The notes: a model not told the origin generated them from the sequence alone. 64,000 nt of DNA from Chryseobacterium populi (GCF_000282115.1 NZ_AKJY01000014.1:62001-126000); one strand, 5' to 3'; numbered from the stretch's first letter, positions 1 to 64,000 are shown. Numbers and translations: made by a program.

Positions 1-2
1 AT

Positions 3-968
3 TTTGAAAAAGGACTTCGTACTCTTAAAACAATCGATAGCTCAGCATTCGATAACCTTACCAACGCCTGGATCAATGACGAGACAGAAGGTCCTTTTTT
101 ATGGCGGGAAACGGCAAAAGGACTGCTTGGGATTAACCAGCTTACCGTTGAATTTATTAAGTACATCAAACAGATCGATGTAAACAAGCCCAACCTGAGA
201 ACAGACAGAGACAGTTTTGTTCATATCCTGAACCGGTTTTTGCAATGGACCCATGATGCCTACACTATCTTTGTGAGAAACAGCTCCAAAAGAAATGGCG
301 GCTACGGAAGGAAAGAATACTTCAGCGATCTCCTGCTTTCCACTGCCCTGAATATTCTCAATGAATTATTTGCTGCCCAAACAGGAGTAAAAGACAGTTA
401 TATCTTAACTTTATTGGCCAGGATATTTGCAGAAAGCTCAGGATTAACGGATACTATTGAAATTAACTCATGGTCACCGAAACATCAGACCAAAGGATTA
501 AGCATACAGGATATCAATATCACCCGGTTTGATCCTTACCACAGACGCAATAAAAAAGCAGCCTGTGAAAATTTCATCAACGGAACAATCCGGGCAATGC
601 AAAACAGAAACCTGGAAGAACTTCTGATGAGATTGTTCAGCCAGTTTGTAAAACCCGGGCTTTTAACCAAAATTTATTGGGGATTCCACGGTGCAGAGGT
701 TTATTTTACAGGAGAAACGGATACTCAAATCAAAAGATTAAGAAAAAGCTTTGGAGTTTATCTGGAGCTGGTAAAACAGTATCACGCCAATCTTGTAACG
801 GAAGATGATGAGAAAAAGATCCCGGATATGATCAAAAGACCAGGTACGGTTCCTTATCTGGCAATGGCTTCTCACAGCCTGAGCCATACCCAGTTCTGGC
901 CGGAAGTGGAAGCCGGATTGAAAGAAGCATTCAGTTCCGGAGCAAATCCAGGCTACAAAAAGAAATAA
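3..968 (+). CDS. Unrecognised protein, C-terminal part (5' end outside window)
   Basis: The frame is open from base 3 to the stop at 966-968, so the ATG at 240 is probably internal: 79 in-frame sense codons precede it. The visible 321 residues look soluble, with no signal peptide or membrane segment. They carry helical stretches, a His/Arg/Lys-rich patch (DPYHRRNKKA) and a basic GYKKK tail. I do not recognise a family. The gene ends 3 bp before a small membrane protein and lies shortly upstream of the T6SS tube gene, so it may be a component or accessory of the T6SS-iii locus. That is inferred from position only. Confidence 0.6.
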   Translation, partial: FEKGLRTLKTIDSSAFDNLTNAWINDETEGPFLWRETAKGLLGINQLTVEFIKYIKQIDVNKPNLRTDRDSFVHILNRFLQWTHDAYTIFVRNSSKRNGGYGRKEYFSDLLLSTALNILNELFAAQTGVKDSYILTLLARIFAESSGLTDTIEINSWSPKHQTKGLSIQDINITRFDPYHRRNKKAACENFINGTIRAMQNRNLEELLMRLFSQFVKPGLLTKIYWGFHGAEVYFTGETDTQIKRLRKSFGVYLELVKQYHANLVTEDDEKKIPDMIKRPGTVPYLAMASHSLSHTQFWPEVEAGLKEAFSSGANPGYKKK

Positions 969-971
969 GCT

Positions 972-1307
972 ATGAAACAGACCTTGAAAATTATTCTGTT
1001 TGCAGTAATCATATTCATTCTATCAGCAATAGCAGTAACCACCTGGTATATTGCTGAAATAGGTGCTTATGAAGATAACATCGGTTTTGCATCCATTAAA
1101 AATGTATTATTCAGGTTTGGTATTGTCGGGGCAATTCCTTGTACGGTAATATTAACAGCAGGGTATATCTCATTTTTGAAAATTAAAAAAACTTGGTTAC
1201 TAGGAGCCATTATCGTCATATTAGGATTTTTACTTTATCTTTCCTCATTATGGTTTCTATGGTATATGAGTATCCGGAGCCTGGTTAAAGATCCTTTTGC
1301 AGGATGA
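972..1307 (+). CDS. Small integral membrane protein, unknown function
   Basis: A 111-residue protein, mostly hydrophobic, with about three membrane segments (roughly residues 5-27, 45-68 and 75-98). There is no recognised motif. It starts 3 bp after the upstream stop, so the two genes are probably cotranscribed, and a hairpin terminator follows 37 bp after its stop. Since it closes the transcription unit just before the secretion tube gene, an accessory role in the secretion locus is possible, but nothing in the sequence proves it. Confidence 0.6.
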   Translation: MKQTLKIILFAVIIFILSAIAVTTWYIAEIGAYEDNIGFASIKNVLFRFGIVGAIPCTVILTAGYISFLKIKKTWLLGAIIVILGFLLYLSSLWFLWYMSIRSLVKDPFAG

Positions 1308-1343
1308 ATTAATCATTGTAGATAAAAGTTTAATTTACATAAT

Positions 1344-1373
1344 AAAGAGCTGTGATTTTTCATAGCTCTTTTA
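1344..1373 (+). terminator. Hairpin terminator after the small membrane protein
   Basis: An 11-bp stem (1344-1354 with 1362-1372, one G-T pair) closes a short T-rich loop and runs into T residues. It separates the upstream unit from the hcp promoter region. Confidence 0.7.
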
Positions 1374-1556
1374 AGTTTGTTTTCTTGGAAAAGGATATTA
1401 TATTTTAAGATCAGGTTCCTAATTCTTGTTAATTTCTCCTTAATATTTTGTTAATATTTCCCTTTTTAGTGTGAAAATTAATTTATATTTTATATATTTT
1501 TCCTGTATTAAGTATCTGATTTTAATTGCTTTATATGTATTATTATTTCTAATATA

Positions 1557-1590
1557 GTAGAATTACTACATCAGATCGTAGAATTACTAC
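1557..1590 (+). promoter_or_regulatory. Paired 13-bp direct repeats upstream of hcp, operator-like
   Basis: GTAGAATTACTAC occurs twice without mismatch, at 1557-1569 and 1578-1590, with a period of exactly 21 bp (about two helix turns). Each copy is an imperfect palindrome, GTAG-N5-CTAC. The pair sits 50-83 bp upstream of the hcp -7 element, where an activator would bind. Two direct repeats about 21 bp apart is also the layout of LytTR-type regulator sites, but I cannot identify the binding protein. Confidence 0.55.
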
Positions 1591-1639
1591 AAAAACTGAG
1601 ATTAGTGTTTAAAAACTTTCAGGTTAAAAATAAGGGGTA

Positions 1640-1647
1640 TATATTTG
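1640..1647 (+). promoter_or_regulatory. -7 promoter element of hcp (TATATTTG)
   Basis: The sequence fits the Bacteroidota -7 consensus TAnnTTTG. Transcription would begin near 1654, giving a leader of about 47 nt before the hcp ATG. No good -33 TTG box is seen, which fits activator dependence. Confidence 0.6.
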
Positions 1648-1700
1648 CTATATAATCAATCACCAAATCACAAAATATTAACGATTAAAATTTACAAATC

Positions 1701-2120
1701 ATGGCAGCAAATTCAAGAGGAATCTTAAAATTCAACGGCGGCGAAGGTCAGAAATTATTAAAGCTTAACTACAGCGTATCAAGATCAACAGATGTATCCG
1801 GTAGAGTAGCATCAGATCCTTCCAATGCATTGATCAAAATTACAGTGGAAGCTACAGAAAAATCTGATATTCTGGAAAGCTTACTCAACGGAAAATATAA
1901 GCCTACAACAGGTGAAATTACATTCAACAAATCTCACGAAGAAGGTACATTAATTACCCTTAAATGGGAGAACGGATATGTAATTCAGCATGAAGTAGAC
2001 TTCGACGCAGTTGATGAAAACAGCATGCTGATCAGCTTCGTAGTAAGTGCTGAGACAATCGATTATGGATTGGCTTCTTATGCAGGTATCTGGCCTGGAG
2101 GAGGAAGTAGTAACAGCTAA
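1701..2120 (+). CDS. tssD: T6SS-iii secretion tube protein TssD/Hcp
   Basis: A 139-residue protein whose length and sequence fit the Bacteroidota Hcp family (TssD). Hexameric rings of Hcp stack into the inner tube that is propelled out of the cell with VgrG and effectors. It begins with the family pattern of Ala, Ser, Arg and Gly followed by a short beta strand, and it ends in a Gly/Ser tail after IWPGG. It stands as its own transcription unit, with an upstream -7 element, paired operator-like repeats and a strong terminator. This is common for Hcp, which is needed in large amounts. Sheath, baseplate and membrane genes are not in this window. Confidence 0.9.
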   Translation: MAANSRGILKFNGGEGQKLLKLNYSVSRSTDVSGRVASDPSNALIKITVEATEKSDILESLLNGKYKPTTGEITFNKSHEEGTLITLKWENGYVIQHEVDFDAVDENSMLISFVVSAETIDYGLASYAGIWPGGGSSNS

Positions 2121-2153
2121 AACTCAAATCATCTTAGTAAAAAATAAATTGGT

Positions 2154-2203
2154 ACAGAATAGTGCACTCATTAAGAGTATACTATTCTGTTTTTTTCTTT
2201 TTT
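2154..2203 (+). terminator. Strong hairpin terminator after hcp
   Basis: Arms ACAGAATAGT (2154-2163) and ACTATTCTGT (2181-2190) pair perfectly, with further ACTC/GAGT pairing inside the loop. A T tract broken by one C follows (2191-2203). Confidence 0.85.
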
Positions 2204-2234
2204 GAAACCGATATCTGAAAATATTTTATAGAAT

Positions 2235-2255
2235 AAACCTGGCGATCAGGTTTTT
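2235..2255 (+). terminator. Second hairpin with T tract between hcp and vgrG
   Basis: A 7-bp stem, AAACCTG/CAGGTTT, with a GCGAT loop followed by TTTTT. It could be a backup hcp terminator or an attenuator in the vgrG leader. It lies upstream of the chosen vgrG start and outside the protein. Confidence 0.5.
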
Positions 2256-2351
2256 ATGCATGAAATTCAGATAAGAATAAAAATATTATCTGGTACTATC
2301 CAAATAATAATACTAATACACGATTCCATTACAATTAAAAAAAGTAAGGTT

Positions 2352-4514
2352 ATGTTTCAGGATGATAATGCTCCAAAAACTCCTGCTCCCAAAATCGGAA
2401 AAACTTCTGTAACCAAACAAATGGGAGAAGTGGCAAAAACACAAGCGATAAATAAAGCAGGAGAAAAGATTCAGGAAAAAACAAAAGGAAAAACTCAAAA
2501 AGGAACTCAGAAACTGGTACAGGCACAGTCTTATGCAGGAGGTGCACAAAATACTTCCAATATGTTTATGAATCAGGTTCTACAGCCTAATACCCCTGAT
2601 TTTGTAGAAGACAAAGTATGGTCTCAGCAGCCGACTTCCAAAATACACAACGCAAAAGCGATTCCTGAAAGTCAGATTATGGGAATCAACCGTGTTGTTA
2701 AACTTGAAATTGTGATCGAAGGAAAAATCGTAAAACATTTCAAACATTTCAAATTAAAACAGAGTGCAGTCAGGCATCATGAATTTGATTTAATGCTCGC
2801 CCACGATACCCTGGGAAGTGCTGAAAATCATAATCTGGAAGAGGCACAAAGCTTTTTGGGAAAGCGGATCACAGTGGTTTTTAAATATAAGGATATTGAA
2901 GACGGCCCGGAAAGGAACTTTGTTGGGGTAATCACAGAAGTTGGGTTCAGCCAGGAAAAAGGAAGCCTGGGAAATATTGTCCTCACAGGATACAGCCCGA
3001 CAGCTCTTTTGGATGCGGCTCCTCACATTCAAAGTTTTGGTGGAGCACAGGAAATAAGCCTGAATAATATTGCAGATCAGGTAATAAAAGAAGGTTTAGG
3101 CCAAAATAAATTTGATTTCAGGGTAGACTGCCAGCATGGTAATGTATCTTACAGCTCTCAATACGAAGAAACACATTACAATTATCTGGCAAGAATGGCT
3201 GAAGCATATGGAGAACAATTCTATTATGATGGTGAAGTTCTTCATTTCGGAAAGCTTCCACCTCAGGAACAGCCCGTGAAGCTTACTTACGGAAGCAGTG
3301 TGCAGGATGTGAAAATAAGGATGAAGGCACAGCATGTAAACCCATCTTTTTATGGCTATAACAGCAGTAAGAATGAAAAGTTGACTACTGGAAGTTCAAA
3401 AATAAATCATACCTCGGATATTGCGAAACGTGCTTACGAAATCTCTGAAAAAACTTTTACAACCCCGTCTTTAAGAGTGGCCCCGATAAAAGCAGCTTCT
3501 TTTATGGATGTAGAGGTTTCTCAAAAAGGGACAGCAGGGAGTAAAGCTTCGGATGTCTTTGTAACTTCAGGAACAACTACTGTTCCGTTTTTATATCCGG
3601 GATGTATCGCAGATATTGAAATGCGGAAAACAGATACTAATGAAACTTCCTATTTCACTAAATTAATGATCACAGACGTGAATCATGAAGTGGATGCAAG
3701 AGGGTATTATACAGGAACCTTTGATGCTATTGCTTCAGATACGGGTTTCATTCCACGTCCTGAATTTCAGAATCCTAAAGCAGATGCTCAGTTTGCAAAA
3801 GTGATTTCAAATACCGACCCGCTAAACCAGGGAAGAATACAGGTACAGTTCGACTGGCAGAACGGTTCAACCACAACGGAATTTATCCGAGTAATGACAC
3901 CCGATGCCGGAAGTAGTGAGAAAGTAGGTAAAAACCGTGGATTTATGGCTATTCCGGAAGTTGGAGATCAGGTGGTTGTCAATTTTGCCCATCAGCACCC
4001 CGACCGTCCTTTTGTGATGGGTGGAATGTTCCACGGGGGAATCGGTGGCGGTGGCGGAACCGGAAATAATATCAAAAGCTTAAGCAGTAAAAGTGGTCAT
4101 ACTGTAAGTCTTGATGACGGCGGCGGAATTACCATCAGAGATAAAGACCAGAACAATATGTTCCTGGACGGAGCCGGAAAGATCAGTGTTGAAAGTAAAG
4201 AATCAATTACACTGACCTGCGGTGAGAGCTCTATTTTTATGGATAAGGCCGGAAATATTGTCATCAAAGGAAAAGAAATTTTTGTGCAGGGTGACAACAT
4301 TGGTGTCAGCGGGACGGCAAGCGTTGGAATTGGTGTTGGGCCGGAGGGCGGTGAGCCTACGTCCGGAATCGGTATTGAATCAACTACCCTGGATGTCGGA
4401 ACAACTACCCTTTCAATGGGAGCAAAAACTGAAGCTAATTTAAGCAGTGCGAAAATCAATATCGGAGGCGGAAGTGAAACCAATATCGTAAGTGGAACCG
4501 TAAAACTGAATTAA
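2352..4514 (+). CDS. tssI: T6SS spike protein VgrG (TssI)
   Basis: This is the trimeric spike tip that caps the Hcp tube and carries effectors. I start it at ATG 2352 (720 residues). The open frame reaches back to 2256, but those extra codons are AT-rich with no coding character and lie beside a hairpin. In order there are: a Lys/Gln/Thr-rich N-terminal extension (about residues 1-85), a gp27-like base (about 105-450), a gp5-like OB fold (about 475-565) containing NQGRIQVQF and PDRPFVMGGMFHG, and a Gly-rich beta-helix-like needle to the end. No toxin domain is fused to the C-terminus. The TPR and Rhs genes follow within 6 and 18 bp, so VgrG is probably the dedicated carrier of that effector. 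Confidence 0.93.
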   Translation: MFQDDNAPKTPAPKIGKTSVTKQMGEVAKTQAINKAGEKIQEKTKGKTQKGTQKLVQAQSYAGGAQNTSNMFMNQVLQPNTPDFVEDKVWSQQPTSKIHNAKAIPESQIMGINRVVKLEIVIEGKIVKHFKHFKLKQSAVRHHEFDLMLAHDTLGSAENHNLEEAQSFLGKRITVVFKYKDIEDGPERNFVGVITEVGFSQEKGSLGNIVLTGYSPTALLDAAPHIQSFGGAQEISLNNIADQVIKEGLGQNKFDFRVDCQHGNVSYSSQYEETHYNYLARMAEAYGEQFYYDGEVLHFGKLPPQEQPVKLTYGSSVQDVKIRMKAQHVNPSFYGYNSSKNEKLTTGSSKINHTSDIAKRAYEISEKTFTTPSLRVAPIKAASFMDVEVSQKGTAGSKASDVFVTSGTTTVPFLYPGCIADIEMRKTDTNETSYFTKLMITDVNHEVDARGYYTGTFDAIASDTGFIPRPEFQNPKADAQFAKVISNTDPLNQGRIQVQFDWQNGSTTTEFIRVMTPDAGSSEKVGKNRGFMAIPEVGDQVVVNFAHQHPDRPFVMGGMFHGGIGGGGGTGNNIKSLSSKSGHTVSLDDGGGITIRDKDQNNMFLDGAGKISVESKESITLTCGESSIFMDKAGNIVIKGKEIFVQGDNIGVSGTASVGIGVGPEGGEPTSGIGIESTTLDVGTTTLSMGAKTEANLSSAKINIGGGSETNIVSGTVKLN

Positions 4515-4519
4515 TACTG

Positions 4520-5779
4520 ATGAATCCGGTAGATTTGGAGTTGGTAAAATTAAAAAGACAGTGGCAGAATGTCGTTTCAAAAAACGATGAAAAACCAATG
4601 TTGATCTGTTTAGGAGAGAAACATGAAACGGAGCTTTTTGACGGATTTATAAAATCAAGACTGTCTGAGGATGATGATGGGGAAGATATTTTTTTAATCC
4701 ATTATCAGGAATTTAACGGGATGACCTCTTTCGGACAGACGTTGCTGGATGAATGGAAAGAATTTTATGAATTATTGGAGAAAAGTGAAGAAAATATCCC
4801 GCAATGGGAATTAAATGTTACTGATCAGGCATTCAAAACAGACGCCTGTAAAGCATTTTTCCCTTTACTGGAACTAAAGAAAAGCTTTCCCAATATTCAG
4901 AATTCGAGGATCTACTTGTATATCGCTCCGGTGCGGATCAGTGATATTGAAGAACTGTCACTGTGGGTGAAAGAATGGTGCAGTATCTGTGAAAATTCAG
5001 GAAATAAAGATATTAAGCTCGTTTGGGCAGAGCATCATACCTATAAAACGTTACCCGAAAATTCTTCAGCATACAGTTTCAGGGTTGAAGTTGATATTCA
5101 TCAGTTAATGCAAAACACAGCAGCACATACGAACCGAAAGAAGAACAGTGCAGATACTGATTTTCAGCAACAGATTCTTACGGCGAGCAATCATTTGAGT
5201 AAAGGACGTTATAAAGAAGCGGAACATTCTCTCAGAACTGCTGTAAAATTAGCCAAAGAACAAAAAAATAAACAGGGTGAAATCTCTGCTTATTTTATGC
5301 TGACTCAGGCTTATATTGCCGACAAAAAAAAAGAAAGGGCAGAAGATACCTACCGCACCATATTCGAAGAAGTTGAACCCAATTCTCCACTGGAGGTTCA
5401 GATGTATATGAATTATGGAAGTTATTTACTGGGAAATTCAAAAAAAAAGAAAGGAGAAAAGGTTTTTGAAAAAGCAGCGGAAGTTGCCCTGGCAATTGGT
5501 GAATATGCAATGGTTATTGAATGTTACAGAATTATAGGAACATTAAATGATACCATTTTAACCAAAGATACAATGATCGGGTATTTCGAAAAATGCCTTG
5601 AAATAGCAAAACTGATGGAACCTTCAGTACTGGAACAAAGCAGTCTGAAGTTTGTAGCATCCATGCTGATGATAAAATATGAAGATGACAAAGACAAAAA
5701 ATCAACGTTGGATAACGAAATGAAAAATTATTTTGGCGACGGCTGGATGGTGAGTGTGGAAAAGCCAAAATACGGATAA
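4520..5779 (+). CDS. TPR protein between VgrG and Rhs; candidate effector adaptor/chaperone
   Basis: A 419-residue soluble protein with no signal peptide. The N-terminal half (about 1-215) is a mixed alpha/beta region I do not recognise; it holds an acidic loop (EDDDGED) and several Trp residues. The C-terminal half (about 220-390) is a run of helix pairs with TPR spacing and signatures such as GRYKEAEHSLRTA and KGEKVFEKAAEVA. It lies 6 bp after vgrG and 18 bp before the Rhs effector gene. Effector-specific adaptors are often encoded in this position (for example DUF4123 or DUF1795 proteins in Proteobacteria), but this is neither of those families. Loading or stabilising the Rhs effector on VgrG is an inference from context and the TPR fold. 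Confidence 0.65.
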   Translation: MNPVDLELVKLKRQWQNVVSKNDEKPMLICLGEKHETELFDGFIKSRLSEDDDGEDIFLIHYQEFNGMTSFGQTLLDEWKEFYELLEKSEENIPQWELNVTDQAFKTDACKAFFPLLELKKSFPNIQNSRIYLYIAPVRISDIEELSLWVKEWCSICENSGNKDIKLVWAEHHTYKTLPENSSAYSFRVEVDIHQLMQNTAAHTNRKKNSADTDFQQQILTASNHLSKGRYKEAEHSLRTAVKLAKEQKNKQGEISAYFMLTQAYIADKKKERAEDTYRTIFEEVEPNSPLEVQMYMNYGSYLLGNSKKKKGEKVFEKAAEVALAIGEYAMVIECYRIIGTLNDTILTKDTMIGYFEKCLEIAKLMEPSVLEQSSLKFVASMLMIKYEDDKDKKSTLDNEMKNYFGDGWMVSVEKPKYG

Positions 5780-5796
5780 TCTCAAATTAAAATATC

Positions 5797-8700
5797 ATGG
5801 CAGATCAGAATAAATCTAAAATAAAGAAAATACGGGTTACAAAGCCAGATATGAATCCGGACCGGTCCCTGAGTGTTTCTGCAGACGTGACATCGTTCAG
5901 CATGGAAAAAACCACACAGGGCTGGAAAAACGGAATGAAAAATAATTTTGAATCGCTGAATCCGGTTTCCATGGCAAAATCTGTTGTTGGGGGAGATGAA
6001 GGGCAGTCACAGTCAGGTGGTGGCGGTGGCGGCGAAACTTCTGTAACGGCAGAAAAAGCGGCACCCAAAAGTAAAGTTAAATTAATTAAGGTAAATACAC
6101 CTGCCATTACCCCTACGGCAATTCAGCATACCAGTAAACATTTTGATATTGTGCTGGCGATCGATATCCACTGGACATTGATTCCGCCACCACCCTCATT
6201 CATGTTGATTCCGTTGCCCTTACCGCATCCTTTTATCGGGATCGTTTTTGATGTAATGGATTATATTAAATTTAACATTCCGATTCCGCAGTTTATCAGA
6301 AATTTAAAACCAAACCTTCCTGAAAGTATTCCGATGGGAGGTTCAATATATGTTCACGGAAGACACAAAGCCACCACGACGACTAGTGTAATGGGGGTTG
6401 TAATTCCTTTCAGGCACGTAACCTCTCTGATTCCTGTTTACATTATTCCTTTTCCTCAGGAAGCTCCGCATGAAGGCGAAGTGTATTACGGAGCCCAGAC
6501 AGTTCTGGCACAAGGAAGTAAAATGAGCGGAAATCAGCCACAGCAGGTTTTGACCTGTATGGGATTGCCTTTTGGGATGACCATGCTTCCGGCTATGCCT
6601 GATAAACCAAAGAAAAATCCATTGGCTTATTTTGCATTTTATAATAATTTTTCCAGTATGTATATTCAGATCAATACAGGCGGGCCTGTACTGGTGGGTG
6701 GAGCTTTTGTACCGCACGTGTATACTCCGGGAGAAATGCTGATGCGTTTTGCCGGAATGGCTTTAATGCGCGGTTTGACAAAAAGTTTAGGAAAAGGAGT
6801 TACTAAATTTAATCACTTTTTACAAGGAAAATTCGGGAAAACGAATCCTGTTTCCAGGGTTTTATGTAAAGTAGGTTTAGAACCGGTCAATTTTGCATCA
6901 GGCGCCATGTTATTTGAATGGGATGACTTCAATATTGAAGCAGGAACACCTTTACAATGGACAAATGTCTGGTACAGTGACAGACCCTATACCAAAGGAA
7001 TGCTGGGAAATGGTATTTTCAATTCTCATGATCTTTACATTGTTCCGGATGAAGGAGATGAGGTTGCCGCATGGGTTCATCCCGAAGAATTGCAGCCAAT
7101 GCCAATTCCGGTTCCGCCGGTTGGAGAAGAACTGACCTATTACAGAAGCCGGAAAATCTGGCAGTACAGACCCAATAGTTCTGTCTGGATCATAAGAAAA
7201 GGTACTGATATTTATACTTATAAACGTTTCCATCATATTACGGAAGGAAGTATTTTTAAAGTAATTCATATCGAATATGGCGACGGAACAACCCGGGAAT
7301 ATGATTATCAGGAAGAAAATATTGTTTTAAAAAGCATTAAAGATGTTAAAAGCGGTTTCAGTATAGAAACGACTCTTCATCCTGAGCTCAAAAAAGTTTC
7401 GGAAGTTTATTATTGTTATAAAAACCAAAGAGATTTGCAGGTTCGTTACCATTACGATGAACGCGGAAATCTTACCCATGTCTGGGATATTCATAAAAAA
7501 GCTATCATATTTGAATATGATGGCGAAAACCGGGTAATCCGCAGAACCAACAGAAATGAAATGAGCTATCATTGGGAGTATGATAAAAAAAGCAGGGTAG
7601 TTCATACAAAAGGCCTGGAAGGTTTTATGGAAGGACTTTTAAATTATAATGAAGAAGAAGGTTATACCGAAGTTGTTTATCCGAAACAGGATAATAAAAC
7701 CGAAAGGTATTATTACGATGAAGATCTTCTGGTGTACAAGCAGGTTGACGGTGAAGGAGGAGAAACCTGGTATGATTATACTTCTCACAACGAATTAAAA
7801 ATGACAGGAACTCCAGAAGGAAGAGTTCAGGGATATACGTATGACGAATTCGGAAATATTAAAATTTTTCACACACCTGATGGAGAAGAATACCATTACC
7901 AGTACAATGAATTCGGACAGATTATCGCCCGTTTTTCACCTTCCGGAACTTCTGAAACATGGAATTATGATGAAGAAGGAAGATTAATAAGCTATACAGA
8001 TCCAACGGAAGAAACGGTTAGTTATCATTATTTTAATGATGAGAAACTTCCTGAAAGCAGTACAAAGCAGTACATTGAAACGCATTACGAGTACAACAAC
8101 AGAAATCAGATCACAAGATTAACCAACAATATTGGTGGTGAACAATACTGGAAGTATGATGAATACGGAAGATTATTGATGTTCAGCCCGCGACCTTTGA
8201 ACAGAACACTTTGGAATCGTGATAAAATGGGGCGTGTAATTGAGGTTAATGAACAGGGACAACTACCTTTAAAACTTCGTTACGATGCTTACGATTTACC
8301 AATTTATGCAACAGATGGAAGAGCTGAATGGCTAATGAGTTATACACCGATGGGAAGCCTGAAACGTCAGGTTCGCAGAAACGCCCTGACTTTAAAAAAA
8401 GAAGAAACTTTGGTGTTTGGCTATAATGCTTATGAAAACCTGATGAGTATTACCAATGAGAAAGGTGAAGTCTACCGGTTTGAAAGAAATAATAATAACG
8501 AAATTATTGGCGAAACCGGCTTTGACGGACAACAAAAATTCTTTATTAGAGATAAAGACGGATTGGTTACTCAAACCCGGAACCCGAATGGGAAAAATGT
8601 TTTTTATGAATATGATTTAGGAGGAAGATTAACACAGACTCATTATCCCGACGGAACCTGGGAAGCTTATCAGTATGATACTTCAGGAATGCTGATCAAA

Positions 8701-10557
8701 GCTGATAATGAAAACAGCAGTGTGGCTTTCCGGAGAAATAAATTAGGACTGGTAACCAGCGAAAAACAAGGGGAACATTCCATCAATTACGAGTATGACC
8801 ATGAGGGAAACCTAATTGGTTTAAAAAGCAGTTTAGGGGCAGAGATCGATTATGCATATAATGATCTTGGTCAGCTTAAAAATGTAACTGCTGCTACAAA
8901 AGATGTTCATCAGCCCTGGCAGATGAATCTGAACATCAGCCGAAACGGGCAACTATTTTCCCGTGAAATGACAGGTGGAGTTGAAAGTGTTTTCGAATTC
9001 GATCACACCGGAATGCCGGTAAGCCAGAAAGTGATAGTGAATAAAACTAATACCGCTTTCCATAAAGATTATCATTGGGCAGCAGGAAGCCGGTTACTGC
9101 AGGTTTTAGACCGTGTAACAGGTGGAAGAACGGGATTTGATTATGATGCTTTCGGAAGTCTCGTAGCTGCAGAATATTCGAATGGCGAGATTCAATACAA
9201 AAATCCTGATGAGACAGGCTGCTTATATGAAAGTGCAAGAAGAACTGACCGCGTTTATGATAAAGGCGGAAAGCTGATGCGCGACAAAAACTGGTTTTAT
9301 CATTATGACGAAGAAGGAAATTTACTGTTAAAAAGTAAACGGCCGGTTAATAATATCAAATCAGATCAGAAAGAAGAAGAAAATCAGCATCCTTATTACA
9401 AATCCATTGCTGGAGACTGGCTGAATGAGCAGAAATTGCAGGACGGAGATATTCTACCGAATGTCAATGAAAATTTTCCCGAAGAAATCCAGAACCCGGA
9501 ATGGGAATCCGGAGACTGGGCATATTCCTGGAAGGCAAACGGAATGCTGGCAAAAGTAAAACGACCTGATGGGAAGGAGGTGAGCTTTGAATATGATGCG
9601 CTGGGAAGAAGGATTTCGAAAATTGGGAATAAGAAAATAACTCGGTATATTTGGGATGATGATGTATTGTTACATGAATGGGTTTATAATATTGAAAATA
9701 TTCCTGTAACAGAAATAACGGAAGGCGGAGAATTGAAGATTAATCCGGAACCTGCAGAAAATGTAGTAACATGGATTTATGATGGAGGTGGCTATACACC
9801 GGTTGCGAAATTGATTGGAGATAAAAAATATTCTATAGTTAATGATTATTTAGGCACGCCAATTCAGGCTTTTGATGAAGAGGGAGATTTGATCTGGAAA
9901 AGAAAATTGGATATTTATGGTAGTATAAGAGAGGAAAAAGGAGATTTTAACTTTATACCATTTCAATATCAAGGTCAGTATTATGATCCTGAAATTGATT
10001 TGAATTACAACAGATTCCGTTATTATGATCTTGATTCTGGTGTTTATATCAGTAAAGATCCAATTGGTTTATTAGGAGGTTTTGGACTATACAATTATGT
10101 GAAAGACACCAATGTATTGTTGGATATTTTAGGTTTAATGCCTAATAATACTGCAATTGGTGATATGGCGGAAGGGGATTTTGTAGATGGGCTGCGAAAA
10201 AGGGGGTGGAATGTTTATACTGAGATTAAAAATGGATCTCAGAATGGTATTGACGTGGTGGCACAGCATCCTTTAACTAAAAAAGTTCACGTTTTTGAAG
10301 TCAAAGCTAATTCTTCAAGATTAAGTGTTCTTCAGAAAGGAGATGATTACATTCAAAATATTTTAGACGAAGTAAGAAATAACGGAAAGCTGAGAGGACA
10401 AAAAGTAGATCCTGGAATGGTAAGAATAGCAAACATAATTGATAGAGATATTAAAGCTCATGGAATTGAAGGTAGATTGGTGAAATACAAAGTCAATAAA
10501 TCTACAGGAGATGTAACGATGACAAAAATGAGTAATTGGCCACAAAAGTATACATAA
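5797..10557 (+). CDS. PAAR-like/Rhs T6SS effector with C-terminal PD-(D/E)xK-type nuclease tip
   Basis: 1586 residues. Domain order: a Gly-rich linker (SGGGGGG, about 72-79); a PAAR-like region (about 110-300) rich in Pro and Gly, ending in GGPVLVGG; a DUF6531-type segment beginning PVNFASGAMLFEWDDF (about 363); many YD/Rhs repeats (about 480-1420) of the form YEYD.GN; and the Rhs core end. The self-cleavage motif is DPIG (D1421) followed by exactly 18 residues and DILG (D1443). The last ~140 residues form the toxin. Its helix near E1459, then D1486 (NGIDVV) and E1501-x-K1503 (FEVKA), fit a PD-(D/E)xK nuclease, so the probable target is DNA in a rival cell. The final kilobase looks more AT-rich than the core, as expected for an exchangeable tip. 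The immunity gene follows after 3 bp. Confidence 0.88.
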   Translation: MADQNKSKIKKIRVTKPDMNPDRSLSVSADVTSFSMEKTTQGWKNGMKNNFESLNPVSMAKSVVGGDEGQSQSGGGGGGETSVTAEKAAPKSKVKLIKVNTPAITPTAIQHTSKHFDIVLAIDIHWTLIPPPPSFMLIPLPLPHPFIGIVFDVMDYIKFNIPIPQFIRNLKPNLPESIPMGGSIYVHGRHKATTTTSVMGVVIPFRHVTSLIPVYIIPFPQEAPHEGEVYYGAQTVLAQGSKMSGNQPQQVLTCMGLPFGMTMLPAMPDKPKKNPLAYFAFYNNFSSMYIQINTGGPVLVGGAFVPHVYTPGEMLMRFAGMALMRGLTKSLGKGVTKFNHFLQGKFGKTNPVSRVLCKVGLEPVNFASGAMLFEWDDFNIEAGTPLQWTNVWYSDRPYTKGMLGNGIFNSHDLYIVPDEGDEVAAWVHPEELQPMPIPVPPVGEELTYYRSRKIWQYRPNSSVWIIRKGTDIYTYKRFHHITEGSIFKVIHIEYGDGTTREYDYQEENIVLKSIKDVKSGFSIETTLHPELKKVSEVYYCYKNQRDLQVRYHYDERGNLTHVWDIHKKAIIFEYDGENRVIRRTNRNEMSYHWEYDKKSRVVHTKGLEGFMEGLLNYNEEEGYTEVVYPKQDNKTERYYYDEDLLVYKQVDGEGGETWYDYTSHNELKMTGTPEGRVQGYTYDEFGNIKIFHTPDGEEYHYQYNEFGQIIARFSPSGTSETWNYDEEGRLISYTDPTEETVSYHYFNDEKLPESSTKQYIETHYEYNNRNQITRLTNNIGGEQYWKYDEYGRLLMFSPRPLNRTLWNRDKMGRVIEVNEQGQLPLKLRYDAYDLPIYATDGRAEWLMSYTPMGSLKRQVRRNALTLKKEETLVFGYNAYENLMSITNEKGEVYRFERNNNNEIIGETGFDGQQKFFIRDKDGLVTQTRNPNGKNVFYEYDLGGRLTQTHYPDGTWEAYQYDTSGMLIKADNENSSVAFRRNKLGLVTSEKQGEHSINYEYDHEGNLIGLKSSLGAEIDYAYNDLGQLKNVTAATKDVHQPWQMNLNISRNGQLFSREMTGGVESVFEFDHTGMPVSQKVIVNKTNTAFHKDYHWAAGSRLLQVLDRVTGGRTGFDYDAFGSLVAAEYSNGEIQYKNPDETGCLYESARRTDRVYDKGGKLMRDKNWFYHYDEEGNLLLKSKRPVNNIKSDQKEEENQHPYYKSIAGDWLNEQKLQDGDILPNVNENFPEEIQNPEWESGDWAYSWKANGMLAKVKRPDGKEVSFEYDALGRRISKIGNKKITRYIWDDDVLLHEWVYNIENIPVTEITEGGELKINPEPAENVVTWIYDGGGYTPVAKLIGDKKYSIVNDYLGTPIQAFDEEGDLIWKRKLDIYGSIREEKGDFNFIPFQYQGQYYDPEIDLNYNRFRYYDLDSGVYISKDPIGLLGGFGLYNYVKDTNVLLDILGLMPNNTAIGDMAEGDFVDGLRKRGWNVYTEIKNGSQNGIDVVAQHPLTKKVHVFEVKANSSRLSVLQKGDDYIQNILDEVRNNGKLRGQKVDPGMVRIANIIDRDIKAHGIEGRLVKYKVNKSTGDVTMTKMSNWPQKYT

Positions 10558-10560
10558 GCT

Positions 10561-11394
10561 ATGGAGCACAAAAAATTAATAAACGAGTTTAAGAAACAAA
10601 TTAATCAAATAAAAAAAGAAGGGGTAAGTCAGGAGGAAATCAATCAGTATTATGATTTGATAAGACAGAGTATTCAGGATGATATTAAAGACGGTTTTAA
10701 GGAAACAATTGCCCGAAATCTAACTTTGGGAATTGGCATCCATGCCGGAGAATATCCAAAGCACCTCATTTTGAATGACCAAAAAGAAGGCTGGAAATAT
10801 ATCACTCGTTACTTACTTTGGCAGCAGCACATTTTACAAAAACTTTTTACTTATAAAGAAGTTACCCCAAGATCTGTGGGATGCATTATCGGCCTGTCAC
10901 TTTTTTGGAATATGAATGATCTTGCAAAACTGTCAAGAGAATATTTTAAATTACTGTTTGAAGATGATAAAGAAAAATATAAGCAAAAAGAGACTCATCA
11001 TTTGTTTATGGCCATCCTGTATGATTTGAATGAAACAAAAGAAATAAATCAGGAATTATATTCAGCTTTACCAGAAGAAAATATTTACAAAAAATTTCTT
11101 GATAATTGGATATCAACAGACAAAAAAATAGTAGGTGATTTGCTTTTTGAAATGTGTGATTTTCATATTTATAGCTCACTGGATCTAAGAGATAAATTTT
11201 CTGAAATCCTTTCATTGAACTATATTCCATATGAAATTAAACTAATCGAAAAAATCAGAAGTGAGCAAGGATTAGTTAATGTAAAAACTGATCATCCATT
11301 ACTTGAAACTAAATTGGCGGAAATTCCTGAAAATCAGTATGAATGGGATTTGTCTAAAGATGAAGTTTATCAATTTTTAATAAGAAGAGAGTGA
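10561..11394 (+). CDS. Putative immunity protein for the Rhs nuclease tip
   Basis: A 277-residue protein starting 3 bp after the Rhs stop, the usual place of the cognate immunity gene. It has no signal peptide or membrane segment, as expected for a cytosolic inhibitor of a nuclease. It is highly charged and predicted all-helical, with an aromatic-rich segment (YLLWQQHILQK) near residues 80-95. I cannot assign it to an immunity family with confidence. The function is inferred from position, size and AT-rich composition matching the toxin tip. Confidence 0.65.
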   Translation: MEHKKLINEFKKQINQIKKEGVSQEEINQYYDLIRQSIQDDIKDGFKETIARNLTLGIGIHAGEYPKHLILNDQKEGWKYITRYLLWQQHILQKLFTYKEVTPRSVGCIIGLSLFWNMNDLAKLSREYFKLLFEDDKEKYKQKETHHLFMAILYDLNETKEINQELYSALPEENIYKKFLDNWISTDKKIVGDLLFEMCDFHIYSSLDLRDKFSEILSLNYIPYEIKLIEKIRSEQGLVNVKTDHPLLETKLAEIPENQYEWDLSKDEVYQFLIRRE

Positions 11395-11450
11395 ATTTTT
11401 TTGTTAAAATTTAAAATGTAAAAAATGATACTTTTAATGCAGGTAAAATA

Positions 11451-11842
11451 ATGATAGAAAAAATAAAAGTAAAAGAATCAGCTTTTAAATATGGTCCGGT
11501 TTTGAGTGAAATTTCTTTAATAACAGACTTGAGATTCCTTGATTAAGCAAAGACCATTCAGAAAAATTAAACTTTCAAAAATATATTTTGAAAATAAAAT
11601 GATTATCTCTGAAAGTGATGAACCAGAAAGATATGATTTTACCCTGGATGTTAATGAATTTAAAAGGTATTTAAAAAGGCTTTGCGGGAGATTACGAAAA
11701 ATTTAAAGGAAAAACCATGAAGTATATCTAGAATCGTATGATTTTTGGCGTGTGGATTTGAAGCTTTAGAACAAAGCGAAGATGAAGAATAAAAGAAAAT
11801 GGAGATCAACTTTTTAAAGAATTAAAAAAATATGGACATTAA
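11451..11842 (+). pseudogene. Decayed immunity-array gene, multiple frameshifts
   Basis: Pieces of one protein can be read by changing frame five times: MIEKIKVKESAFKYGP at 11451, then SESDEPERYDFTLDVNEFKR near 11605-11665, GDYEKFKGKTM at 11687, VYLESYDFWRVD at 11722, EALEQSEDEE at 11760, and ENGDQLFKELKKYGH ending at 11842. The last piece overlaps the start of the Imm51-type gene by 11 bp, as tightly packed operon genes do. The ancestral product would be about 130 residues, acidic and soluble. I do not recognise its family; immunity to a lost toxin tip is the likeliest role given its place. Confidence 0.6.
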
Positions 11843-12182
11843 TGATTTTAAAGGCACAATCAAACCTTTTTTCTGGATAGAGCATAATAACAGCTTTTCC
11901 GTTTGCTTAAATGCAGGAGATTACAAGCCTGAAATTTTTGAAACAAGGGCTGAAGAAGGTTTCGAAGGAAACGGGTACGACTGGGCATCCTTAGCACAGG
12001 TATTTCTGGACGAAAAAAAGCCGGATTTAAACGAAGATATTAAATTTGATCCCGAAGCCGGAATGTTCTGTACTTATTCCTCAAATGCAGAAAGCTTAAA
12101 AGAATTTATTTCGGAATTTAAGAAAATCTGTGAAGACGATACCAAAATACAGGATCTGTTTTCAAGAGCAGAATTAGACTGA
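11832..12182 (+). CDS. Imm51-family immunity protein (orphan)
   Basis: A 116-residue acidic cytosolic protein resembling the Imm51 family as I recall it: FFWIEHNNSFSVCLNAGDY near the N-terminus, then ETRAEEGFEGNGYDWASLA, FDPEAGMFC, and a C-terminal LFSRAELD. Imm51 members neutralise tips of polymorphic toxins. No cognate toxin fragment lies beside it; the only toxin here is the nuclease tip, which has its own immunity gene. It was therefore probably kept from an earlier toxin as protection against relatives. A good terminator follows. Confidence 0.75.
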   Translation: MDINDFKGTIKPFFWIEHNNSFSVCLNAGDYKPEIFETRAEEGFEGNGYDWASLAQVFLDEKKPDLNEDIKFDPEAGMFCTYSSNAESLKEFISEFKKICEDDTKIQDLFSRAELD

Positions 12183-12203
12183 TACCCATCAGGAAAATAT
12201 ATC

Positions 12204-12230
12204 AAAGACTTCGTGAAGAGGTCTTTTTTT
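12204..12230 (+). terminator. Terminator of the T6SS effector/immunity unit
   Basis: AAAGAC (12204-12209) pairs with GTCTTT (12221-12226), with inner TTC/GAA pairing, followed by a T run to 12230. Confidence 0.7.
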
Positions 12231-12297
12231 ATGAGGTTAAACTTTAAAAATTAAAAATCTCAGCTTAAAATGTAGACTGAAAATATTCCTATTTTCT

Positions 12298-12305
12298 TAT
12301 ATTTG
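12298..12305 (+). promoter_or_regulatory. -7 promoter element of polA (TATATTTG)
   Basis: It matches TAnnTTTG. It overlaps the alternative TTG start at 12303, which argues that translation begins at the ATG at 12321. Confidence 0.65.
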
Positions 12306-12320
12306 TTCATTATACAAAAT

Positions 12321-15146
12321 ATGGACGCAACACAAGATAAAAGGCTGTTTCTTATCGATGCTTATGCAATGATTTTCAGAGGATATTACGCATTGATCAG
12401 AAATCCGAGGTTAACGAGCACAGGAATCGACACATCTGCTATTTTTGGTTTTACCAACTCTCTGATCGAATTGATCAGAAGGGAAAAGCCAACCCATCTG
12501 GCTGTTGTTTTTGATGTGGGACAGGCAAGCGTAAGAACTGATGACTACTCGGATTATAAAGCCAATCGAAGTGAAACTCCGGAAGCTATTAAAATTGCAG
12601 TCCCCTATATTCACAGGATTCTGGAAGCAATGCATATCCCTAATCTGGGTGTGGAAGGCTATGAAGCGGATGATGTGATCGGAACCATTGCCTGTAAAGC
12701 AGAAAAAGAAGGCTACACCACATTCATGGTGACACCGGATAAAGACTTTGCACAGCTTGTGACGGATAAAATTAAAATGTATAAACCAGGTTTAAAAGGT
12801 GGTGATATTGAAATTCTTGGAGTAGAAGAAGTCAAAGCCAAATACGAAATTGAAGACCCGAAACAGGTAATCGACTTCCTTGCCATGATGGGTGATGCGG
12901 TAGATAATATCCCCGGGCTGGATGGAGTGGGTGAAAAAACTGCAATGAAATTCCTTAAAGAATTCGGAACCATTGAAAATCTTTTAGCCAATACCGATCA
13001 GTTAAAAGGGAAGCTAAAAGAAAAAATAGAAGCTTCGGCAGAACGCGGAATTTTATCCAAAAAATTAGCCACCATTATCTGTGACGCCCCAATCGAATTT
13101 CATCAGGAACAATATGATCTTGAAACCCCGGATTTTGAAAAAGTAAAAGAGGTTTTTGATGAAATAGAATTCAGAAGGCTGTACGAAAACCTTTACCGTG
13201 CTTTTGCTCCTACGGAAACGGTTGTGGTTGCTGAGGTTGAAGTGACTCAGACGGCACAAGTTACCCAGGTAAAAGGCCAGGTTACCCAACTTGATTTATT
13301 CGCCAATTTTGAAGAACTGGATCAGGCTACCTCCACAAAATCAACCATCGAACATAACGAACATTTATATCAGTTCGTCAATAATCCAAAAGCTCAGAAA
13401 ATTCTTGTTAACAATCTGCTGAAACAAAGAGCAGTTTGTTTTGATACCGAAACCACTTCCCTGAATGAGCTGGAAGCAGAGCTGGTGGGAATGAGCTTTT
13501 CCTACAAAAAAGGTTTGGCTTACTATATTCCTTTGTCGGAAGATAAAGGTGAAGTATTGCAGACCCTGGAAATCTTCAGGCCTTTTTTTGAAAAAGAAGA
13601 CCTGCTGAAAATTGCCCACAATCTGAAATTCGATTATAAGATTCTGAAACAGTATGATATTACAGTGAAAGGAGCGATGTTCGACACAATGATTGCCCAT
13701 TATCTGCTAAATCCGGACGGAAGACACGGGATGGATTATCTATCAGAAGTCTATTTAAATTATAAACCTGTTTCCATTGAAACCATTATCGGTAAAAAAG
13801 GGAAAAACCAGGGGACTTTCAGAGATGCCGACCTTAGGACACAAACCGATTATGCAGCAGAAGATGCAGACGTAACATTCCAGTTGTACGAGCTGTTTGC
13901 TCCGCAATTGAAAAAAGAAAACCTGGAAGATCTGTTCTTTAAAATAGAGATGCCACTGATGGAAGTGCTGGCAAAAATGGAGCTGGCCGGAATTTCCCTT
14001 GATGAAAAATGGCTGGCTCAGGAAAGCATCGATCTTGAAAACGATTTAAGACAATTAGAATCCAAAATATTTGAAATTTCCGGTGAAGAATTCAATATGA
14101 ATTCACCAAGACAATTAGGGGAGATCCTGTTTGAAAAAATGCAGCTTGACCCGAAAGCCAAAAAAACCAAAACCGGACAATATGCAACTTCGGAAGATGT
14201 ATTGCAGAAGCTGTCTTCAAAGCATGAGATTATCAAGCATATTCTTGAATATAGAACCTATCAGAAGCTGAAATCAACCTATGTGGATGCGTTACCGTCC
14301 CAGATCGATAGAGATGAGCGTGTGCATACCAATTTCTCACAAACTACAGCTGCTACAGGGCGTCTGGCTAGTGTCAACCCTAATTTACAGAACATTCCGA
14401 TCAGAACATTGAGAGGGCAGCAGATTCGTGGTGCTTTTGTTTCAGGAGAAGGAAAGAAAATTATCTCTGCCGATTACTCGCAGATCGAACTTCGTCTGAT
14501 TGCTGAAATCTCAGGAGAAGATAATATGATCAAAGCATTCCAGAATGGAGAAGATATCCACGCTTCAACTGCTGCAAAATTGTTTAAAATACCTTTGGCG
14601 GAAGTTTCCAAAACCCAGAGAAGCCAGGCTAAAACTGTTAACTTCGGAATTATCTATGGTCAGGGCGCCTTTGCATTGGCTGAGCAGACCGGATTATCAA
14701 GAACCGAAGCTAAACAGATGATCGAAGCTTATTTTGAAACCTATCCGAAATTAAAGGAATACATGGCGGAACAGGTAAATAAAGCCCGTCAGCTAGGTTA
14801 TGTAGAAACTATTTTAGGAAGAAAACGCCACTTAAAAGATATTAACTCCGGGAATTTTGTGGTAAGGGGACATGCAGAAAGAAATGCAGTAAATGCCCCT
14901 GTACAGGGAAGTGCAGCCGATGTTGTAAAAATGGCAATGATCAAAATAGATCAGCAGCTCGACGAACAAAAACTACAGACCAAAATGCTGTTACAGGTTC
15001 ATGACGAATTGGTATTTGAATCTCCTGTTGATGAGATTGAAACAGCTTCCAAACTGATCAAAACCGAAATGGAAAGCGCTATTGAAACACAGGTTCCGTT
15101 ACTGGTTGAGGTTGGGGTAGGGAACAACTGGCTGGAGGCACATTAA
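12321..15146 (+). CDS. polA: DNA polymerase I
   Basis: 941 residues from ATG 12321, the usual full length. It fills gaps and removes RNA primers during replication and repair. Order: a 5'-3' nuclease (about 1-290) with LIDAYAMIFRGYYAL and GYEADDVIGTIA; a 3'-5' proofreading domain (about 345-530) that keeps FDTETTS, so proofreading is probably active; and the polymerase domain with DYSQIELRLIAEISGE (motif A, about 717), RSQAKTVNFGIIYGQG (motif B) and QVHDELVFE (motif C). It stands as a single gene with its own promoter between the T6SS genes and a stretch of gene remnants. Confidence 0.97.
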   Translation: MDATQDKRLFLIDAYAMIFRGYYALIRNPRLTSTGIDTSAIFGFTNSLIELIRREKPTHLAVVFDVGQASVRTDDYSDYKANRSETPEAIKIAVPYIHRILEAMHIPNLGVEGYEADDVIGTIACKAEKEGYTTFMVTPDKDFAQLVTDKIKMYKPGLKGGDIEILGVEEVKAKYEIEDPKQVIDFLAMMGDAVDNIPGLDGVGEKTAMKFLKEFGTIENLLANTDQLKGKLKEKIEASAERGILSKKLATIICDAPIEFHQEQYDLETPDFEKVKEVFDEIEFRRLYENLYRAFAPTETVVVAEVEVTQTAQVTQVKGQVTQLDLFANFEELDQATSTKSTIEHNEHLYQFVNNPKAQKILVNNLLKQRAVCFDTETTSLNELEAELVGMSFSYKKGLAYYIPLSEDKGEVLQTLEIFRPFFEKEDLLKIAHNLKFDYKILKQYDITVKGAMFDTMIAHYLLNPDGRHGMDYLSEVYLNYKPVSIETIIGKKGKNQGTFRDADLRTQTDYAAEDADVTFQLYELFAPQLKKENLEDLFFKIEMPLMEVLAKMELAGISLDEKWLAQESIDLENDLRQLESKIFEISGEEFNMNSPRQLGEILFEKMQLDPKAKKTKTGQYATSEDVLQKLSSKHEIIKHILEYRTYQKLKSTYVDALPSQIDRDERVHTNFSQTTAATGRLASVNPNLQNIPIRTLRGQQIRGAFVSGEGKKIISADYSQIELRLIAEISGEDNMIKAFQNGEDIHASTAAKLFKIPLAEVSKTQRSQAKTVNFGIIYGQGAFALAEQTGLSRTEAKQMIEAYFETYPKLKEYMAEQVNKARQLGYVETILGRKRHLKDINSGNFVVRGHAERNAVNAPVQGSAADVVKMAMIKIDQQLDEQKLQTKMLLQVHDELVFESPVDEIETASKLIKTEMESAIETQVPLLVEVGVGNNWLEAH

Positions 15147-15148
15147 AG

Positions 15149-15306
15149 ATGTTTAAGAAACAATATTTCTCTGCATTTTTCTGTGGCTGGGAATAAATTC
15201 ATTTTCACAGGAAAAGAAAATATTATTCATCGGAAACAGTGTGACCTATTACTATGATATGTCAAAAATGCTGGGAAAACGTCTCAAAACAACGATATTA
15301 TGGTAA
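15149..15306 (+). pseudogene. Remnant of a secreted SGNH-hydrolase-like (DUF4886-type) gene
   Basis: The fragment starts MFKKQYFSAFFC, like a signal peptide, and stops early. In another frame from 15190 it continues as GINSFSQEKKILFIGNSVTY and YYDMSKMLGKRLK before a stop at 15306. IGNS-x-TYY.DM is the N-terminal signature of SGNH/DUF4886-type hydrolases. Only about 50 of the several hundred expected residues remain, and there is one frameshift. Confidence 0.55.
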
Positions 15307-15318
15307 CAACGCAGGATC

Positions 15319-15566
15319 AGTGCTTTTGCAGGAAGTGACCTGGAAATTGTTTTGAGAGGACTGAATATTGAACATCTGGTACTTTCCGGAGTCAGCACTT
15401 CCGGGGTGGTTTTATCTACGCTTCGAGAAGCGGCAGACAAAGACTTTAAATTGACGGTTCTTGCCGATTGTTGTGCAGACAGAGATCCAGGGTTTATCAG
15501 GTATTGACAACAAAAATATTTCCGGTACAGGCTGAAGTGACCGATGTTGACTTCTGGATCGGTTAG
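15319..15566 (+). pseudogene. Remnant of an isochorismatase-like cysteine hydrolase gene
   Basis: From 15319 the translation reads SAFAGSDLEIVLRGLNIEHL, VLSGVSTSGVVLSTLREAAD and KDFKLTVLADCCADRDP. After a frameshift near 15488 it continues VYQVLTTKIFPVQAEVTDVD to the stop at 15566. This is the C-terminal part of the isochorismatase fold, including the S-GV-TSGVV segment that carries the catalytic Cys in active members (here Gly-Val). The N-terminal half is missing; the upstream bases belong to the SGNH remnant, so a deletion joined the two. Confidence 0.65.
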
Positions 15567-15576
15567 ATTTAAGACC

Positions 15577-15608
15577 ACCGGATTATCTTAAACAATCCGG
15601 TAGTTTTT
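15577..15608. terminator. Bidirectional hairpin between convergent units
   Basis: ACCGGATT (15577-15584) pairs with AATCCGGT (15594-15601). A T-rich tail follows on the plus strand, and A residues precede the hairpin for the leftward gene. Confidence 0.6.
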
Positions 15609-15612
15609 ATAA

Positions 15613-16236
15613 TTATTTCTTATTTGTGGATTTCTGTAAATTCTCAATCTCCTTTTCCATTCTTTGTCGCCATCCTTTTCCGTTTCTTTTTTCAAGATAG
15701 GGCATAACCGTATTATTATATTTTTGCCGGGCTTCTATATCTTTAAGATCTACAAAACAGCCTGTATTCTTATAGATAATACCATAATTTTTACGGATGC
15801 TGTCTGTTTGCTGTATGATCTTTTCATTAAAATCGACTATTATTCCGTTTGCATATTCAATAGTTATCTGGTCATTTTTTATATCTTTTTCGGCTTGTCT
15901 GAGATATTCATTTTCAAGCTTTGCGATTTCTTTTTTGTTTTGAATGAGATGATCTATTGAAAAATAAGAAAGAGAAATAAAGAGAAATCCGTTTAAGATA
16001 AGAAAGGCATAAAGAAACTTGGTTTTAGAACTCAGTTGTCTGATTTCTATCACACTGATCAGCCAGGAAACCAATGTAATAACTCCCAGGATAATTAATA
16101 AAAAAATGATTCCGCATTCCTCTATAATCTCCCAAAGATTAAATCTCATTGGATAATTGATGAAGTAATATCCCAGGATATAAATACTGAAATTGAGGAT
16201 TAAAGCGGTGATAATAAAAATGTAAAACCTTTTCAT
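15613..16236 (-). CDS. Membrane protein with long cytosolic/periplasmic tail, unknown function
   Basis: 207 residues. Three membrane segments (about 5-27, 43-65 and 73-94) are followed by a charged C-terminal region (about 100-207) likely to form a coiled coil (KKEIAKLENEYLRQAEKDIK), ending in a Lys-rich tail. No family recognised. Its ATG overlaps the stop of the upstream gene by 4 bp (ATGA), so the two are translationally coupled and probably act together. Confidence 0.6.
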   Translation of the reverse strand: MKRFYIFIITALILNFSIYILGYYFINYPMRFNLWEIIEECGIIFLLIILGVITLVSWLISVIEIRQLSSKTKFLYAFLILNGFLFISLSYFSIDHLIQNKKEIAKLENEYLRQAEKDIKNDQITIEYANGIIVDFNEKIIQQTDSIRKNYGIIYKNTGCFVDLKDIEARQKYNNTVMPYLEKRNGKGWRQRMEKEIENLQKSTNKK

Positions 16237-16574
16237 TTAAAGAAAATCTTATAAGCTTCTACCAGAATAAGGCCAAAAATAAATAAGACCACAAACGAAA
16301 TAATACAAAGAAGATAAAATTTTCTGCTTTGTTGATAATCAGAGGCACTGCTAAAATCATCGGTCGTCAGAAATTGATTTTCTTTTAAAAGTTTTTCAAC
16401 ACGGTCAGAATCTTTTTCGTTGAAATAAAACCTTACAGAATCTAAGCCTCCCGGCATTTCGGAATCTATCCAGTATTCAATATCCATATCAAGGAGCTTG
16501 CCTTCAAAAGCAATATGTTTTCTGTAGGGAATATAAATTCTGTATTTATCTTTATCAAAAGCTGTTGGCTTCAA
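16233..16574 (-). CDS. Small single-pass membrane protein, unknown function
   Basis: 113 residues: a soluble N-terminal domain of about 85 residues, then one membrane helix (about 88-108), giving a tail anchor. No in-frame ATG precedes the conserved-looking start of the domain, so initiation is probably at TTG 16574. The 4-bp overlap with the downstream membrane protein suggests a two-gene operon. The product is not recognised. Confidence 0.55.
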   Translation of the reverse strand: MKPTAFDKDKYRIYIPYRKHIAFEGKLLDMDIEYWIDSEMPGGLDSVRFYFNEKDSDRVEKLLKENQFLTTDDFSSASDYQQSRKFYLLCIISFVVLFIFGLILVEAYKIFFK

Positions 16575-16624
16575 ATGATTTTTTTTACAATTTAAATAAT
16601 TGATGAGCTAAAAATCCAGGATTT

Positions 16625-17185
16625 TTATAATACGACTCTTTTTTGTTGTTCGCTTTCCCGGATTGTCTTTTCAAGACGGGACTGCCTTGTTTTTTCCTGT
16701 TTTGCCCTCATAATCCAGTGAAGCATTACTTTTTTATACGATGGGGCTTGGTCATTGAAAAATTTCCAGGCTTTTTTATTTGCTTTAAATTGTTTTTCAT
16801 AAGCAGGATCAAGAGTGGCCTGCTCTTTTTCGTGAGAATAGATTCCTGATTTTTCCTCTTTTCTTAGGGCAAATGCCTTTTGTCCGGCATCAGTCATTAA
16901 ACCTGCTTTAGTGAGAACTTCCATTTTTTTGATATTGATAGCGCTCCAGATGCTTGTCGGTTTTCTCGGGGTAAAGCGGATGCTGTAGCTTTCTTCATCT
17001 ATAGATTTTCTTACCCCGTCTATCCAGCCGAAACATAATGCCTGATCTACTGATTCAGACCAGGTCATCGATGGCTTTTTAGTTCCCACTTTATAAAAGC
17101 CGACTAACAGTTCACTTTCTGTATGATGATATTTAATCAGCCATTCCCTGAATTCCTCCTGACTTGTGAAAAATCTTGCAGCCAT
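16625..17185 (-). CDS. YdeI/OmpD-associated family protein
   Basis: 186 residues, cytosolic, matching the YdeI/OmpD-associated family. It has the N-terminal pattern F-x-(S/T)-x-EEFR-x-WL, a central SWSESVDQALCFGWIDG-like stretch (here MTWSESVDQALCFGWIDGV), then IRFTPRKPTSIWSAINI and a Lys/Arg-rich C-terminus. Family members have been linked to envelope stress and antimicrobial peptide tolerance in enterobacteria, but the biochemical activity is unknown. It lies 9 bp after the end of the next leftward gene and is probably cotranscribed with it. Confidence 0.82.
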   Translation of the reverse strand: MAARFFTSQEEFREWLIKYHHTESELLVGFYKVGTKKPSMTWSESVDQALCFGWIDGVRKSIDEESYSIRFTPRKPTSIWSAINIKKMEVLTKAGLMTDAGQKAFALRKEEKSGIYSHEKEQATLDPAYEKQFKANKKAWKFFNDQAPSYKKVMLHWIMRAKQEKTRQSRLEKTIRESEQQKRVVL

Positions 17186-17194
17186 TGTTGAGCT

Positions 17195-18043
17195 TTATTT
17201 TTTTAAAGATTCTTTTAATTCCTTGAAAAATATTTTATTGTAATATTTTCTTGCTTTTCTCTTCAATTTATAGGTGGAAATATCTTCATTTACAGTCATG
17301 CCATTGAAATATACTTTTGTTCTTCCGTTTTTCAGGCTCAGCATAGAAAAATTGAGATTTCTTAAAGTATCCTGATCGATAATCAACTGATCTAATTTAT
17401 AAAAATGAATATCATTTTTTTCAAAACCGGGAATCCGTTCAAGAGCACGTTTGCTGATAGGATAGATCGTATCAAAAACAATATTTTCCTTCCTGAGCTT
17501 TTCAATAATTTCATTTTGGGTATAATTCACAGTAAATGAACATTTAGTACAGTTGAGATTCCCATTGTTTCGGGTATAATAAAAACTGGGCGGTGGTGAA
17601 GTTGCCATTAAAGTAAAAATAGCAGGCAGCAGTATAAACGCAGGATGAATTTCTTTTATTCTGATGCTTTCCCATTGATTGATTCCTTTGATGATAAAAT
17701 AGGGAACAGGTAAAAACAATAGTACCCATAAATCAGAATAATCAACTGTCCGGGTGATCGGGATTAATGCATATTGGTTGTAAAAATGAATCAGCTCTTC
17801 GGAATAACCCGATTTCCAGAATATGAAAAATACAGCACTCACCCATATGGAATGCAGCTTAAGCCTTGGGAAAATATAGGTTAAAAGCAAAGGAAGAATA
17901 ATAATTCCTGTGATATCCGAAAGCTTACCGGTCAACAGGTTTGAAAATTCATATTTCAGAAAATGATCATTCAGAAACAGGATAAAGATGCAAAAAATAA
18001 ATACATAATTAAGCAGAAGATATTTATTCCGTTGTATTTTCAT
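17195..18043 (-). CDS. Polytopic membrane protein with C-terminal soluble domain
   Basis: 282 residues from ATG 18043; the frame extends to a TTG at 18076, but the ATG gives a clean basic N-terminus (MKIQRNK). There are about five membrane segments in the first ~160 residues, with the conspicuous motif LSDITGIIILPLLL near residue 40. An extracytoplasmic-looking domain of about 120 residues follows, containing a CTKC motif just after SPPPSFYYT. Function unknown. Confidence 0.6.
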   Translation of the reverse strand: MKIQRNKYLLLNYVFIFCIFILFLNDHFLKYEFSNLLTGKLSDITGIIILPLLLTYIFPRLKLHSIWVSAVFFIFWKSGYSEELIHFYNQYALIPITRTVDYSDLWVLLFLPVPYFIIKGINQWESIRIKEIHPAFILLPAIFTLMATSPPPSFYYTRNNGNLNCTKCSFTVNYTQNEIIEKLRKENIVFDTIYPISKRALERIPGFEKNDIHFYKLDQLIIDQDTLRNLNFSMLSLKNGRTKVYFNGMTVNEDISTYKLKRKARKYYNKIFFKELKESLKK

Positions 18044-18149
18044 AATGTATTGAAATCTTAAACCGAAAATACTCAAATTATTAAGAAAATAAAAACAGCG
18101 ATTGAAATAATTTTCTTTCGCTGTTGCAATTATAATTCAGTTATTTTAA

Positions 18150-18467
18150 TTAATTCCATAAAGTTCCATCCAGCCCCAAAACAATTCCCAGCCATAAAGA
18201 AATAATAAAACCGATAATGGTTAAAACTGTTATTCCGGCTTTCTTCCATTTGCTTCTTAAGTTTAATAATTCAGGCGAATAAAGAATAAACCCTCCGAAA
18301 GCCCCGGCTAAAGGAGTAATGATAAGAGGCCTGATCATCCAGAATTTTCCCCATTCAGGCTTCGGATGGTCTGTGGTGAAAACAAAAAATGAGATAATGG
18401 CTAAACCAATTAAAGCTCCAAAAACGGCTTTTCTGATTAAAGATTTAATGTTGATTTCTAATATCAT
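18150..18467 (-). CDS. Small conserved-type membrane protein
   Basis: 105 residues with three membrane segments (about 12-30, 44-63 and 77-98). Between the first two lies DHPKPEWGKFWMIRPLIITP, which I recall from a widespread Bacteroidota small membrane family. Some entries of that family carry a potassium-transporter label, which this size does not support. It is transcribed leftward as a separate gene. Function unknown. Confidence 0.6.
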   Translation of the reverse strand: MILEINIKSLIRKAVFGALIGLAIISFFVFTTDHPKPEWGKFWMIRPLIITPLAGAFGGFILYSPELLNLRSKWKKAGITVLTIIGFIISLWLGIVLGLDGTLWN

Positions 18468-18663
18468 GCTGTTGTGTTTTAAATGATTAACGATTTATAT
18501 TGTTTAAAAGTACTTTGATATGCAAAGTGAAAATAAATTTATCATTATAAAATTGCTTTAATATTTTTAGGATGGGCTATATTATTTTTAACCTTAAAAC
18601 AGGGTTGGGAATTGTTTTTGGGATTATATTCATTACTCAGAATTATAAAATTAACTTCTGAAG

Positions 18664-19245
18664 TTAATTAAACTTCGATGCTTTCCAGGCATTGATCATT
18701 TCTTCCCCTTTTTTAGGGTCCATAAACATAATATTGATTGTAAATTCTTTCTTATCAAACAGTCTGCTGTACATCTGTAATTCCATGACCATGTTATTAG
18801 GCATGGTTATCTTGGTAACATATTTGTAAAAAAGTAAATTGTTTATTTTTTCCTTAGTAGATACAGTATCAATTTTAGATCCGGGCATATTATCTTTAAA
18901 CGTCTGATACAGAACGTCATTTACAGCTTTATTTGTTTCTTCATAATTACCGTCAACTGATGGGTCAAATGGCTGGTAATTAGCTTCCAGATAATTAAAG
19001 TTACTGGATTTGACTACAAAAATTATTTTTGCCTGATTGATTACTTTCTGACCACTGGTTTTTTCAAGAGCATCTTCGCCTTTGCCCTGCATTTTAGCCC
19101 ATTCTTCATTATTTACTTTCTCAAAACCTTCCGGGATTTTTATGGTCCATTTAAAATCTTTACTGTAAAAATCAGAGTCTGAGCTCTGGGCGCTATAATT
19201 TTGAAACAGTAATAAAAATAAAATGAAAGTACAGATGTTTTTCAT
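18664..19245 (-). CDS. Secreted protein of unknown function
   Basis: 193 residues from ATG 19245. This start gives a standard signal peptide (MKNICTFILFLLLFQNYSAQ) cleaved near residue 20; the longer frame begins at TTG. The mature part resembles the small secreted proteins that start with a strand such as FKWTIKIPEGFE and carry alternating strand/helix segments, ending in an amphipathic helix (EEMINAWKASKFN). There is no lipobox and no enzyme motif. It lies 62 bp after the stop of the kdp histidine kinase and may be read through from it, but it shares no evident function. Confidence 0.55.
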   Translation of the reverse strand: MKNICTFILFLLLFQNYSAQSSDSDFYSKDFKWTIKIPEGFEKVNNEEWAKMQGKGEDALEKTSGQKVINQAKIIFVVKSSNFNYLEANYQPFDPSVDGNYEETNKAVNDVLYQTFKDNMPGSKIDTVSTKEKINNLLFYKYVTKITMPNNMVMELQMYSRLFDKKEFTINIMFMDPKKGEEMINAWKASKFN

Positions 19246-19306
19246 GGTGATTATTTGAATATTGTTAAAATTCAAAATTATGAAAACTTATTCTGAAAAC
19301 TTAAAT

Positions 19307-21022
19307 TTAGACCAAAGGCAGCCTGAAATAAAAAGTACTTCCCTGGTTTGGCGCACTTTTTACTCCGATTTCGCCATGCTGCTTTTCAATAAAGTTCTTG
19401 GAAATAGCCAAGCCCAGACCAGTACCGTTCTGGTGCTCTCCCGGCACCTGAAAATAACGTTCAAAGATCTGGCGGTGGTATTTCTCATCAATTCCGCTTC
19501 CGGTATCTGTGATGCTGAACTGAACTGATGCACCTGATTTTTCCACTACAATTTCAATGCTTTCATCCTGAAAAGAATGTTTGATGGCGTTACTCAGGAA
19601 ATTATTCATTACCCAGACCGTTTTATCAAAATCTGCTGAAATAAAATCACTGTCTTCCAGCAGGTATTGGGTAGTAATGGAAATGTTTTTCTGCTCAGCC
19701 AGCTTTTCAACATTTTTAACAGCGGTCTGAACGATTTCTTTCGGCGCACAGCCTTCAATTTGAAGCCGGATATTTCCGGTTTCCACTTGCGAAAGATTCA
19801 GGAGCTCCCCAGTAATATCCAGTAGCCGCTGCCCATCTTCATTAATGCTTTTCAGAAGTTCCTGCTGTTGGGCATTCAGCTCTCCGAATTTTTGATTTCC
19901 CAATAATTGAACGCCCATTTTAATAGCGGCAATCGGTGTTTTCAACTCATGGGAAATGGTGGCAATAAAATTGGTTTTTGCAAAATCAAGCTCTTTGAAA
20001 GGGGTGATATTCCGGAGAAGGATTACTTTCCCGATGTATTTTTTTTCTTTTTCACCTGTTTTTACAATATTGATAGGCACTATTTCCTGTTCAAAATAAT
20101 TCTCTTTATGATCCGAAACAATCTTTATCGGGTCATTAACAGGATGTTCAATATTTTTAAGAAGCTCCCGCATAAGATCATTATTGACAGCCACTTCATG
20201 AGCCGTTTTTCCGATAATTTCTTCTTTACGGAGATTAGTGATTTTTAAGGCTTCATCATTGATCATGTAGATGAAATGATTTTCATCAAGTCCGATCACA
20301 GCGTCGTGCATATTGTTGACAAGCGTTTCAATCCGTTTTTTATCCATCAGTTGCGTAGAGAGCGTGCTGCTTTCATATTCCTGAAGCTTTTCTGCCATAA
20401 TATTGAAAGAGTTGGCGAGATCATTAAACTCTTCGCTTCCTTTGAAATGTACTCTTTCATTATAGTTTTTGTTGGCAATCTGTTTGATACTGAAGGTAAG
20501 CTGATTAATAGGCTCTGCAATGGTTTGCGGTAAATTAAAAAGAAGAACAAAAGCAATCAGGAAACAAATAGTACCCAGGCTTACAATCCAGAATGTCGCG
20601 TTCTCAGCAGTGATGATGGCAATATCACTTTTACGCTCGATACCTTTCATATTCAAAGCCATAATTTTCACAAGGTCTTCGCGGATCAGCTTTTCTTTTT
20701 CATAGGTACGTTCCTTTAAATAGCTTTTAAAATGAAGGTTCAGGTTTTGTGTTGCTTCTTTTTCACCGAATTCGGTAAGGTTTTTTTCCTGTAGAATATT
20801 GTTTTTCTGAAAATTTTTAATGGCAATAGCACTGTCTGTATTGATTTTATCCAGGGCCAGAATCATATTTTGAGAAAACTCCAGGCTGTTGTAGTTGGCA
20901 ATAAGAATCTTTTCGGTATCCGATTTAAGCTTATTGATATAGACAGACCCTATGACCGATAGTAAAACGATCAGGATGAATAATAGACCTACGCCTAAAG
21001 TGAGTTTCGTTTTAAGTTTCAT
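19307..21022 (-). CDS. Membrane histidine kinase of the kdp cluster (HAMP-PAS-HisKA-HATPase)
   Basis: 571 residues: a membrane helix (about 7-29), a periplasmic sensor loop (30-140), a second helix (141-165), HAMP (166-220), PAS (about 235-345), HisKA with the phosphoacceptor in TISHELKTPIAAIK, and a HATPase with NNFLSNAIKH, DTGSGI and GTGLGLAIS. It starts 5 bp after the KdpD gene. E. coli KdpD combines the K+-sensing N-terminal part and the kinase in one chain; here they are two proteins. This kinase probably works with that KdpD half to control kdp expression. Its likely partner is the NtrC-type regulator at 28448, since no KdpE gene is present. Confidence 0.88.
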   Translation of the reverse strand: MKLKTKLTLGVGLLFILIVLLSVIGSVYINKLKSDTEKILIANYNSLEFSQNMILALDKINTDSAIAIKNFQKNNILQEKNLTEFGEKEATQNLNLHFKSYLKERTYEKEKLIREDLVKIMALNMKGIERKSDIAIITAENATFWIVSLGTICFLIAFVLLFNLPQTIAEPINQLTFSIKQIANKNYNERVHFKGSEEFNDLANSFNIMAEKLQEYESSTLSTQLMDKKRIETLVNNMHDAVIGLDENHFIYMINDEALKITNLRKEEIIGKTAHEVAVNNDLMRELLKNIEHPVNDPIKIVSDHKENYFEQEIVPINIVKTGEKEKKYIGKVILLRNITPFKELDFAKTNFIATISHELKTPIAAIKMGVQLLGNQKFGELNAQQQELLKSINEDGQRLLDITGELLNLSQVETGNIRLQIEGCAPKEIVQTAVKNVEKLAEQKNISITTQYLLEDSDFISADFDKTVWVMNNFLSNAIKHSFQDESIEIVVEKSGASVQFSITDTGSGIDEKYHRQIFERYFQVPGEHQNGTGLGLAISKNFIEKQHGEIGVKSAPNQGSTFYFRLPLV

Positions 21023-21027
21023 TACTT

Positions 21028-22137
21028 TTAAGATAAAATAATAATGTCAATCTGCCTTTCATTCAAGCGGTTCATCAGGGTATAAATCCAACTGTAGCCG
21101 GAAAGTCTCTGCCAGAATTTCGGATGGGGTTTTCCTATACAGACTGTTGTGATATTATGTTGGATCACATAGTCAAGAATACCTTTGTGAACACTGTTTT
21201 CTTTTATACGGATTACTTTTGCCCCTAATTCCTGTGCTAAATTAAAATTATTAATCAAATATCGCTGCTTATCCAGGGCTATTTTTTCAGGATTTTCAGC
21301 AGGCCTCTGAATATACAAAACCGTCCATGGACTGTTATAATAGCTCGCTAGACGGGCTGTTTTCCGTATGATATTTTTAGCGATTTTCTCATTGCTGCTG
21401 ATACACGCAAGGAATTTTATAGGCTTAAAATTTTCAGTTTTAATCTCAGTTTCCACTTTTCTTTCAACATGGGTGGCCACTTCCTTCAGTGCCAGTTCAC
21501 GGAGCTGTAAAATATGCCCGCTTTGGAAAAAATTATTTAAAGCGGTCTGAATTTTTTCTTTTTTATAAATTTTTCCCTCTTTCAGTCTTGTCAAAAGTTC
21601 ATCAGCTGTTAAATCAATATTGACTACCTCATCAGCCAGGGCAAGGATTTTATCAGGGACGCGTTCCGAAACTTCAACCCCCGTGATTTTTTTTACTTCT
21701 TCATTCAGACTTTCAATATGCTGGATGTTCATAGCGCTGATTACATTGATCCCGTTGTCCAGAATTTCAAGAACGTCCTGCCATCTTTTTTTATTTTTTG
21801 AACCTTCTACATTGGTGTGGGCCAATTCATCCACCAGAACCACTTCCGGATGCTCATTGATGATTGACTGAAGATCCATTTCTTCAAGATTTTTTCCTTT
21901 ATAAAAAACCGATCTTCTTGAAATATAGGGAATACCTTCTACAAGTTCCTGGGTTTCCTCTCTTCCATGGGTTTCTATATATCCTATTTTTACATCAATG
22001 CCGTTTCGCAATAGGGCGTGGGCTTCCTGAAGCATACGGAAAGTTTTTCCCACGCCGGCACTCATCCCGATATAGATTTTAAATTTCCCTTTCCGGGATT
22101 TTTGAATGAGTTCTAAAAAATGTTTTGCGGATGACAT
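21028..22137 (-). CDS. kdpD: KdpD N-terminal sensor protein (KdpD + Usp domains, no kinase)
   Basis: 369 residues from ATG 22137 (an in-frame ATG at 22176 would add 13). The first part is the KdpD domain with Walker A IYIGMSAGVGKTFRM (about 23-37) and Walker B-like VVLVDELAHTN. A universal-stress-protein domain follows (about 240-369). There are no membrane helices and no HisKA or HATPase, so this is about 40% of a canonical KdpD. It is probably cytosolic and signals to the kinase encoded 5 bp downstream. Bacteroidota kdp clusters often carry this short form. Confidence 0.88.
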   Translation of the reverse strand: MSSAKHFLELIQKSRKGKFKIYIGMSAGVGKTFRMLQEAHALLRNGIDVKIGYIETHGREETQELVEGIPYISRRSVFYKGKNLEEMDLQSIINEHPEVVLVDELAHTNVEGSKNKKRWQDVLEILDNGINVISAMNIQHIESLNEEVKKITGVEVSERVPDKILALADEVVNIDLTADELLTRLKEGKIYKKEKIQTALNNFFQSGHILQLRELALKEVATHVERKVETEIKTENFKPIKFLACISSNEKIAKNIIRKTARLASYYNSPWTVLYIQRPAENPEKIALDKQRYLINNFNLAQELGAKVIRIKENSVHKGILDYVIQHNITTVCIGKPHPKFWQRLSGYSWIYTLMNRLNERQIDIIILS

Positions 22138-22209
22138 TGGCTTTATTCTTTTTAGTTTTATTTTTTGCTGCAGCATAGAAGGAACAAAATTTCAGCTTAA
22201 ATTTCCTTA

Positions 22210-23295
22210 TTAAAACCAGGCAGCAAGACTTGTTGCAATGAAAAAATTTCCTTGTTTAAGTTCGTCATTTTTCGCAAATATGGCATCTTTAGACGTAAAG
22301 CCCCTTGCTTCTGTACGGAATACTACATTTTTCAGAATAGCATAATCTACATTCAGGGAATATCCAAAGGTCTGAAAGCCGTTTGGTGTTCCCGTATTGA
22401 TGATAACTCCATTTTTATCATTATAATACTCAGCTCTGCCGGCTAAAGCCCATTTGGGATTGATCTGATATTTCATGAGAATATTCGGGGAATACCAGAT
22501 GCTGTATTGATCGCTTCCCTTTAATTTCTGTTCGGCTCCGATGTCGAAACCCAGAACGGCAGAGAACTGATCCGTCAGCTGAAAACTTCCGTACAGATCA
22601 TGGAAATAACGCATCCGCTTTTCATCTTTTGCCTTATCATTTCCAATAAATGAGCTGCTGTTCAATGTAATTTTTTCAGTAGGTTTATACGTTATCTGGT
22701 GCCCGAAAGAAATGGTCTGATTGCCCTCCGGCTTTGCAATGCGCTGCCATCCGTTTAAAACCAATCCGCTCAAAAACCATTTTCCATTGTCTGAAGTATA
22801 AGAAATTTTAGCTCCGGTTTCAAAATAAGGCGAGTTTTCCGCGGCAAAACTTCTTGTAAGGTTAATGTTATCTTTTCCAATGGCACTTTCCCAGCCGATG
22901 TGGGAAGGCATTATTCCTGCATCAATCCACAGGTTTTTGCTTTTGGAAATTTTAATTCCGATATTGGCTTCATTGATGTAGCGGAGAGCATTCTGTTCTG
23001 CTGCCATATTATCCTGGGCGTAAGTTCCACCCATTAAGGCGATATTGGCGCGAAGATTTTCAGTTTGATAGGCCGCTTTTACAAGACCCAGATTAAGGTT
23101 TAATTCATTATGCCTGTTGTATGAATATAAAAAGTTTTGACGAAGATGATTGGCAGGCTCATTAAAATCGTAAGTATAAAATAATTCTGCATAGGCGGAA
23201 AAAGTCAGCTTTTTTTCTGTCTGCAAAGAATCACCGGTTTGAGCTTTTGATATAAAAGATGCGAATATCACACCTGCAATAATGTATTTTTTCAT
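22210..23295 (-). CDS. Outer-membrane beta-barrel porin of the kdp operon
   Basis: 361 residues with a signal peptide (MKKYIIAGVIFASFISKAQ). The rest alternates hydrophobic and polar residues as in a beta barrel and ends in a C-terminal Phe (AAWF). It resembles the bbp2/OmpL-like porin family (FSAYAELFYTYDFN at the start; NPKWALAGRAEYYNDKNG late). It lies 14 bp after kdpC and is followed by kdpD, inside the operon. A role in letting K+ cross the outer membrane when it is scarce is inferred from that position. Confidence 0.8.
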   Translation of the reverse strand: MKKYIIAGVIFASFISKAQTGDSLQTEKKLTFSAYAELFYTYDFNEPANHLRQNFLYSYNRHNELNLNLGLVKAAYQTENLRANIALMGGTYAQDNMAAEQNALRYINEANIGIKISKSKNLWIDAGIMPSHIGWESAIGKDNINLTRSFAAENSPYFETGAKISYTSDNGKWFLSGLVLNGWQRIAKPEGNQTISFGHQITYKPTEKITLNSSSFIGNDKAKDEKRMRYFHDLYGSFQLTDQFSAVLGFDIGAEQKLKGSDQYSIWYSPNILMKYQINPKWALAGRAEYYNDKNGVIINTGTPNGFQTFGYSLNVDYAILKNVVFRTEARGFTSKDAIFAKNDELKQGNFFIATSLAAWF

Positions 23296-23309
23296 GATGA
23301 TTTTAAAAG

Positions 23310-23867
23310 TTATTTTAATTGGTCTAAAGCAATGTTAAGTTTTAGTACATTCACCTTTGAAGGACCAAAAAGACCCATAAGAGGTGAGCTTACATTGGCT
23401 TTAATTAAATTTTCAAGGGCTGTTTCTGAAATATTTCTCTCTTTTGCAATTCTTTTTACCTGGTACAGGGCGCCTTCCTGGGAAATATCGGGGTCCAGGC
23501 CGCTTCCGCTGGCTGTAATCAGTTCTACAGGAACTTTCACATGGCTCATTTCCGGATTTTGCATTTTTAAAGTATCCATTCTCTTCTGTACGGTTTCCAG
23601 ATATTCTTTATTGCTTGGCCCTTTATTGCTTCCCGCACTTCCTGCCGCATTGTAGTCAACAGCTGAAGGCCGTCCGTGAAAATATTTTGCAGATTTAAAA
23701 TCCTGTCCGACATTGGCGTAAAACTTCTGCCCGTTATGCGTAATGATCTCTCCTTTTCCATGATTCGGAAGTACTTTTGATCCGGCATATACAAAAATAG
23801 AATAAACTCCTACTATGACCAGCATTACAATTGTAAGTCTGAATGCTGATGAAATATAATTTTTCAT
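23310..23867 (-). CDS. kdpC: Potassium-transporting ATPase subunit C
   Basis: 185 residues: one N-terminal membrane helix (about 11-31) and a periplasmic domain with the KdpC signatures AAGSAGSNKGPSNKEYLE and TASGSGLDPDIS. KdpC stabilises the KdpFABC complex and helps K+ binding. It lies 10 bp after kdpB. Length is normal. Confidence 0.96.
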   Translation of the reverse strand: MKNYISSAFRLTIVMLVIVGVYSIFVYAGSKVLPNHGKGEIITHNGQKFYANVGQDFKSAKYFHGRPSAVDYNAAGSAGSNKGPSNKEYLETVQKRMDTLKMQNPEMSHVKVPVELITASGSGLDPDISQEGALYQVKRIAKERNISETALENLIKANVSSPLMGLFGPSKVNVLKLNIALDQLK

Positions 23868-23877
23868 TTTTTTTAAT

Positions 23878-25917
23878 TTAAAAGAATAGACTGATGAATA
23901 AATCGATGATCTTTATTCCGATGAATGGTGCAATAATACCTCCCAAACCGTAGATCAAAAGATTTCTTCTTAATAATGCACTGGCTCCGATCGGCTTATA
24001 AGCAACACCTTTCAATGCTAACGGAATCAGGATAGGAATAATAATTGCATTGAAAATAATTGCAGATAAAATAGCGGTTTCAGGGCTGTGAAGATTCATA
24101 ATATTGAGCTTCTGCAGCGCAGGAATAAAGGTAATAAACAAGGCCGGAATGATGGCGAAATATTTAGCAAAATCATTGGCTATACTGAAAGTGGTCAAGG
24201 TTCCACGGGTCATCAGCAATTGTTTTCCGATCTCTACAATTTCAATCAGTTTTGTAGGGTCATTATCCAGATCAACCATATTTCCCGCTTCTTTTGCTGC
24301 CTGGGTTCCGCTGTTCATGGCTACGCCCACATCTGCCTGGGCAAGGGCCGGGGCGTCATTGGTTCCGTCTCCCATCATAGCGACAAGCTTTCCTTCCTGC
24401 TGTTCTTTTTTGATGTAATTCATTTTATCCTCAGGCTTGGCCTCAGCAATAAAATCATCGACTCCGGCCTTTTCTGCAATAAATTTCGCAGTTAAAGGAT
24501 TGTCTCCGGTTACCATTACTGTTTTTACTCCCATTTTTCTAAGGCGTTGAAAGCGTTCCTGGATTCCGGTTTTAATAATATCCTGAAGCTCAATGACACC
24601 CAGAACTTTTTCGTTTAATGAGACCACGAGTGGTGTTCCCCCATTCTCTGCAATTGTTTTTACAGCCTCTTCAGTTTCTTTTGGAAAGGTATTTCCTGCC
24701 TTTTCAGTTAGCTTTTTAATGGTGTCATAGGCTCCCTTCCTGATTCTTGTTTCTTCAAAATCAATTCCTGAAGTTCTTGTTTCAGCTGTAAAATCAATAT
24801 AAGAAGGATTAGGAACAAGTAAGTCTTCAGGTTTCAGCTGACTTAATTCGATAATTGATTTTCCTTCCGGAGTTTCATCAGCAACCGAACTGAGAGCAGA
24901 AGCTTTGATGAAATAATTCATTTCTACATTATCTGAGGGATGAAATTGTGTTGCTTTACGGTTTCCGATGGTAATTGTTCCTGTTTTATCAAGTAACAAA
25001 ACATCAATGTCTCCCGCTGTTTCCACAGCTTTACCGCTTTTGGTGATCACATTGGCCCTCAAGGCTCTGTCCATCCCTGCAATTCCGATTGCAGACAGCA
25101 AACCTCCGATGGTTGTCGGGATCAAACAAACGAAAAGTGAAATAAATGCCGCAATTGTAATCGGGGTTTGCGCATAATCTGCAAAAGGTTTTAAAGTAAC
25201 TGTAACGATAATGAAGGTGAGGGTAAATCCTGCCAAAAGTATCGTTAATGCGATTTCATTAGGGGTTTTCTGTCTTGATGCCCCTTCTACAAGGGCGATC
25301 ATCTTATCTAAAAAGGATTCTCCGGGTTTTGTGGTTACCTTCACTTTAATTCTGTCTGAAAGTACTTTTGTACCCCCGGTTACAGAACTTTTATCTCCAC
25401 CTGCCTCTCTGATTACAGGGGCACTTTCTCCGGTGATGGCAGATTCATCAATTGTTGCCAGGCCTTCTATAATTTCGCCGTCCATTGGAATCTGGTCGCC
25501 GGCTTCACAAAGAAAAATATCACCGAGCTTCATTTCGGCAGACATTTTTAAAGTGGTCTCAACCTGGAATCCCTGTGCATTTTCAATGATTAATTTGGCC
25601 GGGGTTTCTTCACGTGTTTTTCTTAAGGTATCTGCCTGGGCTTTTCCTCTTGCTTCGGCGATGGCTTCGGCAAAATTGGCAAATAAAACGGTGAAAAATA
25701 ATATGATGAATACTAAAAAATTATAGGAAAAACTGCCTTGTGTCTTGTCACCTGTTAAACTGAACAGACTCACGAGCAGCATGACAACTGTCCCGATTTC
25801 AACAAGAAACATGACAGGGTTTTTAAACATAATTTTCGGATTCAGCTTTACGAAAGACTGTTTAACAGCTTCGTTGACCAAATCTTTTTGAAATAATGTC
25901 TGTGATTGATTTTTCAT
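23878..25917 (-). CDS. kdpB: Potassium-transporting P-type ATPase subunit B
   Basis: 679 residues, the ATP-hydrolysing subunit. Visible motifs are the actuator loop TGES ([12 protein letters not shown]), the phosphorylation site [10 protein letters not shown] (about residue 310), the nucleotide-binding KGAY region, and the hinge [10 protein letters not shown] with [20 protein letters not shown]. Membrane helices flank these, as in KdpB. It couples ATP hydrolysis to K+ import through KdpA. It lies 43 bp after kdpA in the operon. Confidence 0.97.
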
Positions 25918-25960
25918 TTTTAAATGAGTTTAATGTTTAAATCCTTAAATGATTTAAATG

Positions 25961-27655
25961 TTATTTAGAGAAATATTGAATCTGTTCTGCAATTGGCCCG
26001 AGTGTAAGGGCAGGGAAGAAAGATAATGCAGCAATAAGCAGGATTACGGCCAGGGTCATGAATCCAAAAGTTACCGTATCTGTTTTTAATGTTCCCGCAC
26101 TTTCCGGAATATACTTTTTCTGTGCCAGCAAACCGGCAATGGCAATAGGTCCGATAATGGGGATAAATCTTGATAAAAGCAATACAATTCCTGTAGAAAT
26201 GTTCCACCACGGGGTATTGTCTCCTAATCCTTCAAATCCGGAACCGTTATTGGCTGATGAAGAGGTGAATTCATAAAGCATTTCACTGAATCCGTGGAAG
26301 CCCGGATTATTCAGGGTTTTAGCTCCAAAATCAGGGAGATAAGCTGTTAAGGCCGTTCCCACAAGAATTAAAAAAGGATGGAACAAAGCAACAATCATTG
26401 CAATTTTCATTTCTTTGGCTTCAATCTTTTTACCCATAAACTCAGGCGTTCTTCCTACCATCAGGCCACTGATGAATACTGCAAGAATAATAAATATAAA
26501 GTAGTTCAGGATTCCGACACCACAGCCTCCGTAGAAGCAGTTGATCATCATGGCCAGAAGCTGATTCATTCCTGAAAGCGGCATTGTGCTGTCGTGCATG
26601 GCATTTACAGAACCCGTAGAAATTACAGTTGTTGCAATACTCCAGTATCCTGAAGCAGCACTTCCGAAACGGATTTCTTTGCCTTCCATGGCTCCCAGAA
26701 GATGATCGGCTCCCATCTGGGTAATCAGTGGATTTCCATTCATCTCATTAATGATATTTGGAATGGCAAGAGCTAAAAAACCTATCGTCATTACAGAGAA
26801 AATAATCCATGAAAGCTTTCTCTTCTTTAAATAAAATCCCAAAGCAAAAACCAAAGCGAAAGGAATGATCATCTGGGCAACCATTTCCGTCATATTGGTA
26901 AGATAGTTCGGGTTTTCAAGAGGGTGTGCGGAATTGGCTCCGAAAAAACCACCACCATTGGTTCCTAAATGTTTAATCGCTACAAAAGCGGCAGCCGGAC
27001 CTCTGGAAACATCAATTTTCTGTCCTTCCAGGGTAGTGATATGGTCTTTTCCTTCGAAAGTCATGGGAGTTCCGTTGGCAGCAAGGATAAACGCAACAAC
27101 AATACTTATAGGAATGAGTACTCTCGTGATGGATCTGGTGAAAAAATCATAGAAATTTCCCAGTTCAGTAGTTGTTTTGTCTTTAAATGCTTTAAAGAGT
27201 ACTGCCATTGCAGCCATTCCGGTTGCAGCCGTTACAAACTGGAGAAACATTAAGTACAACTGACTTAAATAACTGACTCCGGTTTCACCCGAATAGTGCT
27301 GAAGATTACAATTAACTAAAAATGAGATCGCCGTATTAAAAGCCAGGTCCGGTGACATATTGGGATTGCCATCAGGATTCAGGGGTAACCAGGACTGATT
27401 CAGCAATATAAAGAAAGCAATGATACCCCAGACCAAATTGATTGTCAGCATAGCAAACATATTTTGCTTCCAGTTCATCTGGCGGTTAGGATCGATCCCT
27501 GAAATTTTAAAAATTAATTTTTCAACAGGCTGGAAGATTCCATCCAGAAAAGTCTTTTTATAACCATACACATTAGCGATATATTTACCTAAAAATATAG
27601 CCGGAACTAATGTGATGAGAAACATCGCTATGATGCCTGTAATTTCGGTATTCAT
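25961..27655 (-). CDS. kdpA: Potassium-transporting ATPase subunit A (channel-like)
   Basis: 564 residues, a K+-channel-like subunit with about ten membrane helices. Selectivity-filter-type loops are visible, including GTNGGGFFGANSAHP and a C-terminal ANNGSGFEGLGDN. It starts 6 bp after the kdpF stop. It selects K+ at high affinity and passes it to KdpB. Length and motifs are normal. Confidence 0.97.
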   Translation of the reverse strand: MNTEITGIIAMFLITLVPAIFLGKYIANVYGYKKTFLDGIFQPVEKLIFKISGIDPNRQMNWKQNMFAMLTINLVWGIIAFFILLNQSWLPLNPDGNPNMSPDLAFNTAISFLVNCNLQHYSGETGVSYLSQLYLMFLQFVTAATGMAAMAVLFKAFKDKTTTELGNFYDFFTRSITRVLIPISIVVAFILAANGTPMTFEGKDHITTLEGQKIDVSRGPAAAFVAIKHLGTNGGGFFGANSAHPLENPNYLTNMTEMVAQMIIPFALVFALGFYLKKRKLSWIIFSVMTIGFLALAIPNIINEMNGNPLITQMGADHLLGAMEGKEIRFGSAASGYWSIATTVISTGSVNAMHDSTMPLSGMNQLLAMMINCFYGGCGVGILNYFIFIILAVFISGLMVGRTPEFMGKKIEAKEMKIAMIVALFHPFLILVGTALTAYLPDFGAKTLNNPGFHGFSEMLYEFTSSSANNGSGFEGLGDNTPWWNISTGIVLLLSRFIPIIGPIAIAGLLAQKKYIPESAGTLKTDTVTFGFMTLAVILLIAALSFFPALTLGPIAEQIQYFSK

Positions 27656-27661
27656 GATTGA

Positions 27662-27739
27662 TTAAAATTTTTCAGGTTTTATTAAAACATAGCAGATATA
27701 CACAAAGGCAAACATTGAGAGAAAAAATAAGCTCCACAT
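27662..27739 (-). CDS. kdpF: KdpF-like small membrane subunit (25 residues)
   Basis: A 25-residue peptide beginning MWSLFFLSMFAFVYICYVLI and ending KPEKF. It is one membrane helix followed by a short basic tail, as in KdpF, which stabilises the KdpABC complex in the lipid bilayer. It ends 6 bp before kdpA and starts 5 bp after the previous tiny gene. The residues F-VYICYVLIKPEKF resemble the usual KdpF ending Y-L-x-x-PE-F. Confidence 0.85.
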   Translation of the reverse strand: MWSLFFLSMFAFVYICYVLIKPEKF

Positions 27740-27744
27740 AATTT

Positions 27745-27828
27745 TTATATTTTATCAAAAAATTCAACTGATTTATACAAAAGCCAGAACATTACTGCAG
27801 CCAGCAGGATCAAACTTATAAGCATCAT
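27745..27828 (-). CDS. 27-residue membrane peptide upstream of kdpF
   Basis: An open frame of 27 codons, MMLISLILLAAVMFWLLYKS then VEFFDKI. It is a single membrane helix with a short charged tail, like KdpF in build but different in sequence. Its start overlaps the stop of the preceding tiny gene (ATGATG/TGA), and it ends 5 bp before kdpF. Such tight coupling argues that it is translated. It may be an extra small subunit or a regulatory peptide of the Kdp complex; nothing more can be said from sequence. Confidence 0.6.
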   Translation of the reverse strand: MMLISLILLAAVMFWLLYKSVEFFDKI

Positions 27829-27932
27829 ATTATTACGATTAAGGTTAAAAGGGTAAAGATTACATACGATACAATCAGCAAACTTAATTTTGACTGCTCC
27901 CGTTTTTTGAACGTTTTTCTTGAAATTGTCAT
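27825..27932 (-). CDS. 35-residue membrane peptide, first gene of the kdp transcript
   Basis: An open frame of 35 codons, MTISRKTFKKREQSKLSLLI then VSYVIFTLLTLIVII. It has a strongly basic N-terminal half (RKTFKKREQSK) followed by one membrane helix, i.e. inside-positive topology. Its TGA overlaps the ATGATG of the next tiny gene by 4 bp, implying coupled translation. It is the most promoter-proximal frame of the kdp unit. I know of no named counterpart. Confidence 0.55.
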   Translation of the reverse strand: MTISRKTFKKREQSKLSLLIVSYVIFTLLTLIVII

Positions 27933-28049
27933 TTTTAAATATTTTATTCTAAACCATTGATGCCAAATAAAGGTCCATTCGGATGTTTTTCATTGTAAGT
28001 GCTTTGATAGTAGTTTGTTGTGGGTTTTGAGAGTCGTGCCGGAAAATAA

Positions 28050-28071
28050 AAAAGCCTATCATTTTGATAGG
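28050..28071 (-). terminator. Leftward hairpin terminator upstream of the kdp unit
   Basis: CCTATCA (28055-28061) pairs with TGATAGG (28065-28071) around a 3-nt loop. Read leftward the stem is followed by CTTTTTTATTTT. It would stop transcripts coming from the response-regulator gene, so kdp probably has its own promoter between here and 27932. Confidence 0.7.
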
Positions 28072-28180
28072 TGTGTTATTAAAATGATAGGATGAAAAGC
28101 TAGAGGATAGGAGTTAGAAATTAGTATTTAACATTCTGATACTATTCCGGAATACTAATTTTAGAATTTAGTGTCGCATA

Positions 28181-28393
28181 ATGTATACACAACTGCATCT
28201 GTATCAATTTATTTCACCCGTGTTTTTAAGCTTGTTTGTAGAAATTAAAGCTTATAGGTTTTTAAAACCTATAAGCTTTTAATCCACAAGGTTTGTATCC
28301 TTAAAGAATCTAAGTATAGTATTAATAAAAGTCAAATGTTGACTTAGAGTTCGTGTGGTATACATTTTAGACAAACATCTGTGTCAATTTGTA
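28181..28393. repeat. Two imperfect direct repeats in the kdp regulator-kdp intergenic region
   Basis: GTATACACAACTGCATCTGT followed by ATCAATTT (from 28181) resembles a GTATACA...ACAAACATCTGT-GTCAATTT stretch from 28358. Only scattered blocks match. The whole 27933-28447 stretch has no credible gene; it holds this repeat, one palindrome and one terminator. Confidence 0.4.
28247..28279. repeat. Perfect 16-bp palindrome downstream of the response regulator
   Basis: AAAGCTTATAGGTTTT (28247-28262), one T, then AAAACCTATAAGCTTT (28264-28279). It could act as a terminator in either direction. The right arm recurs exactly at 51673-51688, so it is more likely part of a dispersed element. Confidence 0.75.
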
Positions 28394-28447
28394 AAACGTA
28401 AGTTCGGCGAAATCAAATCTGTGGTTAATAAAAATGGGTTAAGATTT

Positions 28448-29773
28448 TTATCTCAAATTATATTCCTCCAGCTTGCGGTAGAGTGTGGCGATACCGATTT
28501 CCAGCAGTCTTGCTGCTTCAGCTTTATTTCCTTTCGTGTATTGCAGGACTTTCTGGATATGCTCTTTTTCCAAAGATTTTATACTTAAGGAATCTTTTTC
28601 CACCCCCGTTTTCTCTGAATAATGGGGAAGGCTTTCTGCATCTAAAGTGTTTCCATTCATTAAGATTAAACTTCTTTCTATGGTATTTCTCAGCTCGCGG
28701 ATATTCCCTTTCCACTCGTTTTTTTCCAATGTTTTATAATAATCGGGAGAAACCTGAACTGCTGTCAGATGCAGCTTGTGTGAAAAAGTATCGATGAAGT
28801 TTTTGGTCAGCATTTTTAAATCTTCTTTCCTTTCACGAAGTGGAGGCAGGTTGATTTCAAAGACATTTAACCGGAAATAGAGGTCTTCCCTGAAGTGGCC
28901 TTCTTTTATTTCATCCTCCAGATTCCTGTTGGTAGCAGCTATCAGCCTGAAATCTGATTTTGAAACTTTTGTTTCCCCCATTTTGATAAATTCCTTTGTT
29001 TCCAGAACACGGAGTAATTTAGCCTGAAGTTCGATGGGCATTTCCCCGATTTCATCCAAAAATAAAGTCCCGGCGTTAGCTTCCTCTATCAGTCCCTTTT
29101 TATCTTTTACAGCTCCGGTAAAAGCTCCCTGTTTATGCCCGAAAAGTTCACTTTCAAGAATTTCCTTACTGAATGCAGAACAGTTGATTGCAACAAAATT
29201 ATTTTTCTTTCTTTCACTTCCTTCATGAATCGCATTGGCGAAAACTTCTTTTCCGGTCCCGGTTTCTCCGGTAAGAAGGACTGTTGCATCGGTCATAGCA
29301 ACTTTTTCTGCTAATTTTTTAGCCTGGAGAATTAAAGGCGCATTTCCGATAATCTGATTAAATCCTTTTAAGGCAGAGCTTTTCTGAACGATTTTAGATT
29401 TATTGTCCTTTACTTTTTCCATAGCTTTATATACCAAAGGAATGATCTTCTCATTGTCATCGCCTTTCACGAGGTAATCGTAAGCACCGTTTTTCATTGC
29501 CTGAACGGCATCGGTAATATTCCCGAAAGCAGTCATTAAAATGATTTCCAGAGATGGGTATTTGGTTTTTATGGATTTCACGAGCTCAACCCCGAAGGCA
29601 TCCGGAAGGCGTACGTCACTTAATACGATGTCAAAATCATATTGCTCAAGCATTGTTATTGCTGAACGCGCTGTAGATGCTTCTTTTACGTTAAAATCTT
29701 CTTGGGAAAGAATCATTCCTAATAATTTCAGGAGCTTGATCTCGTCATCGATGATCAGAATGTTTCCGTGCAT
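28448..29773 (-). CDS. NtrC-type sigma-54 response regulator next to kdp
   Basis: 441 residues in three domains. The receiver (about 1-120) has the phosphoacceptor Asp in VLSDVRLPDAFG. The AAA+ sigma-54 activation domain (about 145-385) has Walker A GETGTGKE, the sigma-54 contact loop GAFTGA, and LFLDEIGEMPIELQAKLLR. A Fis-type helix-turn-helix follows (about 395-441, NKAEAARLLEIGIATLYRKL). It lies on the kdp strand, upstream of the operon, and is the only regulator gene near the kdp kinase. It probably replaces KdpE. It has its own -7 element. Confidence 0.9.
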   Translation of the reverse strand: MHGNILIIDDEIKLLKLLGMILSQEDFNVKEASTARSAITMLEQYDFDIVLSDVRLPDAFGVELVKSIKTKYPSLEIILMTAFGNITDAVQAMKNGAYDYLVKGDDNEKIIPLVYKAMEKVKDNKSKIVQKSSALKGFNQIIGNAPLILQAKKLAEKVAMTDATVLLTGETGTGKEVFANAIHEGSERKKNNFVAINCSAFSKEILESELFGHKQGAFTGAVKDKKGLIEEANAGTLFLDEIGEMPIELQAKLLRVLETKEFIKMGETKVSKSDFRLIAATNRNLEDEIKEGHFREDLYFRLNVFEINLPPLRERKEDLKMLTKNFIDTFSHKLHLTAVQVSPDYYKTLEKNEWKGNIRELRNTIERSLILMNGNTLDAESLPHYSEKTGVEKDSLSIKSLEKEHIQKVLQYTKGNKAEAARLLEIGIATLYRKLEEYNLR

Positions 29774-29798
29774 GATGTAAATTTTTGGAAAACTAATG

Positions 29799-29806
29799 CA
29801 AACTTA
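29799..29806 (-). promoter_or_regulatory. -7 promoter element of the response-regulator gene (TAAGTTTG)
   Basis: On the minus strand it reads TAAGTTTG and fits TAnnTTTG, 25 bp from the ATG. The remaining bases up to 30108 hold no gene or structure I can support. Confidence 0.55.
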
Positions 29807-30108
29807 AACAAACTTCCAGATACAAAACGATAGTTGTTGATTTTTTATTTAGGGATAAGGCAAAATCGAAAAACTGTAAAATCGTTAAAATGCTAAAGTA
29901 AAGCTATTAAAGTATGACAAAGTTATCCGAATAAAGCCAAATTTTTGCGATTAGCAGATTATAATAATAAAACAAGATTGAAAATTATCCCTCTGACGGA
30001 TTTTTACAGTTTTGCGATTTTGCCTTTTAGCCCTTTGGCTTTTTTGCTTTCCTCTGCCATAAATCATCCCGATAGACGTAATAATAATAAATTTAGAAGG
30101 TTATTCCT

Positions 30109-30116
30109 TACATTTG
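30109..30116 (+). promoter_or_regulatory. -7 promoter element of the M16 peptidase gene (TACATTTG)
   Basis: Matches TAnnTTTG. Transcription would start near 30123, so the ATG at 30129 would leave almost no leader; the later ATG at 30156 is favoured. Confidence 0.6.
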
Positions 30117-30155
30117 TAATACATTCTGATGCAAAGAATGAAAATGAGCTTACAT

Positions 30156-33023
30156 ATGACTGACAAAAGATATAAGGAGACGATTCATACAGATACAAAC
30201 AACTACGAGTACATCACCATCACCCGCGACGAAAATAAAGTAAGAATTTATACCCTGAAAAACGGGCTTAAAGTTTTTCTGGCGCAGAATTTTGATGCAC
30301 CGAAAATTCAGACTTTTATTCCCGTGAGAACAGGAAGTAATAATGACCCTGCTGATAATACAGGTTTGGCGCATTATCTTGAGCATATGATGTTTAAAGG
30401 AACTTCAAAAATCGGGACTCATAACTGTGAAAAAGAAAAAGCCTTACTGGATCAGATTTCTGAATTGTACGAACAGCACAAAGCAGAACCGGATGCCGGT
30501 AAAAAGAAAGAAATTTATAAAAAAATAGATCAAATTTCTCAGGAAGCAAGCCAGTATGCGATTGCGAACGAGTATGATAAAATAATTTCCTCATTGGGAG
30601 CTACCGGAACAAATGCCCATACCTGGTTTGATGAAACGGTTTATAAAAATAATATACCGAATAATGAACTTGAAAAATGGCTGAAAGTAGAAAAAGAAAG
30701 ATTTTCAGAAATTGTGCTGCGTCTTTTCCATACTGAGCTGGAATCTGTATATGAGGAATTCAACAGGGCACAGGATAATGATACAAGACTGGTAAGCTAT
30801 GAGCTGATGGATGCCTTATTTCCTACTCATCCAAACGGGCAACAGACCACGCTGGGAAAAGCAGAACATCTTAAGAATCCCTCTATGAAAGCAATTCATA
30901 AATATTTTGATGAATATTATGTTCCCAATAATTATGCAATGGTACTGGTAGGAGATCTGAATTTTGAAGAAACAATCTCATTGATCGATCAGTATTTTGG
31001 AGCAATTCCTTACAGAGAGCTTCCGAAGAAAACACCGGTTATTGAACAGCCGATTACCGGAATTATAGAAAGAACGGTGAAAAGCCCGACAACTCCACGG
31101 GTTCAGCTGGCCTGGAGAACTGAAAGCTATGGAACGAGAGAAGCCATGCTCGCAGATGTTGTAGCCAATATCCTGAGCAATAGGGGAGAAGCAGGATTAT
31201 TGGATCTCCATATTAACCAGACTCAAAAAATGCTTTGGGCACAGGCTTTTTCCGTGGGATTAAAACAGTATGGATACTTTTCAATAGTTGCGGTTCCGAA
31301 AGAAACGCAGACGTTGGATGAAGCGAAAAAAATGGTTTTAGAAGAAGTTGAATTGGTGAAAAAAGGGGAGTTTCCTGATTGGATTCTGCCTGCAATCATC
31401 AAAGATTTTAAACTTCAGCGGCTGAAGGGGCTGGAAACAGCGGAAGGCCTTGCTACAAATCTTTACGATACCTATATCAAAGGAAGAACCTGGGAAGAGG
31501 AGCTGAATGAAATGGATCAGTATGAAGCATTCACCAAACAGGATATTGTAAATTTTGCCAATGAATTTTTCAGAGACAATTATGTGGTGGTCAATAAAGA
31601 AAAAGGGATTAATGATAAGCTTTTAAGAGTTGATAATCCGGGAATTACCCCTGTTAAAATCAACCGTGAGGCCCAGTCTGAATTTTTAAAACAGATTTTA
31701 GAAGAAAAAACAGATGACATTCGACCGGAATTTATTGATTATGACAAAGAAATAAAAACAGATACAGTTAAAGACAAAAAGCTGAGCTTTGTAAAAAATA
31801 AATACAATGAAATTGCCCAGGTACATTTTATCTTTCCGTTTGGAAGTGATCATGACAGGGATCTTGGGATTTCAACACAAGTGCTCCAATATCTTGGAAC
31901 TGAAAAATATTCACCGGAAGATCTGAAAAAAGAGTTCTTTAAAATCGGGGTAAGCAATGATTTTAAAACCACAGCCGATCAGCTTCTGATCTCATTAAGC
32001 GGACTGGAAGAAAATATAGAGAAAGGGATAGTACTGCTTCAGCACTGGATGTACCATGTGAAACCGGATCAGGAAATTTACAGCCAGTTTGTAGATACCG
32101 TTCTTGAAAACCGGGCAGCGGTAAAAAAGGATAAAAACCGTATTATGACGGCTCTAACGAACTATACCAAACTGGGCAGCTTTTCCCGCTTCACCGATAT
32201 TATTTCTAAAGATGAGCTTGAAAACAGCAAAGTGGAAGTATTTGCAGACAGGATGAAGCAACTGTTCAGATATCCTTATCAATTGTTTTTCTACGGAAAA
32301 GATTTTGAACGTTTTAAAAACTATATCGACCAATATATTGAAGAGGCCAACCTGGACATCCCGGAACCTAAAAAATATCCTGAGCCTGAAACCAACGGAA
32401 ACGTTTACTTCACAGATTATGATATGGTACAGATGGAAATGAGTAAGGTAGGAAAGGGGCATGACGTGGATACTTACAATTTTGGAAAGATCAATGTTTT
32501 CAACGAATATTTTGGAAGAGGCCTGTCGTCTATTGTTTTCCAGGAGATCCGCGAAAGTAAGAGTTTAGCATATTCCGCCTATGTTTCTTATGCTGCCAAT
32601 TCAGAATTAGGGCATCCTGATTATGTCACTACCTATATCGGGACACAGCCGGATAAACTTCAGATTGCTGTAGATACAATGGCTGGTCTGATGAATGAGC
32701 TCCCGGAAGTACCGATTCAGTTTGAAAATGCAAAAAATGCAGCTTTGAAGCAAATTGCCTCGGCGAGAATTACCAGAACGAATATATTTTTCAATACCCT
32801 AAAACTGAAAAAATTAGGTATTGCCTATGATTTCAGGAAAGATATTTACCGGCAGATTCAGGACCTTAAATTTGAGGATGTGAAGTTGTTTTATCAGACG
32901 AAAATAAAGCCGATCCGTTTTAATACTGCGATCATCGGGAAAAAAGAAAATCTCAATATGGATGCGGTACATCAGATGGGAGCCTTTAAAGAACTGGATC
33001 TAAAAGATATTTTTGGGCATTAA
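30156..33023 (+). CDS. M16 (pitrilysin/insulinase-like) zinc metallopeptidase
   Basis: About 955 residues from ATG 30156. ATGs at 30129, 30138 and 30144 are also in frame but sit very close to the predicted transcript start. The inverted zinc motif HYLEH (in GLAHYLEHMMFKGT, near residue 70) with the downstream Glu region (ELESVYEEFNRA) marks an active M16 N-terminal half. The C-terminal half is the usual inactive paired domain (RGLSSIVFQEIRESKSLAYSAY). There is no signal peptide, so it is probably cytosolic and degrades or trims peptides. A small double-glycine leader peptide gene follows 69 bp downstream. Confidence 0.88.
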   Translation: MTDKRYKETIHTDTNNYEYITITRDENKVRIYTLKNGLKVFLAQNFDAPKIQTFIPVRTGSNNDPADNTGLAHYLEHMMFKGTSKIGTHNCEKEKALLDQISELYEQHKAEPDAGKKKEIYKKIDQISQEASQYAIANEYDKIISSLGATGTNAHTWFDETVYKNNIPNNELEKWLKVEKERFSEIVLRLFHTELESVYEEFNRAQDNDTRLVSYELMDALFPTHPNGQQTTLGKAEHLKNPSMKAIHKYFDEYYVPNNYAMVLVGDLNFEETISLIDQYFGAIPYRELPKKTPVIEQPITGIIERTVKSPTTPRVQLAWRTESYGTREAMLADVVANILSNRGEAGLLDLHINQTQKMLWAQAFSVGLKQYGYFSIVAVPKETQTLDEAKKMVLEEVELVKKGEFPDWILPAIIKDFKLQRLKGLETAEGLATNLYDTYIKGRTWEEELNEMDQYEAFTKQDIVNFANEFFRDNYVVVNKEKGINDKLLRVDNPGITPVKINREAQSEFLKQILEEKTDDIRPEFIDYDKEIKTDTVKDKKLSFVKNKYNEIAQVHFIFPFGSDHDRDLGISTQVLQYLGTEKYSPEDLKKEFFKIGVSNDFKTTADQLLISLSGLEENIEKGIVLLQHWMYHVKPDQEIYSQFVDTVLENRAAVKKDKNRIMTALTNYTKLGSFSRFTDIISKDELENSKVEVFADRMKQLFRYPYQLFFYGKDFERFKNYIDQYIEEANLDIPEPKKYPEPETNGNVYFTDYDMVQMEMSKVGKGHDVDTYNFGKINVFNEYFGRGLSSIVFQEIRESKSLAYSAYVSYAANSELGHPDYVTTYIGTQPDKLQIAVDTMAGLMNELPEVPIQFENAKNAALKQIASARITRTNIFFNTLKLKKLGIAYDFRKDIYRQIQDLKFEDVKLFYQTKIKPIRFNTAIIGKKENLNMDAVHQMGAFKELDLKDIFGH

Positions 33024-33092
33024 TCACATTGCTAATGTTTTACAGCGGATTTTGTTTATATTAGTATATTAAATTTTAAAACAATATTAATT

Positions 33093-33248
33093 ATGAAAAA
33101 AATCACAGAAAACAAGAAACAATTTACAGTTCTGAACAGCAAAAATATGAAAGCTATTGTAGGAGGAGACGGGAATACCCCTGTTGTACCGAAAGAAGAA
33201 CCTAAAAGAATAACCGAAGTGGCTCCGGTTCTTATCGGTGGTTTTTAA
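33093..33248 (+). CDS. Double-glycine leader peptide, bacteriocin/RiPP-precursor-like (51 residues)
   Basis: A 51-codon gene. The N-terminal part (MKKITENKKQFTVLNSKNMK then AIVGG) looks like a Bacteroidota double-glycine leader: charged start, F-x-x-L, then M-K-x-I-x-GG. The predicted mature part is DGNTPVVPKEEPKRITEVAP plus VLIGGF, 26 residues with no Cys, so there would be no thioether or disulfide rings. No transporter, C39 peptidase or modifying enzyme is adjacent; the nearest peptidase is the upstream M16 protein. A perfect terminator ends the unit. Whether it is exported or modified cannot be told from here. Confidence 0.65.
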   Translation: MKKITENKKQFTVLNSKNMKAIVGGDGNTPVVPKEEPKRITEVAPVLIGGF

Positions 33249-33271
33249 AATAAACCTTCAATATTTTAAAT

Positions 33272-33299
33272 AAAAAAAGCATCACTGGATGCTTTTTTT
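33272..33299. terminator. Perfect bidirectional hairpin terminator
   Basis: AAAAAAAGCATC (33272-33283) pairs with GATGCTTTTTTT (33288-33299) around a 4-nt loop. It serves both the small peptide gene and the convergent acetyltransferase gene, whose stop lies inside it. Confidence 0.85.
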
Positions 33300-34377
33300 A
33301 GGTCATGACACAATCCCCGTCACCATCCTGGAAATTAGGATTAAAGTTTTCAGAAAGATTTTTGAGGAGCTGTTGGTGAAGCAGATACCTTCTTTCAAGA
33401 TCTCGTTCATGAATTTTAGGAAAGCCTTTGGTCTCTTCAATTTTTTTATTAAGCTCAGCCTGATAACTCGTTAATATCTTGACTTTATTTTTAATGATGA
33501 AATAGCTTAAAAACTGAATAAACCGGCTTAAATCTGAATCAGTGAACAGGTAAGAAACTTTCAGATGCCCATCGCGTAAAAGCAAAAGCGAGCAGGTAAT
33601 TAAAGTGTTATTTTCATCATAAATTTTCACCCAGAAGTACCGAAAAACCTTTGCATAGCTTGAAAACATGTATTTTTCGTCTTCCGTTTCACGTTCCAAA
33701 ACCCACGGGTTTTCTATAAGGGAATTAATCTCATCAGCATTCCGGTTGCTTTGAAATTTTGAAATGAAACCGGCACTTTCCGAATCTATTTTACCGATAA
33801 CCTCAAATTTGAAATCAGGTTGATTCTTAAAGCTGTTTTTTAAAGAAATCAGTGAATTGATCATTCCATCCGCAATTCCAAAAAGAGGCTTTAAAGATTT
33901 TGTATCAGGTTTTTTGGTGGGAATTATAGTTTGAAAGTCAGTCCGGAAATAATACCTTTTCCCGGTCTTAGGCTGAATGTACTGGAAAACACCTACTTTA
34001 TTGTACAGACTTTCAGCTTCTTTGGTGAATTCCGTAAGGGCGATATTTCCGTCATATGCTTCAAATGCTTTGCTGAGAAGTGCCTGCGCGATCCTTTTTC
34101 CCCGGAACTGGTCACCGATGTATAAGGTACTCAGCCATGCATAATTAAGCCGGATCCCATCAATTTTAAAATGATCGGGAAAACAGCCCAGATAACCTGC
34201 AAGCCGCTCATCATCAAAAGCCAGAATAAGCAATGTCTGCTCATCAGTAGCCTTGGGATTGGCTATATGTGATTTTGCCCTGTGCTCTGTAATGGGCAGA
34301 AAATCGTACTTTCTGAACTCACCGGATGATACAAATTCTGAAAGTTGCTGTTTGTTCAATGTTTTCAAATGTATCAT
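33298..34377 (-). CDS. GNAT-family N-acetyltransferase-like protein
   Basis: 359 residues. The N-terminal ~150 carry the GNAT fold, including the acetyl-CoA binding motif GDQFRGKRIAQALLSKAFEA (about 88-107) and ESLYNKVGVFQY. The C-terminal ~200 residues form an additional domain I do not recognise and end in DGDGDCVMT. Its start overlaps the stop of the polysaccharide deacetylase by 4 bp (ATGA), so the two are translationally coupled. The pair suggests acetyl-group editing of a surface or storage glycan, but the substrate is unknown. Confidence 0.8.
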   Translation of the reverse strand: MIHLKTLNKQQLSEFVSSGEFRKYDFLPITEHRAKSHIANPKATDEQTLLILAFDDERLAGYLGCFPDHFKIDGIRLNYAWLSTLYIGDQFRGKRIAQALLSKAFEAYDGNIALTEFTKEAESLYNKVGVFQYIQPKTGKRYYFRTDFQTIIPTKKPDTKSLKPLFGIADGMINSLISLKNSFKNQPDFKFEVIGKIDSESAGFISKFQSNRNADEINSLIENPWVLERETEDEKYMFSSYAKVFRYFWVKIYDENNTLITCSLLLLRDGHLKVSYLFTDSDLSRFIQFLSYFIIKNKVKILTSYQAELNKKIEETKGFPKIHERDLERRYLLHQQLLKNLSENFNPNFQDGDGDCVMT

Positions 34378-35372
34378 TTCCTTGTAATGGTATTTTTACT
34401 GAGCAATTTCTTTAATCTGAAATAAGCAATTTCTTTTTTTATAATTTTTTCTGCATTCTCACCCGTTTCCATTGGGATTCTGTGAAAGTTTCTGGTAACA
34501 CTGTCAAGTTTTATTCCGGCACTGCCAAAGCTGCAGATGAAGTCTCTATTTTTAAAAAGCTGATCAAAAAAAGCTTTTTTTACTCCAAAATCTGTGAAAG
34601 GGAAGGCAAAACTTTCATAAAGAAAATTATTTTCCTTTAAATAATCAAAACTTTTTTCTGTGGCTTCAAGTTGCTCAGCTAAACTCAGCTCATGATAAAG
34701 CGGATGATCCCAGCTGTGAGAAGAAATTCCGAACCCCTTTTTAGCCAGGCTTTTTAATTGCTCAAAGCTTAAATAAGGTTGTTGCTCCTTTAAAAAAGCT
34801 GTAAAACTGAGTTCAAGCTTTTCTGCAATCTGATCAAGAATTTCCCGTTGATGATAGCTGATTTTTAATATCCTTTGTTGAATGTTTTCTTTTGAAAGAT
34901 AATCGGTCTGAAGGATTGTCCTTATTTCCGGGGGTAAAATTTTCGCAGTTTCAACAGCATTGAAAATCAGGCTTGCCTTGCAGCGGAACATCAGATCTTT
35001 ATTGCCGATGAAGGAAGGATTGATAAAGTTGATGGCATAAATCCCTTTTCTCTCTAAAACAGGGGTGATAATATCATAAAATTCCCTTAGTCCATCATCA
35101 AAAGTGAGTAATGCAATTTTTTTCCGGGCTTTAAAATTTCCCTTACTATATTCTTTAAATTCATCCCAATCTACAAACTGGAAATGCTGTAAAAGATAAT
35201 CCAGGTCTTCTTCAAACTGCTTTATATTTTTATACAGGATGATGCGGTTGAGGTGAGGCAGATCTTCACTGGAAACACAATGATAGACAGGCAGGCAATA
35301 GTCTAAAGGGAAAGACTTTTCAATGTTTTCTCCTTCAAATGCCGCTAGTAAGCTGATGATACTGTCTTTCAT
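34374..35372 (-). CDS. Polysaccharide deacetylase family protein
   Basis: 332 residues with no evident signal peptide. The NodB-type catalytic motif ALLTFDDGLREFYD (about residue 90) supplies the two Asp residues. A second motif, SSHSWDHPLYHELS (about 218), supplies the H-x(3-4)-H metal ligands. The family (carbohydrate esterase 4) removes N- or O-acetyl groups from glycans such as peptidoglycan or capsule. The gene overlaps the GNAT gene by 4 bp. Confidence 0.87.
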   Translation of the reverse strand: MKDSIISLLAAFEGENIEKSFPLDYCLPVYHCVSSEDLPHLNRIILYKNIKQFEEDLDYLLQHFQFVDWDEFKEYSKGNFKARKKIALLTFDDGLREFYDIITPVLERKGIYAINFINPSFIGNKDLMFRCKASLIFNAVETAKILPPEIRTILQTDYLSKENIQQRILKISYHQREILDQIAEKLELSFTAFLKEQQPYLSFEQLKSLAKKGFGISSHSWDHPLYHELSLAEQLEATEKSFDYLKENNFLYESFAFPFTDFGVKKAFFDQLFKNRDFICSFGSAGIKLDSVTRNFHRIPMETGENAEKIIKKEIAYFRLKKLLSKNTITRK

Positions 35373-35449
35373 TGTTTTAATAAAAAAGAATCTATTTAAA
35401 TTTTCAGATGATTATTTAAATAGATTCTAAAAGTTTAACGTTAAGGAAA

Positions 35450-37588
35450 TTACTTCACTACTTTCATTTCATCGATCAGCCATTTAGAATCGGCAAATTT
35501 ATCGATGATAAAAAGGATGTATTTTGTATCTACCATAATATTTCTGCTGAAACGCGGGTCGTAATTGATGTCACTCATGGTGCCTTCCCATTGTCTGTCG
35601 AAGTTTAATCCTACCAGGTTCCCGTAGGCGTCAAGAGCCGGGCTTCCGGAGTTTCCTCCCGTTGTATGGTTGGTTGCTGTAAATCCTACAGGAACGTCAC
35701 CTGTTTTATCCTTATAGAGTCCGTAGTCTTTTTTGTTGTACAGATCAATCAGCTTTTTAGGAACATCAAATTCATAATCTCCGGGTACATATTTTTCTAT
35801 AACACCAGCCAAATGCGTTTGATAGTCATAAGAAACAGCATCTCTAGGGCTCGATCCTTTTACTTTTCCGTAGGTTACCCGAAGCGTGGAGTTGGCATCC
35901 GGGAAGAATTTTCTGTCTTTATCCGTTGCCATCTGCTGAGCCATGAAGGTTTTCTGCAATGCATCAATTTTTGTCTGAATCGATGTAAACTGAGGGTCGG
36001 CAGTTTTCATATACGTTTCCTTGATATTAGTGAATAGCTGATAAACAGGATCTTTTTTCAATGTTTTGATTAATTTATCCTGATTAGAGAATGCTTTATC
36101 AACATCTGTGCTCAGAGAAGCCCCGTTTACGGCAGCTCTTCCTGTGATGATGGAATTTTTAGAGATTTCTTCTATCGTCTGGATGTTCTGCGCTTCATTT
36201 TTGTATTTATCAAATCCTGCAGGCAAGAATTGTGCTGCTGTTTTATTAGCGTACAAAGCCAGCAATTTAGCTGTTACTTTAGCATCCAGTTCTGCACTGT
36301 AGTCTTTATAGAAAGAAGTTAATCTGTTTTTAAAAGCAGTTGTGCCTTTTTCATCCATTCTTCCTGCTTCTACAGCAGTGATGTAGTTGGAATAAAGATT
36401 GGCCAGCATCAGGGTTTCTGCATTTCTGATCACTTCTGAATAATAGGCGTTGTTTAATGCAAAAGGAGCCTGGTCGTTATAAAGCTTGTTGAGCTGGTCT
36501 AAAGTAGTTTTAATTTCAGGGTTTTTAGATACCAGAGAACCTTCATACATTACTTTTTTCTCAACGGCATTCGATTTTTTAAGGCCTTCTACCTCGCCGA
36601 TCCATTTTTTCCAGTAATTGGCAACCGACGCATATTTTGATGCATATTTAATACGTGTGGCGTCGTCTGCACGCATTCTTTCGTCTAAAGTTTTTAAAGC
36701 GACGTCGCGTACAGCGATTCTTGCAGGATCAATTTCCTTCATGATCTTTTCCACAGCGATGGCAGGAAGATATTCTGTAGTTCTTCCCGGGAACCCGAAT
36801 ACAAAAGTGAAATCATTTTCATTTTTATCTTTTACGGAAACCGGAAGATAGTGCTTCGGTACATACGGGATATTATCTTTGGAATATTCTGCAGGCTTAT
36901 TGTTTTTATCTGCATAAATTCTGAACATAGAAAAATCCCCGGTATGCCTTGGCCAGACCCAGTTATCCGTATCGCTTCCGAATTTCCCGATGCTTTGCGG
37001 TGGTGCACCCACTAAACGTACGTCTTTATAGGTTTCGATCGTATAAGCGTAATACTTGTTTCCATAGTACATTGATTTTACGGAAATCGTCTGATATGGC
37101 TCAATTTTCTGTGTATTTTTATAGATTTCAATATTGTTGTTGATCTTTTTTGAAAGTTCAGGCTCCGTAAGGTTGTCTGTTCCTTCTAAAATTTGATTAC
37201 TAACCTCTTTGATATCTGCAATAAAATCTACTGTTACGCCTGGGTTCGGAAGTTCCTGTTCCATGTTTTTAGCCCAGAATCCATTGGATAAAAGGTCATT
37301 TTCAACCGTTGAATGGGCCTGGATCTGCCCGAAACCGCAGTGGTGATTGGTTAATACCAAACCTTTCGGTGAAATGATTTCGGCAGTACAGCCACCGTTG
37401 AATTGTACTACAGCATCTTTTATGCTTGCTTTTTGAGGGTTGAAGATGTCTTTTGCAGAGATTTTCATGCCCAGGTCTTTCATTTCCTTTTCATTGAGCT
37501 CTGTAGGGATCCACATTCCTCCATATTGCTGTGCAAACGCCATCGCAGCCGGCAAAAGAAATACAGATAAAAGTATCTTTTTTGTCAT
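35450..37588 (-). CDS. S46 dipeptidyl peptidase, DPP11-like (Asp/Glu specific)
   Basis: 712 residues from ATG 37588, which gives a proper signal peptide (MTKKILLSVFLLPAAMAFAQ); the frame extends 6 codons further. It is periplasmic. The catalytic His lies in LTNHHCGFGQ and the Ser in TGGNSGSPALDAYGN (about residue 645). In this family the residue 18 after the catalytic Ser sets the P1 preference: Gly in DPP7, Arg in DPP11. Here it is Arg (GLNFDRQWEG), predicting release of dipeptides with Asp or Glu second. Such enzymes feed amino acids to these asaccharolytic, peptide-using bacteria. Confidence 0.9.
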   Translation of the reverse strand: MTKKILLSVFLLPAAMAFAQQYGGMWIPTELNEKEMKDLGMKISAKDIFNPQKASIKDAVVQFNGGCTAEIISPKGLVLTNHHCGFGQIQAHSTVENDLLSNGFWAKNMEQELPNPGVTVDFIADIKEVSNQILEGTDNLTEPELSKKINNNIEIYKNTQKIEPYQTISVKSMYYGNKYYAYTIETYKDVRLVGAPPQSIGKFGSDTDNWVWPRHTGDFSMFRIYADKNNKPAEYSKDNIPYVPKHYLPVSVKDKNENDFTFVFGFPGRTTEYLPAIAVEKIMKEIDPARIAVRDVALKTLDERMRADDATRIKYASKYASVANYWKKWIGEVEGLKKSNAVEKKVMYEGSLVSKNPEIKTTLDQLNKLYNDQAPFALNNAYYSEVIRNAETLMLANLYSNYITAVEAGRMDEKGTTAFKNRLTSFYKDYSAELDAKVTAKLLALYANKTAAQFLPAGFDKYKNEAQNIQTIEEISKNSIITGRAAVNGASLSTDVDKAFSNQDKLIKTLKKDPVYQLFTNIKETYMKTADPQFTSIQTKIDALQKTFMAQQMATDKDRKFFPDANSTLRVTYGKVKGSSPRDAVSYDYQTHLAGVIEKYVPGDYEFDVPKKLIDLYNKKDYGLYKDKTGDVPVGFTATNHTTGGNSGSPALDAYGNLVGLNFDRQWEGTMSDINYDPRFSRNIMVDTKYILFIIDKFADSKWLIDEMKVVK

Positions 37589-37844
37589 AATCAAAATTTT
37601 GCCCAATTTACGAAGAAAAATTTAATGATTGATGGAGAAATTTGGGTGGATTGGTCGAAAGTATGAAGTCGAGAATTCATAGTTTAAAGTTAGTGTTTAA
37701 AGTTGGATGATGTCAGATTATAATCGATACAGTACTTTAACTTCCGGCTCCCTTCTTCTGTCTTCCAGCCTCTCTCAACTCTTAACCACCCATCCACTGG
37801 CTTAATTTTTGTTTTCTAAAACCCAACCCATTTAATTATTCAAT

Positions 37845-38327
37845 ATGAAACATTCAATTCAAATTTTAGGAATTGCAGCAATGGCTTTTCTGTCTTCCTG
37901 CTCACCTAAAGAAAAACCTCAGGAAGTAATTCCCAATCCGAAAACTGATCCTGTGGCAATTCAAACTCCGATGGATACTACTTCCACGATAGTTGAAGAT
38001 AAAGCCCATAATTCTCAGAATTCTTTGGACTGGGATGGGATTTATGAAGCAGTAGTGCCTTGTGCTGACTGCCCGGGAATAAAAACGACTTTGACTTTAA
38101 ATAAAGACAAGACTTTCAGTATTACCGAAGAATACCTGGAAAGAAAATCTAAAAATGAAGATAAAGGAAGCTTTGAATGGGATAACACAGGAAGCGTAAT
38201 CACTCTGAAAGGAAAGAATGCAAATTATAAATACAAAGTGGGCGAAAATACACTCACCCAGCTGGATCTTAGTGGTAAACCTATTGATGGCCCCAACAAA
38301 GATTTATATGTTTTCAAGAAAAAATAA
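37845..38327 (+). CDS. NlpE-like lipoprotein
   Basis: 160 residues: a lipoprotein signal peptide with lipobox LSSC (Cys about residue 19), a Pro/Thr-rich linker, then an NlpE N-terminal-type domain with the CxxC motif VPCADCPGIKTTLTLNKDKT followed by a small beta barrel. In enterobacteria NlpE senses copper or lipoprotein stress at the envelope. Signalling partners are not visible here. It ends in a terminator shared with the convergent mgtC gene. The 250 bp before it hold no gene. Confidence 0.8.
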   Translation: MKHSIQILGIAAMAFLSSCSPKEKPQEVIPNPKTDPVAIQTPMDTTSTIVEDKAHNSQNSLDWDGIYEAVVPCADCPGIKTTLTLNKDKTFSITEEYLERKSKNEDKGSFEWDNTGSVITLKGKNANYKYKVGENTLTQLDLSGKPIDGPNKDLYVFKKK

Positions 38328-38351
38328 AGGCCAGCGGCCTTTATTTTTTTG
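38322..38351. terminator. Bidirectional hairpin terminator
   Basis: AAATAAAGGCC (38322-38332) pairs with GGCCTTTATTT (38336-38346) around AGC, with T-rich sequence following on both strands. Confidence 0.85.
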
Positions 38352-38357
38352 TTTTTT

Positions 38358-39002
38358 CTAAAACTGATAAGCAATTATTTTTTTATCATCCATCAGGCTT
38401 TTAATGAGGTTTTCATGATGGTTGTTTTTTCCTGTCAGCCTCCATATGGTAGCCAGGTTTCCCTCAGTATATTGCTGCCTCATCATCAGATACTTTAAAT
38501 GGTGTTGCCTGAACAGGTCTTCGCAGTGTTCAATATATTCCGAATCTGAAACGGAAATTTTATATTCCCTGATTTTATGATTATTATCAATGAAGTTTTG
38601 AAGATAGTTAAGAGAGCTTAAAATCAGTAATACAAGAACAGTTCCCAGAAGTGACAGGTAAACATATCCTGAGCCTACTGCCATTCCTATCGATGCAGTT
38701 GCCCAGATCGTAGTTGCAGTGGTGATTCCATCAATTTTATTATCTCCCTTAAAAATAACGCCTGCTCCCAGAAATCCTATTCCGGTAATAATATTGGCGG
38801 CAAGGCGGTCCGGATTTTCCACACCGATTTTTATGGAAAGAATGGTAAACAAACAGGATCCGAAACATACCAGAATAAAAGTACGCAGCCCTGCCGATTT
38901 GTTCCGGTATTCTCGTTCTGCACCTATTAAAATCCCAAGAAGTACAGAAATAAATATCAGCAGCAGTTCATTTTGTATAGAATGGTCCTGTAAAAACTCC
39001 AT
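38358..39002 (-). CDS. MgtC/SapB family membrane protein
   Basis: 214 residues with about four to five membrane helices. Family motifs are LLGILIGAEREYRNKSAGLR (about 17-36, including the conserved Arg after the Glu) and ITGIGFLGAGVIFKGD. The C-terminal ~75 residues are soluble. MgtC proteins are tied to growth in low Mg2+ and to membrane potential control; the original transport role is doubted. Single gene. Confidence 0.9.
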   Translation of the reverse strand: MEFLQDHSIQNELLLIFISVLLGILIGAEREYRNKSAGLRTFILVCFGSCLFTILSIKIGVENPDRLAANIITGIGFLGAGVIFKGDNKIDGITTATTIWATASIGMAVGSGYVYLSLLGTVLVLLILSSLNYLQNFIDNNHKIREYKISVSDSEYIEHCEDLFRQHHLKYLMMRQQYTEGNLATIWRLTGKNNHHENLIKSLMDDKKIIAYQF

Positions 39003-39062
39003 TTTTTAATTTACTTGGAATAAAATTACAATAAAATGCTGAGATATAATTACCTGAATTTT

Positions 39063-41084
<2,022 letters not shown>

Positions 41085-41089
41085 TTAGG

Positions 41090-41097
41090 CAAAAATA
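41090..41097 (-). promoter_or_regulatory. -7 promoter element of ligA (TATTTTTG)
   Basis: On the minus strand it reads TATTTTTG, fitting TAnnTTTG, 21 bp upstream of the ligA ATG. Confidence 0.6.
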
Positions 41098-41245
41098 GCT
41101 AAAGTAATCACATCTAAAAAATAAGATAATTAAATAGTCTGATAAAATTAAAATTGTGTAATGTGATGTAACGGACTGATTGTATAAGCGATACGTTGAA
41201 TGTTAAAAAATCAGTTAACATAGCGTTATGATTTAATTGAATAAA

Positions 41246-41293
41246 TGTTAAAATTTCCTTAAACATCCGACGGTAAAAGTCAGGATACCTTTG
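41246..41293 (+). promoter_or_regulatory. Pho-box-like direct repeats and -7 element of the TonB receptor gene
   Basis: TGTTAAA (41246-41252), 4 bp, then CCTTAAA (41257-41263): two 7-bp units with an 11-bp period, the geometry of a PhoB box. The -7 element TACCTTTG is at 41286-41293, 23 bp further, so the repeats cover the -33 region. The SusC promoter at 45458 is built the same way. Confidence 0.55.
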
Positions 41294-41313
41294 CATCTAG
41301 CTAATTTGAAAAA

Positions 41314-44300
41314 ATGAGAAAAGTAAAGATTGTCTTGGGATTATTGTTCTTAAGTTTCGGAACACTGGCTTATGCGCAGACTACGCAGGCTTCTATACTG
41401 GGTAAAGTTACCGGTACCGGTAATACAGCTCAGGAAAAAATGAAAGTAACAATTGTTAATGAGTCTACAGGTTTCAGAACAGAAACGGAAACCAACTCAA
41501 AAGGGGAATATATCTTCAAAGAGATTCCTCTGGGAGGCCCTTATACCGTGATAGTGAATGATGAGAAAAAGGAAGGTTATACGGTGAACTTCGGTGATCA
41601 GGTTACAGTAAACGTGAGTCTGGGCGGAAATGAGAAAGTTCTGGAAGAAGTGGTAATTGTAGGGAATCTTAAAAATAAGATCGGAAATTTAGGCGCTGCA
41701 ACCGCTATCTCAGCTAAAAACATCGGAGTTTTACCGGTAAACGGAAGAAATTTTACCAGTCTTACAGATTTGTCTCCTTTAAGTGGAAAAGGAGGAAATT
41801 TATCAGGGCAATTAGGATCTTCCACCAATTTCACAATTGACGGGATGAATGCCAAAAACCCTACCTCAGCAGGATCCACAACCAGCCGTAGCGGTGCCCC
41901 TTTTTCCATTTCAATTGAGGCCGTTCGTGAATTTAAAATTACCACCAATCAATATGATGTGACGCTGGGAAGAAGTGGTGGTGGTACAGTAAGTGCAGTA
42001 ACAAAATCTGGAACCAACAAATTTTCCGGAAGTGCCTGGGAATACCTGAGAACAGGATGGTTATCCAGCAAATATGATATCAGGGGAAATGAAAGAGTCA
42101 ATGATTTCTCTACTTCCCAGTTCGGGTTTTCATTAGGAGGCCCGATTATTAAAAACAAATTGCATTTTTTTGCGGCATGGGATCACCAGCTGGATTCAAG
42201 ACCATTAATTATTGCAGATGTAAGGACGAAAGACGATGCATTGAGATTCAATGTAACCAATGAAACGCTGAACCAGGTTTTAAGCATCGGAAGGACAAAA
42301 TACGGAGTAGGAAACACACCACAGTTCGGAAGCTTTGATAAAGTGAGAAACTCCGATGCCGGATTTTTACGTTTAGACTGGCAGATCAACCCTAAAAACC
42401 TATTGACTTTAAGAAACAACTTTACTTATGATTTCAATAAAAACGGTTTAGCAGATAATACAGCAATCAATTTCTTTGAATCTTTCGGAAATGACAGAAA
42501 CCTTGATAACAGCTTATTATTAACGCTGAGATCCAATTTAAAGCCTAATCTTACCAACGAATTAAAAGGGCAGTATTTATATACCTACCAGAACAGTTTC
42601 CAGAATGATGAGTTAGGACGTCCGGTTCCGAGAGCTATTGTAGAACGGGTACCGTCTACGATTGAAGGTATCAACCTTGCGACCAATATTCAGATGGGAG
42701 GTCACCGTTTCGGGCAGGAAAGCTTCAGAAACAATGTATTCCAGATCGTTGATAACTTATATTACAATACAGATAAGATCAAATATACTTTCGGGGCAGA
42801 TTTGATGTATACGCACGCCAAATCAATCTATGGAAGTGAAGTAAACGGTAGGTTCCAGTTCCTGGGAATTGATAATTTTAACAACCTTACCCCTTACAGG
42901 TTTTACAGAGAAGTACCTTTGGTAGAAGATCCTTCTGTAAAATCCAGTATCTGGAATATCGGGGTTTATGGCCAGGTTCAGGCTAAAATTGCAAAAGGAC
43001 TTGATGTAATGGCCGGCTTAAGATTAGATTACGGCGGTTATCCGAAAGCTGAATTTAATCAGAAGCTATATGATGAAATGGGAATCAGGACGGATAATAA
43101 TATTAAATCTTTTATCATCCAGCCGAGGTTTCAGTTTGACTGGAATATCAATGAAGGAAATAAAGATTTCGTGAAATTCGGTGCCGGGATTTTCTCTTCC
43201 GATATCAACAATTACATGATCATCAACAACCTTGTTTTCGACGGAAGGCATCTGGCAACAGTGGATGTTAATCCTACAACCATCGGCCTGACTCCGGATT
43301 TTGCAAGCTACAGGAATGATTACGGAACAGTTCCCACTCTTTCGCAATACCAGCTTCCTACCATCAATTATACCGGTAAAGATGCAAAAATCCCGATCGT
43401 TTATAAAGCCAATATCTCTTATACCCATTTCTTTAATGAAAGGTTCAGGGCAGGTGTGGCAGCTTATGCAGCTTTGGGAAGGAACAACTATTTCTATTAT
43501 GACAGGAATATGGTGGCCAATCCTTACTTTACACTGGATAAAGAGGGTGGAAGAGGAGTTTTTGTTCCTTTAAATACAGTAAATGCCAACGGAACGGTAG
43601 ACTGGAAAGCCGGAAGAATCAATAAGAATTTCGGAAGGGTGTTGGAGCTTGTGAGCGATGGTAAAGTAAACCAGTTCTCTTTTGTGTTTGATACAAGCTA
43701 CCGTTATTACAAAGACGGAGAGATTACGGCAAGTTATACATGGTCTGATATTAAAGACAACACTTCTTACAATGGAAACGTAGCCAATACCGCTACTTTA
43801 TCAACAGTGGTTCAGAGTGACCCGAGAGATTTGAGGATGAACTATTCGGACAACCAGTTCAGAAATAAAGTAGTATTATACGGAAACTCGCCGACTGTTG
43901 CAGGATTTATCATAGGGATCAGGTATTCAGGAATCGGGGGAACACGTTTCTCAGTAACAACGGGTGGTAACGTTAACGGGGATTTCGTAGATTCCAACGA
44001 TCTTGCATACATCTTCCCGAATCTTACCCAAACCCTGATTGATAATCCTGAAGTAGGAAAAGCACTGAAAGAATACATCACCGATTATAACAACAAAATT
44101 GCAGAACGTAACGGCGGCAAAAACGGATTCTATGGAGTTTGGGATATTCGGATTGCCAAAAAATTAAAGTTCCAGAAGATCGGAGCGTTTGAGCTGTCAG
44201 TGGATATTTTCAACGTAGCCAATATGCTTAATAAAGAATGGGGTGTGAATAAATCTTACGGAAATACTTCACTGTACAGAATTACAGGATTTGATCCGGC

Positions 44301-44397
44301 AACCAAAGAATTTAAGTACAGCTTGAATACCAGTGGTCTAGAGCCTTTGTCAGGGAACCCTTACCAGATTCAGCTTGGTGCCAAGTATACTTTCTAA
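41314..44397 (+). CDS. TonB-dependent outer-membrane receptor (Oar-like)
   Basis: 1027 residues. A signal peptide (cleaved after AYAQ) is followed by a carboxypeptidase-regulatory-like beta domain (about 25-110), a plug (about 120-230; NFTIDGMNAKNPTSAGS and SGGGTVSAVTKSGTNKFSG) and a large beta barrel ending in Phe (LGAKYTF). Such receptors pull in large or scarce solutes with TonB energy. It lies 67 bp before a glycerophosphodiesterase gene and has a Pho-box-like promoter, so a phosphorus-containing substrate is a reasonable guess. Confidence 0.9.
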   Translation: MRKVKIVLGLLFLSFGTLAYAQTTQASILGKVTGTGNTAQEKMKVTIVNESTGFRTETETNSKGEYIFKEIPLGGPYTVIVNDEKKEGYTVNFGDQVTVNVSLGGNEKVLEEVVIVGNLKNKIGNLGAATAISAKNIGVLPVNGRNFTSLTDLSPLSGKGGNLSGQLGSSTNFTIDGMNAKNPTSAGSTTSRSGAPFSISIEAVREFKITTNQYDVTLGRSGGGTVSAVTKSGTNKFSGSAWEYLRTGWLSSKYDIRGNERVNDFSTSQFGFSLGGPIIKNKLHFFAAWDHQLDSRPLIIADVRTKDDALRFNVTNETLNQVLSIGRTKYGVGNTPQFGSFDKVRNSDAGFLRLDWQINPKNLLTLRNNFTYDFNKNGLADNTAINFFESFGNDRNLDNSLLLTLRSNLKPNLTNELKGQYLYTYQNSFQNDELGRPVPRAIVERVPSTIEGINLATNIQMGGHRFGQESFRNNVFQIVDNLYYNTDKIKYTFGADLMYTHAKSIYGSEVNGRFQFLGIDNFNNLTPYRFYREVPLVEDPSVKSSIWNIGVYGQVQAKIAKGLDVMAGLRLDYGGYPKAEFNQKLYDEMGIRTDNNIKSFIIQPRFQFDWNINEGNKDFVKFGAGIFSSDINNYMIINNLVFDGRHLATVDVNPTTIGLTPDFASYRNDYGTVPTLSQYQLPTINYTGKDAKIPIVYKANISYTHFFNERFRAGVAAYAALGRNNYFYYDRNMVANPYFTLDKEGGRGVFVPLNTVNANGTVDWKAGRINKNFGRVLELVSDGKVNQFSFVFDTSYRYYKDGEITASYTWSDIKDNTSYNGNVANTATLSTVVQSDPRDLRMNYSDNQFRNKVVLYGNSPTVAGFIIGIRYSGIGGTRFSVTTGGNVNGDFVDSNDLAYIFPNLTQTLIDNPEVGKALKEYITDYNNKIAERNGGKNGFYGVWDIRIAKKLKFQKIGAFELSVDIFNVANMLNKEWGVNKSYGNTSLYRITGFDPATKEFKYSLNTSGLEPLSGNPYQIQLGAKYTF

Positions 44398-44464
44398 AAA
44401 TTAAACATTACCTTTATATAAAAGTCCGTTAAAGGCTTTTACATTTTTAATATCAGATTATATT

Positions 44465-45208
44465 ATGAAAAATTTTATCTTAGGGTTAGCAGTTTTAAGT
44501 ACAGTTTTAATGAAGGCACAAACCCAGATTATCGCACACAGAGGCTATTGGCAGACACAGCCGGCCACAACGGAGAACTCACTGAAATCATTGGAAAATG
44601 CACAGAACCTGAAGATCTACGGGTCTGAATTTGATGTGAGAATGACGAAAGACGGTGTTTTAGTGGTCAACCACGATGAGCATCACGGGAAAATGGAAAT
44701 TTCAGAAACCGATTTTAAAGAATTGAAAAAACTGAAATTATCAAACGGTGAAGATTTTCCTACTTTAAAAGATTATCTGAAACAGGGAAAGAAAGATAAA
44801 TCACTGAAACTGATTGTTGAGATTAAGCCTGATAAAACAAAAGAAAAAGAAGATGAGCTGACAGCGAAAACGGTTAAAATGATTAAAAGTATGAAGCTCG
44901 AATCTCAGAGTGAATTTATCTCTTTCAGTTTGAATATCTGTAAGGAAATCAAAAAGCTTGAACCTGCATTTAAAGTACAGTATCTGAAAGGAGAGCTGTC
45001 TCCGGAGCAGATTAAGAATGAAGGTTTAGACGGAATAGATTATCATTACAGTATTTTCCAGAAAAACCCGACCTGGATTTCTGAAGCTAAAGCATTAGGT
45101 TTAATTACTAATGCATGGACGGTAAATGATGTTGCCATTTCAGATGAATTAAAAGCGCAGGGAATAGGATTTATTACTACCAATATTCCGGATCAGTTAA
45201 AAAAATAA
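44465..45208 (+). CDS. Secreted glycerophosphodiester phosphodiesterase
   Basis: 247 residues with a signal peptide (MKNFILGLAVLSTVLMKAQ). The GDPD motifs are IIAHRGYWQ (catalytic His), ENSLKSLENAQ, SEFDVRMTKDGVLVVNHDEH (metal-binding Glu and Asp, catalytic His) and a C-terminal NAWTVNDV. It hydrolyses glycerophosphodiesters such as deacylated phospholipids to glycerol-3-phosphate and an alcohol. Its place behind the TonB receptor, and before SusCD and a phosphoesterase, fits phosphate scavenging. A hairpin terminator follows. Confidence 0.9.
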   Translation: MKNFILGLAVLSTVLMKAQTQIIAHRGYWQTQPATTENSLKSLENAQNLKIYGSEFDVRMTKDGVLVVNHDEHHGKMEISETDFKELKKLKLSNGEDFPTLKDYLKQGKKDKSLKLIVEIKPDKTKEKEDELTAKTVKMIKSMKLESQSEFISFSLNICKEIKKLEPAFKVQYLKGELSPEQIKNEGLDGIDYHYSIFQKNPTWISEAKALGLITNAWTVNDVAISDELKAQGIGFITTNIPDQLKK

Positions 45209-45242
45209 AATTTTTAATTTTTTCTTACTACTTATAATTTCT

Positions 45243-45273
45243 AAAACTTGCTTTCTTAAAGGCAAGTTTTTTT
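45243..45273 (+). terminator. Hairpin terminator after the glycerophosphodiesterase
   Basis: AAAACTTGC (45243-45251) pairs with GCAAGTTTT (45262-45270), with further TTT/AAA pairing inside and a T run after. Confidence 0.8.
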
Positions 45274-45457
45274 GTATAGTGTATCTGAAATTCATTAATT
45301 GAAGTAATATTTTATCAAAAAAGGACAATAAAGGTAAGAGAATATATTATGTCGGTCATATTAATAATAATTAATTTTTTTAAACATCTGTTTATCAAAA
45401 CTCTACCAATTATTGTTCATACTAAATTCATATTGTGTTTAATAATTATTTAATAAA

Positions 45458-45504
45458 TGTTAAAGTCGTGTTAAAGCCACCCTCATAATGTCGTTTTAAT
45501 TTTG
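45458..45504 (+). promoter_or_regulatory. Pho-box-like direct repeats and -7 element of the susC gene
   Basis: TGTTAAA occurs at 45458-45464 and again, exactly, at 45469-45475 (11-bp period); a weaker TATTTAA lies one period upstream at 45447-45453. The -7 element TAATTTTG is at 45497-45504, 22 bp downstream. The layout nearly copies that at 41246, which supports co-regulation. Confidence 0.6.
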
Positions 45505-45520
45505 CGCAAACAAAAAGGAT

Positions 45521-48493
45521 ATGCGTAAAGAGACACAGAAACTGATAGTTTTGTCACTGTTGGGATTAGTAAGCGTCAATTTGGCGGCTCAGCAAACAGC
45601 TAAAAAAGACACTATTAAAAACATCGATGAGGTTGTAGTAACAGCTTTAGGAATCAAAAGACAAGATAAGTCTTTAGGGTATGTTGCGGAAACCATAAAA
45701 TCTGAAGAGATTTTAAAAACCCAGAACAATAACTGGTCTCAGGCTTTGGAAGGGAAAGTGGCAGGTCTTAAAATACAGACTGCAGGTGCCGGACCTCTGG
45801 GAAGTTCACTGATCAAGCTGAGAGGAGACATTTCCATGAATATGGATCAGAACAATGCTCTGATCGTAGTAGACGGAGTTCCTTTAAGCAATTCAACAAC
45901 AGGAACCGGATTTTCTGCTTATGGAGCAGGAGCCAAAGCTGATTTACCGATTGATTACGGAAACGGGATCAACAGCATCAACCCGGATGATATTGAAACG
46001 ATAACTATTCTGAAAGGCTCTACGGCTGCGGCTTTATACGGATCCAGAGGAGCAGGTGGTGCGGTCATGATCACCACAAAATCGGGAAAAACTAAAAAAG
46101 GAAAAATACAGGTTACTTTAAATTCCTATTCAAGCTACGATACGGTACTGAAATGGCCGGATTACCAGTATGAATACGGTCAGGGAACCATGCAGAAAAA
46201 TACCAGCGGAAACTATTTCTATTCTTACGGAGCATCTGCGGACGGGGTAAGTACAGGAGGAACCAGTAGTGCTTTCGGACCGAAATTCGCAGGACAGTAC
46301 TATTTTCAGTATGACCCGACATTAGAAGGGCAAAGTGCAGAAAGACAATTGTGGCGGCCTTACAAAGACAATATTAAGGGGTTCTGGCAGACGGGAACTA
46401 CATTCTCTAATAATATTGCTGTAGAAACTTCCAATGAAAATACCTCTTTCAGGTCATCATTAACCTATCTGAAAAATGAATGGATGATGCCGAATACAGG
46501 TTTTGACAGGTTCAATGCCGCGCTTTCATTTGACCATAAGATCAGTGAAAGATTGAAAGTAGGCGTTAAATTTAATTATAACAAAACCAAAAGTGATAAC
46601 TTACCTGCTACAGGATATAGCAATCAGTCTATTTCTTATTTCATGATTTTCCAGAACCCGAATGTGGATCTGTCATGGTATCAGCCGATCTGGAAGAAAG
46701 ACAAATACCAGGTAGATCAGATTCACCCGTTCAGCTCATATATCGACAACCCTTATATGATTGCTTATGAAATGCTGAATGGAGTAGATAAGAATTTTAT
46801 TACGGGAAATGTAAACCTTAATTATAAAATTGCTAAAAACTTCGACGTCATGTTCAGATCAGGAATGGAGCTTACGAATGAAGAACGTACCCAGCAAAGG
46901 CCATGGAGCTCTGCCAACTACCTTCAGGGGATGTACAGAGAGCAGCATATTAAGCAGATGGATTTGAATAATGACTTATTATTCACTTATAAAAATACAT
47001 TTAAAGACTTTGATTTCAGTGCGTCGGCTGGGGGAAATATCCGTTATTCAGAATATACGATGTATGATTATATGGCAGACGGACTTCTTAAGCCGGGCGT
47101 CTACACCCTTCCGAACGGTATTGCCAATATCACAAAATTTGCCACTCCAAGCGATAAGCAGGTAAACAGTGCATACGGTTTAGTGACATTAGGTTATCAG
47201 AATAAAATTTTCTTAGACCTTACTGCGCGAAATGACTGGAGCAGTACACTTCCAAAAGACAACCGGTCTTATTTTTATCCGTCTGCGGGAATGTCTTTCA
47301 TTCTTTCAGAAATATTTAAACTCAATTCAAACCAGTTTAATTATTGGAAATTAAGAGCTTCCTGGTCAAAAGTAGGAAATGATACAAATCCATATAAGCT
47401 TATTAAATATTATAACAACAGTGTTTTCTCAGGATCGGTTGAAGCACCGTCATTATATCCAAACCCTGACCTGAGACCTGAAATGCTTACCAACATAGAA
47501 GCAGGAATGGATTTCAGCATTATTAAAAACAGGATCAGTTATTCCATTACCGCTTATCAGAACAATTCCAAAGATCAGATTGTGGATATTCCTGCATTGT
47601 ATGAAACAGGATACAGCAAAAGAACGATCAATGCAGGGGAGGTCAGAAACCGTGGCCTTGAAATGACCTTAAATACTTTCCCGGTTAAAAATAAAAACTT
47701 CTCATGGAGTGTAAATGCGAACTGGTCGATGAACAGGAATAAAATCCTTTCTCTTCCTGATGAATTTCAGGGCCAGCCTTATACCTTGGCCAGTGTAGGT
47801 GGAGTAGTATATTATAACGCTGTGGTTGGTGGTTCACTTGGAGACATGTACGGTTACGGATTAATGTACTCGCCGGATGGGCAAGTTGTTTACGGAACCG
47901 ATGGATTAACGGCTAAACCTACTGAAATGAAGAAAATAGGTAATGCTTACCCGAAATGGAGAGCTGGTCTTCAAAACGAATTCAGATATAAAAACTTTAC
48001 TGTGAGTTTCTCATTCGACGGACAGTACAAAGGAATGGCCTATTCCCAGTCACATCATAAAATGACAGAACAGGGGAAACTTGAACATACCCTGATCGGA
48101 AGGGACAACCCAAATGGTTTGATCATAGGGGAAGGAGTGGTACAGAATCCGGACGGATCTTATTCTCCTAATACAAAAGGCGTTGCTGTTTCTGTTTACT
48201 ATGCAGATTATTACAGAAGAGCCAATGTGGAAACCAATTCATTTGATACCTCTTTCATCAAGCTTAGAGATGCCAGAATATCGTATTCTTTCCCGAAAAG
48301 TGTAACGGAACAGTTAAAACTGACGGATCTGTCTTTGGCATTATTCGGAAGAAACCTCTGGATGTGGACGAAGTTTCCGTTGTTCGATCCGGAAGCAGCG
48401 ACTCTTAATGACAACCAGATCACTCCGGGAGTTGAAATGGGACAGTTGCCAACAGCAAGAACAGTGGGAATCCAACTTAATGTTAAATTTTAA
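45521..48493 (+). CDS. susC: SusC/RagA-type TonB-linked outer-membrane transporter
   Basis: 990 residues. The signal peptide ends near AAQQ. There is no N-terminal carboxypeptidase-like domain; a short TonB-box-like stretch (IDEVVVTALGIKRQDKSLGY) leads directly into the plug with ALIVVDGVPLSN and ITILKGSTAAALYGSRGAGG, then a large barrel ending in VKF. It pairs with the SusD lipoprotein 12 bp downstream as a lidded import pump. The secreted phosphoesterase behind it and the Pho-box-like promoter suggest uptake of phosphate-containing compounds rather than sugars. Confidence 0.94.
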   Translation: MRKETQKLIVLSLLGLVSVNLAAQQTAKKDTIKNIDEVVVTALGIKRQDKSLGYVAETIKSEEILKTQNNNWSQALEGKVAGLKIQTAGAGPLGSSLIKLRGDISMNMDQNNALIVVDGVPLSNSTTGTGFSAYGAGAKADLPIDYGNGINSINPDDIETITILKGSTAAALYGSRGAGGAVMITTKSGKTKKGKIQVTLNSYSSYDTVLKWPDYQYEYGQGTMQKNTSGNYFYSYGASADGVSTGGTSSAFGPKFAGQYYFQYDPTLEGQSAERQLWRPYKDNIKGFWQTGTTFSNNIAVETSNENTSFRSSLTYLKNEWMMPNTGFDRFNAALSFDHKISERLKVGVKFNYNKTKSDNLPATGYSNQSISYFMIFQNPNVDLSWYQPIWKKDKYQVDQIHPFSSYIDNPYMIAYEMLNGVDKNFITGNVNLNYKIAKNFDVMFRSGMELTNEERTQQRPWSSANYLQGMYREQHIKQMDLNNDLLFTYKNTFKDFDFSASAGGNIRYSEYTMYDYMADGLLKPGVYTLPNGIANITKFATPSDKQVNSAYGLVTLGYQNKIFLDLTARNDWSSTLPKDNRSYFYPSAGMSFILSEIFKLNSNQFNYWKLRASWSKVGNDTNPYKLIKYYNNSVFSGSVEAPSLYPNPDLRPEMLTNIEAGMDFSIIKNRISYSITAYQNNSKDQIVDIPALYETGYSKRTINAGEVRNRGLEMTLNTFPVKNKNFSWSVNANWSMNRNKILSLPDEFQGQPYTLASVGGVVYYNAVVGGSLGDMYGYGLMYSPDGQVVYGTDGLTAKPTEMKKIGNAYPKWRAGLQNEFRYKNFTVSFSFDGQYKGMAYSQSHHKMTEQGKLEHTLIGRDNPNGLIIGEGVVQNPDGSYSPNTKGVAVSVYYADYYRRANVETNSFDTSFIKLRDARISYSFPKSVTEQLKLTDLSLALFGRNLWMWTKFPLFDPEAATLNDNQITPGVEMGQLPTARTVGIQLNVKF

Positions 48494-48504
48494 AATTTGA
48501 AATC

Positions 48505-49956
48505 ATGAAAAAATTACTATTCAATATATTATTAATTTCAAGTATCGGTTTTGCATCGGTTTCTTGTGACAGGAACCTTGACGAAGTAAACATTGATGAA
48601 AGCAGGATCAGTGATCCGGTATCCGCCAAATTACTGGTGCCTATTCAATACAATATGGCTTCTGTTAATTATATGAGAGCCAATGATTTTACATTTGATA
48701 TCATGCAGGTTTCCCTTGATTTTCCCAATGAAGGAAACTCGCTGAGCCGATATTATCTTACAGAAAATACAGGAGCAGGCTTTTGGAATAACTCATACAA
48801 ATGGCTGAAGCAGGTAAAAGACCTTAAAGAAGCTGCTATTGAAGAAAAAGATGCAAATTATCAGGCTATTGCCATGGTGTTGAATGCCTGGATTTATTCC
48901 AATCTTACAGACACTTACGGAGACATTCCGTTTTCACAGGCAGGGAAATTAGATGAAGGAATTACTCAGCCGAAATTTGATAAGCAGAAAGATATTTATA
49001 TTCAGCTGTTGGATGACTTAAAAGCCGCAAACACTCTTTTTGTTACCAATAAACCCCTTACCGGTAGCGATCTTTTCTACAAAGCGGAAGCAGATGCCAA
49101 CGGAATTTCAAACTGGAAAAAATTCTGTAATTCACTTTCATTAAGATTATTGACAAGAATTTTAAAGAAAAACGGAGAAGTCAATGTTCATGAAAGAATC
49201 CAGGAAATCATAAATAATCCTACAACATATCCTCTTTTCCAGAGCAATGCGGAAACGGCAAAACTGAGTATAACCGGAGTTTCACCACTTCTCCCCCCGA
49301 TTGCAAGACCTCAGGATTTTACAACAAGCAGAGCGGCTTCTGAATTTTTTGTTGAAACTTTAAAAGCCAATAGTGACCCGCGTTTGTCAATGTTCTTTGG
49401 TCAGGCTAAAGCTATCCCATCCCAACAGAATATCGGGTACAAAGGTGCGCCTTCAGGTTATGCCTATGGAACGGTATTTACTTACCAGCCATCCAATATG
49501 AACCAGAATTTGGCAAAAGCACCATTGAATATTCTGATTTATCCTTATGCAGAGCTTCAGTTCACCCTTTCTGAATTGGCCAATAAAGGAATTATTCCGG
49601 GAAGCGCACAGACTTATTATGAAAATGGGGTTAAAGCGGCTATTGAGCAATGGGGAGCAACGGTTCCTGCCAACTACTTTGCCAATCCGAATGTAGCTTA
49701 CAACGGAACATTAGACCGGATTATGCTTCAGAAATATGTTGCTTTATTCTTTGTAGATCAGCAGCAGTGGTTTGAAAAAAGAAGAACCGGATTCCCGGTG
49801 CTTCCAAACAACGGCGGGCTTTTAAATAACGGAAACCTTCCGCAACGATTAATGTATCCTCCGAATCCAAAAGTCTTGAATACGGCAAATTACCAGGCTG
49901 CCGTTCAGCAGATGGGGGGAGATAATATCAACATCAAAACATGGTGGAATCAATAA
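48505..49956 (+). CDS. susD: SusD/RagB-type outer-membrane lipoprotein
   Basis: 483 residues with a lipoprotein signal peptide (lipobox ASVSC, Cys about residue 21) and an all-helical TPR-like SusD fold (SusD-like_2 type). Marks include WNNSYKWLKQVKDLKEAA, AWIYSNLTDTYGDIPFSQAG and FFVDQQQWFEKRRTGFPVLP. It forms the surface lid that captures substrate for the SusC channel encoded 12 bp upstream. Confidence 0.93.
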   Translation: MKKLLFNILLISSIGFASVSCDRNLDEVNIDESRISDPVSAKLLVPIQYNMASVNYMRANDFTFDIMQVSLDFPNEGNSLSRYYLTENTGAGFWNNSYKWLKQVKDLKEAAIEEKDANYQAIAMVLNAWIYSNLTDTYGDIPFSQAGKLDEGITQPKFDKQKDIYIQLLDDLKAANTLFVTNKPLTGSDLFYKAEADANGISNWKKFCNSLSLRLLTRILKKNGEVNVHERIQEIINNPTTYPLFQSNAETAKLSITGVSPLLPPIARPQDFTTSRAASEFFVETLKANSDPRLSMFFGQAKAIPSQQNIGYKGAPSGYAYGTVFTYQPSNMNQNLAKAPLNILIYPYAELQFTLSELANKGIIPGSAQTYYENGVKAAIEQWGATVPANYFANPNVAYNGTLDRIMLQKYVALFFVDQQQWFEKRRTGFPVLPNNGGLLNNGNLPQRLMYPPNPKVLNTANYQAAVQQMGGDNINIKTWWNQ

Positions 49957-49992
49957 TAATCGATCATAAATAATCTAAAATACAATCATACA

Positions 49993-51576
49993 ATGACTAT
50001 AAAATTTTTAATGCCATGTTTATTAATTTCTGCAATGGCATTTTCTCAGGCTTCCGTTTCAGGATATGTTTATGAGGACAGCAATAAAAATCTGAAAAAA
50101 GAAAACAGGGAAAAAGGAATTGAAGGAGTAGCGGTTTCCAATGGAATTCAGGTGGTTTTAACAGACAAGAACGGGAGGTACAGCCTTCCGGTTCAGGAAA
50201 ATCAGACGGTTTTTGTTATCAAGCCTTCAGGATATCAGACTGCCTTAAATGGCAATAACCTGCCTCAATATTACTACCAGTACAAGCCAAAAGGTTCTCC
50301 TGCTGATTTTAAATACAAAGGGAGCGCCCCTACAGGAGAGCTTCCGAAAGAGTTGAATTTCCCGCTGTATAAGCAGACGGAGAATAAAGACTTTGATATC
50401 CTGGTTTTCGGTGACCCACAGCCCTACACAGAAAAAGAACTGGATTATTTCAAAAGAGGGATTGTAAATGAAGTTAAAAATGCCAAAAAAAATGCAGTGC
50501 TGGGAATCAGTCTGGGTGACCTGGTAGGAGATAACTTAAGCTTGCAGAAGCCTTATGCAGACGTAATGAAAGAAATCGGTTTGCCGTGGTACAATGTAAT
50601 GGGAAATCATGATATGAATTATGATGCCAAAGAAGATCAGCTTTCAGACGAAACATTTGAATCCAATTTCGGACCAGCCAACTATTCATTCAACTATGGA
50701 AACGTTCACTTCATTATTTTGGATGATATTTTGTATCCGGATCCGAGAGATGGGAAAGGATATTGGGGTGGTTTCCGCGAAGATCAGTTGAAATTTGTTG
50801 AAAATGACCTGAAGCTGGTAGATAAAAACAAATTGGTTGTCGTTTCTTTCCACATTCCGCTGGACCATAAAAATGAAGATAATTTCAGGAATGCAGACCG
50901 TCAGAAATTATTTGATTATCTGACTCCTTTCCGGAATGCACTGATTTTGTCAGCACATACCCATATTCAGCAACAGATTTTCTATGGAAAACAAGCCGGG
51001 TGGAATGGTTCAAAAGATTTACACGAATATAACGTAGGAACCACCTGTGGTGACTGGTATTCAGGAACGCCTGACGAAGCCGGTTTACCAACTTCTACCA
51101 TGAGAGACGGAACGGCCAAAGGATATTCATTCATCAGCTTTACAGATAACCAGTATAAAGTCAAATACAAAACAGCCGGAAAACCGGAAGATTATCAGAT
51201 CGAATTATACGTTCCGAAGGTAATTCCTTTCCCTTCAAAAACATCTGCAAAAGTGCTTGCCAACTTCTTTATGGGAAGCAAAAAAGACAAAGTGGAATAC
51301 AGAATTGATAATGGCGACTGGAAAGAGATGGAATATGATGAAACAATTGATCCTAACTTCGCAATGTCGGTTTTCAAATGGGACACCACACAAAATTTAT
51401 TCCCGGGCAGAAGACCTTCAAACCCTGAAATATCAAAACACATCTGGGTAGGTGGATTTACCAATAAACTAACACAGGGAAAACATAAGGTTGAAGTGAA
51501 AGCGATAGACATGTATGGAAATCAGTTTTCTGCTTCAGAAGAATTTGAGGTTAAAGAACCTGTTCTTATCCCTTAG
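49993..51576 (+). CDS. Secreted calcineurin-like metallophosphoesterase
   Basis: 527 residues with a signal peptide (MTIKFLMPCLLISAMAFSQA). An N-terminal beta-sandwich repeat (about 22-110) leads to the metallophosphoesterase core (about 128-330) with VFGDPQPY, GDLVGDN, VMGNHDMNYD and ILSAHTHIQQQ, the metal-binding Asp/His set. A C-terminal calcineurin-like associated domain follows (about 350-527). It should release phosphate from phosphomono- or diesters outside the cytoplasm. It closes the susCD unit 36 bp after susD, before a clear terminator. Confidence 0.9.
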   Translation: MTIKFLMPCLLISAMAFSQASVSGYVYEDSNKNLKKENREKGIEGVAVSNGIQVVLTDKNGRYSLPVQENQTVFVIKPSGYQTALNGNNLPQYYYQYKPKGSPADFKYKGSAPTGELPKELNFPLYKQTENKDFDILVFGDPQPYTEKELDYFKRGIVNEVKNAKKNAVLGISLGDLVGDNLSLQKPYADVMKEIGLPWYNVMGNHDMNYDAKEDQLSDETFESNFGPANYSFNYGNVHFIILDDILYPDPRDGKGYWGGFREDQLKFVENDLKLVDKNKLVVVSFHIPLDHKNEDNFRNADRQKLFDYLTPFRNALILSAHTHIQQQIFYGKQAGWNGSKDLHEYNVGTTCGDWYSGTPDEAGLPTSTMRDGTAKGYSFISFTDNQYKVKYKTAGKPEDYQIELYVPKVIPFPSKTSAKVLANFFMGSKKDKVEYRIDNGDWKEMEYDETIDPNFAMSVFKWDTTQNLFPGRRPSNPEISKHIWVGGFTNKLTQGKHKVEVKAIDMYGNQFSASEEFEVKEPVLIP

Positions 51577-51610
51577 TTTTTCATTTTTTTACTATACTTT
51601 CAATTCAGGA

Positions 51611-51642
51611 AACCGGCTTACAATAAGCCGGTTTTATTTTTT
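51611..51642 (+). terminator. Terminator of the susCD-phosphoesterase unit
   Basis: AACCGGCTTA (51611-51620) pairs with TAAGCCGGTT (51624-51633) around CAA, followed by a T-rich tail. Confidence 0.85.
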
Positions 51643-51672
51643 AATTACAAAATTTTTGCTTACCTGGCGGAT

Positions 51673-51688
51673 AAAACCTATAAGCTTT
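51673..51688. repeat. Solo copy of the 16-bp palindrome arm from 28264
   Basis: AAAACCTATAAGCTTT, identical to the right arm of the palindrome at 28247-28279, here without its partner arm. Two exact copies in intergenic DNA of one 64-kb window suggest a dispersed element. Confidence 0.6.
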
Positions 51689-51784
51689 AATTTTCCAAAC
51701 AAAGCTAAAAACACTGGTGAAATATTTAAACAAATATTGCCCCTAATTAGTAGGTAAATAACCGCTTTTAAAAATATCGTTTCG

Positions 51785-51792
51785 TAAATTTG
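51785..51792 (+). promoter_or_regulatory. -7 promoter element of the SDR gene (TAAATTTG)
   Basis: Fits TAnnTTTG. Its last bases are the TTG of a longer frame at 51790, which shows that the ATG at 51814 is the real start. Confidence 0.65.
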
Positions 51793-51813
51793 TATTACGA
51801 AAAGTATATCACT

Positions 51814-52527
51814 ATGAATATAAAAGGAAAAAATGCCATTGTAACAGGTGGTGGAAGAGGTCTTGGTAAAGCTGTTGCCCTGGCATTGGCTAATGAAGGT
51901 GTAAATGTAGCCATTACCGGAAGAAATGAAGAAAATCTTAAAAATACGGTTGAAGAAATCAGAAATACGGGAGTAAACACTGCCTATGCAGTTTTCAGTA
52001 TGGATGACGAATCTGAAGTAAAGGCAGGTATTGAATCTTTGGCCGGGCAGCTTGGAGGTGTTGATATTTTAATCAACAACGCCGGAATAGGAGACTTCGG
52101 AACCATTGAAGAAATGCCGTCAGAAACCTGGGAACAGGTAATAAAAACCAATCTTTTCGGAGTGTATTATGCAGCAAAAGCGGTTCATCCTTTCTTAAAA
52201 GCAAAAGGTGAAGGTGATATTGTGAATGTAGCATCAACAGCAGGCTTGAAGGGCGGACCGAATATGTCGGCTTATGCAGCATCTAAAGCAGCAGTAGTTT
52301 CTTTGTCACAATCAATGATGGCGGAATGGAGAAAACAAAATATCCGGGTAATCACATTAACTCCAAGTACGATTGCTTCAGATATGAGCATCCAGGGCGG
52401 ATTGACTGACGGGAACCCCGACAAAGTGCTGCAACCGGAAGATTTTGCAGAATGGGTAAGGGATATCCTGAAAATGAACAGAAGAGCCTTAATTGCAAAC
52501 GGGTCTATTTTTTCTACAAATCCTTAA
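51814..52527 (+). CDS. Short-chain dehydrogenase/reductase (3-oxoacyl-ACP reductase-like)
   Basis: 237 residues from ATG 51814. A classical SDR: NAD(P) binding TGGGRGLGKA (about 13-22), NNAGIGDFG (about 88), catalytic Ser in VNVASTAGLKGG and YAASKAAVV (Tyr-x3-Lys, about 152-156). It ends at the usual length. Many members of this FabG-like group act on ketoacyl or small carbonyl substrates. The substrate is not predictable here, and the neighbours do not help. Confidence 0.88.
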   Translation: MNIKGKNAIVTGGGRGLGKAVALALANEGVNVAITGRNEENLKNTVEEIRNTGVNTAYAVFSMDDESEVKAGIESLAGQLGGVDILINNAGIGDFGTIEEMPSETWEQVIKTNLFGVYYAAKAVHPFLKAKGEGDIVNVASTAGLKGGPNMSAYAASKAAVVSLSQSMMAEWRKQNIRVITLTPSTIASDMSIQGGLTDGNPDKVLQPEDFAEWVRDILKMNRRALIANGSIFSTNP

Positions 52528-52611
52528 TGGTAGTTTAAAGTTGATCGTTAATGGGATTTAATTATCATCAACTCAAATAATGAAAACATTTTAATATGAT
52601 TTTTATTGATA

Positions 52612-52665
52612 GGGGCGGGCTTTAGCCCGCTTTTCTTTGCCACAACGGATTTGGCTTTAGCCCAA
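52612..52665. repeat. Two GCTTTAGC hairpins in intergenic DNA
   Basis: GCGGGC-TTTA-GCCCGC (52615-52630) is followed by a second, weaker TTGGC-TTTA-GCC hairpin (52651-52664). The first may terminate the SDR transcript. The repeated TTTA-loop design looks like a dispersed intergenic repeat. The rest of 52528-52817 shows no gene. Confidence 0.5.
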
Positions 52666-52817
52666 ACCTAAAAACGCAGTCATGCTTAATATCCTTACTA
52701 TCTTCATCAATCTTAATAGCTCAGATTTAAGGTTTAAAAGATTTCAGTATGAAAAAATATTGTACCCGTTACATTAAAAAAGCATTGATTCCGGGAATTC
52801 TAATCCTATTAATTCGT

Positions 52818-52825
52818 TATTTTTG
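52818..52825 (+). promoter_or_regulatory. -7 promoter element of prmA (TATTTTTG)
   Basis: Fits TAnnTTTG. It overlaps the TTG at 52823, so translation starts at the ATG at 52841. Confidence 0.65.
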
Positions 52826-52840
52826 TACCAAATTTATTAC

Positions 52841-53668
52841 ATGCAAAATTATTTAGAATTCAATTTCAAAATTTCTCCATTACAACCCTGGAACGAAATA
52901 TTAATGGCAGAGCTTATCGAAATAGGTTTTGACAGTTTCACGGAAGAAATTGATGGTATTTTAGGATATATTCAGAAAGATTTATTCAATGAAAATGAAC
53001 TTAAAACTCTTCCTCTTCTTGAAAATGAAAATGTAAAAATTGAATACTCTTTCCAGGAAATGCCTAATATCAACTGGAATGAAGAGTGGGAAAAGAATTT
53101 TTCACCGATAAATATTGATGATAAAGTTTTGATCAGAGCAGAATTCCATGAATCTGTACCCGGAATGCATGAAATTGTGATTCAGCCTAAAATGTCTTTC
53201 GGAACCGGGCACCATCCTACAACCCATCTGATGATCCAGCAGATGATGGATATGGATTTAAACAGTAAAAAAGTGCTGGATATGGGGTGCGGAACTTCCG
53301 TACTGGCAATTTATGCAAAACAGAAAGGTGCAGGTGATGTAAAAGCCATTGATATTGATGAATGGTCAGTTGAGAACTCAAAAGAAAATGCAGAAAGAAA
53401 TAAGGTTGAACTGGATATTGAACAGGGAACTGCCGAAAATTTGGGAAAAGAGAATTTTGATATTATTCTGGCTAATATTAACCGTAATATCCTGATTTCA
53501 GATATTCCAACATATGTATCTGTTTTGAATAAAGGTGGAAAATTATTGCTTTCGGGACTGTGCTTTTTTGATGCAGATGATATTCTTGAAGTCTGTAAAG
53601 AAAATAGCCTTGAATTGAAAAAGCAGTTGCAGCGTGAAGAATGGGTAAGCTTGTTACTCGAAAAATAA
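52841..53668 (+). CDS. prmA: Ribosomal protein L11 methyltransferase
   Basis: 275 residues from ATG 52841. The N-terminal L11-recognition region (about 1-95) has the usual WNEEWEKNFSPI. The SAM-binding methyltransferase domain has QPKMSFGTGHHPTTHLMI, VLDMGCGTSVLAIYA, AIDIDEWSVENSKENAE and ILANINRNIL. It trimethylates lysines of ribosomal protein L11. It ends next to a secreted SH3-like gene whose candidate starts (53668 or 53686) touch its stop. Confidence 0.93.
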   Translation: MQNYLEFNFKISPLQPWNEILMAELIEIGFDSFTEEIDGILGYIQKDLFNENELKTLPLLENENVKIEYSFQEMPNINWNEEWEKNFSPINIDDKVLIRAEFHESVPGMHEIVIQPKMSFGTGHHPTTHLMIQQMMDMDLNSKKVLDMGCGTSVLAIYAKQKGAGDVKAIDIDEWSVENSKENAERNKVELDIEQGTAENLGKENFDIILANINRNILISDIPTYVSVLNKGGKLLLSGLCFFDADDILEVCKENSLELKKQLQREEWVSLLLEK

Positions 53669-53685
53669 TGATTAAAAGAAGGAAT

Positions 53686-54528
53686 ATGAAATCCTTACTG
53701 ACTGTTTTATTTTTATTGGCTATACAATTGATTTCCGCTCAGGAAGAAGAGATCGTATATGCTGATGGCGTTTTCGGATTTGAAGAAAATAAGCCCCAGA
53801 AAATATTTACAGACCAGGCAAGACTGAGATTGGATCCCAACGTAAATGCTCAAATACTGGATTCTTTAAAAACCAATCAGCAGGTTCTCATTCTTAAAAA
53901 AGATGAAGCGGTTTTAAAACTGGGTGAAAGAAGGGCAAACTGGTATAAAATATCCTGCCAGAAAGGAGATAAGACTGTAGAAGGCTATATTTGGGGTGGA
54001 AATCTCTGTGTTGGTTACCGGAATAAAAACGGCTATGATTTTCTGTTCGGCCTTTCAAAGACGGAAACCAGGAAAAACAAACAGTCTGGAGAAAATTATC
54101 AGCAGAATATTGCAAGTATAAAACTGGTTGAAGGAAATACTCTGGTTGATGAGGTTTTCTTTGATACGGGGAGAGGAGAAGAATTGAGCTATGGGACATT
54201 CAATGTAGAAAGTAATCATAAATTACAAAACGTGGAATTAACCCTGAAAGCGATGGTCTCAGGAGAAGCCTGCGGAATTGCGAGTTATGATCAGTATGTG
54301 CTTTTTAAAGATAAAAAACTCATTACTTTGCCTCAGCTGACGAATGTAGGCGATGCAGATGTATACTATCACGGTGAAAAGTTTATATTTCCGAATGATA
54401 AAGGAGGAATTTCCAATGCCTTTATTTTTAAAATGGAGGAAATGGAAAAAGATGATCATGATAAAGAAAAGAAGAAACGCTCGTCTAAAACTTATCTTTG
54501 GAACGGAAATTCCTACAGATTGAAATAA
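53686..54528 (+). CDS. Secreted SH3-like domain protein
   Basis: 280 residues from ATG 53686, which gives a clean signal peptide (MKSLLTVLFLLAIQLISAQ). An ATG at 53668 overlapping the prmA stop would add six basic residues. The N-terminal mature part (about 35-110) is a bacterial SH3-type fold (ARLRLDPNVNAQILDSLKTN, then YIWGGNLCVGY), often binding peptidoglycan or substrates. The C-terminal ~150 residues are beta-rich and unrecognised, ending in a charged KEKKKRSSK stretch. It is probably cotranscribed with prmA. Confidence 0.7.
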   Translation: MKSLLTVLFLLAIQLISAQEEEIVYADGVFGFEENKPQKIFTDQARLRLDPNVNAQILDSLKTNQQVLILKKDEAVLKLGERRANWYKISCQKGDKTVEGYIWGGNLCVGYRNKNGYDFLFGLSKTETRKNKQSGENYQQNIASIKLVEGNTLVDEVFFDTGRGEELSYGTFNVESNHKLQNVELTLKAMVSGEACGIASYDQYVLFKDKKLITLPQLTNVGDADVYYHGEKFIFPNDKGGISNAFIFKMEEMEKDDHDKEKKKRSSKTYLWNGNSYRLK

Positions 54529-54547
54529 GGTTCTCATTTATAAAAAT

Positions 54548-54577
54548 AAAAGCCACTGTACATTTGCAGTGGCTTTT
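54548..54577. terminator. Bidirectional hairpin terminator
   Basis: AAAAGCCACTG (54548-54558) pairs perfectly with CAGTGGCTTTT (54567-54577), between the SH3 gene and the convergent RidA-like gene. Confidence 0.85.
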
Positions 54578-54602
54578 GATATATGGAAATAAAGCACATG
54601 AA

Positions 54603-55094
54603 TTATCGGCTGGCATCACTAAGTTGTGCAATTAATTCTATTTCCAGTTTAGCATTTGGTTCATACAATCTGCTTATCTGTACCCAGGTAGCTGCAGGAA
54701 AATCGCCTTTATAAAACTCTTTTCTTGAGTCGTTATATTTTTTCATCGTCTCTATGTCTGTAGTATAAAGATTTTCTTTTACAACATTTTCTGAGGTTGC
54801 ACCAAAAGAATTGAGGCACTTTTCTAATGCTTTATAAACTTTGGCTATCCCTTCGGGACTTAAATCGTCTGTAGGAATACCCGAAATGTAAATTGTATTG
54901 CCTGCTTTAACGACTTGGGCATACCCGGCACTTTCATTTTGCTTTTGGGTATTATCCCAATGCCATTTTTCTTTAACTATAGCTGTTTTTTGGTTGGGTT
55001 TTTCTGCTTGTTTTTTTGAGTCACTATCATTTTTACAGCCAATACTGGCCAATATAAGTGAAACAAAACAAATTAAGGTAGGTATTTTAGTCAT
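54603..55094 (-). CDS. RidA-family lipoprotein
   Basis: 163 residues. The N-terminus is a lipoprotein signal (ICFVSLILASIGC, Cys about residue 20) followed by a Lys/Asp/Gln-rich linker. The remaining ~115 residues are the YjgF/RidA fold: GYAQVVKAGNTIYISGIPTD, ALEKCLNSFGAT, FPAATWVQISRLYEPNAKLE. Cytosolic RidA deaminates reactive enamines; the usual active-site Arg position is occupied within the VQISRLY segment. An envelope-anchored RidA homologue is unusual, and its substrate is unknown. Confidence 0.8.
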   Translation of the reverse strand: MTKIPTLICFVSLILASIGCKNDSDSKKQAEKPNQKTAIVKEKWHWDNTQKQNESAGYAQVVKAGNTIYISGIPTDDLSPEGIAKVYKALEKCLNSFGATSENVVKENLYTTDIETMKKYNDSRKEFYKGDFPAATWVQISRLYEPNAKLEIELIAQLSDASR

Positions 55095-55297
55095 ATAAAA
55101 CGTATTCAGATTAATCTCTGCAAGTTATCATTAAAATTCTTTAACCGGAATTATTCTTTAAATCTGATATTTAAACAAAGTCAGACCGGATGTTTTTGAT
55201 TGTTTGGATATAAGGATTTATTTACTTTCTCTTGACTTAAAAAATAAAGTTTACATAATTTTAATATAGTAAATTATTTGATTAGCTAGGGATTTAT

Positions 55298-55305
55298 TAT
55301 TTTTG
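55298..55305 (+). promoter_or_regulatory. -7 promoter element of a small gene (TATTTTTG)
   Basis: Fits TAnnTTTG, 19 bp before the ATG at 55324. The preceding 55095-55297 stretch shows no gene. Confidence 0.55.
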
Positions 55306-55323
55306 ATTTTAAGTTTAGTTAAA

Positions 55324-55536
55324 ATGAAAATATTGTCTTTTTATGAATTTACACAACTGTCAGAAATTGAGCAATATAACCTGGTTTTTGAGAAAGGCAG
55401 GCTTATCAGTTCTTCATTGAAAGGCGATATTGAGTTTACACTATATGAATTATTTAATTTTTATGTTGAAGTGGCCTATCATTCTAAAGATAATAAAGTA
55501 ATTAATCTTAACAGATATATGAAAATTCAAAATTAG
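55324..55536 (+). CDS. Small cytosolic protein, unknown function
   Basis: 70 residues from ATG 55324, directly behind a good -7 element; the longer frame at 55303 would begin inside that promoter. Content such as MKILSFYEFTQLSEIEQYNL and FTLYELFNFYVEVAYHSKDN suggests a compact alpha/beta protein rich in Tyr and Phe. I recall similar hypothetical proteins from Chryseobacterium but no function. Monocistronic. Confidence 0.6.
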   Translation: MKILSFYEFTQLSEIEQYNLVFEKGRLISSSLKGDIEFTLYELFNFYVEVAYHSKDNKVINLNRYMKIQN

Positions 55537-55610
55537 AGAACATAATTTGCCGGAGATTATAAATATCCATATTATTTTTAATCATTAGCTTAATACATAA
55601 AATAAAACCC

Positions 55611-55997
55611 ATGCCTTTTGTAGAAATCTATTGTGGAGCACATTTCACTGCCGGCCAGAAACAATAAATTTCCTTTGCTATTCATGAAAGCTTAATCGAA
55701 GTAATCCGGATACCGGAAAATGACCTGTTTCAGGTGTTCCTCCGTCCCGTAGCCACAGAAGATTTTATCTTCTCTGAAAACTATATGGGGATATCCCACA
55801 CTACAGACCTGCTTTATATACGCATAACCCTGCGTACCGGGCGACCTGTGGCCCTGAAGCAGGCACTTTATCAGAAGATTGCTGCTAATATCTCAGTCAA
55901 AACATCGGTAGGCCAGAATGATGTAATGATCATCCTGGTAGAAAACAACGATGGCTGCTGGTCATTCGGTGACGGCGAGGCTCAATATCTCGTATAA
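55611..55997 (+). pseudogene. Tautomerase-family gene broken by an in-frame stop
   Basis: From ATG 55611 the frame reads MPFVEIYCGAHFTAGQKQ, meets TAA at 55665-55667, then continues in the same frame ISFAIHESLIEVIRIPENDL, VFLRPVATEDFIFSENYMGI and on to CWSFGDGEAQYLV. Pro right after Met and the ending WSFGxGEAQYL fit tautomerases of the Tautomerase_2 type, in which the N-terminal Pro is the catalytic base. One nonsense change is the only visible lesion, so the inactivation is recent, or it could be a sequencing error. Confidence 0.72.
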
Positions 55998-56180
55998 ACG
56001 ACAAGGTTTGGGACACAGATCTTTATTGGTCTTAGATACATTCGATTTTCCTATACAGCATATTCAAACTAATTGGGAGGCGGATTTTTTTAATTATTCC
56101 TTTAACATGGCCATAAAGTACCACCATATGATTAGTAAAGTAGAAAGAACATTCTTCTAATAGGAGAATAAGAGATTTTA

Positions 56181-56942
56181 CTAAATTTTTATTAAATATT
56201 TATATAATTTCAATATTTTTTTTATTTTACGCTTAATAAGAATTGCATTTGTTGCTTGAACAATTTTTTTGAAACAGTATTCAGGGGGAATGTCAGATAG
56301 TAATGCATATTCTTCGGAAATAATTTTGATAATTGTTACATCATTTGTTAGTCGGGCGAAATTTCTGAGCCGTTTATCAATTTTAATATGATCATAAAAA
56401 TTCATTCTGTTTAAGTCTACGATATAAATACAATAAATATCACCTTCCTTTTTTATTAAAAAATTGTTAGGGGAATTATCAATAAATTCGATACCATCGT
56501 TGTGTAAACGGTACATCAATAATGTATATTCTTTAATAATTCTTTCCCTTTCAGGAAACGATGTTTTGCTAAGAACATCTGTTAAAGTCCATGTATTTTC
56601 AAGTTGTTCGCTTATGTAATAACTTGAGGTTAGACCAATAACGTCATGATTTTCAATGTATGCAATAGGCTTTGGTGTATAATAATTTTTACCTATAAGC
56701 ATGTTTGCATATTCAAAAGAACGTCTGGCTTTAGACTTTCGATAGAATTTATAAATATGCCTATTAATAATATTATGCTGTTTAAAGGATTTAAAATTTA
56801 AAATTAAGCCATTGAGATTAAAAAATTTGATAATATTCCTACTACCGTTACCTATAAGAGTCCCGTCATTTTTAAATTTTTTTAAAATGGATAGAATTTC
56901 ATATTTGTATTGTGATACATCTTCGGCAAATATCGATTTCAT
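56181..56942 (-). CDS. Lipopolysaccharide core kinase-like protein (Kdo/WaaP family)
   Basis: 253 residues, cytosolic and basic, with a protein-kinase-like fold of the Kdo/WaaP type. RSFEYANMLIGKNYYTPKPI resembles the N-lobe helix, GIEFIDNSPNNFLIK the catalytic loop (Asp and the Asn five residues later), and YIVDLNRMNFY the metal-binding DxxR segment. The usual HxD of the loop is FID here. It would phosphorylate lipid A-core sugar. It lies 14 bp after the family 9 glycosyltransferase, a natural partner in LPS core assembly. Confidence 0.78.
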   Translation of the reverse strand: MKSIFAEDVSQYKYEILSILKKFKNDGTLIGNGSRNIIKFFNLNGLILNFKSFKQHNIINRHIYKFYRKSKARRSFEYANMLIGKNYYTPKPIAYIENHDVIGLTSSYYISEQLENTWTLTDVLSKTSFPERERIIKEYTLLMYRLHNDGIEFIDNSPNNFLIKKEGDIYCIYIVDLNRMNFYDHIKIDKRLRNFARLTNDVTIIKIISEEYALLSDIPPEYCFKKIVQATNAILIKRKIKKILKLYKYLIKI

Positions 56943-56956
56943 ATAGTTTATTTAAA

Positions 56957-58003
56957 TTAGATGTGCATCATCGTTTCATGAAGTAAATCCATAATATTCT
57001 GGCTATTTAAACTTCGTGTATTAATAGAAAAACTGTTATTATTATATGGCCTATAAATAGTCTCATCAGTAACTGAGAATAATCCTATTGTAGGCGTTCC
57101 GGAGGCACTGGCTAAGTGCATGACACCATTATCTGCTGCAATAAATAAATTAGAATTTGCAATCAAGCCTCCCATCTCCCGGATATCAGTACTGTAGAAA
57201 AAAGGGATGGTGAAATTTAATTTCGAAATATTTTCGACAGGTAAAAGTTCAATAATATTATAATCAGGAAAGTTTTGCTTTAGCTGACTGTAAAATTCAT
57301 TCCACCAGCTTTCAGAATAGCATTTGTCACCTGTTGCATTGGTAAAAAGGCAAATAGTTTTTTTATCATTTTTTACCAGGTCAAATAGTTTTTTCTTTCC
57401 AATTTCTACCTCTTCCCGGCTTAGCTTCAGATCCAAAGAGGGAACTTCGTTTGGGTTTTCAGGGATCCCCAATTTTGTTAAGTATTGTCTCAGGTTATAT
57501 ACACTGTTTTTAGCAGAATGGTGGTAATCCGGAAATTTTGCAGAATAACTTTCATCAATGTCGCCAAATAACTTATATTTTGAATTTGCAAAAAGCGTAG
57601 ACAATCTTCCGGATGATGATCCAAAACTTGCATTGATAACCAAATCATATTTTTGGGTTTTAATGGAGATCCATCCATTTACATATTTTAATATATTGCT
57701 AAACGGTCTTTTTGGAAGTTGGATAATTTTACCAATATTCGGATAATTTTTGTAAATAATGGGAGTGATGCCACCCTTAACAAACAGATCAATTTTACTG
57801 TCAGGAAAAGTGCTGATAACCTCCTGAACTAAGGGAGTAAGCAAAAGTAAATTTCCTAATCTGTGATTTGGCCTGGAAATTAATATTTTTTTTATTTCGA
57901 TTTTTTTTTTGAGATTTATTTCTGTATTTGACCTTCCTATGTTTTTAGTCAGATTCCTCATTATAGACCGCCTAATAATATTTATACTTTTGGGTATTTT
58001 CAT
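56957..58003 (-). CDS. Glycosyltransferase family 9 (LPS heptosyltransferase-like)
   Basis: 348 residues with two Rossmann-like halves. SRPNHRLGNLLLLTPLVQEV marks the N-terminal acceptor side, and FIAADNGVMHLASASGTPTI the C-terminal nucleotide-sugar binding loop typical of family 9. A basic N-terminus without membrane helix suits attachment to the inner membrane surface. It transfers a core sugar (ADP-heptose in classical members) onto LPS. It is the first gene of the pair with the Kdo/WaaP-like kinase. Confidence 0.87.
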   Translation of the reverse strand: MKIPKSINIIRRSIMRNLTKNIGRSNTEINLKKKIEIKKILISRPNHRLGNLLLLTPLVQEVISTFPDSKIDLFVKGGITPIIYKNYPNIGKIIQLPKRPFSNILKYVNGWISIKTQKYDLVINASFGSSSGRLSTLFANSKYKLFGDIDESYSAKFPDYHHSAKNSVYNLRQYLTKLGIPENPNEVPSLDLKLSREEVEIGKKKLFDLVKNDKKTICLFTNATGDKCYSESWWNEFYSQLKQNFPDYNIIELLPVENISKLNFTIPFFYSTDIREMGGLIANSNLFIAADNGVMHLASASGTPTIGLFSVTDETIYRPYNNNSFSINTRSLNSQNIMDLLHETMMHI

Positions 58004-58121
58004 AAAAAATATTTAAAAACGGGTACAATTTAAGTTAAAAAATAAAGCAAATAATTACTATTAGCTTTATTTTCAATTATAATTATTTATGAAAATGATA
58101 GATATAAATTATTAGAATCTA

Positions 58122-58283
58122 ATAAAATTTTTCCTAAAATTATTTACTGCAATATTATGCACCGGATTAATCAGTATTTCATTAGGCGGATGTAAATTAT
58201 ACTTTGTTAATCTTAGTGGGATTTCGAACTGCCGTTCAGTGGTAATTACATGCCTACTGAAGCACTTTCAGACTAATAAATAG
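58122..58283 (+). pseudogene. Possible lipoprotein gene remnant
   Basis: In one frame the bases read KFFLKLFTAILCTGLISISL then GGC, a convincing lipoprotein signal peptide and lipobox (LGGC), followed by about 30 residues without character and a stop. There is no ATG, GTG or TTG in a suitable place; the frame opens with CTA-ATA-AAA after a TAG. I take it as a decayed N-terminus. The stop lies 8 bp before the 32-bp repeat at 58291. Confidence 0.3.
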
Positions 58284-58290
58284 TGTCTCC

Positions 58291-58322
58291 TTAAGTGAGC
58301 GCGAAAGGATTCGGACCTTTGA
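58291..58322. other. Left attachment-site-like repeat (3' end of tRNA-Arg)
   Basis: These 32 bp match 62641-62672 at 31 positions (G for A at 58314). The right copy is the 3' part of tRNA-Arg plus 5 bp downstream. A distal partial tRNA copy with the intact tRNA at the other end is the standard footprint of an integrated element. Confidence 0.75.
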
Positions 58323-58616
58323 ATGATAAAGTCTCTCAAATACGGAGGTGTAGTAACTTGTTGCGGCAATGTGGCATCCGGGGACTTGGCTACAAGCATT
58401 TATCCCTTTATTTTGAGAGGGGTCAGATTGATTGGCATAGATTCCGTGGAGCAGCCATTATCATTTAAAGAGGAAATATGGAGCTTTCTTGCCGATGATT
58501 TCAAACCGGATTTTTTATCAGAAATGGTACAGGTCATTTCAATTGACAATCTGCCGGAGGCACTGAAGATAATCCTTAAAGGAAGTGCTGAAAAGCGTTT
58601 TGTCGTAAAACATTAA
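58323..58616 (+). pseudogene. C-terminal fragment of a YhdH/AcuI-type quinone oxidoreductase
   Basis: 97 residues, against about 330 for the family. LKYGGVVTCCGNVASGDLAT, FILRGVRLIGIDSVE and EALKIILKGSAEKRFVVKH are the C-terminal half of the NADPH-binding domain. A stop codon (58320-58322) that belongs to the tRNA repeat lies directly before the ATG, and family similarity begins within a few codons of the repeat. The gene was therefore cut at the repeat junction. It cannot form an active reductase. Confidence 0.75.
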
Positions 58617-58683
58617 CTGATAAAATCCTCATAGGCTAATACATTGAAGTTTACTTTGTTTCAGAAATTTCGATTCGCTTAGC

Positions 58684-59090
58684 CTACTTCGTGTAGTTTT
58701 CTCTTGCCTGGTTTAGCTCATTGCTGTTACGGGCAATCCATAACCAAAGTGGAGTAACCTGCACCAATAAGCCACGACCTAAAGTTGTTAATTCGCGTAT
58801 TCTACTTTTGGCGGAACTTCGGGATGGACGGTCCTTAAAATGAGACCGTCTCTCTCCAGTTCGCGCAGGCATTTGGTCAACATCCGTTGACTGATACCCT
58901 TAATGTGGTTCTCCAGGTTTGTAAAACGCATTTTACCATCTATTCCCAACGCGTGAATGACAAAGAGTGACCATTTGTTGCCGACATGATTTAGTATATC
59001 ATGTTTGAGCTGATCCTGTTCTTTGTTCAGTACCTTGCAAATGTCGTCCCAGGCATTTACGATTTCTTCGTCCGTCATCAGTCTTTCCAT
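58684..59090 (-). pseudogene. HxlR-family regulator with C-terminal frameshift
   Basis: From ATG 59090 the winged-helix HxlR domain is intact: HVGNKWSLFVIHALGIDGKM, RFTNLENHIKGISQRMLTKC, LRELERDGLILRTVHPEVPP. The frame then ends at KVEYAN. In the next frame it goes on ELTTLGRGLLVQVTPLWLWI to the stop at 58684, restoring the usual KVEYELT-LG. The break is two extra bases, CG, next to another CG (TACGCGAATTA for TACGAATTA). The shortened protein keeps the DNA-binding part. It is divergent from the NmrA-like gene, a usual HxlR target layout. Confidence 0.78.
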
Positions 59091-59287
59091 AAAGTATATT
59101 TAATGCTAATAAAGATAGATTTTTCTGATGAAAAAACTTTTGCCAAAAGGAACTTTATAATAAAGATGCATTTAGAAAATAAAATTTGACCTTCATTTAA
59201 AATTAATGTGACTAAAACTCAAAAAACTAACATCGATGTAAGTAGCTCACAATGAGGTATCTTATTGTTTTTGGGGTTTGAAGGTGG

Positions 59288-59295
59288 TAATTTTG
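59288..59295 (+). promoter_or_regulatory. -7 promoter element of the NmrA-like gene (TAATTTTG)
   Basis: Fits TAnnTTTG, with TTG-rich sequence (TTGTTTTTG) about 20 bp upstream as a possible -33. It faces the HxlR gene across a 174-bp divergent region where the regulator would bind. Confidence 0.55.
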
Positions 59296-59348
59296 CATAT
59301 GAAAAAGAATTCATTAGGATAATGGATTCAAATTGTAATTATTTTAAT

Positions 59349-60284
59349 ATGGAAAATATATCAGTTTTAATTTTGGGCGCAGGCGAGTTAGGTATGCCTG
59401 TTATCCGAAATATATCAAAAAAAGCTAAAAACTATAATAACGTCACAGTAACCGTACTGCTGAGAGAAGCAACGATCAACTCTGAAGATCCGGAGAAGAA
59501 AAAGAATGTTACAGAGATCCGGGAATTGGGTGTGGAATTGCTTGCGGGCGACCTGTCCGCTCCCTCTTCTGAGCTTATTGATATTTTCAGAAATTACGAC
59601 GCTATTGTTTCGTGTACAGGTTATGGAACAGGCGCAGGAGGTTTTCAGCTGAAGTTGGCCAATGCGGTTATTGATGCCGGTGTCAAAAGATATTTTCCCT
59701 GGCAGTTCGGAGTGGACTTTGAAGTGATAGGGCGGGGAAGTGCGCAGGATCTTTTTGATGAGCAGCTTGATGTGAGAGAGCTTCTGAGATCACAAAGTGC
59801 CACAAAATGGGTTATTATTTCCACAGGTATGTTTACCAGTTATCTTTTTGAACCGTTCTTCGGCATTTTAGATCTGGAAAATAGATCGGTCAATGCTATA
59901 GGTGGATGGGATACGGCAGTTACATTGACCACACCGGATGATATTGGCCGGCTTACTGCTGAGATTTTCTTTACAGAACCACAGATCGAAAATGAGATCG
60001 TCTATATCGCCGGCGATACGATTACCTACGGAGATCTGGCTGATATTGCAGAATCATTATCAGGCCGGAAGTATGAGCGTACACTTTCTGATATGGAAGA
60101 GATTACAGATGATCTTAAAAACGATCCTACCAATTTTGTTAAAAAGTACCGTTCTATATTCGGAGCAGGAAGAGGTGTTTCCTGGCCGCTGGAGAATACC
60201 TTCAATGGCAAGAAAGGAATTCCGACAACCTCCGCTAAACAATGGGCAAAAGATAATATTGATTGGGAATCTTACAGTAGATAG
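59349..60284 (+). CDS. NmrA-like/aromatic alcohol reductase-type NAD(P)-binding protein
   Basis: 311 residues from ATG 59349. An ATG at 59322 is possible; the frame opens at a TTG at 59265, upstream of the promoter. The NADP loop SVLILGAGELGMPVIRNI is at the start, followed by GDLSAPSSELIDIFRNYDAI, then FPWQFGVDFEVIG and TGMFTSYLF, as in isoflavone-reductase/NmrA relatives. It acts as a cytosolic reductase or redox sensor; the substrate is unknown. Divergent from the HxlR gene inside the tRNA-bounded segment, it is probably cargo. A terminator follows. Confidence 0.82.
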   Translation: MENISVLILGAGELGMPVIRNISKKAKNYNNVTVTVLLREATINSEDPEKKKNVTEIRELGVELLAGDLSAPSSELIDIFRNYDAIVSCTGYGTGAGGFQLKLANAVIDAGVKRYFPWQFGVDFEVIGRGSAQDLFDEQLDVRELLRSQSATKWVIISTGMFTSYLFEPFFGILDLENRSVNAIGGWDTAVTLTTPDDIGRLTAEIFFTEPQIENEIVYIAGDTITYGDLADIAESLSGRKYERTLSDMEEITDDLKNDPTNFVKKYRSIFGAGRGVSWPLENTFNGKKGIPTTSAKQWAKDNIDWESYSR

Positions 60285-60326
60285 TAATCAGAGTATAGAT
60301 GATCAAATAATCATAATTAAAAAAAG

Positions 60327-60372
60327 ATGACCGAAAAGGGATGATACGTACTTTTTTCGGTCATTTATTTTT
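60327..60372 (+). terminator. Terminator of the NmrA-like gene
   Basis: ATGACCGAAAA (60327-60337) pairs with TTTTCGGTCAT (60354-60364), followed by TTATTTTTAT. The remaining bases to 60642 hold no gene or clear promoter. Confidence 0.8.
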
Positions 60373-60642
60373 ATGCTGTATCGTAATAAATGCAAAGTTA
60401 CATTATTGATTCACTGAAACTCATAAATGGCTGATTCCAACTTTCACTGGAGTTGTATAGATTAAAATCTCCTTAAAAAAATCCCTGGTGCCGAAATCTA
60501 AGCATATCCGAAGCAGTCTTTTCAAAATAGCATAAAAGCCATTTTGTAAAAACATGTATATAAACTCGTCAAATAAATTGTTCTATTTTTCGTTTGAATA
60601 TAAAGTAGCTTTAACTAAAGGACTTTAATTAATACCTACACC

Positions 60643-62220
60643 ATGCAAGCCGTTTATCTGTACATACGAGTCAGTACTGATGAACAGGCTGTAAAAGGAT
60701 ATTCCCAACGCAGCCAGTTGGATCGACTTGTGCACTATTGTAAAGATCACAATCTCATTGTTACTAAAACTATTTTCGAAGACTATTCTGCGAAAACATT
60801 TAACCGGCCAGAATGGAACAAACTGTTCGCTGAACTTAAGCTCATTAAAAATCAATCTTCACTTATTCTCTTTACTTATTGGGATCGATTCAGCCGCAAT
60901 ATTATGGACGCTTATAAGATGTTAGAAAGATTGCAGAATATGAAAGTCTCCATTCAGGCAATTGAACAGCAGATAGACTTCTCAATCCCGGAAAGTAAAA
61001 TTATGTTGGCAATGTATTGGGCTACTTCTGAAGTAGAAAACGATAAAAGAAGCCGTAATGTGCGTTTGGGAATGCAAAAAGCAAGACTGGAAGGAAGATG
61101 GATCAACAAAGCTCCTCTAGGATATAGAAATAAAATCACATCTGATGGAAAAAAATATATAGCCCTCTACGAACCGGAAGCATATATTATCCGTGAGGCT
61201 TTTACAGCTATAGTGAGACAAAATAAATATTGTTTAACTGAAATATACAAAGATGCGGTATCAAATGGGCTTAATTGCAGTAGAAGTGCTTTTTACCGGC
61301 TGGTAAGAAATCCTATTTATTGTGGTAAAATAAAAATTCCGGCATTCGAAGATAAAGCTGAAAGAATTGTTGAGGGTACTCATGAGCGTCTTATACCAGT
61401 AATATTATTTGATCAGGTTCAAAGAATAATAAAAGGCGCAGATTTAAACCATCCTAAGAAACTAACTTCAAAAAGGATAGTCAATGAAAATTTAATTTTT
61501 AGAGGTGTCCTACAATGTCCTAATTGTGGAAATACGCTTACAGGAAGTGGATCGCAGGGACATACTAAAAAATATTATTATTATCACTGTGTGGGACTCT
61601 GTTCATACCGGATAAGAGCCGACCTTATCAATTTAAGTTTTCTCTCATTTCTTAAGAACAATAGAGTGGTAGAACCATTTTTAGAACTTGCCAATAGTAT
61701 CTCAAAGGAAATTTACGGTGAAGAACATCATGATTATATTCAGAAAAAAGAGGAGATAAAGAAAGAAATGGAAAAATTGATTGATAGGGGATTCAATGCA
61801 CAAAAGCTATTTTCAAATGGGAATATTGACTATGATGATTATAAACTAATAAGAAGTCGTTGTCAGGAATCTTTAAAAGATAATACTGATAAATTGAGAC
61901 AGCAGGCTTTAAAAATAGTGGCTGAAAAACACACAGAAAAGGGAACTGATTACATAATTAACCACTTAGGGGAGTTTTATGAAAATTCAGATACTATAAC
62001 CAAACAGAGAATTATCAGGTTGTTTTTTCCGGAGAAAGTAAAAGTAATAGAAGGGAATATTGAAAAAATGCTATCAGAAAGTGTTAAGACTATATTTGGA
62101 TTAACTGCTTCAGCTTCGAAAATAAAAGAAATCCATGGTCAGCAGACAGAGCAAGCAATAGTTGAATTTTTTAAAGAATTATATTTTTTAGGGTATGAAC
62201 AAAACTTAAAAAATATCTAA
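60643..62220 (+). CDS. Large serine recombinase
   Basis: 525 residues. The resolvase domain carries the catalytic Ser11 in YLYIRVSTDEQ, with further active-site residues in YWDRFSRN and SEVENDKRSRNVRLGMQKAR. A recombinase domain follows (about 165-265; APLGYRNK, FYRLVRNPIYCGKIKIP), then a zinc ribbon (LQCPNCGNTL at about 290 and HCVGLCSYRIR), and a coiled-coil-rich C-terminus (about 350-525). Such enzymes integrate and excise mobile DNA through a phosphoserine link. It is the only recombinase between the two tRNA-Arg repeats. Length and motifs look intact. Confidence 0.92.
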   Translation: MQAVYLYIRVSTDEQAVKGYSQRSQLDRLVHYCKDHNLIVTKTIFEDYSAKTFNRPEWNKLFAELKLIKNQSSLILFTYWDRFSRNIMDAYKMLERLQNMKVSIQAIEQQIDFSIPESKIMLAMYWATSEVENDKRSRNVRLGMQKARLEGRWINKAPLGYRNKITSDGKKYIALYEPEAYIIREAFTAIVRQNKYCLTEIYKDAVSNGLNCSRSAFYRLVRNPIYCGKIKIPAFEDKAERIVEGTHERLIPVILFDQVQRIIKGADLNHPKKLTSKRIVNENLIFRGVLQCPNCGNTLTGSGSQGHTKKYYYYHCVGLCSYRIRADLINLSFLSFLKNNRVVEPFLELANSISKEIYGEEHHDYIQKKEEIKKEMEKLIDRGFNAQKLFSNGNIDYDDYKLIRSRCQESLKDNTDKLRQQALKIVAEKHTEKGTDYIINHLGEFYENSDTITKQRIIRLFFPEKVKVIEGNIEKMLSESVKTIFGLTASASKIKEIHGQQTEQAIVEFFKELYFLGYEQNLKNI

Positions 62221-62360
62221 AAATTGATTGATTAGTTTTTGATTTTTCAGAGTAAAGCTGATATTTTAAATTATATTTATATAAAACGCTGAAAAACAAG
62301 TTTTTGCGGGGCGTTTGAAGTGTACGAGATCCTGTATAGATAACTTGATGGGCTTGACTT

Positions 62361-62444
62361 TTCGAACCTTTTGTACCACAGGAAAAAAATGATTTTAATA
62401 TATGGTTGATTTTCAGTTATTTAATATTTTTGAAAAGGTTCGAA
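62361..62444. repeat. 12-bp inverted repeat downstream of the recombinase
   Basis: TTCGAACCTTTT (62361-62372) and AAAAGGTTCGAA (62433-62444) are perfect inverted arms 60 bp apart. Eleven bases, TTCGAACCTTT, also occur in the tRNA-Arg T-arm at 62660-62670, and with one change at the left repeat. It may be a recombinase recognition site, or T-arm similarity may be incidental. No gene is seen in 62221-62602. Confidence 0.5.
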
Positions 62445-62602
62445 TCCTGTCAGGTTCGTAGCAACAATATGGAGCTTTAATCGAAAAATCCTCTAAAAAA
62501 GATAAAACATTTGTTTTTTAATAAAAAATTTTTGCTTTAAAAAATAAGGTAAAAGGATGAAAAATACTCTAAATAGACTGAATCACAAGTATTTATAAAT
62601 AA

Positions 62603-62642
62603 AATGACACCATTTGGCCTAAATTGTCCTAATGGTGTCATT
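62603..62642 (-). terminator. Terminator of the tRNA unit
   Basis: AATGACACCAT (62603-62613) pairs perfectly with ATGGTGTCATT (62632-62642). Read leftward, it directly follows tRNA-Arg and runs into TTTTATTTAT. Confidence 0.75.
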
Positions 62643-62645
62643 AAG

Positions 62646-62719
62646 TGAGCGCGAAAGGATTCGAACCTTTGACCGTCTGCTTAGAAGGCAGATGCTCTAT
62701 CCAGCTGAGCTACGCACCC
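62646..62719 (-). tRNA. tRNA-Arg (anticodon TCT)
   Basis: A 74-nt cloverleaf on the minus strand. The acceptor stem is GGGTGCG/CGCGCTC, the D-arm GCTC...GAGC, the anticodon arm TCTGC-CTTCTAA-GCAGA giving anticodon TCT (Arg, AGA codons), and the T-arm AAAGG-TTCGAAT-CCTTT. No CCA is encoded. Its 3' end is duplicated at 58291, so this gene is the integration target of the neighbouring segment. Confidence 0.93.
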
Positions 62720-62763
62720 TTAAAAGTTGATTCTCGCCTAGTTCAATAAGCGCGTTAAAAAAG

Positions 62764-62838
62764 TCGGGGCGGCAGGATTCGAACCTGCGACCTCCTGGTC
62801 CCAAACCAGGCGCGATGACCGGACTACGCTACGCCCCG
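62764..62838 (-). tRNA. tRNA-Pro (anticodon TGG)
   Basis: About 75 nt on the minus strand. The acceptor stem is CGGGGCG/CGCCCCG, the anticodon arm CCTGG-TTTGGGA-CCAGG giving anticodon TGG (Pro), and the T-arm GCAGG-TTCGAAT-CCTGC. It lies 44 bp upstream of tRNA-Arg on the same strand, so the two are probably one transcript. The stretch from here to 63140 shows no gene. Confidence 0.93.
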
Positions 62839-63140
62839 ATGATTGTCAGCATGAACAAATTTTACTTCGTTTTTGCGGTTGCAAAGGTACAATACTTTTT
62901 TAATTAAAAAAATAAAATTTAGAATAAATTTTATTTAATTTTTCAGTTGACTTTTTACTGATTTTATTCTGTCTGATAATCATTAAGTTATAGGATTTGC
63001 AAAAAAATAAAAATATCCGGCTGCTGACTCTATTATGGCGCTGCGGTAAGAGGAATAGAAAATGAGAAGCCGGTTATTAGCAGACACGGGATCAATGAAG
63101 AGGAAAGCTCAGGTTAAAGCTTTTTAGCTTTTATTATACT

Positions 63141-63148
63141 TATATTTG
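63141..63148 (+). promoter_or_regulatory. -7 promoter element of the thermonuclease gene (TATATTTG)
   Basis: Fits TAnnTTTG but ends only 4 bp before the ATG at 63153, so the transcript would begin at or next to the start codon. Confidence 0.55.
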
Positions 63149-63152
63149 CACA

Positions 63153-63641
63153 ATGAAGCGATTAATGATTGTGTGTTTGCTTTTTCCCTTGCTGGTGTTC
63201 TCTCAAACCAGTGGAAGAGTTATTAAAATTTCAGACGGAGATACAATTACTGTTCTTCTTGAAGGAAACCAACAGAAAAAACTGAGACTTGCTGAGGTTG
63301 ATTGCCCGGAAAAAGGGCAGGCATTCGGGAAAAATGCTAAGCAATTTACATCGGATCAGGTATATGGTAAAACTGTTAATTTTATTGAAACCGATAAAGA
63401 CCGCTATGGACGTTCTATTGCCATGGTATATTATGATAATGGAAAATACCTTTCGAGAGAGCTTATAAAAAAGGGATTCGGATGGTGGTATTTTCCTTTT
63501 TCCAAAGATACATCTTTAGGGAAGTTACAGAAAAATGCCCAATATAGAAAAGTGGGGCTTTGGCACGATGTACATGCTGTGGCACCTTGGGAATATAGAA
63601 AAATAAAACGGGAACTTAGAAACAAGAATAGGAGGCTATAA
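63153..63641 (+). CDS. Secreted thermonuclease (staphylococcal-nuclease-like)
   Basis: 162 residues: a signal peptide (MKRLMIVCLLFPLLVFSQ) and an SNase-type OB fold. VIKISDGDTITVLL carries a metal-binding Asp, LRLAEVDCPEKGQAFG the Arg/Glu region, and DKDRYGRSIAMVYYDNGKYL the second catalytic Arg. It cleaves DNA or RNA outside the cytoplasm, perhaps for nutrient or phosphate recovery. An in-frame ATG at 63165 is an alternative start, but the first gives the proper basic signal-peptide end. Single gene. Confidence 0.9.
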   Translation: MKRLMIVCLLFPLLVFSQTSGRVIKISDGDTITVLLEGNQQKKLRLAEVDCPEKGQAFGKNAKQFTSDQVYGKTVNFIETDKDRYGRSIAMVYYDNGKYLSRELIKKGFGWWYFPFSKDTSLGKLQKNAQYRKVGLWHDVHAVAPWEYRKIKRELRNKNRRL

Positions 63642-63800
63642 CCGGTAATATTAAGATAAAAAAACTGCTTAACTTTTATTTCAATCCTTAATAAATCGTG
63701 TAATGGTGCAATTCGAAGTGGAAACGCATTTCTATTTCACAGAGAATTCAAATCGTTGGGAAATAATAAAATGTAGAAAGTAATAACCGGATAGTGTAAA

Positions 63801-63834
63801 CAAAAAAACTTACAATTTATTGTAAGTTTTTTTG
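63801..63834. terminator. Long hairpin terminator
   Basis: CAAAAAAACTTACAA (63801-63815) pairs with TTGTAAGTTTTTTTG (63820-63834) around TTTA. It can work in both directions. The 63835-64000 tail shows no gene I can support. Confidence 0.75.
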
Positions 63835-64000
63835 TGAACTTGATGGGATTATCCTCAAACTCCTTAGCTGTTGATCTTAATTGGGTTTTACGGGTATTTT
63901 GTTGAGTTTTATACTTTTTTAATGTATAATAATTGTTAGATTTGGATGCCGAATTTGGTATGTAATCCATAGACGGTTAAAAAGAAAATAAAAGGACGAA

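Follow-up and report, generated by a model that had tools for sequence, protein, structure and literature searches.

A very probable composite island of tRNA-targeting serine integrases, reduced by deletion, at the tRNA-Arg(TCT) genes of Chryseobacterium populi

The tRNA-Arg locus and its genes

The window analyzed here, a stretch of 64,000 nucleotides, comes from a Chryseobacterium populi draft genome of 4.48 Mb in 119 contigs. The whole analysis consists of sequence comparison, and this is how both types of element end, the core length, the 5-bp shift, the missing left end, the synteny of empty sites and the deletion junction described below were established. The window carries a direct repeat of 32 bp with one mismatch, TTAAGTGAGCGCGAAAGGATTCG[G/A]ACCTTTGA, at 58291-58322 and 62641-62672 (spacing, 4350 bp), as the original prediction had claimed; extended from 58285 and 62635, the repeat reaches 38 bp with 92% identity. 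The sole other site in the window that resembles it is the T-arm of the adjacent tRNA-Pro, with nine mismatches. The right copy lies, again as predicted, inside an intact tRNA-Arg(TCT) gene (62645-62719, minus strand), whose partner, tRNA-Pro(TGG), occupies 62763-62838 on the same strand (both called by ARAGORN).

Only four ORFs were found between the two copies, namely, a reductase fragment, an HxlR regulator, an NmrA-like reductase and an integrase, and relaxase or conjugation genes, looked for as marks of an ICE or IME, were absent from the segment. The reductase fragment (58321-58616, plus strand) retains the 3' portion of a gene for a quinone/zinc-type reductase, the cut falling at about residue 234 of 330: its ORF of 97 aa corresponds to the end of a 330-aa enzyme in genome G005, with 91.5% DNA identity from 58321 onward and no match before. 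The HxlR gene (58684-59090, minus strand; PF01638) is frameshifted, with an ORF of 100 aa and the remainder in another frame, versus an intact form of 134 aa in G005. The NmrA-like NAD(P)-binding reductase (59352-60284, plus strand; PF05368) is intact and 97% identical in G005, where the complete reductase stands beside the same HxlR and NmrA genes. All three genes had been recognized in the original prediction, including the truncation and the frameshift.

The serine recombinase, which had likewise been predicted, is an intact protein of 525 aa (60643-62220, plus strand) with Resolvase catalytic, Recombinase and zinc-ribbon domains (Pfam PF00239, PF07508 and PF13408) and the invariant motifs YIRVST and WDRFSRN. 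Its predicted structure, a model of moderate quality (pLDDT, 74; pTM, 0.41), contains two long helices (residues 344 to 391 and 397 to 440), as sought for a coiled coil, and its best full-length fold matches are serine integrases, including those of phiC31, Bxb1 and Listeria. On these features, the recombinase is a large serine integrase, with predicted catalysis between attP and attB. The gene belongs to a conserved module composed of the integrase and the right-end region (60529-62644, plus strand), to which homology begins at 60529 at each of the loci L003 to L008 and in G020, with 87 to 96% identity. About a dozen Chryseobacterium genomes contain close copies of the integrase (91 to 98% identity), which adjoin tRNA-Arg(TCT) in 8 of 14 cases, and more distant copies are found in 105 of the 173 genomes of the genus. 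When phage and plasmid collections were searched for a close relative, only matches of less than 60% identity were returned, which are uninformative.

Element ends and the origin of the 32-bp repeat

The left repeat copy had been taken to be a tRNA 3' end and to mark the left edge of the island. The first claim stood for 28 nucleotides (58295-58322, minus strand), which form the 3' stub, GTGA included, of a lost tRNA-Arg(TCT) copy, but not for the sequence at 58272-58298 (plus strand), which is the inner, right half of the right-end hairpin of another element, followed by TTAA and the GTGA core. This end, referred to as type II, was recognized by a 51-bp match of 94 to 96% identity, and since the hairpin at 58272 is incomplete, its assignment depends on these 51 bp. 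Type II ends are intact at the second tRNA-Arg of this genome and in G069; G010 and G077 have related forms. The second claim failed, as the native flank is a chromosomal ORF of 77 aa (55303-55536, plus strand) that adjoins tRNA-Arg directly in relatives; the empty site of G036 (L069) reads, in order, a homolog of 53641-54528, the 77-aa ORF, the native terminator, GTGA and tRNA-Arg.

Relatives lack the interval 55537-58271 where the native ORF meets tRNA-Arg, and it would thus be what remains of a left element. It contains a tautomerase-like pseudogene (about 55613-55997, read by eye from the sequence), presumably cargo, and genes for a Kdo kinase (56181-56942) and a GT9 glycosyltransferase (56957-58003), both on the minus strand; these two LPS genes are sited elsewhere in G076, G172, G073 and G035. 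A TAA after GQKQ breaks the tautomerase-like frame. No left end belonging to the left element itself was found. Judged by this synteny, the true island spans about 55.5 to 62.6 kb.

At the opposite side, the integrase element ends in a type I right end, composed of a hairpin, TGACACCATT...AATGGTGTCA, TTAA and the GTGA core (62605-62648, plus strand). The same junction was found in G137, G009, G065, G034, G121, G020 and G095, and what lies past it in relatives is tRNA-Arg(TCT), the left arm of another element or, once, a tRNA-Arg-like pseudogene. Left ends in relatives consist of the native tRNA terminator, GTGA and then ACTTGGAAGGATTATCTTCGAACC. Three complete type I elements, with both ends present, were found in G065, G034 and G020; they are 18.2, 9.8 and 11.7 kb long and laid out as native terminator, GTGA and P' arm on the left and as hairpin-TTAA, GTGA and tRNA on the right, and joining their flanks yields a native-looking site as in the empty G036. 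The sequence common to attP and attB in these complete relatives is GTGA only, at the tRNA 3' terminus. Since the right and left ends share only this short core with the empty site, the crossover can be placed at the tRNA 3' terminus. The P'-arm pattern gave 53 matches in 39 of 173 genomes and the reversed pattern none. The left half of attB (the terminator) is not conserved.

These ends bear directly on how the repeat arose. If the 4.35-kb segment were a single insertion by a serine integrase using an unusually long, 32-bp tRNA core, the direct repeat and the intact tRNA on the integrase side would be in line with it. However, every complete relative has a GTGA core and a P' arm that is not tRNA sequence, the segment begins in the middle of the reductase gene, and the stub has the end of another element, not native flank, to its left; we therefore regard a single insertion as very improbable. 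The 32-bp repeat had been a candidate for attL and attR and was dropped once the real ends were found in relatives. The proposal that the serine recombinase itself uses tRNA-Arg thus survives in part: relatives in many genomes bear it out, but the repeat is no att duplication, the core being only GTGA. As the repeat lacks a P' arm, attP and attB sites built from it would be expected to fail.

The original prediction had offered as an alternative that the repeat stems from a tyrosine-integrase element, since lost, and that the serine recombinase came to the site later. Long tRNA 3' repeats are indeed typical of tyrosine integrases. Nevertheless, the segment showed no gene for a tyrosine integrase, its integrase being of the serine type, and the repeat is flanked by two different element ends, the tRNA-adjoining sequence on both sides belonging to classes of serine-integrase elements. 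Earlier use of the site by a tyrosine integrase therefore found no support, the serine integrase family targeting tRNA 3' ends directly, and we rate this explanation as the least probable of those considered.

It could also be argued that the stub arose by decay of a tandem tRNA-Arg copy, without any link to mobile elements, and that the integrase element entered the site in a separate event. Genomes of the genus commonly have tandem Arg-Pro copies, with two Arg-Pro pairs at the locus in G010, G036 and G077 and one in the present genome, and arrays of partial tRNA-Arg copies exist. The stub, however, still bears the end of a type II element, and at 58321 it passes abruptly into about codon 234 of a reductase whose gene is complete elsewhere, making independent decay unlikely.

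Overall, the locus very probably represents a composite island, now decayed, at tRNA-Arg(TCT) genes arranged in tandem, made by tRNA-targeting serine integrases and then affected by a deletion, so that the proposal of a mobile-element locus at tRNA-Arg is borne out. The 32-bp repeat then represents the 3' ends of two paralogous tRNA-Arg copies, which bear right ends from two different elements. In the reaction that we infer, the circular elements of a Chryseobacterium clade of large serine integrases would recombine, through attP, with a tRNA gene 3' end serving as attB. For type I elements such as those of G065 and G020, attP would be P...TTAAGTGA-P' and attB would be terminator-GTGA-tRNA-Arg, with the acceptor 3' strand and T-arm of the tRNA as a half-site; crossover within the shared GTGA would leave the tRNA intact and replace the native terminator by the element's hairpin. 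In the present genome, an element with a type II end would have entered tRNA-Arg copy 1 and the type I integrase element copy 2. A later deletion would have removed most of copy 1, its tRNA-Pro, the left arm of the integrase element and the 5' two-thirds of the reductase gene, leaving a tRNA stub that mimics a long att repeat. We infer this order of events tentatively, as the deletions are represented in a single genome.

In agreement with such a deletion, the right end of the integrase element is present in the window but its P' left end is absent from both the segment and the upstream window; the contig's sole match, at 63834, lies beyond the tRNA pair and belongs to the next tRNA-Arg. With the P' arm gone, the integrase element should be stranded, and the island is probably unable to excise. 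The window thus warns against assuming that a long tRNA repeat next to an integrase is the att site of that integrase.

The match at 63834 is the left (P') end of a neighboring integrase-less unit (63834-64000 within the window, plus strand), which encodes VNLMGLSSNSLAVDLNWVLRVFC, then a stop, and extends to the next tRNA-Arg at window-equivalent position 65466 (C14:127466). This unit has a type II right end at that tRNA-Arg, and the Crp-like and metallo-beta-lactamase-fold genes that it encloses are resident genes in relatives. In G077, a unit of 3.1 kb with NmrA-like, SDR and AraC genes has the ends of type I elements but no integrase, and so does a unit of 4.1 kb with one large gene in G010; such units might be moved in trans. 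The SCC elements of staphylococci are comparable in that they have serine recombinases acting at a gene 3' end, form tandem composite islands and include recombinase-less units, but their target is rlmH rather than a tRNA, and their recombinases belong to different families.

tRNA targeting across the integrase family

Targeting of tRNA genes extends to sister integrases of 37 to 45% identity, among which a tRNA 3' end faces the integrase within 400 bp in 37 of the 40 sampled, the tRNAs being Arg(ACG, TCG, CCT), Gln, Leu and Ser. At the level of the order (246 genomes searched), 30 loci were examined, and 28 of them have a facing tRNA 3' end within 600 bp, with Met, Glu and Asn as further targets; the sisters being mutually related, these counts do not represent independent events. 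The isoacceptors used by this one integrase family number at least nine. Within 20 kb upstream, no left end was found for the sister elements of the Leu and Gln classes or for most of those of the Arg class, apart from one Arg(ACG) candidate; the likely reason is that the elements exceed the stretch searched in length. The type I tRNA-Arg elements carry defense systems in G065, with Gabija (GajA and GajB; L114:7437-11595), and in G034, with Hachiman (HamA and HamB) together with HerA/DUF4297 (L116:5230-11969).

Tandem arrays of tRNA-Arg-like 3' halves of about 60 bp were also observed (L074:2442-3282; L070:18221 and 18578; L119:17727), those in G085 having a period of about 130 bp. One tRNA-Arg-like copy in G128 bears a type I right end, indicating that such copies can act as landing sites.

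Large serine integrases recognize a zinc-ribbon motif that is displaced by 5 bp between attB and attP (PMC3783163). Here, the left arm repeats the T-loop motif TTCGAAC at a distance from the core that exceeds that in the tRNA by exactly 5 bp, so that the ZD motif of attP is 5 bp farther from the center than that of attB. A shift of 5 was the best of 18 offsets in five of five attB/attP pairs, covering Arg(TCT), Arg(ACG) and Leu(CAA), with 5 to 8 of 8 bases matching. If the published model of serine integrases applies, the acceptor-stem strand would be the target of the recombinase domain, and the zinc-ribbon domain would contact TTCGAAC in the T-loop, which attP has 5 bp farther out than attB does. 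The universally conserved T-loop appears to be used as a binding motif, which would explain movement among tRNA isoacceptors.

The family resembles the large serine integrases of the Listeria LI/A118, Bxb1 and phiC31 type in domain order, catalytic motifs, short core and 5-bp ZD shift (PMC3783163), but differs from them in that its targets are several tRNA genes, at their conserved T-arm and 3' terminus, and in that, in most sisters, the integrase ORF appears to traverse attP. Serine recombinases are known at tRNA-Leu from the Mycobacterium AICEs, in an account that calls serine integration at tRNA genes rare (PMC3218068). Those elements are actinobacterial and conjugative, the accessible part of that account reports no gene-through-attP layout, and, as far as that part goes, the at least nine isoacceptors of the present family also set it apart. 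The filamentous phage phiRSM of Ralstonia likewise integrates at a tRNA 3' end, that of tRNA-Ser (UCG), by a serine recombinase, although this is a small resolvase-like enzyme with a 13-nt tRNA-identical core and not a large serine integrase (PMC3816273). We thus find one family at tRNA genes across several families of one order, even though serine integrases there have been called rare.

Integrase reading frames at the core

In 35 of the 40 sampled sisters (L200 to L239), the integrase ORF stays open through the GT(G/A) core and continues in frame into the antisense strand of the tRNA, typically reading the T-arm as G-F/I-E/K-P, and in the order-wide set, 22 of 30 integrase ORFs run into the antisense tRNA at a near-constant distance. 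The left arms encode, in the same frame, a conserved tail of about 23 to 26 residues (V.L.GLSSN.L..DLNWILRVFC and relatives). Over the 12 codons past the binding site, the mean pairwise BLOSUM62 score is 20.2 in this frame versus 6.9 and 2.9 in the other two. None of 5000 column shuffles reached the tail score, but shuffling ignores relatedness, and the frame comparison is the better control. L230, in which a right end and a left arm are joined in tandem, ends in KSSNVGLVNLTVGYSNSFFTDLESVFKLCC, whereas near-identical relatives at tRNA-Arg(ACG) end in KSSNVGLVTSTGFKPVTF; in the Leu group, L017, which has an internal stop, ends in VPITEELSKYLVEDLERISKLSGTNL versus VPRTGIEPVLLRTGV at the tRNA. 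L230, L221, L223, L215 and L219 are among the sisters with through-core ORFs. The genome of the window encodes a second integrase of the family, L277 (G000:C94:6675-8246, minus strand), at tRNA-Leu(CAA), and its ORF reads into the tRNA.

As the ORFs pass through the core and the left arm encodes a tail in that frame, integration would swap the integrase C terminus. We are inclined to think that the integrase gene contains the att site, in frame, within its 3' end: the circular form would encode an enzyme with the conserved tail of about 23 to 26 residues (e.g., VNLTGLSSNSLVADLNWVLRVFC), and integration would exchange this tail for antisense-tRNA residues (e.g., VTSTGFKPVTF). This would remodel the enzyme and possibly constitute a built-in on/off or direction switch, from which the clade of the window would have escaped. 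If the layout is functional, integration rewriting the integrase would be a simple control of direction. No report of attP inside a serine-integrase gene was found in the open-licence literature. The BPs repressor, in the accessible part of its description (PMC4557955), and ORF13 of phiRSS0 (PMC3816273) similarly have attP within a gene, and integration alters the C terminus of the protein, but the proteins concerned are a repressor or regulator, while here it would be a serine integrase that acquires an antisense-tRNA tail.

In the window clade, a TAA precedes the core, the distance from the integrase stop to the core is 424 bp, and the window integrase ends in a predicted helix of its own (residues 500 to 524). 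Within the 424-bp stretch, inverted motifs, TTCGAACC and GGTTCGAA, lie at 62361-62392 and 62413-62444 and are conserved in relatives, making them possible candidates for extra integrase-binding sites.
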